A stretch of DNA of 64,000 bases. Origin: Zophobihabitans entericus. GTDB taxonomy: Bacteria > Pseudomonadota > Gammaproteobacteria > Enterobacterales > Orbaceae. Shown here piece by piece: positions 1 to 64,000 of the stretch. The notes under the pieces are model-generated. The model did not search any database. It was not told where the DNA came from and saw only the letters and a list, made by a program, of their open reading frames with translations. The position numbers and the translations under genes were made by a program. The stretch is from NCBI RefSeq assembly GCF_011745665.1, contig NZ_CP050253.1, forward strand, positions 2,145,418 through 2,209,417. The letters are read 5' to 3'. Every line of letters starts with the position of its first letter. The stretch's first letter is position 1.

Positions 1-8
1 CAGGAAGA

Positions 9-434
9 TCAGCTTTGTTCAGTATGGAAATAGTGTTCATATTGACAGAGTTCTTGCCAGAGTTGACGTTTATCTTTAGGTGATTTAGCCAGTGCTGATA
101 AAGAGAGTGTTTTAATGGTTGGTCTGTTGTTAACAGAACCACCAGCAGGCCAGCTTTCTGGTAATGGCTGATTAATAAACCAGACAACGGCATTAAACTG
201 TTCCGGTAGCATAATCAGTTGCTCCGGCTTTAAAGTGAGGACATTTTGTCTGGTCAGGCGAATGGCTTTTAGAATATCATCAAAGATCTTTTCTTCAGTC
301 GACTCAGCAGATACTGTGAGTAAACGAATCTCAGGAGTCAGTGTAATTGCTACTTCTCCCATTAAAGACGCAGGTCTGCGCACGGTATATTGGGTAATAC
401 CAAGTTGTTCAAGATACCAGTCACGATGATTCAT
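9..434 (-). CDS. holD: DNA polymerase III psi subunit
   Basis: Psi joins chi (HolC) to the clamp-loader complex of the replicative polymerase and links it to SSB-coated DNA. The reading frame opens upstream at 482, but the HolD-like part starts at Met 434: NHRDWYLEQLGITQY closely resembles the E. coli N-terminus (RRDWQLQQLGITQW). The tail LWQELCQYEHYF matches the E. coli ending LWQQICTYEHDFF. Length from 434 is about 141 residues, near the usual 137. No clear Shine-Dalgarno precedes any candidate start, so 458 or 482 remain possible. It is divergent from rsmC, the same pairing as in E. coli. Confidence 0.9.
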   Translation of the reverse strand: MNHRDWYLEQLGITQYTVRRPASLMGEVAITLTPEIRLLTVSAESTEEKIFDDILKAIRLTRQNVLTLKPEQLIMLPEQFNAVVWFINQPLPESWPAGGSVNNRPTIKTLSLSALAKSPKDKRQLWQELCQYEHYFHTEQS

Positions 435-515
435 ATTGGATAATATTAGCTTATTCATAAGGTAAGATTGTATAATCAGCATCAGATTTTAGAAAGACTA
501 TTTTAGGAAAATATC

Positions 516-1532
516 ATGAATTCAGCAACAACCCCTGCCAGTCAGGTCATTGAGCGTCATTTAGAAGAGTTTACGGACAGTAAAGTTCTGTTTGCTGGTG
601 ATTTACAGGATGATTTTCCTGCTTACCTTACTGCTAAAGCAGTAAAAGTACATACTACTCAGTTCCATTATTATCAGGGATTACATAAAAAGCTGGGTGA
701 GAATATTCGCTTTGGGTTATTGCCTGTGGCTGATCTCTTTAATGACACTGATACTTTGATTTATTACTGGCCAAAAAGCAAAGCTGAAGCTCAGTTTCAG
801 TTATCTGCGTTATTAAACCAGCTCTCTAAAGGTAGCCGGGTTTTTATTGTAGGTGAAAATCGGTCTGGTGTGCGCAGTGTTGAAACGATGCTGGCTGATT
901 TTGGTCGAATTCAAAAAGTGGATACTGCACGTCGCTGTAGCTTATATCATTTTGAAGCAGAAAGCCGTCTGGCCTTTGATCTTAAAGAGTGGTGGCAAAC
1001 ATATCAGATTGATGATGTTACGATTAAAAGTTTACCTGGAGTGTTCAGTGCTCAGCATCTGGATGTTGGAAGCGAATTACTTTTAAGTGCTTTACAGGAA
1101 AAACCAGAGATTATTCGAGGTCAGATTCTCGATTTAGGTTGCGGGGCTGGTGTACTTGCTTCTGTAATTGGTACAGCTCATCAAGATGTCACTTTAACAC
1201 TTACCGATGTTAGTGCCGCTGCGCTGGCAGCGAGTGAAGCAACGCTCAAAGCTAATGGATTAACCGGTAGTATTATCGCCAGTGATGTATTCTCTCATGT
1301 AGAAGGGAAGTTTGATTTAATTATTTCAAATCCACCTTTTCATGACGGACGTGAAACGAATTATACAGCAGTTGAGTCTTTGATCCGGGATGCCAAAAAA
1401 CATCTGACCATCAATGGTAAAATCTGTTTAGTGGCAAATAGCTTTTTACCATATCCTGATTTACTTGACCGGGCTTTTGGACGTCATCAGGTTTTGGTAC
1501 AAACGAATAAATTTAAGGTATATTTAGCTTAA
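516..1532 (+). CDS. rsmC: 16S rRNA m2G1207 methyltransferase RsmC
   Basis: RsmC methylates N2 of G1207 in 16S rRNA within assembled 30S subunits, using S-adenosylmethionine. The protein has 338 residues (E. coli 343) and the expected two-domain layout: a degenerate N-terminal methyltransferase-like domain, then a catalytic Rossmann domain. The latter has the SAM motif DLGCGAG at about 206-212 and the amino-methyltransferase motif NPPF at 272-275. An AGGAAA stretch lies just upstream of the ATG. It is divergent from holD across a gap of about 80 bases that presumably holds both promoters. The identification is firm from motifs, length and neighbour. Confidence 0.95.
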   Translation: MNSATTPASQVIERHLEEFTDSKVLFAGDLQDDFPAYLTAKAVKVHTTQFHYYQGLHKKLGENIRFGLLPVADLFNDTDTLIYYWPKSKAEAQFQLSALLNQLSKGSRVFIVGENRSGVRSVETMLADFGRIQKVDTARRCSLYHFEAESRLAFDLKEWWQTYQIDDVTIKSLPGVFSAQHLDVGSELLLSALQEKPEIIRGQILDLGCGAGVLASVIGTAHQDVTLTLTDVSAAALAASEATLKANGLTGSIIASDVFSHVEGKFDLIISNPPFHDGRETNYTAVESLIRDAKKHLTINGKICLVANSFLPYPDLLDRAFGRHQVLVQTNKFKVYLA

Positions 1533-1612
1533 GTTTTATGACTGACACTGAATGTCAGGTATAGTCTATTACAGTTGATATACATTTATCGTCATAGCAA
1601 GAGGGCAAAAGA

Positions 1613-2038
1613 ATGGCAAAAGAGTCAAAAGGAAGTTGTTTGTGCGGTAAAGTCGCTATTACTGTTACTTTAAATAATACCGGCTTACATGCCTGTCATT
1701 GTAATACCTGTCGTAAATGGGGTGGTGGCCCTCTATTCGGCTATTTCCATGAAGGTCTGATTGCGTTAAAAGGTAAGGAGTATGTCTCTACTTATAACTC
1801 TTCTGACTGGGCGGAACGTTCGTTTTGCAAACATTGTGGCTCTCATTTGTTGTATAAAATAAAAGGGCAGGACATCTATTCTATTTCCGCCTGGATTTTA
1901 GATGATGTTGAAAATATTCACTTTGATAGTCAGGTCTTTATTGATAAAAAACCGGCGTATTACAGCCTGGCTGATAAGACCGAAGAGTATACGGAAGAGC
2001 AGGTGTTAGCTATGTATGCGAGTGAGAGTCAAAAATAA
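1613..2038 (+). CDS. GFA-family (glutathione-dependent formaldehyde-activating-like) zinc protein
   Basis: This is a 141-residue single-domain member of the GFA/CENP-V family. It shows the paired zinc-binding cysteine motifs of the family: CLC near residue 9, CHCNTC at about 28-33, and a later CKHCG. The family is named after an enzyme reported to catalyse glutathione-formaldehyde adduct formation, but most members have no proven reaction, so the substrate is unknown. An AAGAGGGC stretch precedes the ATG. The gene stands alone between rsmC and a bidirectional terminator shared with convergent ychF. Confidence 0.85.
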   Translation: MAKESKGSCLCGKVAITVTLNNTGLHACHCNTCRKWGGGPLFGYFHEGLIALKGKEYVSTYNSSDWAERSFCKHCGSHLLYKIKGQDIYSISAWILDDVENIHFDSQVFIDKKPAYYSLADKTEEYTEEQVLAMYASESQK

Positions 2039-2052
2039 TCATTTCCTCTGAA

Positions 2053-2087
2053 TATAAAAAAGGGCTTACATAAGCCCTTTTTTATAT
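2053..2087. terminator. Bidirectional intrinsic terminator
   Basis: A GGGCTTA/TAAGCCC stem with a short loop is flanked by an A-run on one side and a T-run on the other. It can therefore end transcription from both the GFA-family gene on the plus strand and ychF on the minus strand. Confidence 0.85.
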
Positions 2088-2102
2088 GATTTTTAATGTG
2101 GG

Positions 2103-3194
2103 TTAGACATTAAATAAGAAGTTCATCACATCGCCATCTTTAACGATATAATCTTTTCCTTCTGAGCGCATTTTGCCCGCTTCTTTAGCACCTTGTTCAC
2201 CTTTGTATTTGATGAAATCATCAAATGCGATAGTTTGAGCACGAATAAAGCCTTTTTCAAAATCGGTATGAATTTTACCGGCAGCTTGTGGTGCAGTATC
2301 ACCAACAGAGATAGTCCAGGCACGAACTTCTTTTACACCAGCGGTGAAATAGGTTTGCAGATTTAGTAACTGATATCCGGCACGAATCACACGGTTTAGT
2401 CCGGGTTCTTCAAGTCCCAGTTCAGCCATAAATTCTGCACGTTCATCATCTTCCAATTCAGCAATATCAGATTCAACGGCTGCACAGACAGGAACAACAA
2501 CCGCACCTTCATTTTTTGCGATTTCTCTGACGCGATCTAAATAAGGGTTATTTTCAAAACCATCTTCATTGACGTTGGCAATGTACATAGTTGGTTTTAA
2601 TGTCAGGAAACTTAAGTATTTGATTGCGGCTAGTTCTTCTTTGTCTAAACCAAGTGAGCGGAGCATACCCGCATTCTCAAGTTGTGGCAGACATTTTTCC
2701 AGAACAGATTGCTCAAACTTAGCGTCTTTATCGCCACCTTTTGCTTTCTTCTGTACGCGTAAAATAGCACGCTCACATGTTTCAAGATCGGCAAGTGCCA
2801 GTTCTGTGTTAATGATATCGATATCTTCTGCTGGATCGATTTTACCCGCAACGTGAATGATATTTTCATTTTCAAAACAGCGCACAACATGGCCGATCGC
2901 TTCTGTTTCACGAATATTAGATAAGAACTGATTACCCAGACCCTCACCTTTTGATGCACCTTTAACCAAACCTGCAATATCCACAAACTCCATCGTTGTT
3001 GGAACTACGCGTTGTGGTTTGATAATTTCAGCCAGCTGATCTAATCGTGGATCAGGCATTGGTACAACACCAGTATTTGGTTCTATGGTACAGAAAGGAA
3101 AGTTAGCAGCTTCAATACCCGCTTTGGTTAGTGCATTAAATAGTGTTGATTTTCCAACATTAGGCAATCCAACAATCCCACATTTAAATCCCAT
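2103..3194 (-). CDS. ychF: Redox-responsive Obg-like ATPase/GTPase YchF
   Basis: YchF is a universally conserved Obg-family P-loop protein that hydrolyses ATP better than GTP, binds ribosomes and negatively affects the oxidative stress response in E. coli. The sequence has the G1 loop GLPNVGKST at 9-17, the switch segment [17 protein letters not shown], a helical insertion and the C-terminal TGS-like domain ending in [12 protein letters not shown]. Length 363 residues is the family norm. The ATG at 3194 opens with the conserved [16 protein letters not shown]. It is transcribed towards the GFA gene and in many Enterobacterales it follows pth, which is not present here. Confidence 0.96.
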
Positions 3195-3301
3195 GACAAT
3201 ACCTTTTTCTTTGATAAATTCTATTTAGCGTAGCTATTTTAATGTTAAAGTAACGGCGTATTATATACCAATTTATTCCATTTCCATAACTGAGAATCGA
3301 T

Positions 3302-3883
3302 ATGAATGTTCTTGCTCATCTTCATTTAGCCACTTTAGCGCAAAGTTCTTTAGTTGGTAATGTGGTTGCTGATTTTGTCAAAGGTAATCCATATCAACAA
3401 TATCATACAGTGATTGCTGATGGCATTATGATGCACCGTCGTATTGATGCCATGATTGATAATATTCCTGAGGTCAGACAAGCTAAATCACTGTTTGCAA
3501 CAGAGAATCAACGGGTAGCATTTATTACACTAGATGTCGTGTGGGATCATTTTTTATCTAAACATTGGTCTCAGTTTATGAAAAATAGTACTGTTACTGA
3601 ATTTAGTGAAGCGGCAAGACAACAAATTCTGCCTGACTTTAGTATGATGCCGGAGAGTTTTCAGCGTTTTATGTCAGCACTATGGCGAGAAAACTGGCTG
3701 GAAGAGTATCGTCATATTGAAGCGATTGATGACACATTGAGTAGCATGGCAAAACGCCGACCAAAACTTTCTGCATTAAAAGATTCTTTTACCGATTTTA
3801 CTTTGCATTATGATGCACTGGAACAGTTATTCTTCCAGTTTTATCCTCGTTTAATTGAGCTGGCTAAGAATGCTAAGCTATAG
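3302..3883 (+). CDS. acpH: Acyl carrier protein phosphodiesterase AcpH
   Basis: AcpH removes the 4'-phosphopantetheine arm from holo-ACP and so takes part in ACP prosthetic-group turnover. The protein is 193 residues long (E. coli 193). It begins MNVLAHLHLA and carries the family landmarks GNVVADFVKG, a GIMMHRRIDA segment and DVVWDHFLSKHW. These acidic and histidine residues belong to the HD-like metal site described for the family. It is a single gene divergent from ychF, with no obvious operon partners. Confidence 0.92.
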   Translation: MNVLAHLHLATLAQSSLVGNVVADFVKGNPYQQYHTVIADGIMMHRRIDAMIDNIPEVRQAKSLFATENQRVAFITLDVVWDHFLSKHWSQFMKNSTVTEFSEAARQQILPDFSMMPESFQRFMSALWRENWLEEYRHIEAIDDTLSSMAKRRPKLSALKDSFTDFTLHYDALEQLFFQFYPRLIELAKNAKL

Positions 3884-3997
3884 TTAATTTATACTCAGTT
3901 CAAAGGTCTTTTATATTTCTGAGGTAGAAGTAGATAATAATCAATTAAGATTATGCTATAATGTCGCCACATTTAACCCGTTCTATTTTATTGATAT

Positions 3998-5413
3998 ATG
4001 GCTAAACAAATTAAAGCAATTAAATGCCCACATTGTGGTAGTGTTGAAAAAACCAAACTAGATAAAGACCTCTACCATTGTGAGAACTGTCAGACAGATT
4101 ATTTTTTAGATAATGATGATGTAAATATTAATATTAATCATAAAACAGATGACTCATCCAAAAAAGAGTTTTCTGATTATGCGAAAAATCCGTTATATAT
4201 TGTAGGTTCTATTGTATCGGTATTAGTTATTGCTAGTTTTATTATTAGCAGTTTATTCTCAAGCAGTAAGCCTCCGGTACGCACAGTTGTCGTCACACAG
4301 CCGCCAGTTACCAGACCAACAGTGACACCGACTCCTGTGCCAACGCCTGAACCTAAGCCAAATAAATATCGTGTAAATCAGTATATGTATTATCCAATGG
4401 TGACTAAAAATAATAATATTTTATTACTGAGTTTGCACTATCGGACATATGACAGATCTGGCGATACATTAAATGGCTACTATTTTGAGGTGAAAGATCT
4501 CTCTATTATTGATCCAGCAAAACAGATAGTAAAAGAGCAACAGATTAAAGCAGCAGGAACTAAACAATATACCAGTACTTATGAAGACTGGGATTATCGT
4601 CAGTTTGCTGATGGTAATGTGTATTTAACTCTGGGGCAAAATAAAGTCTTTAAACTGGATCAGGAAACATTTGAATTTACTGACGTAACCAATACTATTT
4701 TTGGTAATCATAGTGAGTTTAGTTCAGGCTTTGCTACGATTAATCTTGCGCCGTGGGGCTATGAAGACAGTCTATATTTAATGACCAACAATGGTAAAGA
4801 GTACTACTATTATCCTCTGGCAGATCAGGTTTATGATGCATTTGGTACTGAAATCAGAACGAAGTTTAGCCAGTTAGATAAAGCGCGTAATGAGAGTGAT
4901 GAGATCTACACCAGAACATCTTATATCTTTGCTAAAGATTCTGCAAAAGATGTAACTCGTCTGATCAAAGTGGTTTATGACACTAAGAATATTTCAGATA
5001 AAGATAAGTTCGGTTTTAGCTTCCCAGGTAAAGACGGTGCTCCTTATAAAATAAACTTCCAGTGGCAGGAAGGGCCCGTGCATGAAACTAAAGATCTGAC
5101 CCCAGATCGTAGCTACTTTAATCCGGGTGTGGTTTATACTGATAAAGATACATTAATTATACGTACTAAACTTAATGCGGCACCTAATGCAGTATATAAT
5201 CTGCAAAGTCTGGATCCGAATACGGGTGAAGTGAAATGGACGTTCAGAGGCGATGAAAAGCTCAATTTTACTTTACTGGCAACAATGGATACTCATAAAC
5301 TTTATCAGCATAATGTGCTTGTTCCTTATGAGAAAGGTTATTTCTTGCTACTTGGATATGATAAATATCTATTTTTGAATAAAAATGGTGAGAAAATTAG
5401 GGAAAGCCAGTAA
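3998..5413 (+). CDS. Zinc-ribbon membrane-anchored protein with PQQ-like C-terminal repeats, function unknown
   Basis: I do not recognise this as a named family. Residues 10-31 hold two CxxC pairs (CPHC and CENC), a probable zinc ribbon. A single membrane segment spans about 66-88. A Pro/Thr-rich linker runs from about 92 to 121, and roughly 350 extracytoplasmic residues follow. Near the C-terminus LDPNTGEVKWTF resembles the repeat signature of PQQ-like beta-propellers, and similar 'value read-out' segments occur earlier. The predicted orientation is ribbon inside and propeller-like domain outside. The gene stands alone and is followed by its own terminator. A sensor or envelope scaffold is conceivable, but no function can be assigned. 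Confidence 0.75.
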   Translation: MAKQIKAIKCPHCGSVEKTKLDKDLYHCENCQTDYFLDNDDVNININHKTDDSSKKEFSDYAKNPLYIVGSIVSVLVIASFIISSLFSSSKPPVRTVVVTQPPVTRPTVTPTPVPTPEPKPNKYRVNQYMYYPMVTKNNNILLLSLHYRTYDRSGDTLNGYYFEVKDLSIIDPAKQIVKEQQIKAAGTKQYTSTYEDWDYRQFADGNVYLTLGQNKVFKLDQETFEFTDVTNTIFGNHSEFSSGFATINLAPWGYEDSLYLMTNNGKEYYYYPLADQVYDAFGTEIRTKFSQLDKARNESDEIYTRTSYIFAKDSAKDVTRLIKVVYDTKNISDKDKFGFSFPGKDGAPYKINFQWQEGPVHETKDLTPDRSYFNPGVVYTDKDTLIIRTKLNAAPNAVYNLQSLDPNTGEVKWTFRGDEKLNFTLLATMDTHKLYQHNVLVPYEKGYFLLLGYDKYLFLNKNGEKIRESQ

Positions 5414-5424
5414 TTTAGTTATAT

Positions 5425-5453
5425 AAAAAAGCCTTCTGAACAGAAGGCTTTTT
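5425..5453 (+). terminator. Intrinsic terminator after the zinc-ribbon membrane protein gene
   Basis: GCCTTCTG/CAGAAGGC forms an 8-bp stem followed by a T-run, 17 bases beyond the stop codon. Confidence 0.85.
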
Positions 5454-5470
5454 ACTTTAAAATGAAGTCT

Positions 5471-6215
5471 TTAAGCTGCAATAGTTAAGATATATTCCAC
5501 TTTAGCAATAATTTCAAACTTAACCTGACTATTTAATTGAATTAAATAATCTTTATATAACGGATTGTCACTATATATGATAACCATTTTCAATAGGATC
5601 GTATTGAATACGTTTAATTAGTAATGTGTTGTTTAAAGCAACAACAAAAATACCTTCAAGTGCTCCAAACCATGGTTTGATATTGATTAAAGCAATATCA
5701 CCATGAGTTAACAAACCATTTGAACTGTCACCAGAAATCGTGGTCATAAATAGATTTTCATTCAGTAGTTTTTCTTTGCGTAACCAGTTTTTACTTAGTG
5801 ACCATTGACCTAAAGTTTTGGGAGGATTCTCTTTATCAAGCAGACTATTGAAGTCAACTTCATTGATGAGGTAATTATTAGTTGAGCTGGCTGCTGTAAA
5901 GTTACCGCTGATATTATCATTTAATGTATAGCTGTTAGTATTTGTATCAGCAGGATCTTCACCAGTTGCTAGCCATGACACTGAGACATTCCCCACTTTA
6001 GCAATAATAAGTAAATTTTGTAGAGTCGGTTCAGAGTCACCACGAACATATTTTCTTATGGCACTTTCTGAAAGTTGACACATTTCAGCAAAAGTTGTCA
6101 TCGATTGCTTTCCAATAACAAAACGTAGCCTTTGTGCAAATGTATTTGTTTCTTCATTTATATTAGGCAAACTAGTGCTATCCGGGGAATTGCTTTTACT
6201 GTTGGCTATCATCAC
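5471..6215 (-). pseudogene. CI/LexA-like repressor (HTH plus S24 domain) with a C-terminal frameshift
   Basis: An N-terminal XRE-type helix-turn-helix occupies about residues 26-86 (ending SVSWLATGEDP, typical of phage-type repressors), followed by an S24 domain. The nucleophile is Ser164 in SGDSS and the likely base is Lys201 in LLIKRIQ. The frame stops after YHI at residue 214. In another frame the expected S24 ending continues at once (SDNPLYKDYLIQLN, then VKFEIIAKVEYIL) and stops at 5471. The break lies in a TA dinucleotide tract at 5572-5578; one extra TA unit would restore a protein of about 248 residues. The Ala-Gly autocleavage site usual in LexA was not seen. GTG at 6215 or the adjacent ATG could start, after GAAGGA. 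No other phage genes are nearby. Confidence 0.8.
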
Positions 6216-7025
6216 AATGAAATCCTTCTATTTATTTCTAAAATTTACTATCGTCCAATTGATAATAGTATGTACACATTATTTATATGAGTTAGTCCTT
6301 TGCTTAAGGCATGATCGCATAAAGAATTGAAAAAATAAAGTGACATAAGCCTGCTTTATGACGTACTTAATGGACATGTTTTAGATAATTCTTAATGAAT
6401 TTTTGATAAAAAAATCACATTAAATTTACTTTTTTGTAAAACAATTTACTAAAAAATAATAAAAAATTATCAATAATAATTTATCAGTATCAAAACCTCT
6501 TCTGATAAATTTGGTTTATGTGGTTAAAATAAGAGAGTGACATTAGAGGCTAATGATGGTTCTGATAAAAGAAGTTTTTGATTAAAAGAAAGAATGGATA
6601 ATGTTAAATTAATATCCAAAAATATGTATAAAAAAGTGAATGTCCGATGATTCATTTCAATAAAATAAACTGTGAAATTTAACTGCCATGCTGTTACTGA
6701 TTCTGGCGAATAAGCTGCAAGATAGCTCTAGGTATATTACAACCTTAAAACAAATAAATATAATGATTAACTATGAATATTATAATATCTGAATCATTCT
6801 AATTATGGGATTCTGACCAAAAAGAAAAAATATAAAAAGAATAAAAGTAATAATTATAGGTATTTTTGTCATAAAACGGATGTACTTATAAATAAAAAAA
6901 TCAGTATAGTAAAGAACCTAAAAGAGTATTTTTAGTTCAAAAAATAATCAAAACGGCACAAAAAGATAAAGTTTATTTTTATCTACATTTTATTATTGCT
7001 CATTATTTTATTGATATTTATTATA
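6216..7025. other. AT-rich intergenic region with no convincing gene
   Basis: This 810-bp stretch lies upstream of the repressor gene and beyond the 3' end of moeA. It is strongly AT-rich, more so than the neighbouring genes, and I see no reading frame with a plausible start and ribosome site. It contains several TCTGATAAA-type words and the inverted repeat listed separately. It may hold repressor control sites or be the remnant of an acquired segment. Confidence 0.6.
6479..6510. repeat. Perfect 9-bp inverted repeat, possible operator
   Basis: ATTTATCAG at 6479-6487 and CTGATAAAT at 6502-6510 are exact inverse complements separated by 14 bases. The site lies about 265 bp upstream of the repressor start. 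An operator or a hairpin are both possible; no experimental or comparative support is visible here. Confidence 0.4.
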
Positions 7026-8255
7026 TTATTTTAGCAGAGCATTAAATAATTCTACTGTAACCCATTCTCCAGCTGTGACATTCCCGCGTTCTTTTTCGAG
7101 GATAATAAAACAATCAGCCAGACTTAAAGATTGAGTGATGTGAGAGCCTTGCTGGCCGGTTGTTGTGACGGTGAGTTCTCCTGATTGAGTGACAAGAAGT
7201 TGACCTCGTTGAAAATCCAATCGACCGGGTGATTTTTTTAGGTTAACCAAAGTTTTAGCTTGTAATCCCTGTATTGAAGGGGATTGAGTATATCCGGACA
7301 TTTTCAAAATGAGTGGTTGGACTAATTGATAAAATGTGACTACTGCTGAAACAGGATTCCCAGGTAGACCACAAAATAGTGTTTTATGAATGTGACCAAA
7401 AGCAAAAGGCTTACCGGGTTTCATCGCAATTTTCCAGAAATTAATGTGTCCCAGTTCATTCAAGACTTGTTTAGTATAATCAGCATCACCAACAGAGACT
7501 CCTCCACTGGTAATCACTAAATCTGCTAAATCAGCTGCTTGTAAAAAAGCGCGCTTTATTTTTTGTTCATCATCCGGGATAATTCCTAAATCGATCACTT
7601 CACAACCAAGCTGTTTAAGTAACAGTAGTAGTGTGAATCGGTTACTATCATAAATCTGTCCCGATTTAAGTTCAGTTCCCAGAGAAACGAGCTCATCACC
7701 GGTAGAGAAAATAGCTACTTTCAGAGGTTTATAAACCTCAACCTGTGTAAGTCCAAGTGTTGCAAGGCTTGACAGCATTGGGATGGTCAATTTTTGTCCT
7801 GTCGGAATAATTTCCGCATTTTGTTTTGCATCTTCTCCCAGAAAACGAATATTTTGTTTAGGTTTTACTGGATGAGTAAAACGAATGCCAATATCGGTTA
7901 TTTCAGTTTCTTCCTGCATAACAACAGCTTCAGCCTCTGTTGGCACAGGCGCTCCGGTCATGATTCTTAGGCAAGTACCGATTGGCCAGTCTGGAAGAGT
8001 ACTTTGTCCGGCAAAGATTTTTCCGGCTACCGGTAAGACAGGTTGCTGAGACAGATCACTTAAACGAATAGCATAGCCATCCATAGCGGAATTATTAAAA
8101 CCAGGTACATTAATGGGAGATATAATCGGTTTGGCAGTAATACGATGCAAGCAATCTAGAGTTGATAATGTTTCTATTTGTGGAAACGCGGTTGCATGAG
8201 CCAAAATTTGTTGTTTAGCATCTGCAAAATCTAAAAAAAGTGCTTGTTTAGTCAT
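7026..8255 (-). CDS. moeA: Molybdopterin molybdenumtransferase MoeA
   Basis: MoeA inserts molybdate into adenylylated molybdopterin, the last step of molybdenum cofactor synthesis. The frame opens at 8306, but the family alignment begins at Met 8255 (MTKQALFLDF), which has an AGAGAA ribosome site. That gives 409 residues (E. coli 411). Clear landmarks are PGFNNSAMDGYA, IMTGAPVPTEAEAVVMQEE, FSTGDEL, the MPT-binding SGGVSVGDADYTK and the C-terminal GNVTAGEWV. It is monocistronic here: the frequent partner moeB is absent, and nothing else for cofactor synthesis lies in the window. Confidence 0.95.
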   Translation of the reverse strand: MTKQALFLDFADAKQQILAHATAFPQIETLSTLDCLHRITAKPIISPINVPGFNNSAMDGYAIRLSDLSQQPVLPVAGKIFAGQSTLPDWPIGTCLRIMTGAPVPTEAEAVVMQEETEITDIGIRFTHPVKPKQNIRFLGEDAKQNAEIIPTGQKLTIPMLSSLATLGLTQVEVYKPLKVAIFSTGDELVSLGTELKSGQIYDSNRFTLLLLLKQLGCEVIDLGIIPDDEQKIKRAFLQAADLADLVITSGGVSVGDADYTKQVLNELGHINFWKIAMKPGKPFAFGHIHKTLFCGLPGNPVSAVVTFYQLVQPLILKMSGYTQSPSIQGLQAKTLVNLKKSPGRLDFQRGQLLVTQSGELTVTTTGQQGSHITQSLSLADCFIILEKERGNVTAGEWVTVELFNALLK

Positions 8256-8456
8256 GGTATTCTCTTTAAGTAGCCTAATCGTTTTAACCTTAGCATTATT
8301 ATTCAATAAACTGAGATAAAAAGTATAGTTATCTATTATAACGAGTGATTATATCACTGATAATTTATTTGATAGATCACAACTTTAGTTTAAAAAATAG
8401 ATATACATCACATTATTAAAGATTAATTATTGTTCGAAAAAGAAAATAACTATATA

Positions 8457-8568
8457 TATAATATATAAATATAATTAAAAACAACGAAAAGCTGTTTTAT
8501 CATCTGAACTCATGTGGATTGATAAAAACAACATTCAGAACCTAAACATTAATGTTTAGGTTTTTTTT
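8457..8568 (+). ncRNA. Candidate small RNA ending in an orphan terminator
   Basis: A plus-strand intrinsic terminator (stem arms CCTAAACATT/AATGTTTAGG, then eight Ts at 8561-8568) has no plus-strand gene in front of it, since moeA and the his operon both lie on the minus strand. Just upstream, TGTTTTATCA (8493-8502) pairs with TGATAAAAACA (8520-8530) with one bulge. TATAAT words occur at 8457 and 8470. Two stem-loops plus a U-tail would suit a short trans-acting RNA. The -35 element is not convincing, so this is only a candidate. The palindrome may alternatively serve the his operon end. Confidence 0.4.
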
Positions 8569-8593
8569 GTCTTGTGAGTATTGATATTACTGC

Positions 8594-9201
8594 TTATTTT
8601 TTATGGCGATTTTTTAAAATAGCGATGACATCTTTAAGGCAGAGCTCCTGATCTTGTAATAAAACTAGCAAGTGATAAATAAGATCAGCTGATTCATTTA
8701 CTAGTTCATTTTTATCATGAACTGTGGCAGCCAGCGCAGTTTCTACACCTTCTTCACCTACTTTTTGGGCAATACGTTTTGTACCGGAGGCATATAATTT
8801 TGCTGTATAAGAACTCTCTGGAGAGGCTGCTTTCCGAGAAGCTAACAATTGTTCCAGTTGATATAGAAATCCCCATTCACTTTGTGTATTACCAAAGCAG
8901 CTTGAAGTTCCTAAGTGACAGGTTGGACCAACAGGCTCGGCCAAAATCAGTAACGTATCTTTATCACAATCAAGGCTAATATCGGTAATGTTAAGGTAGT
9001 TACCTGAACTTTCACCTTTAGTCCAAAGTCGTTGTTTAGTGCGAGAGTAAAAAGTGACTCTACCTAAGCGTTCTGTTTCAGCCAGTGCTTCCTGATTCAT
9101 ATAGCCAAGCATCAGCACCTCACCAGAAATTGCGTGTTGTATAATTGCCGGAATCAGGTTATCCACTTTTTGCCAGTCAATTTGTTGTTTTTGTTCAGCG
9201 C

Positions 9202-9208
<7 letters not shown>
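8594..9208 (-). CDS. hisI: Bifunctional phosphoribosyl-AMP cyclohydrolase / phosphoribosyl-ATP pyrophosphatase HisIE
   Basis: HisIE carries out the second and third steps of histidine synthesis: hydrolysis of PR-ATP to PR-AMP and opening of the adenine ring. The N-terminal cyclohydrolase domain has the metal-binding cysteines in SLDCDKD and [15 protein letters not shown]. The C-terminal pyrophosphatase helices include [20 protein letters not shown] and [14 protein letters not shown]. The 204 residues match the fused enterobacterial type. It is the last gene of the operon, and its start overlaps the end of hisF by 7 bases, implying coupled translation. Confidence 0.97.
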
Positions 9209-11319
<2,111 letters not shown>

Positions 11320-11320
<1 letters not shown>

Positions 11321-12387
11321 TACAAGACTCCTTTTGAGCTAGGTAGCAGATCACCATCAATGCGAATTGCCTGACGCAGCGCTCGTCCAAAGACTTTAAA
11401 TAAACTCTCTACTTTGTGGTGATCATTATCACCAGTCGTTTCTAAATGCAGAGTACAAGCCATAGAGTAGGAGACGGAGTGGAAGAAGTGTTCCACCATT
11501 TCTGTGCTCATATCGCCCACTTTTTGATATTTATACTGAGCAGAATATTTAAGGTACGGGCGGCCTGAAATATCTAGTGCGCATTGAGCTAAACATTCAT
11601 CCATTGGGAGCACAAAGCCAAAACGAGTAATACCACGTTTATCACCAAGGGCTTTTTTAAGAGCTTCACCCAGTGCCAGACCGGTATCTTCAATAGTGTG
11701 GTGATCATCAATATGCAGATCGCCCTGAGTTTGTACATTGAGTCTGAAACCACCATGAGTGGCAATCTGATCAAGCATATGATCGAAGAAACCAATACCG
11801 GTCTGAATGTGGCTATTACCTTCACGATCAAGCCAAACTTCTACCGTGATCGAAGTCTCTTTTGTCACTCGTTGTACTTTGGCATAACGATCTGCAGTTG
11901 TTAACTTTTGAGCTATTTCGCTCCAGTTTAATATTTTAGGATCGTAGTGTAGTGCTTTGATCCCCATATTTGTAGCCAGCTGAATATCTGTTTCTCTGTC
12001 ACCAATCACATAGCTATTGGCTTTATCTAGCTGTCCACTAGTAAGATAAGACATGACAAGTGTTGTCTTTGGCTTACGACAATTACAATTATTTGCCGAA
12101 AAATGCGGGCAAATTAAGACCTCTTCAAATTTGATACCTTGAGAGGTGAAAATTTGCATCATTAAATTATGTGGTCCGTCAAAGTCAGCTTGCGGATAAC
12201 TATCAGTACCAAGCCCGTCTTGATTGGTAACCATTACCAACTTAAAGCCTGCACGTTGCAGTTTTAATAAAGCTGGGATGACATTAGGTTCAAAGGCAAG
12301 TTTATCAAAGCGATCAACCTGAAAATCAACAGGGGGCTCGGTAATTAATGTTCCGTCACGATCAATAAAAAGATATTTTTGATTCAT
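11320..12387 (-). CDS. hisB: Bifunctional histidinol-phosphatase / imidazoleglycerol-phosphate dehydratase HisB
   Basis: This fused enzyme performs steps seven and nine of histidine synthesis. The N-terminal HAD-type phosphatase shows the nucleophile motif FIDRDGT, and zinc-binding cysteine/histidine residues in [13 protein letters not shown]. The C-terminal dehydratase has the metal-binding [26 protein letters not shown] and the downstream HFFHS and DNDHHKVES. The 355 residues equal the E. coli protein. The fusion is characteristic of enteric-type gammaproteobacteria and supports the taxonomic placement. Confidence 0.97.
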
Positions 12388-12396
12388 GTTCTTTCC

Positions 12397-13479
<1,083 letters not shown>

Positions 13480-14778
13480 TTAGGAATTCTGCTGTTTAAG
13501 TGTCTGTACACGTAAAGTAACAGCCTGTTTATGAGCAGTAAGTTGTTCTGCTTGTGCCATGAGTTCAACTGTTGGCGCTAAGGCTAAGAGCCCTGCAGGC
13601 GTTAACTGTTGTACTGTCATACGCTTTTGGAAATCAGCTAAGCCAAGGCTAGAGTAGGTTGCTGTATAACCATAAGTAGGTAGCACGTGGTTAGTACCTG
13701 ATGCATAGTCGCCAACAGATTCCGGAGACCAGTCACCCAGGAAGATGGAGCCGGCACTGGTAATTTTATCCACCAGCTGTTCAGCCTGACGAGTTTGAAT
13801 AATAAGGTGCTCAGGACCATACTGGTTACTAATATTAATGCATTCTTCTAAGCCGGAAGTAACAATTAAACGGCTGGAACTTAGTGCCTGTTTGGCAATA
13901 TCTTTACGTGACAATGTCACAAGTTGTTGCTCAATCTCCTGCTCAACAGCAATGGCAATTTTTTCATCCGGAGTGAGTAATATCACTTGTGAATCTGGTC
14001 CGTGCTCTGCTTGAGATAATAGGTCAGCAGCGATAAAGACTGGATTAGCACCACTATCAGCAATCACCAGAACTTCTGATGGCCCTGCCGGCATATCAAT
14101 TGCTGAACCGTCATTACGCTGGCTTACCTGACGTTTAGCTTCGGTCACATAGGCGTTACCTGGGCCAAAGATTTTATCAACTTTTGGTACAGATTCAGTA
14201 CCAAATGCCATAGCTGCGATAGCTTGTGCGCCACCTAGTTGATAAATTTCCTCAATACCACAAAGTTCTGCTGCATAAAGAATCTCATCAGCAATAGGTG
14301 GTGGTGAGCAAAGTACGATTTTACGGCAACCAGCAATTTTGGCAGGTGTAGCCAGCATCAATACGGTGGAAAGTAAAGGTGCTGAACCACCCGGAATATA
14401 TAAACCAACAGAATTAATCGGGCGATTGACTAACTGACATGTAATACCGGGCATGGTTTCAACTATCAGTGGTGTTGGTTTTTGTGCCTGATGGAATGTA
14501 TTAATATTAGCAACAGCCACTTGCATTGCTTGTTTTAATTCGTTACTTAGTCTGGAACCAGCAGATTTAATTGCTGTTTTTTCTAAACGAAGAGCGGAAA
14601 TTTGTACACGGTCAAATTTAGCGCTGAGTTCTTTTAATGCTTCGTCACCGCGGGATTTTACTTGTTCTAAAATAGTACTGACCGATTGGCGAATAGCCTC
14701 TGACTCTGTGATTGCCGGGCGCATAAGTAGTGCTTCCTTTTGAGCATTATCACATTGTTGCCAGTAAGTAATCTTCAT
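13480..14778 (-). CDS. hisD: Histidinol dehydrogenase HisD
   Basis: HisD is the zinc enzyme that makes the last two NAD-dependent oxidations from L-histidinol to L-histidine. The sequence carries the conserved [12 protein letters not shown] and [14 protein letters not shown] (metal- and substrate-binding Gln/His), and NQYGPEHL with its catalytic Glu-His pair. [10 protein letters not shown] is close to the C-terminus. It has 432 residues (E. coli 434). It lies four bases after hisG, in the standard order. Confidence 0.97.
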
Positions 14779-14782
14779 GTTG

Positions 14783-15682
14783 TTACTCCATCATTTTTTC
14801 AATTGGCAGGACAAGAATAGAACTGGCACCCAGTACTTTAAGCTGTTCCATTGTTTCCCAGAAAAGGGTTTCACTGCTTACCATGTGCATGGCAACACGG
14901 CTTTGATCGCCAGCAAGAGGCAAAATTGTCGGGCGTTCAGCTCCGGGTAATAGGGCTATAACATCTTCAAGTGCTGCACTTGGGGCATGTAACATAATAT
15001 ATTTTGACTCTCTGGCTTGCACAACACCCTGAATACGCGTCATCAGTTTATCAATCAGAGCTTGTTTTTCTGCTGAGATGTCGCCTTCACGTTGAATCAG
15101 ACAGGCTTTGGATTGATAGATAGTTTGTACTTCAACTAAACCATTAGCTTCGAGTGTGGCTCCACTTGATACTAAGTCACAAATCACATCAGATAGACCT
15201 GCTCTCGGAGCTACTTCCACCGAACCATTTAACAGACAGGTTTTAAATGAGATATTTTTTTCAGACAGATAACGACGTAACAGGTGAGGATAGGTAGTAG
15301 CAATACGTTTTCCTTCTAAACTTTGTAAGCCTTCATACTTTTCATCACGAGGAGCAGCAATTGATAAGCGACAACCACCAAAATCCAGACGGCGTAACTT
15401 TTTATATTGAGGATTTTGCCCTTCAGCCTGACGATCCAGAACTTCCTCTTCCAGTACGTTTTCACCAACAATACCAATATCAACAACACCATCAATAACC
15501 AGACCAGGAATATCGTCATCACGTACACGCAGGATATCAATCGGCATATTTTCAGCAAAGGCGACTAAACGCTGTTCTTGTAAATTAATTTTGATGCCAC
15601 ATTGGGCTAACAGTTTTTTAGATTCGTCGCTTAAACGACCTGATTTTTGCATTGCAATACGTAAACGTGATTTATCTAACAT
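14783..15682 (-). CDS. hisG: ATP phosphoribosyltransferase HisG
   Basis: HisG catalyses the committed step of histidine synthesis, joining ATP and PRPP, and is feedback-inhibited by histidine. At 299 residues it is the long, hexameric form, with a C-terminal ACT-like regulatory domain that senses histidine, and it does not need HisZ. Landmarks are the start [17 protein letters not shown] and the PRPP-binding region around [14 protein letters not shown]. It is the first structural gene after the his leader, so attenuation acts directly in front of it. Confidence 0.97.
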
Positions 15683-15734
15683 AACGACCTCTATAATCTA
15701 TTAATTTAATTGAGAAAGAGAGAGCGATAAAAAT

Positions 15735-15766
15735 GAAAAAACCCTCGGAAGTTGATCTTCCGAGGG
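15735..15766 (-). terminator. Terminator hairpin of the his attenuator
   Basis: A 10-bp GC-rich stem (CCCTCGGAAG/CTTCCGAGGG) with a 5-base loop is followed on the minus strand by a run of Ts. It competes with the antiterminator pairing described for the attenuator. Confidence 0.92.
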
Positions 15767-15826
15767 CTCTCTCTAATTGCGTTCACCGGAAGATCAAATG
15801 TCTTCCAGCACCAAATGCCCGAAGAC
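15735..15826 (-). promoter_or_regulatory. his operon transcription attenuator
   Basis: On the minus strand three alternative pairings can be drawn. GTCTTC/GAAGAC (15800-15826) follows the leader peptide. GATCTTCCG (15787-15795) can pair with CGGAAGATC (15754-15762) as antiterminator. The terminator CCCTCGGAAG/CTTCCGAGGG (15742-15766) is followed by a T-run. Stalling at the histidine codons would disrupt the first hairpin, favour the second and let transcription reach hisG. This matches the classical his attenuation scheme. Confidence 0.92.
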
Positions 15827-15876
15827 TATTCAGGGAAATGATGGTGATGATGGAAACGAACGCTATTAGTAAACAT
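15826..15876 (-). CDS. hisL: his operon leader peptide HisL
   Basis: This 16-residue open frame translates as MFTNSVRFHHHHHFPE. Its five consecutive histidine codons act as the ribosome-stalling sensor of charged tRNA-His. AGAGG lies just upstream of the ATG. E. coli HisL has seven histidines in a row, so this version is shorter but of the same design. It ends where the first attenuator hairpin begins. Confidence 0.93.
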   Translation of the reverse strand: MFTNSVRFHHHHHFPE

Positions 15877-16063
15877 AAAAAACCTCTTTAAATATGCTGT
15901 TTAATAACTTATACCAACTTTTTGTGGAAAGCAATAACAAATTTTATTTAATTGCTTAAAGAATCGGTGAATGGCGTAATAATTTTCGGTAATGTGGATT
16001 AATTTTTGTTAGAATAACGCGGTTATTTATTGGCTGATTATATTTAATTTCAAGGAGTTTAAC

Positions 16064-17578
16064 ATGGCGGAACCACTTATTATTGCTAAGAGTCAGGGGA
16101 AAGATTTAGTTATTCTACCGGCACTGGCAAATCGTCATGGATTAATTACCGGTGCAACAGGTACAGGTAAAACCGTTACATTGCAAAAAATGGCAGAAAG
16201 TTTTTCAAAAATTGGTGTGCCTGTCTTCTTAGCGGATGTCAAAGGGGACTTAACCGGTGTTGGTGTTGAAGGCGTGCTATCTGACAAACTCAAATCCCGT
16301 TTAGAAGGAATTGGTGTGACTGACTGGCAAGCGGGCTCATCACCAATTGAACTGTGGGACGTATTTGGTGAGAAAGGTCATCCAGTACGGGCAACGATTT
16401 CTGATATTGGACCGCTATTGCTGGCACGTTTACTGAATTTAAATGAAGTCCAATCCGGTATTTTACAACTGGTATTTAAAATTGCTGATGATAATGGTTT
16501 ATTGTTACTTGATTTTAAAGATCTCAGAACCATGGTGCAGTATGTTGGTGAGAATGCGAAAAAATTTACTACTGAATATGGCAATATCTCCAGTGCTTCT
16601 ATCGGTGCAATTCAACGTAGCTTACTCTCTTTAGAACAACAAGGAGCTGAGCATTTTCTTGGTGAGCCAATGCTGGATATTAAAGATCTTATGCGTTGTG
16701 ATGCAGAGGGAAAAGGGGTTATTAATATTTTAGCAGCAGATAAACTTTATAATCTGCCTAAACTCTATTCGGTCTTTTTACTATGGCTATTGTCAGAACT
16801 ATTTGAAAATTTACCTGAAGTTGGTGACCCGGAAAAACCAAAAATTGTCTTCTTTTTTGATGAGGCACATCTGCTTTTCAGTGATATTACTCCAGTGTTA
16901 CTGCAAAAAATTGAACAAGTGGTTCGTTTAATTCGTTCTAAAGGAGTGGGTGTTTATTTTGTTACTCAAAATCCAACAGATATTCCGGAAAGTGTACTTG
17001 GCCAGTTAGGTAATCGGGTTCAGCATGCTCTGCGTGCATTTACGCCAAAAGATCAAAAAGCGGTAAGAGCCGCGGCACAAACGATGCGTGCAAATCCGGC
17101 ATTAAATACTGAACAGGCAATTACGGAACTGGGTGTGGGTGAAGCATTAATTTCTTTTTTAGATGAAAAAGGGCGTCCAACTATTGTAGAAAGAGGCTCA
17201 ATTATTGCACCTGATTCCCGTATGGGGCCTATGACGAGCGATGAATCTAATGGTGTCATTAATCATTCTGCTTTATATGGCAAGTATGAAGATGAAGTCG
17301 ACAGAGAGTCTGCGTTTGAAATTCTTAAAGCCGGTTTTCAGGTTCCGGGTACCGAAGTCACAAGTACTAAAGAAGCGGCTAAGAAAGAGGTACAGGTTGA
17401 AGAAGACAGCGGTGGACTTTTTGGCGCTCTAAATAAATTACTATTTGGCAGTAAGGGCCCACGTGGTGGTCAGAAAGATGGTTTAGTGCAAACTGCGACG
17501 AAAACGGCTACCAGACAAATTGCTAATCAGATCGGTCGTAAAATTTCCCGTGGTATTTTAGGTGGATTAATGAAATAA
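16064..17578 (+). CDS. yjgR: HerA-like ATPase of the YjgR/DUF853 family
   Basis: This is a P-loop NTPase of the HerA/FtsK-related DUF853 family, whose cellular role is still unclear. Walker A is [12 protein letters not shown] near residue 31. The Walker B-type segment is [13 protein letters not shown], and an arginine-finger-like [18 protein letters not shown] follows. The tail is basic and glycine-rich ([12 protein letters not shown]). Its 504 residues match E. coli YjgR (500). AAGGAG precedes the ATG. It is transcribed divergently from the his operon and ends before an intrinsic terminator. Confidence 0.9.
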
Positions 17579-17680
17579 GGTTGTCTATAGTTAAGTAAGA
17601 TGATGGCTAAGTAATAATTTTTAACTACCTGGCCAGCTTAATTATATAGTTACTCGTTGAACATATTAAAGTGTAATAAA

Positions 17681-17707
17681 AAACCCGCTTCTGGCGGGTT
17701 TTTTATT
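17681..17707. terminator. Intrinsic terminator between yjgR and the YegP-like gene
   Basis: AACCCGC/GCGGGTT with a short loop has A-rich and T-rich flanks on its two sides, so it can serve both convergent genes. Confidence 0.85.
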
Positions 17708-17734
17708 TGGTTGAAATATTACTTAGTTAAAATT

Positions 17735-18070
17735 TTATTTTTTAACTTTAGTTAAATCAATCATTTCTGCTGTTGGAGCATTTTTCTTCACTGATTCAAT
17801 ACCTTCATCACGCGCTTTTTCTGATGTGTATTGTTCACTGGTACCAATCACCTGGCCATTGTCGACAGATTTAAGATTGAAATGTTTAGGTTTTTTGTCA
17901 AAAGCTTTGTCAAATTGAGAGTTCTTTTTAACTGAAAGAACACCTTTTTTACAGTTATCTTTGGTTGTATAACCTTCGCTTTGTAGGATTACTTGACCAT
18001 TGCTAGCTTTTAAACGGAAATAAAATTGGTTATTTTTTGGGCTTTTGAAAACTTCGAATTTACCACTCAT
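17735..18070 (-). CDS. YegP-like DUF1508 protein, two repeats
   Basis: This small 111-residue protein is built of two copies of the roughly 48-residue DUF1508 fold. The first runs about 1-50 (FEVFKSPKNNQFYFRLKASNGQVILQ) and the second about 53-100 (HFNLKSVDNGQVIGTSEQY). Both keep the 'NGQVI' turn and end in IESVKKNA or VLSVKKNS. E. coli YegP has the same two-repeat layout; its biochemical role is not established. An AAGGAG site precedes the ATG. It is convergent with yjgR. Confidence 0.88.
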   Translation of the reverse strand: MSGKFEVFKSPKNNQFYFRLKASNGQVILQSEGYTTKDNCKKGVLSVKKNSQFDKAFDKKPKHFNLKSVDNGQVIGTSEQYTSEKARDEGIESVKKNAPTAEMIDLTKVKK

Positions 18071-18292
18071 ATCTAACTCCTTGTAGTTAAGTGAATAATA
18101 AGCTATTAATCTAAATAGCGTGTTTATATATTACATCTAATAGTTTCTTTGTCTAGTAAAATAAGTAAATAAATATCAATTATAATGATAGTTCAGACAG
18201 ATAAAGTAAATGAAAATTAACCCTATAAAAATTGTTGTTTATGATAAGATCAGCAGGCTGTATATTTAAGTTATTTTACAAGGAGAAGTAAC

Positions 18293-18667
18293 ATGAAGAG
18301 ACTTTTATTAACAACATCAGTTGTTGCATTATTACTTGTTGGATGTGATAAAAATGATGTTCCGCCAGCACCGGTAGCTACACCTGAATCGCAAACACAA
18401 GGAACTGTGAAAGAGATTGAAGTAGGACCAAAACTTGTTGATTGTGTTGGTGTTGCACCTATGCAATGTATGCTGGTAAGAGAAAACGGCGCCGATGAGT
18501 GGCAGCTATATTATAGCTCTATTGATGGTTTTGATTATGAACCGGGCTATACTTACAAATTAAAAATTGATGAAAAAAATATTGATCCGGCCAATACTCC
18601 GGCTGATGCTTCATCTATTCGTTGGAAGTTAATTGAAGTTTTAGGTAAAGCAGGGGAATCTGAGTAA
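18293..18667 (+). CDS. Lipoprotein with DUF4377 domain
   Basis: The 124-residue protein has a lipoprotein signal: a basic start, a hydrophobic core and the lipobox LLLVGC ending at about Cys 18, followed by Asp, which would favour inner-membrane retention under the +2 rule. The mature part contains DCVGVAPMQCMLVRE and SSIDGFDYEPGYTYKLKI, the signature of DUF4377, often found beside HslJ/META-like heat-inducible proteins. Function is unknown. An AAGGAG site precedes the ATG, and a terminator follows closely, so it is probably monocistronic. Confidence 0.85.
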   Translation: MKRLLLTTSVVALLLVGCDKNDVPPAPVATPESQTQGTVKEIEVGPKLVDCVGVAPMQCMLVRENGADEWQLYYSSIDGFDYEPGYTYKLKIDEKNIDPANTPADASSIRWKLIEVLGKAGESE

Positions 18668-18689
18668 GAATAGATGACTCAGGATAAAT

Positions 18690-18720
18690 AAAAAGGAGAC
18701 TATTATGGTCTCCTTTTTAT
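18690..18720. terminator. Bidirectional intrinsic terminator
   Basis: AAAAAGGAGAC/GTCTCCTTTTT forms a strong stem between the lipoprotein gene (plus) and azoR (minus). Confidence 0.85.
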
Positions 18721-18728
18721 TTTATTAC

Positions 18729-19334
18729 TTATAACGCATTAATTTGTTGTTCTGCTTTGCTAATAGCCTGCACTTTATGTTCAGGAGAAATATCTACACC
18801 TTCTGCAATAACAGCTTTAATATCTGTAATACCTAATAAACCAAGTATAGATTGTAGATAAGGCAGTTGGAAGTCATATGAATTCATCGGTTCTTCGCTG
18901 TACATACCACCACGAGAGATTGCAAGATAAGTTGGTTTATCTTTAACTAATCCTTTGGGACCGGTTGCGGTATAAGCAAAGGTTCTGCCAGCCTGACAAA
19001 CTTGATCTACCCATGATTTTAATGATGCCGGAACAGATAAGTTATACATTGGTGCACCAATAACAATAGCATCACACGTCATTAGTTCTTCAATTGAGCG
19101 TTCAATTTCAGCAACTTCTTGTTTTACCGCTGCTGATAAACCATCAGTATTACCTGTTCTGATTGCCATCGCTGCTTCTATAGATAAATAAGTAGCTGGA
19201 CTTTTATATAAATCACGATAAGTCACTTTTGCATTGGGGTGCTTCTGTTTTAATTTTTCAACAATCTTAGCCGTTAACTGACGAGATGTTGAACTTGTTA
19301 AATTGATTGATGAATCAATGTGTAAAATATGCAT
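18729..19334 (-). CDS. azoR: FMN-dependent NADH:quinone/azo oxidoreductase AzoR
   Basis: AzoR is a flavodoxin-fold homodimer that reduces quinones and azo compounds with two electrons, protecting against thiol-reactive electrophiles. The 201-residue protein (E. coli 201) shows HIDSSINLTSSTSRQL at the FMN phosphate site, the APMYNLSVPASLKSWVDQV loop and the SRGGMYSE segment. It lies 67 bp downstream of the His-rich PadR gene on the same strand. It may be co-transcribed with and controlled by that regulator; this link is inferred from position only. Confidence 0.93.
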   Translation of the reverse strand: MHILHIDSSINLTSSTSRQLTAKIVEKLKQKHPNAKVTYRDLYKSPATYLSIEAAMAIRTGNTDGLSAAVKQEVAEIERSIEELMTCDAIVIGAPMYNLSVPASLKSWVDQVCQAGRTFAYTATGPKGLVKDKPTYLAISRGGMYSEEPMNSYDFQLPYLQSILGLLGITDIKAVIAEGVDISPEHKVQAISKAEQQINAL

Positions 19335-19401
19335 TGTTTATTCCTTTATACTTTAGTGACTTAAGCGCTAACTTTTATACTAATGATAAAATATTATTCC
19401 A

Positions 19402-20199
19402 TTAGAGCGCTTTTATCTCTTTAATTGCTGTGTTAATAATATCTAAAATGTGATGCTTTTCTTCTTCAGAACTGTCACGTTTAGCATGTAAAAGTGTTCT
19501 AAGCTGATGAATAGCCAGATGTAGCGATTCACCTTCAGGCATTTTGCTTTGTTCCTCAGAGAAAACTTGTTGCATTTGCTCGATCTTTTGACCAACTGCA
19601 CGAAGTCTTGCATAAAGATCTTCTGCCTGATGGCGATTTTCAGCCAGATAAATTTTACCTGCCTCACTAATATGGTAACACTTTTTATTACTTTCAAGGG
19701 TAGCGGTCGCTAAATCACTTTCTTCTAAATAAGTGAGTACAGGATAGATCATGCCAGGGCTTGGTGCATAAAAACCAAACGTATGAGCCTTTAATTCTTT
19801 AATGATTTCATAACCGTGTTTTGGTTGTTTTTCGATCATTAGTAATACGATGAGTTGTAGTTCTTCTGAACGAATACGGCGTTTACTGCCAAAGTTATGC
19901 ATATCAAACTCATCGCCATCCTGGCCATGGCAAAAACCAAGCCCACCCGGGTGGCGCCCACGTCGCATCATACCGTATTCCATACGTTGATCATGATGAT
20001 GCCCGCGGTGGAAATGTCTGTTTTCACGGTCACAATGATTTATACCGTGATGGAAAGAATGGTGTTCATGATGACCGTGTGAGTACTGTTCCATGTGACG
20101 TGCTCTGCCATGAAAACTGTGATGATGTCGTTGTTTGAATTTAGGTTGGTCGGAGTGATGATGAGCACTTTGACGATCTTCAAAATGAAAATGTTTCAT
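19402..20199 (-). CDS. PadR-family regulator with long His-rich N-terminus (YqjI-like)
   Basis: Residues about 1-105 form a striking low-complexity region with roughly 26 histidines, suited to binding Ni, Fe, Zn or similar ions. A PadR winged-helix domain follows (EELQLIVLLMIEKQPKHGYEIIKELK, then YAPSPGMIYPVLTYLEE), and then a helical dimerisation tail. The organisation parallels E. coli YqjI, a nickel-responsive repressor with a shorter His/Cys-rich N-terminus. The length, 265 residues against about 207 for YqjI, comes from the His region. Two operator-like palindromes precede the gene, suggesting autoregulation, and azoR follows. The metal is not predictable from sequence. Confidence 0.85.
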   Translation of the reverse strand: MKHFHFEDRQSAHHHSDQPKFKQRHHHSFHGRARHMEQYSHGHHEHHSFHHGINHCDRENRHFHRGHHHDQRMEYGMMRRGRHPGGLGFCHGQDGDEFDMHNFGSKRRIRSEELQLIVLLMIEKQPKHGYEIIKELKAHTFGFYAPSPGMIYPVLTYLEESDLATATLESNKKCYHISEAGKIYLAENRHQAEDLYARLRAVGQKIEQMQQVFSEEQSKMPEGESLHLAIHQLRTLLHAKRDSSEEEKHHILDIINTAIKEIKAL

Positions 20200-20227
20200 T
20201 ATCTTTTCCTTTTATATAATAGTTAAT

Positions 20228-20280
20228 AAAATATATCTTACGATACATTGAATGCAAAAATATATCTTAAGATATATTTT
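20228..20280 (-). promoter_or_regulatory. Pair of palindromic operators upstream of the PadR gene
   Basis: A perfect 24-bp palindrome at 20257-20280 (arm AAAATATATCTT) has a weaker copy about 29 bp nearer the gene, keeping TATC-N4-GATA at 20234-20245. Perfect dyads with a TATCTTAAGATA core suit a PadR dimer. Their place in front of the regulator gene suggests autorepression. Confidence 0.7.
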
Positions 20281-20303
20281 GTCAAGCAGATGTAGATAAA
20301 TAA

Positions 20304-20328
20304 AATAGAGAGCATATTGCTCTCTATT
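20304..20328 (-). terminator. Intrinsic terminator after the HAD hydrolase gene
   Basis: AATAGAGAGC/GCTCTCTATT forms a 10-bp stem downstream of the HAD gene and upstream of the PadR control region. The T-rich stretch follows on both strands, most usefully for the minus-strand HAD gene. Confidence 0.65.
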
Positions 20329-20356
20329 ATTTCTCTTTATTAATCAATTGGTTATT

Positions 20357-20983
20357 TTAATTTAAAATATTAGCAAAGGAAGGCTTATGAATAACAGAAT
20401 CAGGAAATTGCATTCCTTCAGTGATTTCATTAGTGACAATTAGAGTGGTTAAATTAGCGTTAAGGGCCGCCAGAGAGCCGGTTGGTGTATCTTCAATCGC
20501 AAAAGCTTCAGCAGAAAGAATATTTAATCTTTCTAAAGCCAACAAATATAAATCCGGATGTGGCTTTAATTCTTTTACCTGATCGGCTGTTGCAATCGCG
20601 TCAAAGTAGGGTAGAAGTTGATACTTTTCTAAAAGAACATCAATATCATCTCTGGTTGAACTGGTAGCAATAGCCAGTTTTAAATTATGTTGTTTGGCGC
20701 GTTTAATGAGCTCTAAAGCTCCTGGACGCATTGGAATATGATGATAATTATTTTCTTTCCATTGCTTAACATATTGCACAAAAGGCTCTAACTCAAAATG
20801 AGGTAACAGGTGTTTTTGAGTATAACTATTTAGCCATTGTAAGTTTCGTCCTACAAAATATTGATAAGTTTTGATGGTAAAAGGGTAGTTATAGTTTTTC
20901 TCAAAATAGTCTTTGGTGGCATGGTATACAGCAGCTTCTGTATCAACCAGTGTTCCATCAAAATCAAAAACAACAGCTTTCAT
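20357..20983 (-). CDS. HAD-superfamily phosphatase, beta-phosphoglucomutase-like
   Basis: This is a class IA HAD hydrolase. The nucleophile motif is FDFDGTLVDTE at the N-terminus. Motif II is ATSST (near 107-111), the lysine is in ELKPHPDLY, and the acidic motif is AIEDTPTGSLAALNA. An alpha-helical cap occupies about residues 18-80. The family acts on small sugar phosphates; the substrate here is unknown. The Met at 20983 fits the family better than the upstream 20992 start. It is a lone gene between the PadR region and perM. Confidence 0.85.
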   Translation of the reverse strand: MKAVVFDFDGTLVDTEAAVYHATKDYFEKNYNYPFTIKTYQYFVGRNLQWLNSYTQKHLLPHFELEPFVQYVKQWKENNYHHIPMRPGALELIKRAKQHNLKLAIATSSTRDDIDVLLEKYQLLPYFDAIATADQVKELKPHPDLYLLALERLNILSAEAFAIEDTPTGSLAALNANLTTLIVTNEITEGMQFPDSVIHKPSFANILN

Positions 20984-21153
20984 ATTTTTCATGAATATAT
21001 TTCAGCCTTATGGATCAATAAAAGTAAATTGTTTCGATTATACCGACAATAATATTTAATACCAGAAACATGAAAATACTAAAAAGAACTTCCTTCACAT
21101 ATTCGATTCATCTATGATAAAACCAATGAAACTATAGGTTATAAGGATTTGTC

Positions 21154-22236
21154 ATGTTTAAGATGTTTATGAATTGGTACCAACGCCGTTTCAGTGATCC
21201 TCATGCAGTATCATTAGTCACGGTATTATTACTGTTCTTCTTGATCATCTATTTCTTTCATTCTATTTTGACGCCGATCCTGATTGCGATTGCTTTAGCC
21301 TATATCTTAGAAAAACCAGTTAATTTTCTGGTTCGTCGTGGTGTATCGAGAATTCTGGCGATAGTGACGATGATGTGTTTTTTTATTGCTATTGTGTTGA
21401 TTGGTGTTGCAATTTTATTACCTCTCATTTGGCAACAAGGTGTGAGTTTAGTGACTAATTTACCCGTCATGTTAAATGCACTTAATCGGTATGTGATGAC
21501 TTTGCCAGAGCTTTATCCGGAATTACTGGACGCAGGGCTATTTGATGCTTTAATTGAGAGTATTCGCAGTAAGATGTTACAGACGGGTAATTCTCTTGTG
21601 CAGTTTTCAATTGCTTCTTTATTTAGTTTAGTTTCCATTATTATTAACGCCGTTTTAGTCCCAATGATTATGTTCTTTTTGCTGAAAGATAAAAAATTAA
21701 TCTTTGAATTTTGTGGCAAATTATTACCTAAAAATCGCACCACAATTAATCAGGTTGCAGAAGAGATGGACCAGCAAATCAGCAACTATATTAATGGTAA
21801 AGTGTTGGAGATTATTATTTTAACCGTTGCGACTTATATTCCATTTTGGTTTTTGAAACTGGATTATGCTTTACTACTGGCAGTTATTGTCGGGCTATCT
21901 GTTATTATTCCTTATATTGGGATTGTTATTGCCTCTATTCCTGTAATCTTAATTGCTTTATTCCAGTGGGGAGTCAGCTTAGAGTTCCTTTATTTAATGA
22001 TTTGTTATTTTATTGTACAGACACTGGATGGTAATGTGGTAACTCCCATCCTCTTTTCTGAAGTATTAAATCTTCATCCATTAGTTGTTATTCTGGCGGT
22101 AGTTATTTTTGGAGGATTATGGGGATTCTGGGGGGTGTTTTTTGCTATTCCTCTGGCGACCTTAGTGAAGGCAGTGATTCATGCCTGGCCAAGCAGCTCG
22201 TCTGGTAAAAGTAAAACTGTAGCAACACAAGAATAG
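21154..22236 (+). CDS. perM: AI-2E family transporter, PerM/YfgO-like
   Basis: This is a 360-residue polytopic inner-membrane protein with about seven to eight hydrophobic segments. It has the AI-2 exporter family features: an N-terminal VLLLFFLIIYFFHSILTPIL stretch, the EKPVNFLVRRGVSR loop, a long periplasmic-like central helix region and IPYIGIVIASIP, followed by GNVVTPILFSEVLNLHPLVV. The last segment is strongly conserved in PerM. The family is named for autoinducer export, but E. coli PerM is only a putative permease. AAGGA precedes the ATG, and a terminator follows directly. Confidence 0.88.
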   Translation: MFKMFMNWYQRRFSDPHAVSLVTVLLLFFLIIYFFHSILTPILIAIALAYILEKPVNFLVRRGVSRILAIVTMMCFFIAIVLIGVAILLPLIWQQGVSLVTNLPVMLNALNRYVMTLPELYPELLDAGLFDALIESIRSKMLQTGNSLVQFSIASLFSLVSIIINAVLVPMIMFFLLKDKKLIFEFCGKLLPKNRTTINQVAEEMDQQISNYINGKVLEIIILTVATYIPFWFLKLDYALLLAVIVGLSVIIPYIGIVIASIPVILIALFQWGVSLEFLYLMICYFIVQTLDGNVVTPILFSEVLNLHPLVVILAVVIFGGLWGFWGVFFAIPLATLVKAVIHAWPSSSSGKSKTVATQE

Positions 22237-22257
22237 TTTTATAAAATAGAAAATAAT

Positions 22258-22287
22258 AAAAAAGAGCGATTAAGTCGCTCTTTTTTA
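22258..22287. terminator. Bidirectional intrinsic terminator
   Basis: AAAAAAGAGCGA/TCGCTCTTTTTT lies between the convergent perM and bcp genes. Confidence 0.88.
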
Positions 22288-22303
22288 TTTTGAAACAGTG
22301 AGA

Positions 22304-22780
22304 TTATTTACTGGCCTGCTTCAGGTAATTTAACACAACCTCATGGTGATTACTGGTTTTAAAATCATCAAAGACTTTTTCTACTGTACCATTTGCACTG
22401 ATTAAAAAACTAATACGGTGAATACCATCATAGGTTTTACCCATAAACTCTTTTTGTCCCCATACACCAAACTTTTCTGCCACTTCATGGCTTTCATCAG
22501 AAAGCAGGGTGAAGTTTAAAAGATCCTTCTCAACAAAACGAGAAAGTTTTTCTGGTTTATCTGTACTGATGCCAAGGATTGCTACGTTATACTTAGCGAA
22601 ATCATCAAAGTTATCACGTAGGTTACACGCCTGTACTGTACAACCTGGGGTCATTGCTTTTGGATAAAAGTAAATAAGAACACGTTGTCCTTTAAATTCT
22701 TTTAAACTAACAAGTTCGCCATCCTGATCAGGAAGAGAAAACTGAGGTGCTTTTTCACCTTCGGATAGTGGTTTAATCAT
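22304..22780 (-). CDS. bcp: Thiol peroxidase Bcp (peroxiredoxin Q type)
   Basis: Bcp reduces hydrogen peroxide and organic hydroperoxides with electrons from thioredoxin. Of its 158 residues (E. coli 156), the peroxidatic cysteine is Cys47 in MTPGCTVQACNLRD and the resolving cysteine is Cys52, the C-x4-C arrangement of this group. The thioredoxin fold is otherwise intact (FYPKAMTPGC, LGISTDKPEKLSRF). It is downstream of hemL on the same strand with a 69-bp gap; no functional link is implied. Confidence 0.95.
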   Translation of the reverse strand: MIKPLSEGEKAPQFSLPDQDGELVSLKEFKGQRVLIYFYPKAMTPGCTVQACNLRDNFDDFAKYNVAILGISTDKPEKLSRFVEKDLLNFTLLSDESHEVAEKFGVWGQKEFMGKTYDGIHRISFLISANGTVEKVFDDFKTSNHHEVVLNYLKQASK

Positions 22781-22849
22781 AAAATACCTATAAATATTTT
22801 GTCTGAATAAATATTAATCTTGTGCTCTTTAGTAAGAACCCATGAAATT

Positions 22850-24130
22850 TTAAAGTGTTGCAAAAAAGTTTCTGGTTGTATCAATCGTATGATTGATCTC
22901 TTCTTCCGTATGAGCCAGAGACATAAATCCAGCTTCAAACGCTGATGGTGCGAAGTATACACCGTTGTCTAACATATAGTGATAAAATTTTTTAAATAAT
23001 TCCACGTCTGATGACATTACATCCTGATATGTAACAACTTCTGGTCGATTGGTAAAGAAAATACCAAACATCGCCCCTACATTATTGATAACCATCGGAA
23101 TATTATATTCCTGAGCAACCTGACGTAATCCATTACAAAGCATCTCAGTCAGTTCATTGAGTTGTTCATAAACCCCAGTCTGAGTAAGTTGCGTCAAACA
23201 TTCATATCCAGCAGCCATAGCAATTGGATTACCTGAAAGGGTTCCAGCCTGATAGATAGGACCAGTTGGTGCTAGTTGCTGCATAATATCTGCGCGACCA
23301 CCAAAAGCACCTACAGGCATACCACCACCAATAATTTTGCCTAAACAAGTTAAGTCCGGTCTGATATTGTAATAATCCTGAGCACCACCTAAAGCCACAC
23401 GGAATCCTGTCATTACTTCATCGATAATCAGCAAAGCGCCATATTGGTCACAAAGTGTACGTAAACCCTGTAAAAACTCAGGTTTAGCTGGAACACAGTT
23501 CATATTACCGGCGACCGGTTCAATAATAATACAAGCGATTTCATCGGGATATTGCTCAAAAGCTTGTTTTACTGATTCAAGATCATTGTAGTTACAAACC
23601 AATGTGTGTTTGACAAAATCAGCAGGTACCCCAGGAGAAGTCGGGTTACCAAAAGTCAGAGCACCAGAACCGGCTTTAACCAGCAGATAGTCTGCATGAC
23701 CATGATAGCAGCCTTCAAATTTGATGATTTTATCCCGTCCGGTAAAACCACGCGCAACACGAATAGCACTCATGGTTGCTTCTGTACCAGAGTTAACCAT
23801 ACGCAGCATTTCAATTGATGGCATAATCTCAGTGACCAGTTCTGCTAGTTTTACTTCCATAGCGGTTGGGGCACCAAAGCTAAGACCATGTTTCATGGCT
23901 TTATAAACTGCACTGGCAATATTAGGATTGTTATGACCAAGAATCATCGGTCCCCAAGAGCCAACATAATCAATATAGGCTTTCCCATCCACATCATAGA
24001 TATAAGCACCATCAGCACTTTCAATAAATAGTGGGGTACCGCCCACACCATTAAAAGCACGTACAGGAGAGTTAACTCCACCCGGCATGACTGTAATTGC
24101 TTCCTGATATAAGCTCTCTGACTTATTCAT
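22850..24130 (-). CDS. hemL: Glutamate-1-semialdehyde 2,1-aminomutase HemL
   Basis: HemL converts glutamate-1-semialdehyde to 5-aminolevulinate, the second step of the C5 heme pathway. It is a class III PLP aminotransferase-fold protein of 426 residues (E. coli 426). It starts [26 protein letters not shown], has the conserved [20 protein letters not shown], and the PLP lysine in [18 protein letters not shown]. The C-terminus [15 protein letters not shown] is complete. It is divergent from erpA, as in E. coli and relatives. Confidence 0.97.
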
Positions 24131-24303
24131 AATCTTAATGTCCCTAATATGATTGTTTTGCGGTATTTATCCATAAAACGCGGATAAGTTCAAGGGTTCA
24201 ATATACTATTTGTGCGATTAAAACTATTTGTAATTCCTTATTTGGTCATATCGTAAATTGGTTTATAATAGCAAATAGCACTTTTATTGATGTTGAGGAT
24301 ATT

Positions 24304-24642
24304 ATGAGTGACACACTACCACTAGAATTCACAGATGCTGCAGCTAAAAAAGTTAAAGATTTGATCTCTGATGAAGAGAATCCAAATCTAAAACTACGCG
24401 TATATATTACCGGCGGTGGTTGTAGTGGATTCCAATACGGCTTCACATTTGATGAAAAAACTAATGATGACGATTTAACCATTGAAAAAGATGGCGTAGC
24501 ACTTGTTGTTGATCCGATGAGTCTGCAATATTTAATTGGTGGCATTATCGACTACACAGAAGGGCTTCAGGGTTCACGTTTTATCGTGAATAATCCTAAT
24601 GCTACAACAACTTGTGGCTGTGGCTCATCGTTTAGCGTTTAA
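24304..24642 (+). CDS. erpA: A-type iron-sulfur carrier ErpA
   Basis: ErpA delivers Fe-S clusters to apo-proteins, essential for respiratory isoprenoid synthesis enzymes in E. coli. The 112-residue protein (E. coli 114) has the three conserved cysteines of A-type carriers: one in [11 protein letters not shown] and two in TTCGCGSSF at the C-terminus. It is divergent from hemL and followed by the FMN riboswitch region of ribB. Confidence 0.96.
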
Positions 24643-24730
24643 CCAAATAAACCGTAATTAATCCATAGAAATATTGCGGTTTTATGTCGTTCATATTATA
24701 GTTTATATCTCATTAGCACTGCTAATGTAT

Positions 24731-24870
24731 TCTCAGGGCGGGGTGTAAGTCCCCACCGGTGGTTATAGCCCACGAGCGCTTAGTTTTTTAAGGTATATTA
24801 TTAAAAACTAAGGTCAGCAGATTTGGTGAAATTCCAAGGCCGACAGTTAAAGTCTGGATGAAAGAGAGTA
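24731..24870 (+). promoter_or_regulatory. FMN riboswitch (RFN element)
   Basis: Hallmarks of the RFN aptamer appear in order: CAGGGCGGGGTG at the start, CCCCACCGGTGG, AGCCCACGAGCGC, a variable stem (CTTAGTTTTT pairing with AAAAACTAAG), GGTCAGCAGATTTGGTGA, ATTCCAAGGCCGACAG, and the closing GTCTGGATGAAAGAGA. It lies 85 bases upstream of the ribB start, where it represses the gene when FMN is abundant. Confidence 0.96.
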
Positions 24871-24955
24871 GCTTATATAGTCATGTCTATTTTTTGTTCT
24901 TAAGCTAATCACTAGCCCTGGTTCTGGTATTTTTATATTTATTGAGGTTTTTACC

Positions 24956-25612
24956 ATGAATCAGTCTACCCATAATCATTTTGATTTAAAAGAATTCGGC
25001 AATCCAAAAGAGCGTGTTGAACAGGCACTTGCTTCGCTACGTGCAGGTAAAGGTGTACTTGTTTTAGATGATGAAGATCGTGAGAACGAAGGAGATATCA
25101 TCTGGGCGGCAGAAACCATTACTCCGGCGCAAATGGCACTCACTATTCGCTACGGTAGTGGGATTGTGTGTTTATGTTTACCCAAAGCTCGTTGTGAGCA
25201 ATTAGATATTCCAATGATGGTAACCAATAATACCAGTAAAAATCAGACAGCTTTTACTGTGAGTATCGAAGCAGCAGAAGGTGTAACTACTGGTGTTTCT
25301 GCCGCTGATCGCGTCACGACAATTAAAGCAGCGATTGCGACCAATGCTAAGCCATCAGATTTAAGCAGACCAGGTCATGTTTATCCACTGGTTGCCCGTG
25401 AAGGTGGGGTATTAACCCGTCGTGGGCACACAGAGGCTACGATTGATTTAGTCACTTTAGCTGGTTTCAAACCTGCTGGTGTACTTTGCGAACTGACTAA
25501 TGATGATGGTACTATGGCAAGAGCGCCGGAAGTGGTTGCCTTTGCCAAAGCTCACCATATGCCGGTTGTGACAATTGAAGATATTGTGCTGTTTTTAAAA
25601 GACAGAGCATAG
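24956..25612 (+). CDS. ribB: 3,4-dihydroxy-2-butanone-4-phosphate synthase RibB
   Basis: RibB converts ribulose 5-phosphate to the four-carbon precursor of riboflavin plus formate. The 218-residue protein (E. coli 217) is the stand-alone form without a GTP cyclohydrolase II fusion. Active-site motifs are [14 protein letters not shown], the substrate loop TGVSAADR and HTEATIDL near the C-terminus. It is controlled by the FMN riboswitch just upstream. No other rib gene is in the window, as in the scattered enteric arrangement. Confidence 0.97.
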
Positions 25613-25812
25613 TTCCAATTCAAAGAAAAAAGTCAGATTCAGTAGGTTATCTGGCTTTAAATTCAAAGGTGACTTGCAAATTAATTTAACATCACTGTTT
25701 AAAATGAAGAGAGTGATGATTTATTGCGAGTCACTTCGCACTATTAATCCATCTTCAGTCAATATTTTTAATATGAATACATACTTATTGCTATGTTTTT
25801 TATATTTGATAA

Positions 25813-27504
<1,692 letters not shown>

Positions 27505-27603
27505 GTGAATTCTAAAAATTGAATTGATTGACCTGAGAGCAAATAACTGTAGTGATATATTTGATATGGTTCTATCGGAATTATATATAAAAGTATTTTG
27601 GTG

Positions 27604-28014
27604 TTATTGATTATCAAACCAACTTTCTAAAATAATTACCGCTGATGTAGCATCAACATGGCCTTTATTTAACGCCCGGTAGCCACCTGATTCAAATATA
27701 TGAGATTTGGCTTCAACAGTAGTTAAACGTTCATCCTGTAGATGAACCTGATAACCAAAGCGACCATGGAGCCGGTTAGCAAACTTTTTGGCTCTTTCTG
27801 TCAGGGGTTGTTCTGTTCCATCCATATTTAAAGGAAGTCCAACGACTAAATAATCGGGTTGCCACTCTTTCAGAACTTTTTCTATTTTCTGCCAGTCAGG
27901 GATACCATCTCTGGCTTTAAAAGCAGTGAGTGGGCGAGCTGTTTTAGTGATATCTTGTCCAATGGCAGCACCGATACTACCGGTACCAAAATCAAAAGCA
28001 ATCACAGTGGCCAT
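27604..28014 (-). CDS. ruvX: RuvX/YqgF RNase H-fold nuclease
   Basis: YqgF/RuvX is an RNase H-fold protein named as a putative Holliday-junction resolvase, and is also linked to processing of the 5' end of pre-16S rRNA. The 136-residue protein (E. coli 138) has the catalytic aspartate in [12 protein letters not shown], the glutamate in DERLTTVEA and the final aspartate in [12 protein letters not shown]. The start shares one base with the stop of yqgE (TGATG), showing translational coupling. Confidence 0.95.
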
Positions 28015-28571
28015 CAGGCTTTGCCCATCTGAGAAGAGATTGTGGCAATATTAATACCCAGTTTCTCAGCTGCTTTTTGCCAGCGCTGTTCAATCGCAAC
28101 ATCAAAGATAATGCTCGGATCAGCTTTTATCACCAGCCAATCGTTTTCTACGATCTCTTTTTCTAGTTGTTGTTCCTGCCAGCCTGAGTAACCTAAAGAG
28201 AGAAAAATATTCTGTGGCTGATTAGACGTTCCAATTGAGCGTAGTAAATCAAGAGAAGTGGTTACCATCACATCATCTGAAATACGAATACTGGATGAAA
28301 AATTAGATTGCGGTGTATGTAAAATGAATCCTTGTTCTTCGGCAATAGGTCCGCCATTGAAAACGGGTTGTTCTAATTCGGCACACTGAGTAGCCGGAAT
28401 AATATCTAAGCGATTAAGGACAGTTTCAACATTAAGATCATCAATCGGTTTATTGATGATGATCCCCATCGCTCCCTCATTATTATGCTCGCAGATATAG
28501 ACCACTGACTGGGCAAAGAGTGGGTCACCTAAAGAGGGCATTGCAATCAAAAAATGATCTTTTAAGTTCAT
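28014..28571 (-). CDS. yqgE: UPF0301/AlgH family protein YqgE
   Basis: This is a 185-residue protein (E. coli 187) of the UPF0301/DUF179 family. It starts [30 protein letters not shown] and keeps [16 protein letters not shown] and SLGYSGW, all typical of the family. The molecular function is not established; Pseudomonas AlgH is a relative. It lies between gshB and ruvX, the conserved enteric order gshB-yqgE-ruvX. Confidence 0.94.
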
Positions 28572-28595
28572 ATAGTTTTATATTATTTTCAATGA

Positions 28596-29552
28596 TTAAG
28601 AACGCAGTTTAATGCGTTGTTCAATACTGTCCATTAACATACCCGTAATAGAAATATCCGGTTGTGCTTCTTGTATCTGACAAACACCCGTTGGGCTGGT
28701 TACGTTAATTTCAGTCAGTTTACTGCCAATAATGTCCAAACCAACAAAGATGAGCCCTTTTTGTTTTAAAACAGGGCTTAGTGCATTGGCAATTTTCCAG
28801 TCGTTTTCACTAAGCGGTCTGACTTCACCACGACCACCAGCCGCTAAATTTCCGCGTGTTTCACCTTGTTTAGGAATTCTGGCTAAACAATAAGGAACAG
28901 GTTGTCCGTCAATAATAATAACGCGTTTATCTCCATCACGAATATCCGGAATAAAATTTTGTGCCATACAGTAGCGGGTATTATTTTCGGTTAAAGTTTC
29001 GATGATAACGGAGAGATTTGGATCATCTTGTTTCACACGGAAAATTGATGTACCACCCATGCCATCAAGTGGTTTTAAGATAATATCACCATGTTTTTGG
29101 TGGAAATCACGAAGACGTTGTGTCTGACGTGTGACTAAAGTATCCGGAGTAAATTCGGCAAACCAGGCTGTATAAAGTTTCTCGTTACAGTCACGTAAAC
29201 TTTGTGGTTTATTGACAATTAAAGTTCCCAGATCCTCAGCACGCTCAAGAATATAAGTCGCATAAATAAATTCAGTATCAAATGGAGGATCTTTACGCAT
29301 TAAAATAACGTCTAAATCACCCAGAGAGATATCTTGCTCTTCATGAAAATCAAACCAGTGCTCAGCATTTTTTTGTACTGTAAGGCGTTTTGTCGTGGCG
29401 TAAGGCTGACCTAAATGTAAATAGAGATCATTCATTTCCATGTAGTGAATCTCATAACCACGGCACTGAGCTTCCAGCAGCATGGCAAAACTGGTGTCTT
29501 TTTTAATATTTACTTCACTGATTGGATCCATAACGATGCCAAGCTTAATCAT
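28596..29552 (-). CDS. gshB: Glutathione synthetase GshB
   Basis: GshB is an ATP-grasp ligase joining gamma-glutamylcysteine and glycine to make glutathione. The protein has 318 residues (E. coli 316). Conserved parts are the start MIKLGIVMDPI, MRKDPPFDTEFIYATY, the ATP-binding KPLDGMGGTSIF, DGDKRVIIIDGQPVPYCLARIP and NLAAGGRGEVRPL, and the Mg-binding GLDIIGSKLTEINVTSPTG. It forms a tight group with rsmE upstream (9-bp gap) and yqgE downstream. Confidence 0.97.
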   Translation of the reverse strand: MIKLGIVMDPISEVNIKKDTSFAMLLEAQCRGYEIHYMEMNDLYLHLGQPYATTKRLTVQKNAEHWFDFHEEQDISLGDLDVILMRKDPPFDTEFIYATYILERAEDLGTLIVNKPQSLRDCNEKLYTAWFAEFTPDTLVTRQTQRLRDFHQKHGDIILKPLDGMGGTSIFRVKQDDPNLSVIIETLTENNTRYCMAQNFIPDIRDGDKRVIIIDGQPVPYCLARIPKQGETRGNLAAGGRGEVRPLSENDWKIANALSPVLKQKGLIFVGLDIIGSKLTEINVTSPTGVCQIQEAQPDISITGMLMDSIEQRIKLRS

Positions 29553-29561
29553 ATAAACTCC

Positions 29562-30299
29562 TTAACCAAGGTCACCAAATCTGACCTGTAATGCTGTAAT
29601 TGCTGTTAAAGCAGCAGTTTCCGTACGTAATATTCTTGATCCTAATAAGATATCAGTAAAATCATACTTTGTCGTCATGGTGATTTCATCTTCTGACAAC
29701 CCACCCTCAGGACCAATTAATAAATAAATGGTATTACTTGTTAGCGTGAGACCATTTACACCGGATTTTGCTCGAGGATGGAGATTAAGTTTTAAGCTAT
29801 CTGTTAGGTCAGTATTTAAGCTCTGACACCACTCTTCCAGCTGCATAACCGGATTAATTGTGGGAACAACATTCCTACCACATTGTTCACAGGCTGAAAT
29901 AGCAATTTTTTGCCATTGTTGCTGTTTCTTTTCTAATCTTTCAGCATCAAGCTTCACGCCACAACGTTCAGAAAATAGGGGGGTAATGGTGTTTACTCCA
30001 AGTTCAACTGATTTTTGGATGGTGAACTCCATTTTTTCACCACGTGAGATAACCTGACCTAAATGGAGATTAAGTGGGGATTCCCGATTATCTAAAATAC
30101 GTTGTGTGGTCTGTGCTGTTGCGGATTTCTTATTAACTTCAATAAGTTTGGCCGGGTAAATATAATTACTACCATCAAACAGTATTACTTCATCACCTTG
30201 CTTCATGCGCAGTACACGAATGGCATGATTAAATGCATCGTCATCCAGTAAAATCTGGTTATTTTCAGAAAGAGGTTGTGAGTGATAGAGTCGGGTCAT
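29562..30299 (-). CDS. rsmE: 16S rRNA m3U1498 methyltransferase RsmE
   Basis: RsmE methylates N3 of U1498 in 16S rRNA. The frame is open from 30329, but the family alignment begins at [10 protein letters not shown] (30299), giving 245 residues (E. coli 243). The SPOUT trefoil-knot parts are intact: [46 protein letters not shown] and [20 protein letters not shown]. It is the first gene of the group rsmE-gshB-yqgE-ruvX and is divergent from folB. Confidence 0.95.
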
Positions 30300-30454
30300 A
30301 ACTAAGTCTTCGCCAGAACAAATAAACAAGAATTATAACGTAAATAAATTAAATAAGCGAAATTAGCGAATGATTATTGAAGTAGGTAATTCCTAACAAA
30401 TTATAAGCAATATCTAGTACACTATGAATATTTACAGATAAACAGGATTTTTTT

Positions 30455-30814
30455 ATGAGTGATAAAGTTTTCATTGAAGGGCTGACAGTTATTACCACTA
30501 TTGGTGCCTACGACTGGGAAAAGGATATCAAACAAAAGCTAGTGCTGGATATTGAAATGGATTTTGATAATCAACCTGCTGGTTTAAGTGACGATGTTAA
30601 TTTATGTCTGGATTATGCCAAAGTGAGTCAGGCTGTTATTTCTCATCTGGAAAATGGCCGTTTCGAACTGATTGAACGAGTAGCTGAAGAGATTGCTGTA
30701 CTGATTTTAACCCAGTTTTCTGTTACTAAAGTGAAAGTGAAAGTGAACAAACCGGGTGCTGTGGCTGAGGCTAAAAATGTTGCGGTTATGATTGAGCGTA
30801 CTGCAACACACTGA
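30455..30814 (+). CDS. folB: Dihydroneopterin aldolase FolB
   Basis: FolB cleaves dihydroneopterin to 6-hydroxymethyl-dihydropterin and glycolaldehyde in folate synthesis. The 119-residue protein (E. coli 122) keeps the catalytic and binding residues: VFIEGLTVITTIGAYDWEK, CLDYAKVSQAV, FELIERVAEEIA with its pterin-anchoring Glu, and VKVNKPGAVAEAKNVAV with the conserved Lys. It is a single gene upstream of the rhamnose locus but functionally separate from it. Confidence 0.95.
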   Translation: MSDKVFIEGLTVITTIGAYDWEKDIKQKLVLDIEMDFDNQPAGLSDDVNLCLDYAKVSQAVISHLENGRFELIERVAEEIAVLILTQFSVTKVKVKVNKPGAVAEAKNVAVMIERTATH

Positions 30815-30828
30815 ACAAAAGTATAATA

Positions 30829-30870
30829 CCAGAGAATTCTAGCTATCTGAATTTTCTGGTGTTATTTCCT
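30829..30870 (+). terminator. Possible terminator after folB
   Basis: CCAGAGAATTC can pair with GAATTTTCTGG with one mismatch, followed by a modest T-rich stretch. It separates folB from the rhaS control region, but the U-tract is weak. Confidence 0.4.
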
Positions 30871-30915
30871 GCCTTATTATTTTTTATACATACTTCCAAT
30901 AATTAACAGTGCAAA

Positions 30916-30931
30916 TGTGAACAACTGCACA
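30916..30931 (+). promoter_or_regulatory. CRP-like site upstream of rhaS
   Basis: TGTGA-ACAACT-GCACA differs from the CRP half-sites TGTGA-N6-TCACA at one position. It lies 130 bp upstream of rhaS. CRP activation of rhaSR is well established in E. coli, so catabolite control of this locus is likely. Confidence 0.65.
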
Positions 30932-30986
30932 ATATTCACAATTATTCGTTATTTTCTTTAATTTTTTACCAATAATTCTTTTCGGA

Positions 30987-31006
30987 TGACCTGTTGTTAA
31001 AGGTCA
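30987..31006. repeat. Inverted repeat in the rhaS leader
   Basis: TGACCT and AGGTCA are exact inverse complements separated by eight bases, 55 bp upstream of the rhaS start. It may be an operator half-site pair or an RNA hairpin. The assignment is open. Confidence 0.4.
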
Positions 31007-31060
31007 ACAAGATAAATTCTTCTTAGAATAAATTGAAAAGAGCATCAAAGGTGGAGAATT

Positions 31061-31885
31061 ATGGTTCAAAAACTATATAGCGATGATTTTTTTGTTTCTC
31101 ATGAACAGGCGATTGCCATTGAGCCAAGAGTTCCACAATATGCTTACCCTGAACATTTTCACGATTTTAATGAAATCGTTATCGTGACAGGTGGTAAGGG
31201 AATGCATATTTTAAATGGGAAACCCTATGATTTACACGCAGGAATGATTTTTTATATTGAAGCTGCCGATCACCATCTATATGAAAATGTAGACGATCTG
31301 GTATTAACCAATATTCTTTATCGTCATCCTGACAGCTTTCACTTCTTAAATAATATTAGTTCACTTTTACCTGATAGAGAAACTGAACCAGATACTCATT
31401 GGTGTCTGGATAAACGCAATTTTCAACAGGTACAAAAGGTGATTGATGAAATGGTTAATCAACGTAGTTTGCCAGCAGTACAAAAAGAGAGCCTTTTTTT
31501 GCAAATGCTAATTAGTTTGCAACAAGGACGTTATTTTGAACAAGGGCAAGGGAAAACAGAAGACCGTATACATCAGCTTCTACGCTGGCTAAAAATTCAT
31601 TTTTATGAAGAGATTGACTGGTTACAGCTGGCAGAAAAATTCTCTCTGTCTTTACGTACTTTACATCGCCATATGAAAAATGACACCGGTTATACACCAC
31701 AACGTTACTTAACCAAATTAAGATTATCAGAGGCTTATTATCAGCTCTGTCATACCGATAAAAGTATTACTCATATAGCGTTGGATTGTGGTTTCAATGA
31801 TAGCGCCTATTTTGCTACCAGTTTCAAAAATGAGTTTGAACTTACTCCCAGAGATTTACGAACTAAACCTCTGGTTCAAAATTAA
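31061..31885 (+). CDS. rhaS: AraC-family activator RhaS
   Basis: RhaS activates rhamnose catabolic promoters when L-rhamnose is bound. The 274-residue protein closely parallels E. coli RhaS (278). The N-terminal cupin has AIEPRVPQYAYPEHFHDFNEIVIV, against [24 protein letters not shown]. The C-terminal double helix-turn-helix has FSLSLRTLHRHMK and IALDCGFNDSAYFATSFKNEF. GGTGGAG precedes the ATG. It is followed by rhaR after 56 bases, with a CRP-like site in front. The gene order rhaS-rhaR is as in E. coli, but the downstream genes differ. Confidence 0.9.
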   Translation: MVQKLYSDDFFVSHEQAIAIEPRVPQYAYPEHFHDFNEIVIVTGGKGMHILNGKPYDLHAGMIFYIEAADHHLYENVDDLVLTNILYRHPDSFHFLNNISSLLPDRETEPDTHWCLDKRNFQQVQKVIDEMVNQRSLPAVQKESLFLQMLISLQQGRYFEQGQGKTEDRIHQLLRWLKIHFYEEIDWLQLAEKFSLSLRTLHRHMKNDTGYTPQRYLTKLRLSEAYYQLCHTDKSITHIALDCGFNDSAYFATSFKNEFELTPRDLRTKPLVQN

Positions 31886-31941
31886 TTATTTGGATAAAAC
31901 GGATTAATTTGAAATAAGTATCAAACTATTAAGGAACAGGT

Positions 31942-32787
31942 ATGAGCAAAATACTTCATCTGTCCAGTCAGGACTATTTTATTTCCTCCCTGAATACTAT
32001 TACTGTTGAGGAACGACGTAATCAGGAGCCATTTGCTTTGCATTCCCATGAATTTGATGAACTGGTGATCGTATCTGCAGGTCATGGTTTGCATGTCTGG
32101 AATGATATCTCTTACCCTATAACTTGTGGGGATATTTTCTATATTAATCATGATGATATACATAGTTATGAGTCAGTAAATAATCTGCGTCTGGATAACA
32201 TTCTGTACAAGCGCGAGCAGTTATCAGTGCTCTCGATTATTGAACACTATTTACCATCTAAAAAAGCACCGGAAGCAGAGCGGTTCTGGAAGATCAATCC
32301 TTCCTATTTAGAACAAATTAGTACCTTAATTGATAATCTGGCCAAAGAGGTTGAAAAACCAGAACCACTGTCAATTCATCTGGCTGAGTCACTCTTCTTA
32401 CAACTGGTGATTGTACTGTGTCGTTTTCGTTATCATCCTGACCAGATCACCACATCGTCAACGCATCAATTAGATATTCTGTTTTCTGTATTACACAACA
32501 ACATGGCTACTTCATTTAATTTAGAACTGTTTTGTGAACAACAACAGATCTCATCTCGTTCTCTAAGGCGTCTGTTTAAAGCTAAAACAGGTATGACTAT
32601 TAAAGGTTATTCTCAGCAGCTCAGAATGTGTAAGGCTATGAATTTATTGCGTAACTCAAAAGAATCAATTAGTACGATAGCAGCAGAATGTGGTTATGAC
32701 GATAGTAACTACTTTTCCTCTGCTTTTCATAAAGAAACTTCACTAACACCGTCGGAATATCGGTCCCGATTTATTGTTAGCAAATAA
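31942..32787 (+). CDS. rhaR: AraC-family activator RhaR
   Basis: RhaR is the rhamnose-responsive activator of the rhaSR operon itself. The 281-residue protein (E. coli 282) is paralogous to the preceding RhaS. Its cupin part includes ALHSHEFDELVIVSAGHGLHVWND and GDIFYINHDDIHSYESVNNL, close to E. coli RhaR. The DNA-binding part has ISSRSLRRLFKAKTGMTI and IAAECGYDDSNYFSSAFHKE. RhaR rather than a second RhaS is favoured by the GDIFYI/HSY motif and order. A ribosome site AAGGAAC precedes the ATG. Confidence 0.87.
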   Translation: MSKILHLSSQDYFISSLNTITVEERRNQEPFALHSHEFDELVIVSAGHGLHVWNDISYPITCGDIFYINHDDIHSYESVNNLRLDNILYKREQLSVLSIIEHYLPSKKAPEAERFWKINPSYLEQISTLIDNLAKEVEKPEPLSIHLAESLFLQLVIVLCRFRYHPDQITTSSTHQLDILFSVLHNNMATSFNLELFCEQQQISSRSLRRLFKAKTGMTIKGYSQQLRMCKAMNLLRNSKESISTIAAECGYDDSNYFSSAFHKETSLTPSEYRSRFIVSK

Positions 32788-32871
32788 GGTAATTGAAATT
32801 AAAAGGAGAATATGAATTTTGTGATCTGATTCTCAGGAGATTGTGTGACATGGACACGTTCTTATAAAAGT

Positions 32872-32888
32872 TGGCAGTGATTTCAAAG
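32872..32888. promoter_or_regulatory. Putative RhaS box upstream of the PTS operon
   Basis: Read on the minus strand the 17-mer is CTTTGAAATCACTGCCA. It shares 12 of 17 positions with a 17-mer near rhaA (CTTTCAATTGGTTGCCA), which in turn resembles the E. coli rhaBAD half-site with CTTTCCC and GGTTGCC. A second half-site at the expected spacing was not evident, so this stays tentative. Confidence 0.35.
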
Positions 32889-33004
32889 TATCTATTTATA
32901 TATGGATTAAATTAGAGATGACTTATTTATCTTAGAGATATGCCATTAAAACATAACTTATAACTAAGCTTATCTATTAGCTATAAAACAGGAGTTATCG
33001 ATTT

Positions 33005-33481
33005 ATGCAGTCAAAGATTTCTGAACAGTTTTTTACTAAATCATTAATTAATTTAAGTGGTAGTTTTCCGACTCAACAGGCATTTTTTGAGTCAGCACAT
33101 CAACATCTACATCAGCTTGGTTATGTTAATGAAAGTTATCTGCCTAATATCTTAATCAGAGAACAGGAATATCCAACAGGACTGGTTATGCCGACCATGA
33201 ATATTGCTATTCCTCATACTGATCCTTCTCACATCATAAAACCTTTTATCGCGGTGACAAAGCTCACCAGACCTATCACGTTTATGGAAATGGGTACGCT
33301 GGATAGCCCGGTTGATGTTGATTGGATCTTTGCCTTAGGTGTCACTGATGGTGAGCATCAGGTGTGCCTGCTTCAGGCTTTGATGCAATTTTTCTGTAAT
33401 GAAGAGAATGTGAATACCTTGAAGAAACTGAATTCAGTTGATGAAATTTATCATTTTTTAAAAGAACGTATTAGCCAATAA
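33005..33481 (+). CDS. PTS EIIA component, fructose/galactitol type
   Basis: This 158-residue cytoplasmic phosphocarrier of the PTS EIIA type 2 fold takes phosphate from HPr and passes it to EIIB. The phosphorylated histidine is His71 in MNIAIPHTDPSH, a clear family signature. AGGAG precedes the ATG. It is the first gene of the run IIA-rhaD-IIB-IIC-dehydrogenase. Split A, B and C proteins are typical of the galactitol (Gat) family. The sugar cannot be read from this subunit; context suggests a 6-deoxyhexose, deoxyketose or related polyol. Confidence 0.88.
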   Translation: MQSKISEQFFTKSLINLSGSFPTQQAFFESAHQHLHQLGYVNESYLPNILIREQEYPTGLVMPTMNIAIPHTDPSHIIKPFIAVTKLTRPITFMEMGTLDSPVDVDWIFALGVTDGEHQVCLLQALMQFFCNEENVNTLKKLNSVDEIYHFLKERISQ

Positions 33482-33495
33482 CTAAGGGGACCAAG

Positions 33496-34320
33496 ATGGT
33501 GATCTACAATATTAATGAAGCTCCATTTATTAAAGAGATGTCAGATATTACAACAAGACTCTGGGATAAAGGGTGGGCGGAAAGAAATGGCGGTAATATC
33601 AGCTATATTTTAAAGGAAGAAGAAGTCAGACCTTATTTAGATACATCCAGAGTACTATCAGAAGTTGAGATGGATTTTGCTGTCCCTTATCTGAAAAACC
33701 AAATCTTTTTAGTTTCCGGTTCCGGTAAATACTTTAGAAATGTGAAACAAAACCCGGCTGATAATTTAGTTATTTTACGTATTTCTGAAGATGGTAAAAA
33801 ATATCAAATTCTTTGGGGACTGGTTAATGGTGGTCGCCCGACCAGCGAGCTGGCATCACACTTAAAATGTCACGAAACGCGCTTAAAACAAGATCCTAAT
33901 CACCGCGTTATTTTACATACTCATGCAACCTCGACTATTGCCATGACTTTTGTTCATGATCTGAGTGAACAAAAGTTTTCTCGGACGCTCTGGCAACAAA
34001 TTACTGAATGTTTAATTGTCTTCCCAGATGGAGTGGGGATTGTGCCATGGATGCCAGCTGGAACTATCGATCTGGGACTGGCTTCAGCTAAGAAGATGGA
34101 ATATTGCCGTATTGTCATCTGGGCACATCACGGAATTATGGGAGCAGGGGATTCACTTGATGATGCCTTTGGTTTGGTTGAAACCGTTGATAAAGCTGCT
34201 GATATTTATCTTCGTTCAGCTTCTGTCACAACAGGCATTAAACAATCGATTACTGATAAAGAATTACTTGAATTATCAAAAGTTTTTAATGTTGTTCCAA
34301 GAAAAAATGTACTTATCTAA
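33496..34320 (+). CDS. rhaD: L-rhamnulose-1-phosphate aldolase RhaD
   Basis: RhaD cleaves L-rhamnulose 1-phosphate to DHAP and L-lactaldehyde. The 274 residues equal the E. coli enzyme. It shares DKGWAERNGGNIS, SGSGKYFRNV, ILWGLVNGGRPTSELASHL with its catalytic Glu, and the zinc-binding HTHAT and WAHHGIMG histidines, plus VFPDGVGIVPWMPAGT. AAGGGGA precedes the ATG. Its insertion between PTS IIA and IIB genes is unusual, since the classical neighbours are rhaB and rhaA. This strongly ties the PTS to a pathway passing through a ketose 1-phosphate. Confidence 0.92.
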   Translation: MVIYNINEAPFIKEMSDITTRLWDKGWAERNGGNISYILKEEEVRPYLDTSRVLSEVEMDFAVPYLKNQIFLVSGSGKYFRNVKQNPADNLVILRISEDGKKYQILWGLVNGGRPTSELASHLKCHETRLKQDPNHRVILHTHATSTIAMTFVHDLSEQKFSRTLWQQITECLIVFPDGVGIVPWMPAGTIDLGLASAKKMEYCRIVIWAHHGIMGAGDSLDDAFGLVETVDKAADIYLRSASVTTGIKQSITDKELLELSKVFNVVPRKNVLI

Positions 34321-34404
34321 TAGTAGATAATGTACAGATAAACCTTACTGAAGGTGATCTGTATAGATTGCTTTCAGTTAGTGTCATTTAATAAGGAGTT
34401 TTTA

Positions 34405-34704
34405 ATGAAAAATATCAACATTATTTCAGTATGTGGTTCAGGAACTGTGACCAGCTCAATGATAGCAGGAAAAGTGAAGGATATGCTTGAGGAGCATGGC
34501 TATAAAGCAAAAACCGTTGAAGTAAATCCTGGCGGTGTTGATCAGCAACTGAGTTCTGGCAAGTGGGATTTAATTGTACATACCAGCCCACTAAAAGGTA
34601 AGTATGACCTGCCTTGTATCAATGCTGTTGGTCTACTGACTGGCATGGACGAAGAAGGATTTATTGAAGCCTTATTTAAGGCGGTTGATGGTCTTAAACT
34701 TTAA
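34405..34704 (+). CDS. PTS EIIB component, galactitol type
   Basis: This 99-residue EIIB has the phosphocysteine Cys10 in the P-loop-like SVCGSGTVTSSM near the N-terminus. Family members of the Gat type are about 94-100 residues, which fits. The frame is open from 34354, but AAGGAG sits just before the ATG at 34405, so that start is preferred. It lies between rhaD and the IIC gene and transfers phosphate from His71 of IIA to the incoming substrate at IIC. Confidence 0.88.
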   Translation: MKNINIISVCGSGTVTSSMIAGKVKDMLEEHGYKAKTVEVNPGGVDQQLSSGKWDLIVHTSPLKGKYDLPCINAVGLLTGMDEEGFIEALFKAVDGLKL

Positions 34705-34754
34705 TTAATAACTTATTAATTATTATTCCTATAACAATAACAGAGAGATAGATT

Positions 34755-36179
34755 ATGCTTGATTTTCTTTCTAATATTATGAATTCCTTTGGCGCAGCGA
34801 TTGTTGTTCCTGTGGTTATTTATGTCATTGCATTGATTATGAAAGTAAAACCGAAAAAAGCATTTCAGGCCGGTCTGAATGCGGGTATTGGTTTAACAGG
34901 TTTCTCAATGCTTATCGGTGCTTATACACCTGTTGTTACTCCCGTTATTAATCGCATGGTAGAGGTTTCAGGTATTTCTCTGCGTGTACTTGATACAGGC
35001 TGGCAGGCAACAAGTGTGGTAGCTTATTCAACTCAGGTTGGGATGATATTCTTGGGGCTGGGGCTATTATTTCAGGTTGTACTTTTCCTGACTCGTTATA
35101 CTAATATCTTTATGCCATCAGATATGTGGAATAACTATTCCTTTATGCTTTGGGGCTCAATGCTCTATATTGCAACAGGGAATATCTATCTGGCTATTGG
35201 TTTAATGCTTCTGTCTAACCTTTATTCTCTGGCTTGTGCTGAAATTGTGGCTAAACGGTGGTCTAATTACTATGGATACCCCGGATGTACCATGACCGCT
35301 CCACATCATATTTGCTCAGTCCCTCTGGCTATAGTGGTGGACTGGATTCTTAATAAACTCGGTGCAAACAAAGTTCAATGGAACCCGCAAACATTACAAG
35401 ATAAATTGGGTTTTATGGGTGAACCAATGAGTTTAGGTCTGGTACTCGGTTGTTTAATTGGCTTGGCTGGTAATATTACTCGTCTTGGAACGCTTGAGGC
35501 TTGGGGGGAAATTTGTAAAGTTGGTGTCGCAACGGCGGCTGTAATGTGTATCTTCCCTAAAATTGCAGGTGTATTTGCTTCAGCGTTTACAACTATTACG
35601 GATGCTTCCAGAAAAACTGCAAAAAGTGGTGGCAAGAATCGTGTTTGGTATTTAGCGATTAATGACGCTGCTGGCTATGGTGAATCTGCAACTTTATTAA
35701 CAGGTATGTTATTGATTCCAATTGTGTTTGTGTTAGCGATTATTCTGCCAGGTAATGAAACGTTACCAATGGTCGATTTAATTGCGATTCCTTACATGAT
35801 CCAGCTTATTATTGCTATTTCAAACGGTAATATTTTCAAATCTCTGATCTCCGGTGCGATTTGGTGTGTGGGTGGACTTTATATCATCACCGCTGTAGCA
35901 CCGGTATTTACCGAGGTGGCGCGTGATGTCGGTGTAGCTTTACCTGTCGGTGTTATGTTGATTTGTAGTTTTGCAGTAATGACAAATCACATTATGGGTG
36001 GTTTATTCCTTATCTTCTTAACTCAAAACCCTCTGTGGATTGCATTAAGTGTGGTGGTTTATGTCATTTTCTATGTATTTGTGAGAGTGAAAAAAGAAGC
36101 GATTCACGAATATCTGGAAAGACAAGCGCTGGGTGCGGAGTATCAACCCGCTGAGTCAGAAGTGGCAACAAAAGGATAA
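34755..36179 (+). CDS. PTS EIIC permease, galactitol (Gat) family
   Basis: This 474-residue membrane protein has about eleven to twelve hydrophobic segments. It resembles GatC and related permeases: an FGAAIVVPVVIYVIALIMKVK start, FQAGLNAGIGLTGFSMLIGAYTP, and a conserved PGCTMTAPHHI loop. It ends in a polar cytoplasmic tail. IIC forms the membrane channel that couples transport to phosphorylation. Galactitol itself is an unlikely substrate given rhaS, rhaR and rhaD next to it. The ATG follows AGAGAGA. The next gene begins five bases after its stop. Confidence 0.88.
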   Translation: MLDFLSNIMNSFGAAIVVPVVIYVIALIMKVKPKKAFQAGLNAGIGLTGFSMLIGAYTPVVTPVINRMVEVSGISLRVLDTGWQATSVVAYSTQVGMIFLGLGLLFQVVLFLTRYTNIFMPSDMWNNYSFMLWGSMLYIATGNIYLAIGLMLLSNLYSLACAEIVAKRWSNYYGYPGCTMTAPHHICSVPLAIVVDWILNKLGANKVQWNPQTLQDKLGFMGEPMSLGLVLGCLIGLAGNITRLGTLEAWGEICKVGVATAAVMCIFPKIAGVFASAFTTITDASRKTAKSGGKNRVWYLAINDAAGYGESATLLTGMLLIPIVFVLAIILPGNETLPMVDLIAIPYMIQLIIAISNGNIFKSLISGAIWCVGGLYIITAVAPVFTEVARDVGVALPVGVMLICSFAVMTNHIMGGLFLIFLTQNPLWIALSVVVYVIFYVFVRVKKEAIHEYLERQALGAEYQPAESEVATKG

Positions 36180-36184
36180 ACAGA

Positions 36185-37234
36185 ATGAAAATAGTCGTAG
36201 TTGGTGATGCACTGGTCAGTAGCGCAACGTTGATTGATGCAGCAAAACAGATAAACTTCCCCGATAAGGGGGAAGTTCAAATCAAAACTTTTGAATGGTT
36301 TTCTGATCTTAAAAAAGAGCAGTTTCAGGAAAAAATTTTACTTATTGAGAAAAACGGTCCGGAAGCAGTTGATATTCCGGCTGGTATTCTGGAAGAAATT
36401 GTTGATGCTGACTATTTATTAGTTCACATCGCACCCGTTTCTAAAAAGATGATTGAGGCAGCTCAACAGCTAAAATTGATTGGTACCTGTCGTGGTGGTC
36501 TGGAGCATTTAGCTTTAGAGTCTATTAAAGCTAAGAATATTCCATTGATTCACGTTATTCGTAATGCAGAACCAGTGGCGGATTTTACAATTGGCCTCAT
36601 GTATGCAGAAACACGTAACATTGCCAGAGCACATAATGCTATTAAAAATGGCGAGTGGCGTAAAGGGTTCTCTAACGATCCTTATAAAACCGTCCTGGCT
36701 AATCATACTGTTGGTTTACTTGGTCTGGGTTATATCGGCAAATTAGTGGTTAAGCGTCTGAATGGATTAGGTGTTAAGGTTATTGCTTATGATCCTTTTG
36801 TTGATATGGCTAAGATTAAAGCAGAAGGGCTGGATGTCACACTGCATGATTTAAATACGGTGGTATCACAGGCTGATATTTTATCGTTACATATGCGCTT
36901 AAGCCCTGAAACGGAAAATATGATCAATAAAGATATTATCAATCAGATGAAACCGGGTAGCTACATTATTAATACAGCCAGAGCAGGAGTGTTGCATAAA
37001 GGTGACTTAATTGAAGCTCTGCAAAATAAACGTATTGCAGGTGCTGCACTGGATGTTAGCTGGGTAGAACCCATTGAGCCAGGTGACCCGCTGCTGAGTC
37101 TGGATAATATTACGTTAACAACACATATTGCTGGAGACACAATCGACGCAATCCCACGAGCACCTTACTTACTGAAAACGGTATTAAATGATTATTTCAG
37201 AACTGGTGTGAGTGATATGTTAATTAAGTTATAA
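36185..37234 (+). CDS. D-isomer-specific 2-hydroxyacid dehydrogenase family protein
   Basis: This 349-residue NAD(P)-dependent dehydrogenase belongs to the phosphoglycerate/2-hydroxyacid family. The dinucleotide-binding motif is GLLGLGYIGK. The catalytic Arg region is NTARAGVLHKGDLIEAL, followed by ALDVSWVEPIEPGDPLL and the catalytic-histidine region LTTHIAG. It is translationally adjacent to the PTS IIC gene and likely belongs to the same operon. The exact substrate is unknown. A role in oxidising or reducing a sugar-derived 2-hydroxyacid such as lactate, or a pathway-specific sugar acid, is inference. A strong terminator follows. Confidence 0.85.
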   Translation: MKIVVVGDALVSSATLIDAAKQINFPDKGEVQIKTFEWFSDLKKEQFQEKILLIEKNGPEAVDIPAGILEEIVDADYLLVHIAPVSKKMIEAAQQLKLIGTCRGGLEHLALESIKAKNIPLIHVIRNAEPVADFTIGLMYAETRNIARAHNAIKNGEWRKGFSNDPYKTVLANHTVGLLGLGYIGKLVVKRLNGLGVKVIAYDPFVDMAKIKAEGLDVTLHDLNTVVSQADILSLHMRLSPETENMINKDIINQMKPGSYIINTARAGVLHKGDLIEALQNKRIAGAALDVSWVEPIEPGDPLLSLDNITLTTHIAGDTIDAIPRAPYLLKTVLNDYFRTGVSDMLIKL

Positions 37235-37256
37235 CTTAATATTATATAGAAAACTG

Positions 37257-37303
37257 GTCGCCTATTCTCAAAGTATAAACAGGGGCTTTGGGGATAGGCG
37301 ATT
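37257..37303 (+). terminator. Terminator of the rhamnose/PTS operon
   Basis: TCGCCTAT pairs with ATAGGCGA, extended by CAAAG/CTTTG with a few mismatches between, and is followed by TTTTTT. It lies just after the dehydrogenase gene. Confidence 0.85.
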
Positions 37304-37324
37304 TTTTATGGGGGCATTTTGGTT

Positions 37325-37937
37325 GCGCGACGTAGTCGCGCTTGTAGATCTTAGAGCTGTAAAAGAATTAGCCTGTGTGTGAGCTTAGTGGTACTATTCC
37401 GATGCGCTGAACATGCAAGCATGTGTAACGCTTACTCCATAGCACCACTAAGCTCAGTCTATATCTAAGAATATTTACTGATAAAAGATTAAGAAGTTAA
37501 GAGATTATCTTTTAGATTTTGAATAGAAACAGAAGAATTAAAATGAAATCAAATAGTTATATTTGATTTCATTTTATTATGATTTTTATGTTGTGTATAT
37601 TCAGATTGTTGTAGGGTTGTGCAGCACAGCCACGCTTTATAGATTTTAGAGCAGTGATATATTAGATTGTGTGGGTTGTACGGTGTGGTCGTGCTGTCAG
37701 GTCTTTAGGACCGCGGATTTGAACTTGATGGAGAGCGTATTCCATAGGTCGAAGCCGGCCTGACGAGCGGGTGCCTATGGTGTACGGTAGGCCATCAAAC
37801 TCACGGAATCAGCAACTACTCTAAAAGAAACATCTCCAGACAAACATCAGACGAATACAGACACAAAACACAAGTGATTGCGCCCGGGCGGCGCAGTCTG
37901 CCCTAAACCCATGCTAATAACAAATAACTAAACAAAG
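37325..37937. repeat. Composite palindromic element, copy 1
   Basis: Modules in order: GCGCGAC-GTA-GTCGCGC (37325-37341); a long hairpin with arms TGAGCTTAGTGG and CCACTAAGCTCA (37380-37456) enclosing ACATGC/GCATGT; a decayed GCGCGGC-type unit (37619-37635); a decayed GCGCGAC-type unit (about 37677-37700); a second hairpin with TTGATGG/CCATCAA and CCATAGG/CCTATGG (37725-37798); GGGCGGCGCAGTCTGCCC (37886-37903); and a weak GCGGGG-type unit (about 37950). The same modules recur at 48.7, 55.3 and 60.0 kb. It lies between convergent genes. Confidence 0.9.
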
Positions 37938-37978
37938 AAATACGTAAAGTGGGCGTGTCCCCGCTCTACACCATGCTT

Positions 37979-38013
37979 TAAAAAAATAGCCCATAATTCT
38001 GGGCTATTTTTTA
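37979..38013. terminator. Bidirectional intrinsic terminator after fucO
   Basis: AAAAAATAGCCCA/TGGGCTATTTTTT forms a strong stem with A- and T-rich flanks, immediately beyond the minus-strand fucO stop. Confidence 0.88.
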
Positions 38014-38035
38014 TTAAATATATCTAAAAAGTCAA

Positions 38036-39187
38036 TTAATAGATATCACGATATAGTTGTTCTATCTCTTTGATATTGGTATCGCGTGGATTACCTCCTG
38101 TACAAACATCAGCAAAAGCTGCTTTAGCTAAATCAGGAATATCTTCTTGTTTAACACCCACATCACGCAGTCTTGGTGGGATATTAACATCTTTATTTAA
38201 CTGGATGACAGCATTTACGGCAGCTTCGCGGGCCTGCTCAATAGTCATCGTATCCGTTCCTTTGACACCCATGGCTTTTGCAATATCACGATATTTTTCA
38301 CCAGTATAAGCAGCATTGTATGCCATGATATGTGGTAATAAAACGGCATTAGCCACGCCATGTGGAGTACTATAAAATGCCCCAAGTGGGTGAGCCATGC
38401 CATGCACGAGTCCTAAACCAACGTTTGAGAATCCCATACCTGCAACATATTGTCCAAGTGCCATATCTTCGCCACCTTTTGGATCACCTTTGACCGAAGC
38501 ACGTAGTGAACGAGCGATTATCTCAATAGCTTTAATATGTACTGTATCACTTAGCTCCCACGCGCCTTTAGTGATATAACCTTCGATGGCATGCGTTAAA
38601 GCATCAACACCTGTCGCTGCTTTTAAACTTGCCGGCATACTGGCCATCATCTCAGAGTCGATAATTGCCACCACTGGAATATCATGTGGATCAACACAAA
38701 CAAATTTACGACGATTTTCTTCATCAGTAATAACGTAGTTGATGGTAACTTCAGCGGCAGTTCCAGCTGTTGTTGGAATAGCGATAGTTGGAACTGCTGG
38801 TTTTTTAGTTGGAGCTACGCCTTCAAGACTACGCACGTCAGCAAACTCAGGGTTATTGATAATAATACCAATCGCTTTAGCTGTATCTTGCGGAGAACCG
38901 CCACCAATAGCGATAAGGTAATCAGCACCTGACTTTTTAAATACTTCGACACCTTTTTGGACTATAGCAATAGTTGGATTAGGTATGACTTCATCATAAA
39001 TCTGGTAAGCAAGGCCAGCTTTATCAAGCAAGTCAGTGACTTTAGTGGCAACTTTGAATTTGAGTAAATCTTTATCAGTAACAAGTAATGCTTTTTTAAA
39101 ACCACGTTTTTGAACTTCTTCAACAATATGCTTAATCGAACCGGCACCAAAATAAGATGTTTCATTTAAGATCATGCGATAGGTCAT
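38036..39187 (-). CDS. fucO: Lactaldehyde reductase FucO
   Basis: FucO is an iron-dependent group III alcohol dehydrogenase that reduces L-lactaldehyde to L-1,2-propanediol, regenerating NAD during anaerobic fucose or rhamnose fermentation. Long stretches agree with E. coli FucO, for example SGADYLIAIGGGSPQDT and IPTTAGTAAEVTINYVIT. The iron ligands lie in DALTHAIEGY and GLVHGMAHPLGAFYSTPHG. A GTG at 39193 opens the frame, but AAGGAG is correctly spaced from the ATG at 39187, giving 383 residues (E. coli 382). It lies downstream of rhaA in a likely operon and disposes of the RhaD product. Confidence 0.95.
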   Translation of the reverse strand: MTYRMILNETSYFGAGSIKHIVEEVQKRGFKKALLVTDKDLLKFKVATKVTDLLDKAGLAYQIYDEVIPNPTIAIVQKGVEVFKKSGADYLIAIGGGSPQDTAKAIGIIINNPEFADVRSLEGVAPTKKPAVPTIAIPTTAGTAAEVTINYVITDEENRRKFVCVDPHDIPVVAIIDSEMMASMPASLKAATGVDALTHAIEGYITKGAWELSDTVHIKAIEIIARSLRASVKGDPKGGEDMALGQYVAGMGFSNVGLGLVHGMAHPLGAFYSTPHGVANAVLLPHIMAYNAAYTGEKYRDIAKAMGVKGTDTMTIEQAREAAVNAVIQLNKDVNIPPRLRDVGVKQEDIPDLAKAAFADVCTGGNPRDTNIKEIEQLYRDIY

Positions 39188-39296
39188 ACTCACTCCTTAA
39201 TAAAATAAAAGACAAAACAATTAATCGAAAATTTTACTTAGTTAAATTTGTATCAAACCTTTGTTATTACTAATTATTTGGTCACTATAAAAGTGA

Positions 39297-40547
39297 CTAG
39301 CGCAGAGCTAAAACTTGTTTCTCGTATTGTCTGACCTCATCCAGCCAGTGTATATCTGTCGGGACATTATGCCTTTCACAGTACATATTCCAGACTGCTT
39401 GCCATGGGAGAGATTTTTGCTCTTCAAGCCAGGCTAAGCGCCCGGTAAAATCACCATCTTGTTCGAGTTGACGTAATTGTGTTATCGGTTCCAGTAGCGC
39501 ACGTAAAAGAGCACGTTTCATATTTCTGGTACCAATGACCCAGGCGGCGATACGATTAATAGAGGCATCAAAAAAATCCAGCCCGATATGTACCCGGTCA
39601 AACAGCTGGTGACGCACAATTTCACTGGCAATAGCCTGAGTTTCATCATCCAGCAATACAACGTGATCACTATCCCAGCGGACTGGCCGGCTAACATGCA
39701 AAAGTAATTTATCAACAAAAGGTAAAACGGCAGAAATTTTATCTGAGATCACTTCAGTTGGATGGAAATGTCCAGCATCTAAACATAAAGCTGTGTTACG
39801 AGATACTGCATAACCTAAATAGAATTCATTGGAACCAACAGTATAAGCCTCAGCACCAATACCAAATAATTTACTTTCAACAGCATCAATGTGATAACGA
39901 GGATCTAATGTTTCACTCAGCATGTTATCGAGTGACTGAATCAATCTTTGTCGGGGAGCCAGACGATCTACTGGCAGATCTTTCATACCGTCAGGGATCC
40001 AGATATTCATCATTGATGGTGTACCCAGTTCCTGACCAAAGTAGGCAGAAATGTTACGACAGGCTTTACCATGATCAATCCAAAACTGGCGAATAGTATC
40101 GTTAGAGTGAGAGAGCGTTGCCTGTTCACTTAAAGGGTGAGAGAAAAATGACGGATTAAAATCTAAACCGAGTTGATGTTTTTTAGCCCACTGTACCCAG
40201 TTTTTAAAGTGCTCAGGTTTAATTTGGTTACGTTCAACAGGTAGATTTGATTCCAGATAAAGTGCGTGCAAGTTAACTCTTTTGGGGCCCGGAATAAGTG
40301 ATAACGCTTGGTCTAAATCGGCTCTTAGTTCTGTAGCATTACGAGCTTTACCTGGATAGTTACCTGTGGCTTGTATTCCGCCAGTGAGTCTGGTATCTGG
40401 TTTTTCAAAACCGGCCACATCATCGCCTTGCCAGCAATGAATTGAGACAGGAATCTTTTCCATCATGGAGATAGCCAGTTCAGTATCAACACCAAACTGA
40501 GCAAATTGTTCTTGAGCTAAATGGTACGTTTTAAGTGTGATGGTCAT
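39297..40547 (-). CDS. rhaA: L-rhamnose isomerase RhaA
   Basis: RhaA interconverts L-rhamnose and L-rhamnulose. The 416-residue TIM-barrel protein (E. coli 419) matches E. coli RhaA over most of its length: [68 protein letters not shown] and [20 protein letters not shown] include the metal and substrate ligands. It is followed 104 bp on by fucO. In E. coli rhaA sits between rhaB and rhaD; here it is separate, on the opposite strand from rhaD, and no rhaB is visible. Confidence 0.96.
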
Positions 40548-40951
40548 TAATGAGGACTCTCCGAGTTTACTCTCAAACTTAATAACTAAAACTATTCAAC
40601 AACTTTTCAACTTCATTCTATGCGTCATATCATGACGATTTATCACATCTTTTACGATTGATAGAATAGTATAATGATAAATCAGACACTATACTTTCAA
40701 TTGGTTGCCAGTTTGAGGATAAAATTGACCATCAATTAAATATTTCGGAAAAGATATTTTATGCTCTATGATGAACATTATTCATAATTTTTATAAAAAT
40801 GAAACAACTCATGTTAAAAAATAATAGATAAAATTGTTTTATGCCAGACAACGCACAAAGTGTGTAGGGACTTTCTTAAGAATTGGATTATGCTTTATGC
40901 CATTAACTTTAGAAAGTATGACTTATTGCTTAACGCTTTAAGAGGTTTTCA
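40548..40951. promoter_or_regulatory. Divergent control region between rhaA and the clsC-like gene
   Basis: This 404-bp gap must hold promoters for both divergent genes. Visible elements are a perfect 6-bp inverted repeat CGTCAT/ATGACG at 40623-40637, a TGTGA word beside it on the minus strand that is only half of a CRP site, and the RhaS-like 17-mer at 40694-40710. No further gene was seen. Confidence 0.5.
40694..40710 (+). promoter_or_regulatory. Putative RhaS box near rhaA
   Basis: CTTTCAATTGGTTGCCA resembles the E. coli rhaBAD half-site core CTTTCCC-TGGTTGCC. It shares 12 of 17 bases with the 17-mer in front of the PTS operon. Its orientation relative to rhaA is opposite to E. coli, and no second half-site is evident, so it is tentative. 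Confidence 0.35.
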
Positions 40952-42514
40952 ATGAGAAGGAAACTGCGTATGTTATTTATCTTTATCATACTGTTTATTA
41001 TTGCTTCAATAATTTCAGTATATAGTTACGGAACCTTTGCTAAAAAAGCTAAAGGTGAAGATAGCTACGCATTACCAGTGATCGAAAACCAAACCCCTAT
41101 CGATTTTGCTGTTGCCAAAGGATTAGCTGAACATCCGAATGAATCTGGATTAATACTGGTCACTGATAATTTAGACGCTTTTGCTATTCGCGCTATTACA
41201 GCCAGAGAGGCCGGACGAAGTCTTGATCTGCAATACTATATCTGGAAAGATGATTTAACTGGTAAGTTACTAGACTTAGAGCTACTTAAAGCTGCTGATC
41301 GAGGGGTTAAAATTCGGCTACTCCTTGATGATATGAACGCACATGGCCGTAATAGTATACTGGCTGCTTTAAATGTTCATCCTAATATTCAAATCCGTAT
41401 GTTTAATCCAACACGTGCCCGGGATAATGGTCTTGTACGTGGTGTTGAACTTATTTTACGAGCCTTGAGTGTCAACCGGCGTATGCATAATAAAGCCTGG
41501 ATTGCTGATGGCCGTATCGCAATTGTTGGTGGACGTAATGTGGGTGATGAATATTTTGCTGCCTCAAAAGAGAAGAACTTCTTTGATGCAGATTTAGTGA
41601 TGTCAGGTCAGATTGTTGCAGAGACGTCGCATATTTTTGATCAATTCTGGAACAGTGATTCAGCCATTCCGCTGGAAGCCCTGATCAAGACAGATATTGA
41701 TGCGCTGGATAATTTCAGAATCTCGATTATAGATGCCAGAAACAGTAAAAGCGCAGAGCCTTACATTGGTCAGATAGAGCAGACCGAAAGTATGAAGGCT
41801 GTTTTACAAGGTCAGGGTGAGATGAAGCTTCACTGGACAAAAGACGTTCATGTTTATTCTGATCCTCCTGAAAAAGTCACAGATGAAAATAAAGAGAACT
41901 GGCTTATTTACAAACTTCTTCCTGCGATGGTCAGTGCTGACTCAACTTTAAAAGTGATTTCACCATATTTTGTGCCAAGAGAAACGGGATTAGAAAAATT
42001 TGCTGAACTGAGTGAAAAGGGTATTCATATTGATATCTTGACCAACTCATTGGCCGCTAATGACGTATTACTTGTTCATGGTGGCTATGCGCCATATCGC
42101 GTTCCGTTATTAGAGCATGGTATCAATCTGTATGAATTGAAAACCTTTGGCAAAGTTGATCAGAGTTTTTTTGGTTCCAGTGGTGCAAGTTTACATACTA
42201 AAGCCTTTTTAGTTGATGACAGAATTGGTTTTGTGGGTTCATTAAATTTTGATCCTCGTTCAGTTATGCTAAATACTGAAATGGGGGTATTGTTCTCTGA
42301 GCCAACTATATTGGCTGCCTTAGCTAAAGAATTTGAGCAAAGAAGCTCTGCGGATTATAGTTATAAACTCATTTTAGAAGATGGTGATTTACGCTGGCTG
42401 GATGAATCAGATAAGCAAAACCCACAGATTTGGGATGAGGAACCGCAATCTTCATGGTGGCAGCGTATAACAGCTAAAATTGCTGGTTGGTTGCCAATTG
42501 AATCTCAACTATAA
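40952..42514 (+). CDS. clsC: Phospholipase D-family cardiolipin synthase, ClsC-like
   Basis: This 520-residue protein has an N-terminal membrane anchor (about 6-27) and two phospholipase D HKD motifs: HNKAWIADGRIAIVGGRN and HTKAFLVDDRIGFVGSLNFDPRS. Closely E. coli ClsC-like segments include LDLQYYIWKDDLTGKLL, SPYFVPRETGLE and ILTNSLAANDVLLVHGGYAPYR. ClsC makes cardiolipin from phosphatidylglycerol and phosphatidylethanolamine, usually with YmdB, which is absent here. The gene follows the rhaA control region divergently, but there is no functional tie. An AGAGG site precedes the ATG. Confidence 0.87.
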   Translation: MRRKLRMLFIFIILFIIASIISVYSYGTFAKKAKGEDSYALPVIENQTPIDFAVAKGLAEHPNESGLILVTDNLDAFAIRAITAREAGRSLDLQYYIWKDDLTGKLLDLELLKAADRGVKIRLLLDDMNAHGRNSILAALNVHPNIQIRMFNPTRARDNGLVRGVELILRALSVNRRMHNKAWIADGRIAIVGGRNVGDEYFAASKEKNFFDADLVMSGQIVAETSHIFDQFWNSDSAIPLEALIKTDIDALDNFRISIIDARNSKSAEPYIGQIEQTESMKAVLQGQGEMKLHWTKDVHVYSDPPEKVTDENKENWLIYKLLPAMVSADSTLKVISPYFVPRETGLEKFAELSEKGIHIDILTNSLAANDVLLVHGGYAPYRVPLLEHGINLYELKTFGKVDQSFFGSSGASLHTKAFLVDDRIGFVGSLNFDPRSVMLNTEMGVLFSEPTILAALAKEFEQRSSADYSYKLILEDGDLRWLDESDKQNPQIWDEEPQSSWWQRITAKIAGWLPIESQL

Positions 42515-42694
42515 AATGGCAAAAATCAGCTCTAAAAGAGAAGACAATACTCTACTGAGTCACTATTCTTGCCAGTGTTAAAAAATAATCCTTACAATTA
42601 ATAGGTATAGTTAAAATGATATTTCTATATAATGAATTGTAACTTTGGCAAGAGCTTGCCTAACCAAATCTTCACGTCAGTAGAATCAAATTTA

Positions 42695-44071
42695 ATGGAA
42701 CAAACAAAAACAATTTATTATGAGTTAGCTAATAAAAAAATTAGCCGGCTTTTTTGGCAATATGCGTTGCCAGCTATTATCGGGACAGTGGTTAATACAC
42801 TTTATAACATTATCGATGGTGTCTTTATCGGGCACTGGGTAGGTAATGAGGCCTTAAGTGGTTTGGGTGTAATTCTTCCTGTTATGAACCTTGCAGCCGC
42901 AATTGGTATGCTTGTTGGCGTTGGTTCAGCTAGTCGAATTTCTATCGCTCTTGGGGCTAAAGATTATCAATTAGCAGAAAAGATAGTTGGTGCATCGTTT
43001 ATTTTGACACTGGTACTGAGTGGTGCAGCACTACTTATAATGTTGTTCTTCTTAAAGCCATTACTGATGTTTGTTGGTGCCAGCGAAGTCACTTATCCAT
43101 ATGCCAGAGACTTCCTGCAAATCTTTTTACCAGGTAGTTTGTTCCTGACCCTCTGCTTTAACTTTAATAATATGATGCGTGCTTGTGGTTATCCGTTTAA
43201 AGCTATGATCACAATGTTTGTCAGTGTTATTGCTAACATCATTCTGGCGCCTATTTTTATTATTGTTTTTGGTTGGGGAATGAAAGGAGCGGCGATTGCA
43301 ACTACCATTTCTATGGCGATTAGTTTTTGCTTTGTAATGCAGCATTTCTTAACCAGTAAAAGTACAATTCGTCTGAGACTGAAGAATATCCGTTTAAACT
43401 GGATGATGGTGAAATCAATCGTACCTATCGGGTTATCACCGTTTTTTATTCAAATCGCGGCTTCAATTATTGTGGTTGTGATGAATGCACAGAGCCGTCG
43501 TTATGCACCTAGTTATGGTGTCACTGGGGATGATGCAATTGCTGCTTACGCTAACTCTAACCGTCTGATTATGTTGATTGTAATGATTGTTGTTGGATTA
43601 ACGCAAGGGATGCAGCCAATTATCGGGTATAACTTTGGTGCCAGAAACTTTGCCCGCGTAAAAGAAACACTATTTTATACCATTAAAGTGGCTACACTTT
43701 TTACTTTTAGTGGTTTTTTATTGAGCTTTTTAGCTTCGGAAACACTGGTGAGTATTTTTAGTAGTGATCAAGGTATGATTTACTTGTCTGGTATTGCTTT
43801 AAGGGATATTACTCTGGCATTTAGTGTGATTGGCTTCCAGATTGTGGTAACCAGTTTCTTCCAGTGTATTGGGATGCCAAAACAGGCTATTTTACTCAGT
43901 CTGTCCAGACAAATTTTATTCTCTATTCCGTTGCTGTTTATTGTGCCGATGTTCTTAGGTTTACAGGGAGTTTGGCTGGCAAACCCAATCGCTGATGTGA
44001 TGGCGGCAGGTGTGACTGCATTCTTGCTATTTCATCAGTTACGACGGTTTAATAAGCAGGGGATAATGTAA
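42695..44071 (+). CDS. MATE-family multidrug exporter
   Basis: The predicted protein has about 458 residues and twelve membrane segments. It shows MATE features such as LFWQYALPAIIGTVVNTLYNIIDGVFIGHWVG at the N-terminus (cut in motif terms: LPAIIG and IDGVFIGHWVG), and GLTQGMQPIIGYNFGAR in the second half. It belongs to the MepA-like branch; substrates are not predictable. The frame is open from 42632, but MEQTKTIYYELANKKISRL is the likely start; neither candidate has a clear Shine-Dalgarno. It is convergent with nifJ. Confidence 0.88.
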   Translation: MEQTKTIYYELANKKISRLFWQYALPAIIGTVVNTLYNIIDGVFIGHWVGNEALSGLGVILPVMNLAAAIGMLVGVGSASRISIALGAKDYQLAEKIVGASFILTLVLSGAALLIMLFFLKPLLMFVGASEVTYPYARDFLQIFLPGSLFLTLCFNFNNMMRACGYPFKAMITMFVSVIANIILAPIFIIVFGWGMKGAAIATTISMAISFCFVMQHFLTSKSTIRLRLKNIRLNWMMVKSIVPIGLSPFFIQIAASIIVVVMNAQSRRYAPSYGVTGDDAIAAYANSNRLIMLIVMIVVGLTQGMQPIIGYNFGARNFARVKETLFYTIKVATLFTFSGFLLSFLASETLVSIFSSDQGMIYLSGIALRDITLAFSVIGFQIVVTSFFQCIGMPKQAILLSLSRQILFSIPLLFIVPMFLGLQGVWLANPIADVMAAGVTAFLLFHQLRRFNKQGIM

Positions 44072-44116
44072 GAGTTTTGTCTTATATTTAAATTTAAGAA
44101 GGTCACGTTGTAATAA

Positions 44117-44135
44117 GCGGGGGTGTGCTACCCGC
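44117..44135. repeat. Solitary palindromic module of the composite element family
   Basis: GCGGGGGTGTGCTACCCGC is a variant of the GCGGGGCGTGCTCCCCGC module of the larger arrays. The trailing context (CCTGCTTATAATAGCACA) also matches that of the module at 60553 (CCTGCTAATACTAGCACA), so homology extends beyond the stem. It lies between the convergent MATE and nifJ genes. Confidence 0.75.
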
Positions 44136-44232
44136 TAAATATCCTGCTTATAATAGCACAGAAATAAAAACTGCAATAAAATCAAATAGTTATAATTTTA
44201 ACTCCTTGATTCTATTACAGTTATCTAAAAAC

Positions 44233-47200
44233 CTAAGCTTCCGGCGGTGTTTCTACTTCTACGTGCGTAGATAACAATTCCAGCAGCTTGTATTTCGCAT
44301 TAACCACTTTCTCTGACTCTTTATGCAGAGCACTAGTCAGTGTTGGATTTAGTGTTTCTAAGCGACGGAAACGTTGCTCCTTCATTAAGATTTCGCTCAG
44401 CATCTCACTTGATGGAGGACGAGAATCCAGTGTCAGTGCCGCTTTTCCTTCCAGATTACGTGTTGGATCAAAACGATATAATGGCCAGAATCCACTCTTC
44501 ACTAAGCCCTTCATCTGTTCATGTGAGAACGCTAAATCATAACCATGCTCTTCACACGGACTGTAAGCAATAATCAGTGACGGACCATCATAGGCTTCAG
44601 CTTCCTGAATGGCTTTAATCGTTTGGTTAAGCTGTGCACCAAGTGCAATTTGTGCCACATATACATGGCCGTACATCATGATGCTGACACCAAGATCTTT
44701 ACGGGCTTTATGTTTGCCAAGTTCGGCAAATTTAGCCACAGAACCCATTGGTGTTGCTTTTGATTGCTGACCACCCGTATTTGAATAACACTGAGTATCA
44801 AGTACTAAAATATTGACGTTTTCGGTCAGGCTCATAACATGATCAAGACCACCAAACCCAATATCATACGCCCAGCCATCACCACCAATTGCCCAGACTG
44901 ATTTATCCACCAGATAGTCTGCGTCATCAGCCAATTCTTTAGCTTTAGAAGCCGGCAGTTTAGCTAGTAATCGACGTAGTTGAGCAACTAAAGTACGTTT
45001 CTCTTCCACACTGGTTTCTTTTGCTTTTAAGCCAAGGACCAGTTCTGGTGGTAACTCTGCAGCTAACGCGTCAAGCAGACGTAACACACGCGCCTGATGC
45101 TGGTCATATGTCAGGCGGAAACCTAAGGCAAATTCAGCGTTATCTTCAAACAGAGAGTTTGCCCACGCCGGGCCACGTCCTTCTCTGTTGGTCGTATATG
45201 GTGTTGATGGTAAGTTACCACCATAAATAGATGAACAACCTGTGGCATTAGCAATGGCTAAGCGATCACCAAATAGTTGTGTTAATAGCTTGATATATGG
45301 TGTTTCACCACAGCCAGAACACGCACCAGAGAATTCAAATAGTGGAGTCAGAAGCTGTGAAGTACGAATATCAATACGTTCAATAGTATTTTTCTCTCTG
45401 TCCGGGAGAGCCTGATAGAATTCAAAATTAACTTTTTCTACTTCTAAATGCTCAAGACGAGAGTGCATATTAATCGCCTTGATCTCCATTTGATTACGGT
45501 CACGAGCAGGGCAGACTTCAACACAAAGATTACAACCAGTACAATCTTCAGGAGCAACTTGTAATACATAACGCTGACCTTTCATATCACGCGCTTTGAC
45601 TTCAAGTGAAGCTAGTGTCTCTGGTGCGCCTTCCATATCTTCAGGCGATACCACTTTGGCTCGAATGGCCGCATGTGGGCAAGCCACGACACAGTGGTTA
45701 CATTGAGTACAAAGATCAGGACGCCAGATTGGAATCTCTTCAGCAATATTACGTTTTTCCCACTTAGTTGTACCAGTTGGCCATGTACCATCAGGTGGGA
45801 AGGCGGAAACAGGTAAGGTATCACCCAGACCAGCGAGCATTGCTGCCGTAACAGTCTTTACAAAATCAGGTGCGTTATCAGGTACAACTGGTGGGCGCTC
45901 GTGACTGTTTTGGTCAAGACAACGTAAAGGAACTTGCTCCAGTGACTCAATGGCCATATTGAGTGCTTTCCAGTTACGTTCAACCAGTTCTGCACCTTTA
46001 CTGCTATAACTTTTTGAAATAACGTCACGTAATTGTTGTAATGAAAAATCGCTTTTAAAGATTTCTGATAAATAGAAGAAGGCTGATTGCATCACGGTAT
46101 TAATACGTGTTCCAAGTTCGCATTCACGGGCGATTTTAGCTGCATTAATAATATAAAAACGTGCATCTTTCTTAATTAGTTCAGCCTGTACTTCACGCGG
46201 CAAACGGTGCCATACTTCATCTTTACTATATGGCGTATTTAGCAGGAAAGTACCACCCGGACGCAGATTTTCAACAATCTGGTATTTATCAATGAATTGA
46301 TCCTGATGACAACCGATAAAGTGCGCCTGATTAATCAGATAAGCTGATTGAATTGGGTGCAGACTTACGCGTAAATGGGAAACCGTTAAGCCACCGGCTT
46401 TTTTAGAGTCGTATACAAAGTAACCCTGTACATAGAATGGTGAACTGTCACCAATAATTTTGATATTATTTTTAGTTGCTGAAACTGTACCGTCACTACC
46501 TAAACCATAGAAGAGGGCTTCCAGTTCAGATTTTTGTGGGATAGACTCTTCTGGTAGTGGTAAAGATAGACCAGTAATGTCGTCATAAATACCCACAGTA
46601 AAGCGAGGACGAGGTTTCTCAAGGCTTAATTCATTATAAATAGCCAGTACACAACGCGGATCAAACTCTTTAGAAGATAAACCATAACGTCCACCAATAA
46701 TAAGCGGCATCGTTACACTGTCACCTCGTGAAAAACTCTCTGCAAACGCGGTCATTACATCTAAATACAGAGGTTCAGCAGAAGCACCTGGTTCTTTGGT
46801 TCGGTCAAGAACAGCGATTTTCTTAACTGACTTTGGAATGACAGATAACAGGTGGCTGGCAGAGAATGGGCGGAATAGATGCACCACAACAATCCCCACT
46901 TTTTTTTGCTTCTCAAGCAGAACGTCAACTACTTCTTTACATGTACCTGCGCCAGAGCCCATCAGAATAATGATATTTTCTGCGTCAGGTGCACCATAAT
47001 ATTCAAATGGTTGATAGTAGCGGCCGGTTTCTTGTCCAAAAGCCAGCATTGCATCAACCACATGTTGATAGCCATTATCATAATAGGTATTAATCGCTTC
47101 ACGGCACTGGAAGTAGGTATCAGGATTGGCTGAAGTACCACGAATAACCGGATGATCTGGTGTTAAAGCACGATCACGTTGTGCTTTAATCGCTTCCATC

Positions 47201-47775
47201 GGAAGTAATTTTTTAATTGTTGAATCAGTAACAGGCTCAATTTTATTGATTTCATGTGAAGTTCTAAAGCCATCAAAGAAATGAATAAACGGTAAACGGC
47301 TATTCAGTGAGGCAACTTGTGAAATCAGAGCAAAATCTTGTGCCTGCTGAACTGAACTGGCAGAAAGCATAGCACAACCAGTCTGGCGTACTGCCATCAC
47401 GTCCGAGTGATCACCAAAGATAGATAATGCATGTGTTGCAACTGTTCTGGCTGCTACGTGCAGAACAAACGGTTGTAATTGCCCACCCAATTTATACAGA
47501 GTTGGGATCATTAATAGCAAGCCTTGAGATGAGGTAAAACTCGTCGCTAAGGCACCCGTTTGTAAGGCGCCATGAACGGTGGCAATCGCACCAGCCTCTG
47601 ACTGCATTTCTATAATACGTGGAACATCACCAAAAACGTTCGTTTTTTTGTATTCCGACCAGTTACTTGCTTGTTCAGCCATAGCAGAACTTGGTGTAAT
47701 TGGATAGATTGCGATGACTTCATTGGCACGATAGGCAACGGAAGAAACGGCACTATTAGCATCAGATGTGATCAT
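44233..47775 (-). CDS. nifJ: Pyruvate:flavodoxin/ferredoxin oxidoreductase
   Basis: This single-chain pyruvate:ferredoxin oxidoreductase oxidises pyruvate to acetyl-CoA and CO2 with reduction of flavodoxin or ferredoxin. From Met 47775 (MITSDANSAVSSVAYRANEV) it has 1180 residues, against 1174 for E. coli YdbK. Domains in order are a pyrimidine-binding domain (YPITPSS), the gamma region, two ferredoxin-type 4Fe-4S sites (CTQCNHCVVACPH and CTGCNLCVEVCPA), a further cluster-binding GACSGCGETPY, and the TPP-binding segment with GGDGWAYDIGFGGLDHV. A short in-frame extension to 47799 is unlikely to be used. It points to anaerobic or microaerobic pyruvate metabolism. Confidence 0.96.
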   Translation of the reverse strand: MITSDANSAVSSVAYRANEVIAIYPITPSSAMAEQASNWSEYKKTNVFGDVPRIIEMQSEAGAIATVHGALQTGALATSFTSSQGLLLMIPTLYKLGGQLQPFVLHVAARTVATHALSIFGDHSDVMAVRQTGCAMLSASSVQQAQDFALISQVASLNSRLPFIHFFDGFRTSHEINKIEPVTDSTIKKLLPMEAIKAQRDRALTPDHPVIRGTSANPDTYFQCREAINTYYDNGYQHVVDAMLAFGQETGRYYQPFEYYGAPDAENIIILMGSGAGTCKEVVDVLLEKQKKVGIVVVHLFRPFSASHLLSVIPKSVKKIAVLDRTKEPGASAEPLYLDVMTAFAESFSRGDSVTMPLIIGGRYGLSSKEFDPRCVLAIYNELSLEKPRPRFTVGIYDDITGLSLPLPEESIPQKSELEALFYGLGSDGTVSATKNNIKIIGDSSPFYVQGYFVYDSKKAGGLTVSHLRVSLHPIQSAYLINQAHFIGCHQDQFIDKYQIVENLRPGGTFLLNTPYSKDEVWHRLPREVQAELIKKDARFYIINAAKIARECELGTRINTVMQSAFFYLSEIFKSDFSLQQLRDVISKSYSSKGAELVERNWKALNMAIESLEQVPLRCLDQNSHERPPVVPDNAPDFVKTVTAAMLAGLGDTLPVSAFPPDGTWPTGTTKWEKRNIAEEIPIWRPDLCTQCNHCVVACPHAAIRAKVVSPEDMEGAPETLASLEVKARDMKGQRYVLQVAPEDCTGCNLCVEVCPARDRNQMEIKAINMHSRLEHLEVEKVNFEFYQALPDREKNTIERIDIRTSQLLTPLFEFSGACSGCGETPYIKLLTQLFGDRLAIANATGCSSIYGGNLPSTPYTTNREGRGPAWANSLFEDNAEFALGFRLTYDQHQARVLRLLDALAAELPPELVLGLKAKETSVEEKRTLVAQLRRLLAKLPASKAKELADDADYLVDKSVWAIGGDGWAYDIGFGGLDHVMSLTENVNILVLDTQCYSNTGGQQSKATPMGSVAKFAELGKHKARKDLGVSIMMYGHVYVAQIALGAQLNQTIKAIQEAEAYDGPSLIIAYSPCEEHGYDLAFSHEQMKGLVKSGFWPLYRFDPTRNLEGKAALTLDSRPPSSEMLSEILMKEQRFRRLETLNPTLTSALHKESEKVVNAKYKLLELLSTHVEVETPPEA

Positions 47776-48002
47776 GAGGAAACCTTTATAGCATGACATT
47801 AATAATATATTTGGGCTATTGTAACAGAATTTAAATAGTTTTTTACAGCAGCTTATGATGAATTGGCTTATTTCTCTGATAGTGTCAGGTCGATTTATAT
47901 CTATCAGAGTGATTAATTAAACCTTACTTGCGTTTTGAAGAAGCAGCCATATGTTAATATAAAGGCTATTTGATAGCATAAAGATCACAACAGGAGCTTA
48001 TT

Positions 48003-48701
48003 ATGATCGAAATTCGTCCGTATGCAAAACTAGGAAGCGCTAATCACGGATGGCTAAATGCCAAACACCATTTTTCTTTTGCTAATTATTATGATGCGAA
48101 TCGTATTCACTGGGGTCAATTACGCGTCTGGAATGATGATACCATCTCTCCACATAATGGTTTTTCACCTCATCCACATGAAGATATGGAAATTATAACT
48201 TATGTGTATCAGGGAGCAATTACTCATAAAGACAGCATGGGTAATGAAGGTCGTACCGAAGCTGGTGATGTACAAATTATGAGTGCTGGTACTGGTGTTA
48301 TTCATAGTGAATATAATTTGGAAGATCAAGAAACGAAGTTATTCCAAATCTGGATTATTCCTGACAAAAAAGGCAATAAACCAACCTGGGGTACACGTAG
48401 TTTTCCTAAAGCGGAGCGCCATGGTCAGTTTTCTGTCTTAGCGAGTGGTTATCCTGAGGATAGTTCAGCTTTACCCATTCAGGTGAATGCTAAAGTACTG
48501 GCAATTACCTTAAAGGCTGGGCAATCTACAGAATACACGATAGAGTCAGGTAAAAAAGCTTATTTAGTCGCAGCTAAAGGACGCTATCAAGTCAATGGAC
48601 ATGATGTGAATGCTCATGATGGGGTAGCAGTAAAAGATGAGAAAAACCTGATGATACAAGCAGTAGAAGATAGTGAAATCGTTATGGTTGAAGTTTTTTA
48701 A
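48003..48701 (+). CDS. Pirin-family (YhhW-like) bicupin protein
   Basis: This 232-residue protein belongs to the pirin family. The metal-binding residues of the N-terminal cupin lie in HPHEDMEIITYVYQG and VIHSEYN. E. coli YhhW (231 residues) has quercetin 2,3-dioxygenase activity in vitro. The physiological role is uncertain. AGGAG precedes the ATG. It is followed directly by a GC-rich palindrome and T-run that begin the second composite element array. Confidence 0.9.
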   Translation: MIEIRPYAKLGSANHGWLNAKHHFSFANYYDANRIHWGQLRVWNDDTISPHNGFSPHPHEDMEIITYVYQGAITHKDSMGNEGRTEAGDVQIMSAGTGVIHSEYNLEDQETKLFQIWIIPDKKGNKPTWGTRSFPKAERHGQFSVLASGYPEDSSALPIQVNAKVLAITLKAGQSTEYTIESGKKAYLVAAKGRYQVNGHDVNAHDGVAVKDEKNLMIQAVEDSEIVMVEVF

Positions 48702-48723
48702 AATTGTTGAAGTTAGCAAAATT

Positions 48724-49415
48724 GCGCGGCATAGCCGCGCTTTTTGTTTTGTGGCATGGTGATGGCATTAGGTTGTTGCTGTTGCGCGACGTAGTCACTC
48801 TTTTAGATCTTTGGTCTTTTGGAGTATCATCTTGTGTGTGAGCTTAGCGGTACTATTCCGCTGCGCTGAACATGCAAGCCATGTAACGCTTACTCCATAG
48901 CGCCGCTAAGCTCAGCAGGCATCCAATAACATTTACGGATAAAAGATTAAAAGATTATCTTTTATATTGTCATCTATCAGAGAGGTTTAGGGGATACACG
49001 GCATAGCCGCGTTTTGTCGCCTTAAACTGGTAAGGTCATTAGCCAGTGTATATTGCACGTTGTCGTCGCGCAGCGAGGCCCTTAGAACCGCGGATATTGA
49101 ATTTGATGGAGAGCGTATTCCATAGGTCTTAGCGAGTCCCCGAGCGGGCGCCTATGGTGTACGGTAGGCCATCAAACCCACAGAACTGGCAGTCATACCT
49201 AAAGAAACATCGTCGGGGGATGTATCCTCCGTAAACATCAAGCTCATATAAACACAGAATAAAACTGATTGCGCCCGGGCGGCGCAGTCCGCCCAACCCC
49301 AATGCTAATAACAAACACAGCACAAAGAAACGCGTCAGCGGGGCGTGCTCCCCGCCAAAATACCCTGCTAATCACATCACCAGTCATCATTGCGTATGAG
49401 CGGCGATTGCCGCTC
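48724..49415. repeat. Composite palindromic element, copy 2
   Basis: Order: GCGCGGC-ATA-GCCGCGC (48724-48740, then Ts, probably the pirin terminator); a damaged GCGCGAC unit (about 48784); the long hairpin with arms TGAGCTTAGCGG and CCGCTAAGCTCA (48839-48914); a second GCGCGGC-type unit (about 48996-49012); a decayed GCGCGAC unit (about 49054-49075); the TTTGATGG/CCATCAAA hairpin (49102-49176); GGGCGGCGCAGTCCGCCC (49277-49294); GCGGGGCGTGCTCCCCGC (49338-49355); and GAGCGGC-GATT-GCCGCTC (49398-49415). It lies between two plus-strand genes. The remaining 250 bp before deoB show nothing definite. Confidence 0.92.
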
Positions 49416-49669
49416 CAAAACCTATGATGATTGAAATCACCTATTGAATTAAGTACAGGAATCACTTTGTATTGATAAAGTATTTTCTTTATTCTCAATG
49501 ATAGGAGTAGAATATCAGGGTTGATTTTACTGAAACAGAATAAATATATTCACTAACAAACACAAATAAATGATTAAGTTAGTCGGCAATGAATGTAGCG
49601 CTAAGAATATGTTACAGAAATAAAGTCAACATTAATAAAAAGATTAATAATGATAGGCAAAGGTAGAAA

Positions 49670-50899
49670 ATGAAACGTGTATTTATTATGGTATTAGATT
49701 CCTTCGGTATTGGTTATAGCGAAGATGCAAAACGTTTTGGTGATGTCGGGGCAGATACCTTCGGTCATATCGCAAAAGAGTGTGCACTTGGTCGTGCTGA
49801 TAAAGGTCGTAAAGGACCACTAAATTTACCTAATTTAAATCGTCTTGGCTTAGCCGAAGCTGCATTTGAATCAACAGGCCAATATCCGGCAGGCATGAGT
49901 AAGCAAACAGATATTATTGGTGCTTATGGTTATGCCAGCGAACTCTCATCTGGTAAGGATACACCATCAGGCCACTGGGAAATTGCCGGAGTTCCGGTTC
50001 TGTTTGACTGGGGATATTTCACCAATCAAACCAATAGTTTCCCGCAAGATCTGCTTGATCGTATTGTTAAAAGAGCTAACTTATCTGGTTATTTAGGTAA
50101 TTGCCATTCATCAGGAACTGTCATTTTAGACGAGCTTGGTGAAGAACATATGCGTACCGGTAAGCCAATTTTCTATACTTCATCAGATTCCGTATTCCAA
50201 ATTGCCTGTCATGAAGAAACCTACGGTTTAGATAAACTTTATGAACTTTGTGAAATCGTACGTGATGAACTCAATATCGGCGATTACAATATTGGCCGTG
50301 TTATTGCACGTCCGTTCGTTGGTAACAAAAAAGGTGAGTTTGTGCGTACCGGGAATCGTCATGATTTAGCGGTTGAGCCGCCAGCACCGACTGTGCTTAA
50401 AAAACTGGTTGATGAAAAGCAGGGGCAAGTGGTATCAATTGGTAAAATTGCCGATATTTATGCTAACGTTGGGATTACCAAAAAAGTAAAAGCGACAGGC
50501 TTACCTGCACTATTTGAAGCAACTATTACTGAGATGAAATCAGCAGGTGATAACACCATCGTATTTACCAACTTTGTTGATTTTGACTCATCTTATGGTC
50601 ATCGTCGTGATGTGGCTGGATATGCAGCAGCACTTGAATATTTTGATTCAAGGGTTCCGGAGTTATTAAAATTAGTGACTAAAGATGATTTAATTATTTT
50701 CACTGCTGACCACGGTTGCGACCCGACATGGCAGGGTACAGATCATACCCGTGAACACATTCCGGCACTATTTTATAGTCCGGCGCTAAAAGCGGGCTCA
50801 CTAGGTCATCGTGAAACATTTGCCGATATCGGTCAAACCGTTGCTGATTACTTTGGTTTATCACCAATGGAATATGGTAAATCGATTTTAAAGAAATAG
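49670..50899 (+). CDS. deoB: Phosphopentomutase DeoB
   Basis: DeoB interconverts ribose or deoxyribose 1- and 5-phosphates in nucleoside salvage. It is an alkaline-phosphatase-superfamily metalloenzyme of 409 residues (E. coli 407). Metal and catalytic residues are in [13 protein letters not shown], the [11 protein letters not shown] phosphothreonine segment and [22 protein letters not shown]. In E. coli it sits in deoCABD; here it is alone, between a repeat array and zntA. The ATG follows AAAGGTAGAAA. Confidence 0.96.
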
Positions 50900-50920
50900 T
50901 TTAGCTGTATTTCAGATAAT

Positions 50921-50948
50921 AAAAAGCCACTTTAACTGTGGCTTTTTT
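50921..50948. terminator. Bidirectional intrinsic terminator
   Basis: AAAAAGCCAC/GTGGCTTTTT lies between the convergent deoB and zntA genes. Confidence 0.88.
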
Positions 50949-50965
50949 AATGTGACAAAACAGAA

Positions 50966-53209
50966 TTACTTATCGTATTTCTTAGTTAAAAGTCGTAGGG
51001 CATTAGCGGTAACCAGAGCTGTTGTACCTGAGTCAGCTAAAACGGCAATCCAAAGACCAGTGATCCCAAGTACGCTGGTCACTAAAAAAATAGCCTTAAA
51101 GCCCAGTGCCAGAACAATGTTTTGGCGGATATTAGCGTTAGCAGCCCGGGCTAAACGAATCAATTTAGGCAGACTCACCAGACTGTTTTTACTTAAAGCG
51201 GCATCTGCTGTTTCTAGCGCCACATCAGTACCACTACCCATAGCAATACCTACTGTTGCTGCTTTCATGGCCGGAGAGTCATTAATACCATCACCAACCA
51301 TAGCAATAGGTGTGGTCAGGTTAATTTTTTCGATCTCTTTAAGTTTATCTTCCGGTAACAGCTCAGCCCGGTATTGCATATGTAGCAGTTCAGCAATGGC
51401 GTGAGCAGAACGCTGATTATCACCTGTTAACATGATAGAACTAATGCCAAGGTCATTAAGTTCTGCAATTGCCTGACTGGCTTCCGGACGGATTTCATCA
51501 CGCAGAGCAATCAGCCCCAGAACTTGTTGACCATCAGCAACCACAATGACAGTTTTGCCTTCATCTTCAAAGTCAGATATCTGTTTTTGATGAACTGGTG
51601 TAATTGTTAACTGTAATCGTTCAGCTTTATTTGGTGAAATAATTGAAATAAGCTGCTGATGTACTTCACCCTGAATACCAATACCTGCTAGAGACTGGCG
51701 ATTTTCTGCCTGCGTAAGCTCCACATTGAGTTCTTTTGCCTTATTAATCACAGCTTTGGCCAGCGGATGATGTGAACCGGCTTCAACAGCAGCGGCTAAA
51801 TACAGAAGTTCCTCATCAGTCAGGTTATTGGTGATAATATCGGTAACTTGTGGTTTACCTTCAGTTAAAGTTCCGGTTTTATCAAAGGCAATTGTTTTAA
51901 TCTGACCAAGTAGCTCAAGCGCTGCTCCGCCTTTAATTAACACGCCATTACGCGCCGCGGCAGAAAGGGCAGAGGTGATCGCTGCAGGAGTCGAAATAAT
52001 TAGTGCACATGGACAACCAATAAGTAGTAAAGTTAATCCACGATAAATCCATGGATACCATTCTTGCCCCATAAATAGTGGTGGAATAACCGCAATAAGC
52101 AACGCAACGAGTGTGATTGACGGAGTATAGTAACGACTAAACTTATCAATAAAGCGTTCAATCGGTGCTTTGCGTTCTTCAGCATCTTCAATCAGTTGTA
52201 AAATACGATCGACTGCATTTTGTCCCGGTTCAGACACTACTTTGAGTTGTACTGTTCGGTCAATAATCAAGGAACCAGCTAAGATTTTTGCGCCACTGCG
52301 ATATTCAACCGGAATTGATTCACCGGTTAAAGCACTTTCATCAATATTGGCAATCTCACTTATGAGTTCAACGTCAGCGGGCAAGCGACTACCGGAAGAG
52401 ATCTCAATAATATCACCGGGTACCAGCGATTTACTGGAAACGACTTCACGTTTGCCATCAACGATTTTCACGGTTTCTTCTGGCATAAGTGCCATAAGGG
52501 AAGAGATACCTTTTTTAGCTTTATTGGCAGCAATGGCTTCGAGCAGCTCACCAATTAAGAACAAGAAGAGCACCATTGAGGCTTCTTCTGTTGCGCCAAT
52601 AAACATCGCACCAATAGCTGAGATACTCATCAATGTTTCAATAGCAAAAAATGAGCCGGAACGAGCTAAGTTATACGATTTTTTTAAAATGGGAATTAAC
52701 CCAATAATGGTTGAGAGAATAAAGGCATATTGCCCGTATTCCTCATTAAAGAAGCTCAGGATAAAGCTGCCTGCAATCATCACTGCAAGTACACCTAAAT
52801 GGATAAAATCTTTTTTCTCCATTGAGTGTGAGTGTTGATGATTATGTTCTTCATCATCAAGCTGGAAACTATATCCAAGCGAAGTAATCTTATTTTCAAT
52901 TGCCTGACGAGTTTTATCATCATGTTCAGAGACGCTAACTACCAGTTTTTCTGTAGAGAAAACCGTTTTGGCTTTTACCACATTAGGTAGTCCAAGCACA
53001 CCACGCTCAATTTTTTGAGCGCAGCTTGGACAATCCATACCACTAATACGCCAGGTAAATGTGTCTGTGTCTGGAGTTGTAGTTGGCTGTGTATCGTCTA
53101 CATTATTTTGATGTTCATGTTCATGTTCATGTTCATGTGAAGCGTGCTCATGGTCGTGATTTTGGTGCGAATGAGAGGTTTCATTTTCAAATTTGTTATT
53201 ATATAACAT
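50966..53209 (-). CDS. zntA: Zinc/cadmium/lead-exporting P1B-type ATPase ZntA
   Basis: ZntA pumps Zn2+, Cd2+ and Pb2+ out of the cytoplasm. Of 747 residues (E. coli 732), the first 50 are His/Glu-rich, including HEHEHEHEH encoded by a tandem hexanucleotide. A heavy-metal-associated domain follows with GMDCPSCAQK. Then come the actuator motif TGESIPVE, the membrane metal site CPCALIISTPAA, the phosphorylated aspartate in DKTGTLTEG, and MVGDGINDSPAMKAA. ZntR normally controls it, but no ZntR-type operator was recognised upstream. It is convergent with deoB. Confidence 0.95.
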   Translation of the reverse strand: MLYNNKFENETSHSHQNHDHEHASHEHEHEHEHQNNVDDTQPTTTPDTDTFTWRISGMDCPSCAQKIERGVLGLPNVVKAKTVFSTEKLVVSVSEHDDKTRQAIENKITSLGYSFQLDDEEHNHQHSHSMEKKDFIHLGVLAVMIAGSFILSFFNEEYGQYAFILSTIIGLIPILKKSYNLARSGSFFAIETLMSISAIGAMFIGATEEASMVLFLFLIGELLEAIAANKAKKGISSLMALMPEETVKIVDGKREVVSSKSLVPGDIIEISSGSRLPADVELISEIANIDESALTGESIPVEYRSGAKILAGSLIIDRTVQLKVVSEPGQNAVDRILQLIEDAEERKAPIERFIDKFSRYYTPSITLVALLIAVIPPLFMGQEWYPWIYRGLTLLLIGCPCALIISTPAAITSALSAAARNGVLIKGGAALELLGQIKTIAFDKTGTLTEGKPQVTDIITNNLTDEELLYLAAAVEAGSHHPLAKAVINKAKELNVELTQAENRQSLAGIGIQGEVHQQLISIISPNKAERLQLTITPVHQKQISDFEDEGKTVIVVADGQQVLGLIALRDEIRPEASQAIAELNDLGISSIMLTGDNQRSAHAIAELLHMQYRAELLPEDKLKEIEKINLTTPIAMVGDGINDSPAMKAATVGIAMGSGTDVALETADAALSKNSLVSLPKLIRLARAANANIRQNIVLALGFKAIFLVTSVLGITGLWIAVLADSGTTALVTANALRLLTKKYDK

Positions 53210-53410
53210 AACGTTATCCTATTTGGTTAACAATAGGGATTGTACCCCAAATAAATAAAATTAAAATCTTTTTTAATCAAATTAGCAGATTTTTTAAAAT
53301 TTGTGATGAAGTGGATTAAATTCTATTTTTAAATTAGTGTTTTATGCTAAAACCCGTTAATATGCAGAATTAGTTATCAAACCACATCAAATAAATTAAT
53401 GAGGTCAATA

Positions 53411-54406
53411 ATGAATTTTAATGGATTACAGCTTACTAAATCTGAAGAAAAGGGCGTCCCTGCAAAAGTAGAAGTCGTGTCGTTATCAACTGATGATTTA
53501 CCTGCGGGTAATGTGACAATTAAAGTGAGTTATTCCACTTTAAATTATAAAGATGCACTTGCTATCACCAGTCATGTTCCGATCGCCAGAATCTCTCCGT
53601 TAGTACTTGGTATTGATGGTGTCGGTACTGTGACTGAAAGTCAGGATAACCGTTATAAAGTCGGACAAAAAGTGGTGTTAAATGGCTGGGGTGTGGGTGA
53701 AAAGCACTGGGGCTGTTTAGCTCAATATGCACGTCTTGATGCTGACTGGTTAATTCCATTACCAAAAGAGATTTCTGAGTGGGATGCTATGGCAATTGGT
53801 ACTGCAGGTTATACTGCGGCTCTTTGTGTTGAGAGAATCCTTCATTTAGGTGTAAAACCTGAACATGGACCAGTACTTGTGACAGGTTCGACAGGTGGTG
53901 TTGGTTCTGTTGCAGTAGCATTACTGACTAAACTAGGTTATCAGGTTGCGGCCTCAACAGGTAAGCCAAATGAGGCCGATTATTTACGCAAACTGGGTGC
54001 CACACAGATTGTTGATCGTAATGAGTTTAGTCAGGCAGGTAAACCGTTGCAAAAAGAGATTTGGGCAGCAGCTGTTGATACGGTTGGCTCACATACACTG
54101 GCCAATGTTTGTGCACAGATGAAATATGATGGTGTTGTTGCAGCCTGTGGTTTAGCTCAGGGTATGGACTTTCCAGCGACAGTAGCTCCGTTTATTTTAA
54201 GAGGCGTAACACTGGCTGGTATTGATAGTGTTATGGTTCCTTATGCACGCCGAATTAAAGCGTGGAAATTTTTAGCTAAACATTTGGACATGTCTATCTT
54301 GCGTGATATTGCTACCACCATTACTTTAAAAGAGTGTGTCGCTGCAGGTGAAGCGATTATTGCTGGTAAAGTTAAAGGCCGCTATATTGTTGATGTGAAT
54401 GCCTAA
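53411..54406 (+). CDS. acuI: Acrylyl-CoA reductase AcuI/YhdH-type quinone oxidoreductase family
   Basis: This medium-chain dehydrogenase/reductase without the catalytic zinc site reduces acryloyl-CoA with NADPH in the characterised E. coli YhdH/AcuI. It has about 331 residues from Met 53411, which has a GAGGTC ribosome site; the ATG at 53399 is less suitable. Matches to E. coli include SLNYKDALAIT, GWGVGE-HWG, and the nucleotide-binding VTGSTGGVGSVAVALL. The C-terminal GRYIVDVN ends the family fold. It likely detoxifies acrylyl-CoA. It stands alone and is followed by a terminator. Confidence 0.9.
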   Translation: MNFNGLQLTKSEEKGVPAKVEVVSLSTDDLPAGNVTIKVSYSTLNYKDALAITSHVPIARISPLVLGIDGVGTVTESQDNRYKVGQKVVLNGWGVGEKHWGCLAQYARLDADWLIPLPKEISEWDAMAIGTAGYTAALCVERILHLGVKPEHGPVLVTGSTGGVGSVAVALLTKLGYQVAASTGKPNEADYLRKLGATQIVDRNEFSQAGKPLQKEIWAAAVDTVGSHTLANVCAQMKYDGVVAACGLAQGMDFPATVAPFILRGVTLAGIDSVMVPYARRIKAWKFLAKHLDMSILRDIATTITLKECVAAGEAIIAGKVKGRYIVDVNA

Positions 54407-54418
54407 ATTTCATTATAT

Positions 54419-54452
54419 AAATCAAAGATTTAAAATTTTAAGTCTTTGATTT
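54419..54452 (+). terminator. Terminator after acuI
   Basis: AAATCAAAGA/TCTTTGATTT forms a 10-bp stem followed by a T-rich run. Confidence 0.75.
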
Positions 54453-54509
54453 ATTTGTATTTTATTTTTAATTATTTATCCTTAAAGTTAGTAGAAGAAG
54501 GTAGTTGAA

Positions 54510-55232
54510 ATGAGTTTATTTGATCGCTTTAAAAAGAAAACGACAGAAGCAAATGATGTCGATCACTTATTATTAAATAAACTTAAACAGCAGCTAACGC
54601 AGATGGGTTATCAGGTTGCATTAATAGAGCATGGTGTTGTGATTGAATCTCATCTGACCATTCATCTGCATATTATTAAAGATCCTGATTTGCATCCATC
54701 TATGATGGCTGTTGCTGTCAAAATTGAAAATGAGTATTTACCTGAAGGGATAGAAGAAAATCTCACCGGTGTTGGTGAAACCGCAGAAGTACAAATTGAT
54801 TCAGCATTAAAGAATTTTTTATCGATCTCTTTCCCGCCGGTGCTGGATGTGTTTTCAGAAAGCCACAAGTCAGATTTAGATTTTATGACTGAGATTGTCG
54901 GGCGCCGCATTCTGTTTCATCCAAAGGTAGGGAGTTTAGGTTTACAGGGTGAATGGACTGTAGCACCTAAGCAGGATGTGTTTTTTGAGTTACTTAAAAA
55001 TCAGTTGTCAACACAGCTTCTTGACCGTAAATTTAACTGGTTGAAGATTTATGCCTCTAAGTTAAGTAATGGCTCAACTCATATCCAATGTTCTATGAAT
55101 AATCAGGACTGGAAAGAGGGTGAGCAGATTATTCAAAATTATGTAGATACATGGAACACACCAACATCATTTTTAGGCCTCAAACAAACTATTATGTTTA
55201 GATTGTGTGATGCTTATGAGCAGACATCTTAA
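54510..55232 (+). CDS. Hypothetical cytoplasmic protein, DUF6348-like
   Basis: I recognise this 240-residue protein only tentatively, as resembling the DUF6348 group. It starts MSLFDRFKKKT, has no signal peptide or membrane segment, and looks like a globular alpha/beta protein with several conserved-looking beta strands (VVIESHLTIHLHIIKD, SMMAVAVKIENEYLP, EWTVAPKQDVFFELL). AAGGTAG lies upstream. Neighbours give no clue: acuI is in front and an inverted copy of the intergenic element follows. It is a real gene by length, codon pattern and spacing, but function is unknown. Confidence 0.7.
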   Translation: MSLFDRFKKKTTEANDVDHLLLNKLKQQLTQMGYQVALIEHGVVIESHLTIHLHIIKDPDLHPSMMAVAVKIENEYLPEGIEENLTGVGETAEVQIDSALKNFLSISFPPVLDVFSESHKSDLDFMTEIVGRRILFHPKVGSLGLQGEWTVAPKQDVFFELLKNQLSTQLLDRKFNWLKIYASKLSNGSTHIQCSMNNQDWKEGEQIIQNYVDTWNTPTSFLGLKQTIMFRLCDAYEQTS

Positions 55233-55339
55233 GGTTTTATTGTTCTTTTAACTTTGCTTTTTGTACTGCTGGCATTCTGTTTCTACAAACATGATTACGT
55301 CGTGAAACTTAATTAAAGTTTGTACTGGTATTAGCAAGG

Positions 55340-55571
55340 TGTTTGGTGGGAAGCACGCCCCGCGTTCGTATTTCTTGGTGTTGATGTTTATTATTAGCTT
55401 TGGGTTTGGGGCGAACAGCGCCGCCCTTACGCAATGTTATTGGATGCCTGCTGAGCTTAGCTGTGCGTTACATGACTTGCATGTTCAGCGCATCGGAATA
55501 GTACCCTAAGCTCACCCACAGGCTAATGACTTTCACCACTCTAAGAGCTAAAAAGCGCGACTATGTCGCGC
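55340..55571. repeat. Composite palindromic element, copy 3 (inverted, shortened)
   Basis: The modules appear in reverse order and orientation: a GCGGGG-type unit (about 55346-55364), a GGGCG-type unit (about 55408-55426), the long hairpin now carrying TGAGCTTAGC near 55451 and CTAAGCTCA near 55506-55514 with part of one arm lost, and GCGCGACTATGTCGCGC (55555-55571). It lies between convergent genes, with a normal terminator beyond it. Confidence 0.82.
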
Positions 55572-55589
55572 AACTCTCCCCATAATAAA

Positions 55590-55613
55590 AAAGCCCCTGA
55601 TTTTCAGAGGCTT
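55590..55613. terminator. Bidirectional intrinsic terminator
   Basis: AAGCCCCTGA/TCAGAGGCTT (one mismatch) with A- and T-rich flanks separates the DUF6348-like gene and the lipoprotein gene. Confidence 0.8.
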
Positions 55614-55644
55614 TTATCGTATGAAATAGAGTATTAATTATAAC

Positions 55645-56076
55645 TTACGATGCATCATCACAATTAACCTTGTGATCACGATAAATCACATGATTATAGC
55701 CATAATCTAAATTACGCTGTTCAATCACTTTACCATCACGAATAAAGAACCAATGTTTACTGATTGGTTTGTAGTAGTTTGTTGTTTTCATGCCGCTAAT
55801 ATCAGCACAAACAGAATAACCAAAAGTGGCTTCTTGTTTCTCTGAATTAGTCACGATATATTCCATACGTGGACTACTGATCGCAAGGTAGGTAACAGAT
55901 TTAGGATTATCTAAATTATTATTACCCCATTTTTGCACAATCTCAGGATAATTGGTCGGATATTTGCCAAAGTTTGCTGTGGTCATATCCGGGCGCCAGT
56001 TCGGATCTGTTGGTGTTGTTGAACAGGCACTTAGTAATAATGTCGCAACACTAATCAGAAGAATTTGTTTTTTCAT
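55645..56076 (-). CDS. Small lipoprotein of unknown function
   Basis: The 143-residue protein begins with a lipoprotein signal (MKKQILLISVATLLLSACST), with Cys 18 as the acyl-acceptor and Ser next, favouring outer-membrane sorting. The mature part holds TDPNWRPDMTTANFGKYPTNYPEIVQKW and a C-terminal HWFFIRDGKVIEQRNLDYG, in which 'FIRDGKVI' resembles short beta-hairpin lipoproteins. Two cysteines, in VCADIS and VNCDD, could form a disulfide. No named family is recognised. It lies beside yeaE on the same strand with a 72-bp gap. Confidence 0.8.
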   Translation of the reverse strand: MKKQILLISVATLLLSACSTTPTDPNWRPDMTTANFGKYPTNYPEIVQKWGNNNLDNPKSVTYLAISSPRMEYIVTNSEKQEATFGYSVCADISGMKTTNYYKPISKHWFFIRDGKVIEQRNLDYGYNHVIYRDHKVNCDDAS

Positions 56077-56148
56077 ATTATTTATTTCCTGTAATAATTT
56101 CTTACGTAGTTTAACGTCATTATATAGGCTGTCAATCAGACTGTTAAA

Positions 56149-56994
56149 TTATAGCATTTCCAGTGCTTGTTTACGTTTAGGTGCCGGGAAGGCTTTATCA
56201 AGTGTTGCCAAATCATCAGCACTTAATACAACTTTTAACGCATTGATATTATCCATAACGTGTTCACTGGAAGACGCTTTAGGAATGGCAATAATATCTT
56301 TACGGCGCAGTACCCACGCTAAAGCAATTTGAGCTGGCGTGACTGAATGCTCTTGAGCCAGCGTTGCAAGAACCGGGTGCTTTAAAATTCTGCCTTGCTC
56401 TATTGGCGAGTAGGCCATCGTAGGTAAGTGATATTGTTCACTCCATGGCAGTAAATCATACTCAATACCACGACGGCTGAGGTTATATAAAACCTGATTG
56501 GTGATGAGTTGTTTACTGGCGACATAATTTTCCAGTTCAAGCAGGTCATCAACATCAAAGTTACTCACACCCCAATGTTTAATCTTTCCCTGCTTGATTA
56601 ATGTTTCCATCGCATTAACCGTTTCAGCTAAAGGAATTGAGCCAGGCCAGTGGAGAAGGTAGAGATCAACATAATCTGTTTTCATGCGGCGTAAACTGGC
56701 TTCACAAGCCTTGATAGTACCGTTTAAGCTAGCATGATAAGGTAACACTTTACTGACCAGAAAGACTTTATCCCGGCGATTCTCTATCGCCAGACCAACG
56801 ACTTTTTCTGCTCCGCCATCAGCATACATCTCTGCAGTATCAATCAGCGTTAGGCCATTATCAATACCCAGTTGCAAAGCAGTGATTTCTTGTTTTTGCT
56901 TATGAGCGTTTTCACCCATAAACCAGGTTCCTTGTCCAAGAGCTGGGACTAAATCACCGGAAGGCAGAGTAACTTGTCGAATAGAAGAAGACAT
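56149..56994 (-). CDS. Aldo/keto reductase, YeaE-like
   Basis: This 281-residue aldo-keto reductase (E. coli YeaE 284) is an NADPH-dependent reductase, and YeaE reduces methylglyoxal. The catalytic tetrad is recognisable: Asp in TLIDTAEMYADGGAE with its Tyr, Lys in KVFLVSKVLP, His in LYLLHWPGS. Cofactor-binding AIPKASSSEHVMDN is near the C-terminus, which ends FPAPKRKQALEML like YeaE. Candidate substrates include methylglyoxal and other 2-oxoaldehydes. An AAGGAG site precedes the ATG. Confidence 0.9.
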   Translation of the reverse strand: MSSSIRQVTLPSGDLVPALGQGTWFMGENAHKQKQEITALQLGIDNGLTLIDTAEMYADGGAEKVVGLAIENRRDKVFLVSKVLPYHASLNGTIKACEASLRRMKTDYVDLYLLHWPGSIPLAETVNAMETLIKQGKIKHWGVSNFDVDDLLELENYVASKQLITNQVLYNLSRRGIEYDLLPWSEQYHLPTMAYSPIEQGRILKHPVLATLAQEHSVTPAQIALAWVLRRKDIIAIPKASSSEHVMDNINALKVVLSADDLATLDKAFPAPKRKQALEML

Positions 56995-57105
56995 AAAAAC
57001 TCCTTAATATAATGATTTCATAAAGAAATTTCTAAAGATCACTCTAGCATTTTTATCCTGAAATAGCAGTAAACTTTATAAAATTATTTTGTGACAATGT
57101 CACTT

Positions 57106-58320
57106 TTATTTGTGTTTTACCAAAAGAGTCAGACTCAGAGTTAATTTACTTATCAGGTAAGTCATACCGCTGATTAAAATAATAACCGGTACAGTAATAC
57201 CAATAACAGAGTGATAAGACATGAGTGTGTGATAAACGATAAAGCCAAATATCCATAGCAGAGTATTTTTTAGATTAAACAATCTATCACTACTTATAGA
57301 GCCTTTTTTAAGTAAATAGTAATCAGTAAACAAAATAGCAAATAGCGGGGCAAACACAGAGCCAATTAAATAAAGGAAAGATTCATACTGGGACATTGAA
57401 ATAAATAAGGCCATCAAGGTGCCCGTGATAGTGGCAAGAATCGCAGCCATCTTTTCACTTATTTTATGACCTAAGTTCGCTAAATTGATACCAGCAGAAT
57501 AGACATCAAGAAAGGTGGTTGTAACCGTTGAAAATACCACAATAAACAGCGCTACGATACCAAGGCCGGCAGTGAGCAGAATTTGAGTAATATCAGAGCT
57601 TCCGACATAAATAGCTGCACCTAAACCAACAATAAACATAAAGCTACTGCCAATAAAGTAACTTATTACACTGGCAAACAGACCAGTCTGAATATTTTTA
57701 AGGCGACGAGTATAGTCAGCAATGAGTGGCATCCATGAAAGAGACATTGCGATATTGAGTTCAACAGTAGAACCAAAGCTCATGTTACCGTTAATAAAGA
57801 TAATGTGCGATGGCTGATTAAAGACGGTATAAGCCAGCACACAAAAGGCTAAAAACAGGGCAGATACAATGATAATATTCACTCGAGTTAAGTTTTTGAT
57901 ACCAAGTAATACCCACAGGATAATTAAAGCGCCAATCAGTAGGCTCCACAGTGATTCGTCACTGTATTGCCACAAGGTAATAGAAATCACATCAAATGCT
58001 TTAGCTCCACTGATAATCATCACAGCGGTCCAGCCAAGTAACTGTAAAATATTGAGAACTGAGAAGGCATAAGAGCCATATTGACCAAATGAAAGCGACA
58101 CAGTCTGTGCGGCGGATAAGCGATGATTCGCGCCAATTTTTCCAGCCAGATATAATATAAAAGCACCAATCAGGTGGCCTGTCAGAATGGCGATAATGCC
58201 TTGTTGCAGACCAAGTGGGGCAATCAATGCGCCGGTGATAATTTCAGCCAGAGAGACAGCAGCACCAAACCAGAGTAAAGCCTGACTAAATGAAGAAACA
58301 GAATGAGTTGTCGATGACAT
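57106..58320 (-). CDS. cytX: Hydroxymethylpyrimidine/thiamine-precursor permease CytX
   Basis: CytX is a nucleobase:cation symporter-1 family permease, thought to import hydroxymethylpyrimidine for thiamine synthesis. About 404 residues and eleven to twelve membrane segments follow from Met 58320, which has TGAGGAA at proper spacing. The upstream extension to 58398 is not needed. Family traits include FGAAVSLAEIITGALIAPLG, LLGWTAVMIISGAKA and SWMPLIADYTR. The TPP riboswitch just upstream directly supports a thiamine-related substrate and explains regulation. Confidence 0.93.
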   Translation of the reverse strand: MSSTTHSVSSFSQALLWFGAAVSLAEIITGALIAPLGLQQGIIAILTGHLIGAFILYLAGKIGANHRLSAAQTVSLSFGQYGSYAFSVLNILQLLGWTAVMIISGAKAFDVISITLWQYSDESLWSLLIGALIILWVLLGIKNLTRVNIIIVSALFLAFCVLAYTVFNQPSHIIFINGNMSFGSTVELNIAMSLSWMPLIADYTRRLKNIQTGLFASVISYFIGSSFMFIVGLGAAIYVGSSDITQILLTAGLGIVALFIVVFSTVTTTFLDVYSAGINLANLGHKISEKMAAILATITGTLMALFISMSQYESFLYLIGSVFAPLFAILFTDYYLLKKGSISSDRLFNLKNTLLWIFGFIVYHTLMSYHSVIGITVPVIILISGMTYLISKLTLSLTLLVKHK

Positions 58321-58370
58321 AAATTCCTCAGTACGTAGTTTTAGTTCAATAGCTAATACCGGGGAGAAAT

Positions 58371-58392
58371 AAAAAAAGCTGCAAAGCAGCCA
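58371..58392 (-). terminator. Terminator in the TPP riboswitch expression platform
   Basis: On the minus strand GCTGC-TTT-GCAGC is followed by seven Ts. It lies between the TPP aptamer and the cytX start, the place for thiamine-dependent premature termination. Confidence 0.75.
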
Positions 58393-58420
58393 AGTCATCT
58401 AAAAAGGAACAGTTAGATAA

Positions 58421-58505
58421 ATTGCTTCCCTACGTAGGTATTAACCAACAGGTTCAAAGGGTCAGGCTAAGCCTTCTCAACGATATAAATCGTCCCCCCG
58501 CACGA
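58421..58505 (-). promoter_or_regulatory. TPP riboswitch (THI element)
   Basis: On the minus strand the aptamer runs from GTGCGGGGGG through TTGAGAAGGCTTAGCC, then ACCCTTTGAACCTG and TTAATACCTACGTAGGGAAGC. CTGAGA-type, ACCC...GAACCTG and the GTAGGGAA end are the conserved pieces of the TPP aptamer. It controls cytX. Confidence 0.95.
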
Positions 58506-58526
58506 GAGAAAATATAGCACAAATAA

Positions 58527-58560
58527 AAATAGCGTCAATGGTAGGCCAGAGACGCTATTT
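58527..58560 (-). terminator. Terminator after rhlE
   Basis: AAATAGCGTC/GACGCTATTT forms a 10-bp stem followed on the minus strand by TTTATTTG. It separates rhlE from the cytX riboswitch. Confidence 0.82.
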
Positions 58561-58582
58561 AAAATGGAGTGAAGATGTAAGG

Positions 58583-59914
58583 TTAGTTACTCTTTGGTTT
58601 ACTGTTTTTCCATGGATTATCAGATCTGTTTTTATTTTCAGATTTTGCTTTATTTGGCTGAGCAGAGCGGCCAGTTCTGGCTGGTTTACTTGAAAAGCTG
58701 TTACGTTTTGGCGCTGACTGTTTTGGTTTTTGAATAGGCTCCGCTTTAATTTTTGGATCTGGTTCAAAACCCTCGGTCTGCATACGAGGTAAAGAGGTTT
58801 TGAGTAATTTCTCAATATCTTTTAAAAGCTGTAATTCATCAACACAAACCAGAGAAACGGCTTGCCCCTGATGTTGAGCACGACCAGTACGCCCGATTCG
58901 ATGTACATAATCTTCTGCAACTTGTGGTAATTCATAGTTTACAACATAAGGTAGCTGGTCAATATCAATACCACGTGCAGCGATATCGGTAGCAACGAGT
59001 ACTGTAATGTTGCCGCTTTTAAAATCGGCTAAGGCTTTTGTTCTTGCTCCCTGGCTTTTATTACCATGAATCGCAGCCGCGGTGATACCATCTTTATTGA
59101 GTTGTTCCGCTAAATGATTTGCACCATGTTTAGTTCGCATAAATACTAAAACTTGTCGCCACTGCTGAGAACCAATTAAATAAGAGAGTAATTCACGTTT
59201 ACGTTTTTTATCAACATGATGAATAAATTGCACAATTTGTTCAGAAGCACTATTAGGGCGAGCCACTTCAACCTGGGCAGGTGAATTTAAAAATGTGCCG
59301 GCTAGTTCTTTGATTTCATCAGAAAAAGTCGCAGAAAACAGTAAGTTTTGACGTTTTTTAGGTAACTTAGCAATAACCCGGCGAATATCGTGAATAAAGC
59401 CCATATCCAGCATTCTGTCAGCTTCATCAAGTACAAAAGTTTTAATCTGGCTAAGATCTACGGCATTTTGCTGTACTAAATCAAGCAGTCGTCCTGGTGT
59501 TGCAACTAAGATATCAACGCCACCACGTAGCTTCATCATTTGAGGATTAATACTTACACCACCAAAAACGACTAAAGAGCGAACCGGTAAATATTTGCTA
59601 TATTCACGTACGTTTTCACCAATTTGAGCTGCAAGTTCTCTGGTTGGAGCCAGAATAAGTGCTTTTAACTGGCGTTTGCTACGCTTAGCCTGATCATTTG
59701 CAGGGGCTTTAGGTTGTGTATTTTGTATTTGTTGCAAAATAGGTAATACAAAACCAGCTGTTTTTCCTGTTCCTGTTTGAGCACTGGCCATTAAATCTTT
59801 ACCGGAAAGTACTACCGGAATTGCTTGTTGTTGAATTGGTGTAGGAGTGGAATAACCCAGTTCTTGTACCGCTTGTAAAATCTCAGTACTTAAACCGAGT
59901 GAGGAAAATGACAT
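58583..59914 (-). CDS. rhlE: DEAD-box RNA helicase RhlE
   Basis: RhlE is an ATP-dependent RNA helicase involved in ribosome maturation and RNA turnover. The ATG at 59914 gives 443 residues; the frame is open to 59953, but the E. coli-like start MSFSSLGLS is at 59914. Motifs in order are [84 protein letters not shown], and [11 protein letters not shown]. The C-terminal tail is basic and disordered ([20 protein letters not shown]) as in RhlE. An array of composite palindromes lies upstream. Confidence 0.94.
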
Positions 59915-60039
59915 CAGAAATCCTTGATAAGTCGTTAAATAAAGTATCCGCATAAAAGTACTAATGCAGAGACCTTATGCAAGGGCGCTATTGTGTCTGA
60001 TTCTTTTAGTGCTGTAAATATAATTTATTATTTAGGGTT

Positions 60040-60623
60040 GCGCGACGTAGTCGCGCTTGTAGATCTTAGAGTAGTGAAGTAATTAAGATGTTAGGGTGGC
60101 GCGGCATAGCCGCGCTTTTAGGGTTTGATCTTGTGGAATATCAGCCAGTGTGTGAGCTTAGCGGTACTATTCCGATGCGCTGGACATGCAAGCCATGTAA
60201 CGCTCACTCCATAGCACCGCTAAGCTCAGTCTGCATCGAATCACACTCACAGATAAAAGATTAAGAGATTAAAGGATTATTGTTTAGGTTTTAAAGAGAA
60301 ACTGAAAAGTTAAATTTGATGGAGAGCGTATTCCATAGGTCTTAGCGAGTCCTCGAGCGGGTGCCTATGGCGTACGGTAGGCCATCAAACCCACGGAACC
60401 TGCAACTTTATTAAAGATATTGCGGCAGGGCGACGCAGTCCGCCCCCAAGCACCATGCTGATAACAACACTAATAAAACTATTGCGTACGAGCGGCGCAT
60501 GCCGCTCCAAATCCAATGCTAATATTAAACAACTAAACAGAGAAACACGAACGCGGGGCGTGCTCCCCGCCAAACACCCTGCTAATACTAGCACAAGACT
60601 TGAATTGCGCGACGTAGTCGCGC
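60040..60623. repeat. Composite palindromic element, copy 4 (most complete)
   Basis: Order: GCGCGAC-GTA-GTCGCGC (60040-60056); GCGCGGC-ATA-GCCGCGC (60099-60115); the long hairpin with arms TGAGCTTAGCGG/CCGCTAAGCTCA (60153-60228); the TTTGATGG/CCATCAAA hairpin (60315-60389); GGGCGACGCAGTCCGCCC (60428-60445); GAGCGGC-GCAT-GCCGCTC (60490-60507); GCGGGGCGTGCTCCCCGC (60553-60570); GCGCGAC-GTA-GTCGCGC again (60607-60623). It lies between rhlE and the BKACE gene, both on the minus strand. Confidence 0.93.
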
Positions 60624-60637
60624 ATTTAAGAAAAATA

Positions 60638-61492
60638 CTAAACTCTAGCCTTCAACTGTAAAATAGCTCTAGCCTCATCTGGCGAAGCAACCTCTTTATT
60701 GGCTTCTTTCACCAGACGAACAGCTCTTTCGACCAGTTCAGCATTTGATTTAGCCAGACGCCCTTTAGCATAGAACACATTATCTTCAAGACCTACACGA
60801 ATATGCCCACCAAGCGCAAGTGCAGCGAGCATAATTGGAATATGCCCCTGACCAATACCAAGTGCTGACCAGGTTGAGCCAGCTGGTAACTGGCTTTTCA
60901 GATACACCAGATTTTCAACTGTGGCGGTTGAGCCACCCGGAGCACCAAGTACAAACTGATAATGAGCAGGAGCCTGAATGATTCCTTTCTTCATATAATA
61001 TAAAGAGTTATAAATCATTCCTGCGTCAAATATTTCAATTTCCGGTTTCACCTGATTGTCTATCATCACCTGACCTAATTTCTCAAGAAACGCCGGATGA
61101 TTCATAAATACAGTTGAATGCGCCCAGTTCATGGTTCCGCAGTCATATGAGCCCATCTCTGGTTTAAGCTCGATTAAATGCTCCATACGAGTCTCATCTG
61201 TCGCATTCAAATCACCTGATGTGGTCAGATTTAGTACGATGTCACATTTCTGTTTAATCAGTTCCACCGTTTTTTTAAAGCGCGCTTTATCCATCGTGCC
61301 CAGACCATTATCATCACGCATATGTAAATGAGCGATTGCTGCACCGGCTTGCCAACATTCATAAACATCCTGAGCGATCTCTTCCGGAGTCATAGGTACT
61401 GCCGGATTATGTTCTTTAGTTGGAAAGGCGCCAGTGGTTGCTACTGTGATGATCACTTTATCATTCATACTATTATTCATTTTATTGTTCAT
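60638..61492 (-). CDS. BKACE-family beta-keto acid cleavage enzyme (DUF849)
   Basis: This 284-residue TIM-barrel protein belongs to the family of 3-keto-5-aminohexanoate cleavage enzyme (Kce) and other BKACEs, which exchange a beta-keto acid with acetyl-CoA to give acetoacetate and a new acyl-CoA. Family traits are IITVATTGAFPTKEHNPAVPMTPEEIA, a metal site including the His pair in AIAHLHMRDD, NLTTSGD, and GGHIRVGLEDNVFY near the C-terminus. The substrate is not predictable. A ribosome site AGGAA precedes the ATG at 61492. It is the last gene of a likely operon with an MFS carrier and a cyclase-family hydrolase. Confidence 0.88.
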   Translation of the reverse strand: MNNKMNNSMNDKVIITVATTGAFPTKEHNPAVPMTPEEIAQDVYECWQAGAAIAHLHMRDDNGLGTMDKARFKKTVELIKQKCDIVLNLTTSGDLNATDETRMEHLIELKPEMGSYDCGTMNWAHSTVFMNHPAFLEKLGQVMIDNQVKPEIEIFDAGMIYNSLYYMKKGIIQAPAHYQFVLGAPGGSTATVENLVYLKSQLPAGSTWSALGIGQGHIPIMLAALALGGHIRVGLEDNVFYAKGRLAKSNAELVERAVRLVKEANKEVASPDEARAILQLKARV

Positions 61493-61500
61493 GGGAATTC

Positions 61501-62703
61501 CTAATTGGTTTTATGGTTAGTGTTAGGTAAAAATAGCATGGTAATTGCCGCAGCAAGGAAGAACAGGGCACAGATACCAATTCCGACGGTTAAACCATAT
61601 TTGGCCGACACAAAGCCCAGGACAAATGGTGAAAAAGCGGAAAGACCACGACCAACGTTAAAACAAAATCCTGCACCAAGTGTTCTGACTCGGGTTGGAT
61701 ATAGCTCACCAAAATAAGAACCAAATAAACCCGCAAAAGAAATAAAGAAAGCATAAACAGGTCCTAGCCAAAGTAGGGCTATTGTGCTTTCAGACATGAC
61801 ATAAATAGGTAAGGTAACGGTTGTTCCTAAGAACGATAATATAATGGCTTTTTTGCGACCAATAATATCGGCTAAATAGCCAAATAAATTATATCCAACA
61901 AACATACCGATATTTAAGATTAAAAAGAAGATCGACATAGTTTGCATATCCAGTCCTCTTTCTTGTACTAAGAAAGTTGGAATCCATGTCGTTGACCCCC
62001 AATAAGCGACAAGTGCGAAGCTTGCAGCCAGTGTGGCAAAAAAGGTGATGCGGATAAGCTCTGGTGAGAAGATTTCACTAATAGAAACATTCACTGGTTC
62101 ACCTTTTTGTAGGCGCTCTTCACGTTGCTTTTTCCACACTTCTGATTCAGGCACAAAAAGATAAATATATAAAGCTGCAACCAGTGAACCCGCACCAGCT
62201 AAAAATAGTCCACGCCAGCCATATAAAGGAATAATAACTGAAGCTAAAAAGGCAGAAATACCAGCGCCGGCAGGGAATGAACTTAAGACAAATGCAGCAG
62301 CACGACCACGTTGTTTAGCTGGCCATGTTTCAGCGATATAAGCAGCGATAATACCCCAGACACCACCAAGTCCAAGTCCGGCTAAAAAGCGTAAGATTAG
62401 AATGGTAATCCAGTTAGGACTTAGTGAAATAGCAGCGGTTAAAATACCAAATAGCACTAAACTCCAGATAAGTGCTTTTCTTCTGCCATAGTTATCAGAA
62501 TACCAGCCAACTACAATACTACTAATACCAACACCAAGCAGAGTCGCTGTACCAAGCAGACCACCTTCAGCCATGGTCATATTCATATCTTTCATAATGA
62601 CAGGCAAAGCAACGGCAAGTAAGGTAATATCCATGGCATCAAACATATAACTAAAGAAACCACCGGTTAAGACATGCCATTTGTTCACAATTTTTTCTTT
62701 CAT
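61501..62703 (-). CDS. MFS transporter, aromatic/organic acid-type
   Basis: This 400-residue major facilitator has twelve predicted membrane segments. The cytoplasmic loop between segments 2 and 3 carries the signature GWYSDNYGRRKAL, and a second-half counterpart GYLADIIGRKKAI is present. DAMDITLLAVALP in the first segment, with an acidic pair, is typical of the aromatic acid:H+ symporter group. Together with the neighbouring BKACE and cyclase genes this suggests uptake of an organic acid catabolised by them. It starts eight bases upstream of the BKACE gene's start region, implying one operon. Confidence 0.87.
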   Translation of the reverse strand: MKEKIVNKWHVLTGGFFSYMFDAMDITLLAVALPVIMKDMNMTMAEGGLLGTATLLGVGISSIVVGWYSDNYGRRKALIWSLVLFGILTAAISLSPNWITILILRFLAGLGLGGVWGIIAAYIAETWPAKQRGRAAAFVLSSFPAGAGISAFLASVIIPLYGWRGLFLAGAGSLVAALYIYLFVPESEVWKKQREERLQKGEPVNVSISEIFSPELIRITFFATLAASFALVAYWGSTTWIPTFLVQERGLDMQTMSIFFLILNIGMFVGYNLFGYLADIIGRKKAIILSFLGTTVTLPIYVMSESTIALLWLGPVYAFFISFAGLFGSYFGELYPTRVRTLGAGFCFNVGRGLSAFSPFVLGFVSAKYGLTVGIGICALFFLAAAITMLFLPNTNHKTN

Positions 62704-62726
62704 CGTTCTTATCCTTATTATTATCG

Positions 62727-63494
62727 TTATGACAAGATTGCAACGGTTCTGGTCCAGCCAGCACTCGCTTTATGAATTTTAATTGGGAAACATGATACCT
62801 TAAATCCAAAAGGAGGTAATTGTTCCAAATTAGTGAGTTTTTCCAGATGGTAATATTCACTTTCAATACCGGCAAAGTGACCTTCCCAAATAATTGATGA
62901 ATCGCGTGTTTCTCTAAACTCTTCTGCTACCAAAGGAAGAGGACGATCCCAGCTCCAGGCGTCGGTTCCGACAACTTTAACTCCCTGACTTAACAGATAG
63001 AGAGTTGCTTCTTTCCCCATGCCACAGCCTTTCACTAAATATTCTTTTGTGCCCCAATACTTTTGAGCACCGGATTGAATAAGAACAATATCCAGCGGTT
63101 TTAAAGTGTAATTAATGCGTTTTAGTTCTGCTTTAATGTCAGCTTCTGTGACCAGATAACCATCCGGAAAATGAGAAAAATCCAGCATTACACCATCAGA
63201 AAAACACCATTCCAGAGGCATATTATCAATAGTTGTAGCTTCTTCACCATGATTCATGGTTGGATGATAGTGCCACGGCGCATCAAGATGAGTGCCACTA
63301 TGCGTGGTGAGAGTGATATATTCAATAGACCAGCCAAGCCCACCCGGTAAATCATCATCGGTGGCTTCAGGAAAGAATGTTTTGATATGTTCAGCACCTT
63401 TAGAGTGATCCCAATAGTCAATATTAGTTGGCATTGAAGGAGGATCACAAGGCGTTTGATGTTCGATAGAAACGCTTAAATCAATTATCTTCAT
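62727..63494 (-). CDS. Cyclase-family (kynurenine formamidase-like) metal hydrolase
   Basis: This 255-residue protein shares the cyclase-family signature HSGTHLDAPWHY (about 89-100), the divalent-metal-binding site also found in kynurenine formamidase and isatin hydrolase. A GTDAWSWDRP segment lies near the active site in related proteins. The frame opens at 63512, but MKIIDLSVSIEHQTP is a typical N-terminus. It probably hydrolyses an amide or lactam or ring. It is followed by an MFS gene and a BKACE gene, and two TetR-type operators precede it. Confidence 0.87.
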   Translation of the reverse strand: MKIIDLSVSIEHQTPCDPPSMPTNIDYWDHSKGAEHIKTFFPEATDDDLPGGLGWSIEYITLTTHSGTHLDAPWHYHPTMNHGEEATTIDNMPLEWCFSDGVMLDFSHFPDGYLVTEADIKAELKRINYTLKPLDIVLIQSGAQKYWGTKEYLVKGCGMGKEATLYLLSQGVKVVGTDAWSWDRPLPLVAEEFRETRDSSIIWEGHFAGIESEYYHLEKLTNLEQLPPFGFKVSCFPIKIHKASAGWTRTVAILS

Positions 63495-63552
63495 AGTTTG
63501 TACCTTTTGCACAGTTATTTTAGGAAAGTAAAACTGTGCTAACCATAAAATT

Positions 63553-63572
63553 AATTGAACGACCGATCAATT
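63553..63572. promoter_or_regulatory. TetR-type operator, copy 1
   Basis: AATTGAACGACCGATCAATT is a near-palindrome (8 of 10 base pairs symmetric) about 60 bp upstream of the cyclase start. The core GAACGACCGAYC recurs in the second site. Confidence 0.65.
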
Positions 63573-63602
63573 TTTATTTATTGTAAATTCGAGGCTGATC
63601 AC

Positions 63603-63630
63603 AATTATTTGAACGACCGACCAAATAATT
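63603..63630. promoter_or_regulatory. TetR-type operator, copy 2
   Basis: Arms AATTATTTG and CAAATAATT are perfectly inverse over 9 bp, around a central GAACGACCGACC-type core shared with copy 1. The centres are about 54 bp apart, near five helical turns. The place between tetR and the cyclase gene fits repression of the cyclase-MFS-BKACE operon. Confidence 0.65.
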
Positions 63631-63668
63631 TGATGGAAAATAAAGCGCTATTTTTATAACAGTTTGAT

Positions 63669-64000
63669 TTATTTGCGTTTTTTATTGTCAGCTGTATGAA
63701 TTAAGGTTAATTCAGAAAAAGTATTAGTAAAATCATAAGGTTGCTGACTCAGTACGGCTTTTAAACCGGCTGTGGCAAAATTGAATAAATACTGACAGGA
63801 AACTTCTGGTTTTTCGGTAGAACATAAACCAGAGGAGAGGCTATTGATGCGGTCAACTTCGGCAAAAGTATTACACATTGCACCGACTAAAAAATCAAAT
63901 CCCCATTGAACTTGTTGCTCTGTTGCCTTTGGTGCTGATTTACGGATTTCTGCCAGAAAAAGTTCAGCACTAGGGTCAAACTGTTCTTGTAGAATGGATA
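63669..64000 (-). CDS. TetR-family regulator, C-terminal part (truncated by the window edge)
   Basis: The minus-strand frame stays open to the window end at 64000 and stops at 63669. A short internal start at 63878 is not the true start. The visible part is a helical ligand-binding domain (LFLAEIRKSAPKATEQQVQW, FDFLVGAMCNTFAEVDRI, YLFNFATAGLKAVL) in the style of TetR/AcrR regulators. The DNA-binding N-terminus lies outside. The two dyads just downstream are probably its operators, so it likely represses the adjacent operon and perhaps itself. Confidence 0.75.
   Translation of the reverse strand, partial: SILQEQFDPSAELFLAEIRKSAPKATEQQVQWGFDFLVGAMCNTFAEVDRINSLSSGLCSTEKPEVSCQYLFNFATAGLKAVLSQQPYDFTNTFSELTLIHTADNKKRK

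Follow-up and report, generated by a model that had tools for sequence, protein, structure and literature searches.

The gene at positions 5571-6215 (minus strand) of the window, a stretch of 64,000 nucleotides of Zophobihabitans entericus contig NZ_CP050253.1, is probably (we put this at roughly 70%) an orphan Orbaceae regulator with a helix-turn-helix (HTH) and a degenerate S24-like domain, vertically inherited and recently inactivated by a two-base loss in Z. entericus IPMB12T, the one genome of the genus among those compared. The 214-amino-acid open reading frame (ORF), recognised from its premature TAG, its Pfam matches and eight intact homologues, carries an HTH_3 domain and an incomplete S24-like domain. 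It ends in ...IQYDPIENGYHI, followed by a TAG that overlaps a TATATAT run (5572-5578, as read on the plus strand, located by pattern count and alignment), exactly where the preliminary description had placed the stop. A further 33 C-terminal codons and their stop lie at 5471-5572 on the same strand in the +1 (equivalently –2) frame, reading SDNPLYKDYLIQLNSQVKFEIIAKVEYILTIAA from 5572 down to 5474 and then TAA at 5471-5473.

When aligned to the window, the Utexia orthologue splits into two adjoining pieces that lie in different frames (body, E = 1.6e-57; tail, E = 1.2e-4). The displaced tail matches the C termini of the homologues and, judged by this alignment, is a genuine homologous C terminus and not a chance match, which bears out the earlier claim that the end of the protein is kept in another frame. 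Compared with the Utexia and Schmidhempelia genes the window gene lacks two bases at the lesion site, in agreement with the proposal that it is one TA unit short, and the intact homologues cross this site in a single continuous frame and without a TA run. Relative to its intact orthologues the aligned gene is disrupted, and in that sense a pseudogene. A programmed frameshift would offer a different reading, in which a –2 ribosomal slip at CAUAUAUAG, with AUA re-pairing two bases back, yields some full-length protein. By eye such AUA-to-AUA re-pairing is possible right before the stop, and the –2 product would equal the homologues in length, but –2 ribosomal frameshifting is rare and all eight intact homologues are single-frame genes without such a run, making this reading extremely improbable.

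Homologues were sought in 60 genomes including the window's own; 41 of these gave a match at 1e-5, which in many cases covered only the HTH part. Outside the window genome there are eight strong homologues, with E between 1.3e-58 and 2.3e-46, each from a different genome of the genera Utexia, Schmidhempelia, Frischella and Orbus, and all eight are open frames encoding proteins of 231-256 residues; weaker matches were left out of the comparison. Two of the weaker HTH-S24 relatives, both from other genomes of the same bacterial family, contain an internal stop (G012:C1:1630775-1631080, TGA; G016:C53:5175-5402, TAA) and are possibly broken regulators too. Scanning genome contigs with an alignment as the query recovered three relatives (Candidatus Schmidhempelia bombi, Orbus hercynius and Frischella japonica); with the single window protein as the query no relative was confirmed. 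The intact HTH-S24 orphan regulators of Utexia (L008), Ca. S. bombi (L119), O. hercynius (L120/L013) and F. japonica (L121/L010) have the same architecture as the window gene, with identities to it of 48-51% (body) and 36-52% (tail). They are complete, whereas the window copy carries a frameshift close to its C terminus.

The window protein scores 35.8 bits against the Pfam HTH_3 profile (cut-off 23), hence a Cro/CI-type helix-turn-helix is present. Its truncated S24 domain reaches 18.5 bits against a cut-off of 23.3 and covers profile positions 26-84 of 116, while the match extends to positions 108-116 in the three intact homologues scanned, of which Utexia (27.8 bits) and O. hercynius (25.7 bits) score above the cut-off and Schmidhempelia (15.2 bits) below it. 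A profile of phage repressors, PHROG 4, matches residues 18-210 (E = 4.9e-25), and because of this family match the protein is probably a DNA-binding repressor. NCBIfam profiles matched the window protein only below their curated cut-offs, and no sequence of a solved structure was matched by the regulator profile at E 0.01. A structure prediction for the intact Schmidhempelia homologue, made from a four-sequence alignment, had a pLDDT of 46.6, too low for any use. The HTH, the S24-like domain and a lysine (K201) that is invariant in the alignment of the intact homologues are shared with the self-cleaving LexA/S24 repressors. The position that we take to be that of the catalytic serine of LexA differs, however: read by eye, it holds Ser in the window gene and in Utexia but Asn in the other seven of the eight intact homologues and in a paralogue described below, so that most of the homologues, although their lysine is invariant, would be unlikely to self-cleave.

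The resemblance to phage repressors does not extend to the location of the gene, which sits among housekeeping genes. Its neighbours in the window are acpH, ychF, rsmC and moeA, names that, like all those given here for neighbouring genes, we presume from the translations. The Utexia homologue likewise lies between moeA, with msrA/msrB-like genes intervening, and acpH/ychF; that of Schmidhempelia is near ychF and rsmC-holD, and that of O. hercynius is ∼4 kb from rsmC-holD. This common moeA / acpH-ychF-rsmC-holD neighbourhood across the Orbaceae relatives points to a chromosomal regulator that would have been inherited vertically, outside any prophage. We therefore rejected a prophage CI repressor on the housekeeping flanks and the similar surroundings in Utexia, as judged from the presumed gene names. 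A pattern-seeded scan of IMG/VR gave 53 pattern matches, among which no viral relative was confirmed. Of the earlier designation as a CI/LexA-like repressor, the architecture thus stands, and what falls away is any recognisable prophage context and, in seven of the eight intact homologues, the serine of self-cleavage.

The AT-rich 5′ region of the gene (6216-7025, minus strand) contains, by eye, a candidate promoter. The elements CTTTATTTTT...ATGCGATCAT at 6311-6340 recur, as read by eye, upstream of the regulator genes of Utexia (gene at L008:1429) and Schmidhempelia (gene at L119:1349), and may represent a conserved promoter that is intact in the window. Just upstream of the gene, at window positions 6246-6270, there is also an inverted repeat, TACTAT-N13-ATAGTA (by eye), a candidate autoregulatory operator.

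The preliminary description gave a recent lesion as one of two readings, and the divergence of the two parts of the gene is consistent with this. In the body, window-Utexia identity is 51%, window-Schmidhempelia 49% and Utexia-Schmidhempelia 56%; in the 33-residue tail the corresponding values are 42%, 45% and 61%, and the gap between the window gene and the sister genera is thus wider in the tail than in the body. The window gene keeps 56 of the 61 residues before the lesion that are invariant in the other eight genes and 5 of the 6 after it (54/60 and 5/6 in a second alignment), and when Utexia or Schmidhempelia is left out in the same way they keep 56/59 and 56/60 in the body, respectively, and 5/6 each in the tail. 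Invariant body residues are accordingly lost five times in the window gene, three times in Utexia and four times in Schmidhempelia, and two residues that both of these relatives have after IKP, namely QG, are missing from the body of the window gene. A slight relaxation before the break is possible on these numbers, and since the excess divergence over the sister genera is small the lesion looks young.

The preliminary description had also raised the possibility of a switchable repeat, that is, a phase-variable TA tract in which slippage toggles the repressor. The gene resembles slippage-based phase-variable dinucleotide tracts in that its frame would shift with the repeat number, the lesion sits precisely within the run, and both gene parts keep their coding character, but the run is a mere 3.5 units long, is not conserved and does not qualify as a long simple repeat. 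The window contains 14 matches to TATATAT, where shuffled sequence gives a mean of 17.9. In a 464-kb sample of the genome there are 36 runs of alternating A and T that are exactly 7 bases long, and 18 of these fall inside ORFs of at least 100 aa. Runs longer than this are scarce in the sample (none of 9 bases and one each of 10 and 11), so that a run two bases longer, as in the putative ancestor, would rank among the longer ones, which speaks for a switch to some extent and also makes it reasonable to ascribe the deletion to slippage. At this position the paralogue and all eight intact homologues are free of a TA run. The mismatch repair genes mutS, mutL and mutH were each matched once above the cut-off, in a frame free of stops, which gives no support to a defect in mismatch repair as the cause of the deletion. 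The dinucleotide tract of Mycoplasma mycoides, in the accessible part of PMC3498834, is longer, at 12 AG units, and no reversible TA switch of this kind was found in the accessible parts of the literature on phase variation in Orbaceae. With a commonplace 7-base run, no counterpart of it in the homologues examined and open mutS, mutL and mutH, nothing in this one genome marks a dedicated switch, and the suggestion of a switchable repeat, which also sits poorly with the different kind of lesion in the paralogue, is very unlikely to hold. Elsewhere, the longest alternating A/T run inside an ORF of at least 100 aa in the sample has 11 bases (L057, 7472-7482), and the window contains a perfect hexamer repeat, ATGTTC, of 4.7 copies at 53111-53138.

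A sequencing or assembly error, with the gene intact in the organism, would fit a body and tail that are both well preserved, and a short TA run is where one might plausibly arise. The genome search lists a completeness of 91.69 for the window genome and of 99-100 for the 35 others of the same family, which favours an error as well, but the accessible part of PMC11434166 (Table 1) gives CheckM 99 and BUSCO 98 for the IPMB12T assembly, together with 2 contigs, an N50 of 2,634,037 and a G+C content of 39.3%. The window contig is 2,634,037 bases long in a two-contig genome, and the G+C content of the 464-kb sample is 39.3%; the first 20,000 bases of the second contig (C2, 32,446 bases) gave no plasmid match, in a comparison from which the genome's own record may be excluded. 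We surveyed frameshifts by aligning 984 Utexia ORFs (1.2 Mb) to the 464 kb of the window genome (the window and 20 further stretches) at 40% identity and E 1e-3 for further pieces, which detects a frameshift only where both pieces align and misses short displaced ends. Among the 127 genes that passed (40,069 aligned residues), a stop or a change of frame of any kind was present in seven, and only one, the present regulator gene, was frameshifted. The other six comprise five stops near an end and a stop at residue 32 of hisG; the window's own ORF begins shortly after this last stop. With query and target exchanged, a stop or frame change was seen in 8 of 119 genes, three of them with an interior stop or frameshift, one being a frameshift; at a stricter identity of at least 50%, which places the regulator gene outside the tested set, 4 of 93 genes were flagged for a stop and none for a frameshift. 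As far as the survey can detect them, indels are not abundant in the assembly. The 126 genes without a frameshift and a paralogue broken by another type of lesion both speak against an error, which we regard as unlikely. The dating of the lesion as recent stands up, with intact homologues in four other genera, at most slight further decay and frameshifts otherwise rare in the tested part of the assembly.

Each of the eight other genomes has one strong match, whereas Z. entericus has two close copies. The second (C1:904588-905271, equivalent to L005:1393-2076, minus strand) is 47% identical to the window gene over the matched stretch and lies between trxB-like and nitroreductase-like genes. It is open apart from one TAG, which lies in frame in the linker between its HTH part (119 residues) and its S24 part, and of the residues that do not vary among the eight intact genes the HTH part keeps 35 of 39 and the S24 part 17 of 26. 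Two further, weaker matches in the window genome are both to the HTH part. S24 domains were found at six places in the genome at E 0.01, of which the two of the present regulator type are broken and the four others are open. As the only other close copy is also interrupted, by the in-frame TAG, the present regulator type appears, from these sequences, to be without function altogether in Z. entericus IPMB12T. The alternative that the truncated protein works as an altered regulator, for example a non-inducible or dominant negative one, would fit the retained HTH and most of the S24-like domain and the little excess divergence, but the part lost is the end of the S24 profile, retained in the three homologues scanned, and the paralogue is interrupted at a different place; we consider it very unlikely.

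Inactivation by the two-base loss would then have proceeded from an ancestral orphan Cro/CI-type HTH regulator with a degenerate S24-like C-terminal domain, residing in the moeA / acpH-ychF-rsmC-holD neighbourhood. Two bases would have been lost, probably via slippage at the TA run, and the resulting frameshift would end translation 33 residues early, removing the profile positions of the S24-like domain after 84 of 116. The truncated repressor is expected not to fold or dimerise normally and hence to have lost its function, and the genes it represses, perhaps with its own promoter among the targets, would as a result escape control.

Frameshifted regulator genes are common in symbionts and mostly ordinary, and the present case looks like a recent gene loss of this ordinary kind and not like a genetic switch. 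The accessible parts of the literature on Orbaceae genomes and pseudogenes, Zophobihabitans, phase variation and Gilliamella repressors, including PMC13372188 and PMC11434166, yielded no account of this gene, which becomes a candidate for re-sequencing once another isolate exists. A rather doubtful extension is that both copies were recently knocked out by different lesions as loss of repression was favoured in the host or in culture, or else that the TA run in the window copy acts as a reversible switch. What sets the case apart is that both close copies of an otherwise conserved regulator are broken, each differently, in a genome with few frameshifts in the sample tested, which suggests that in Z. 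entericus the function of this regulator may be dispensable or its loss favoured.
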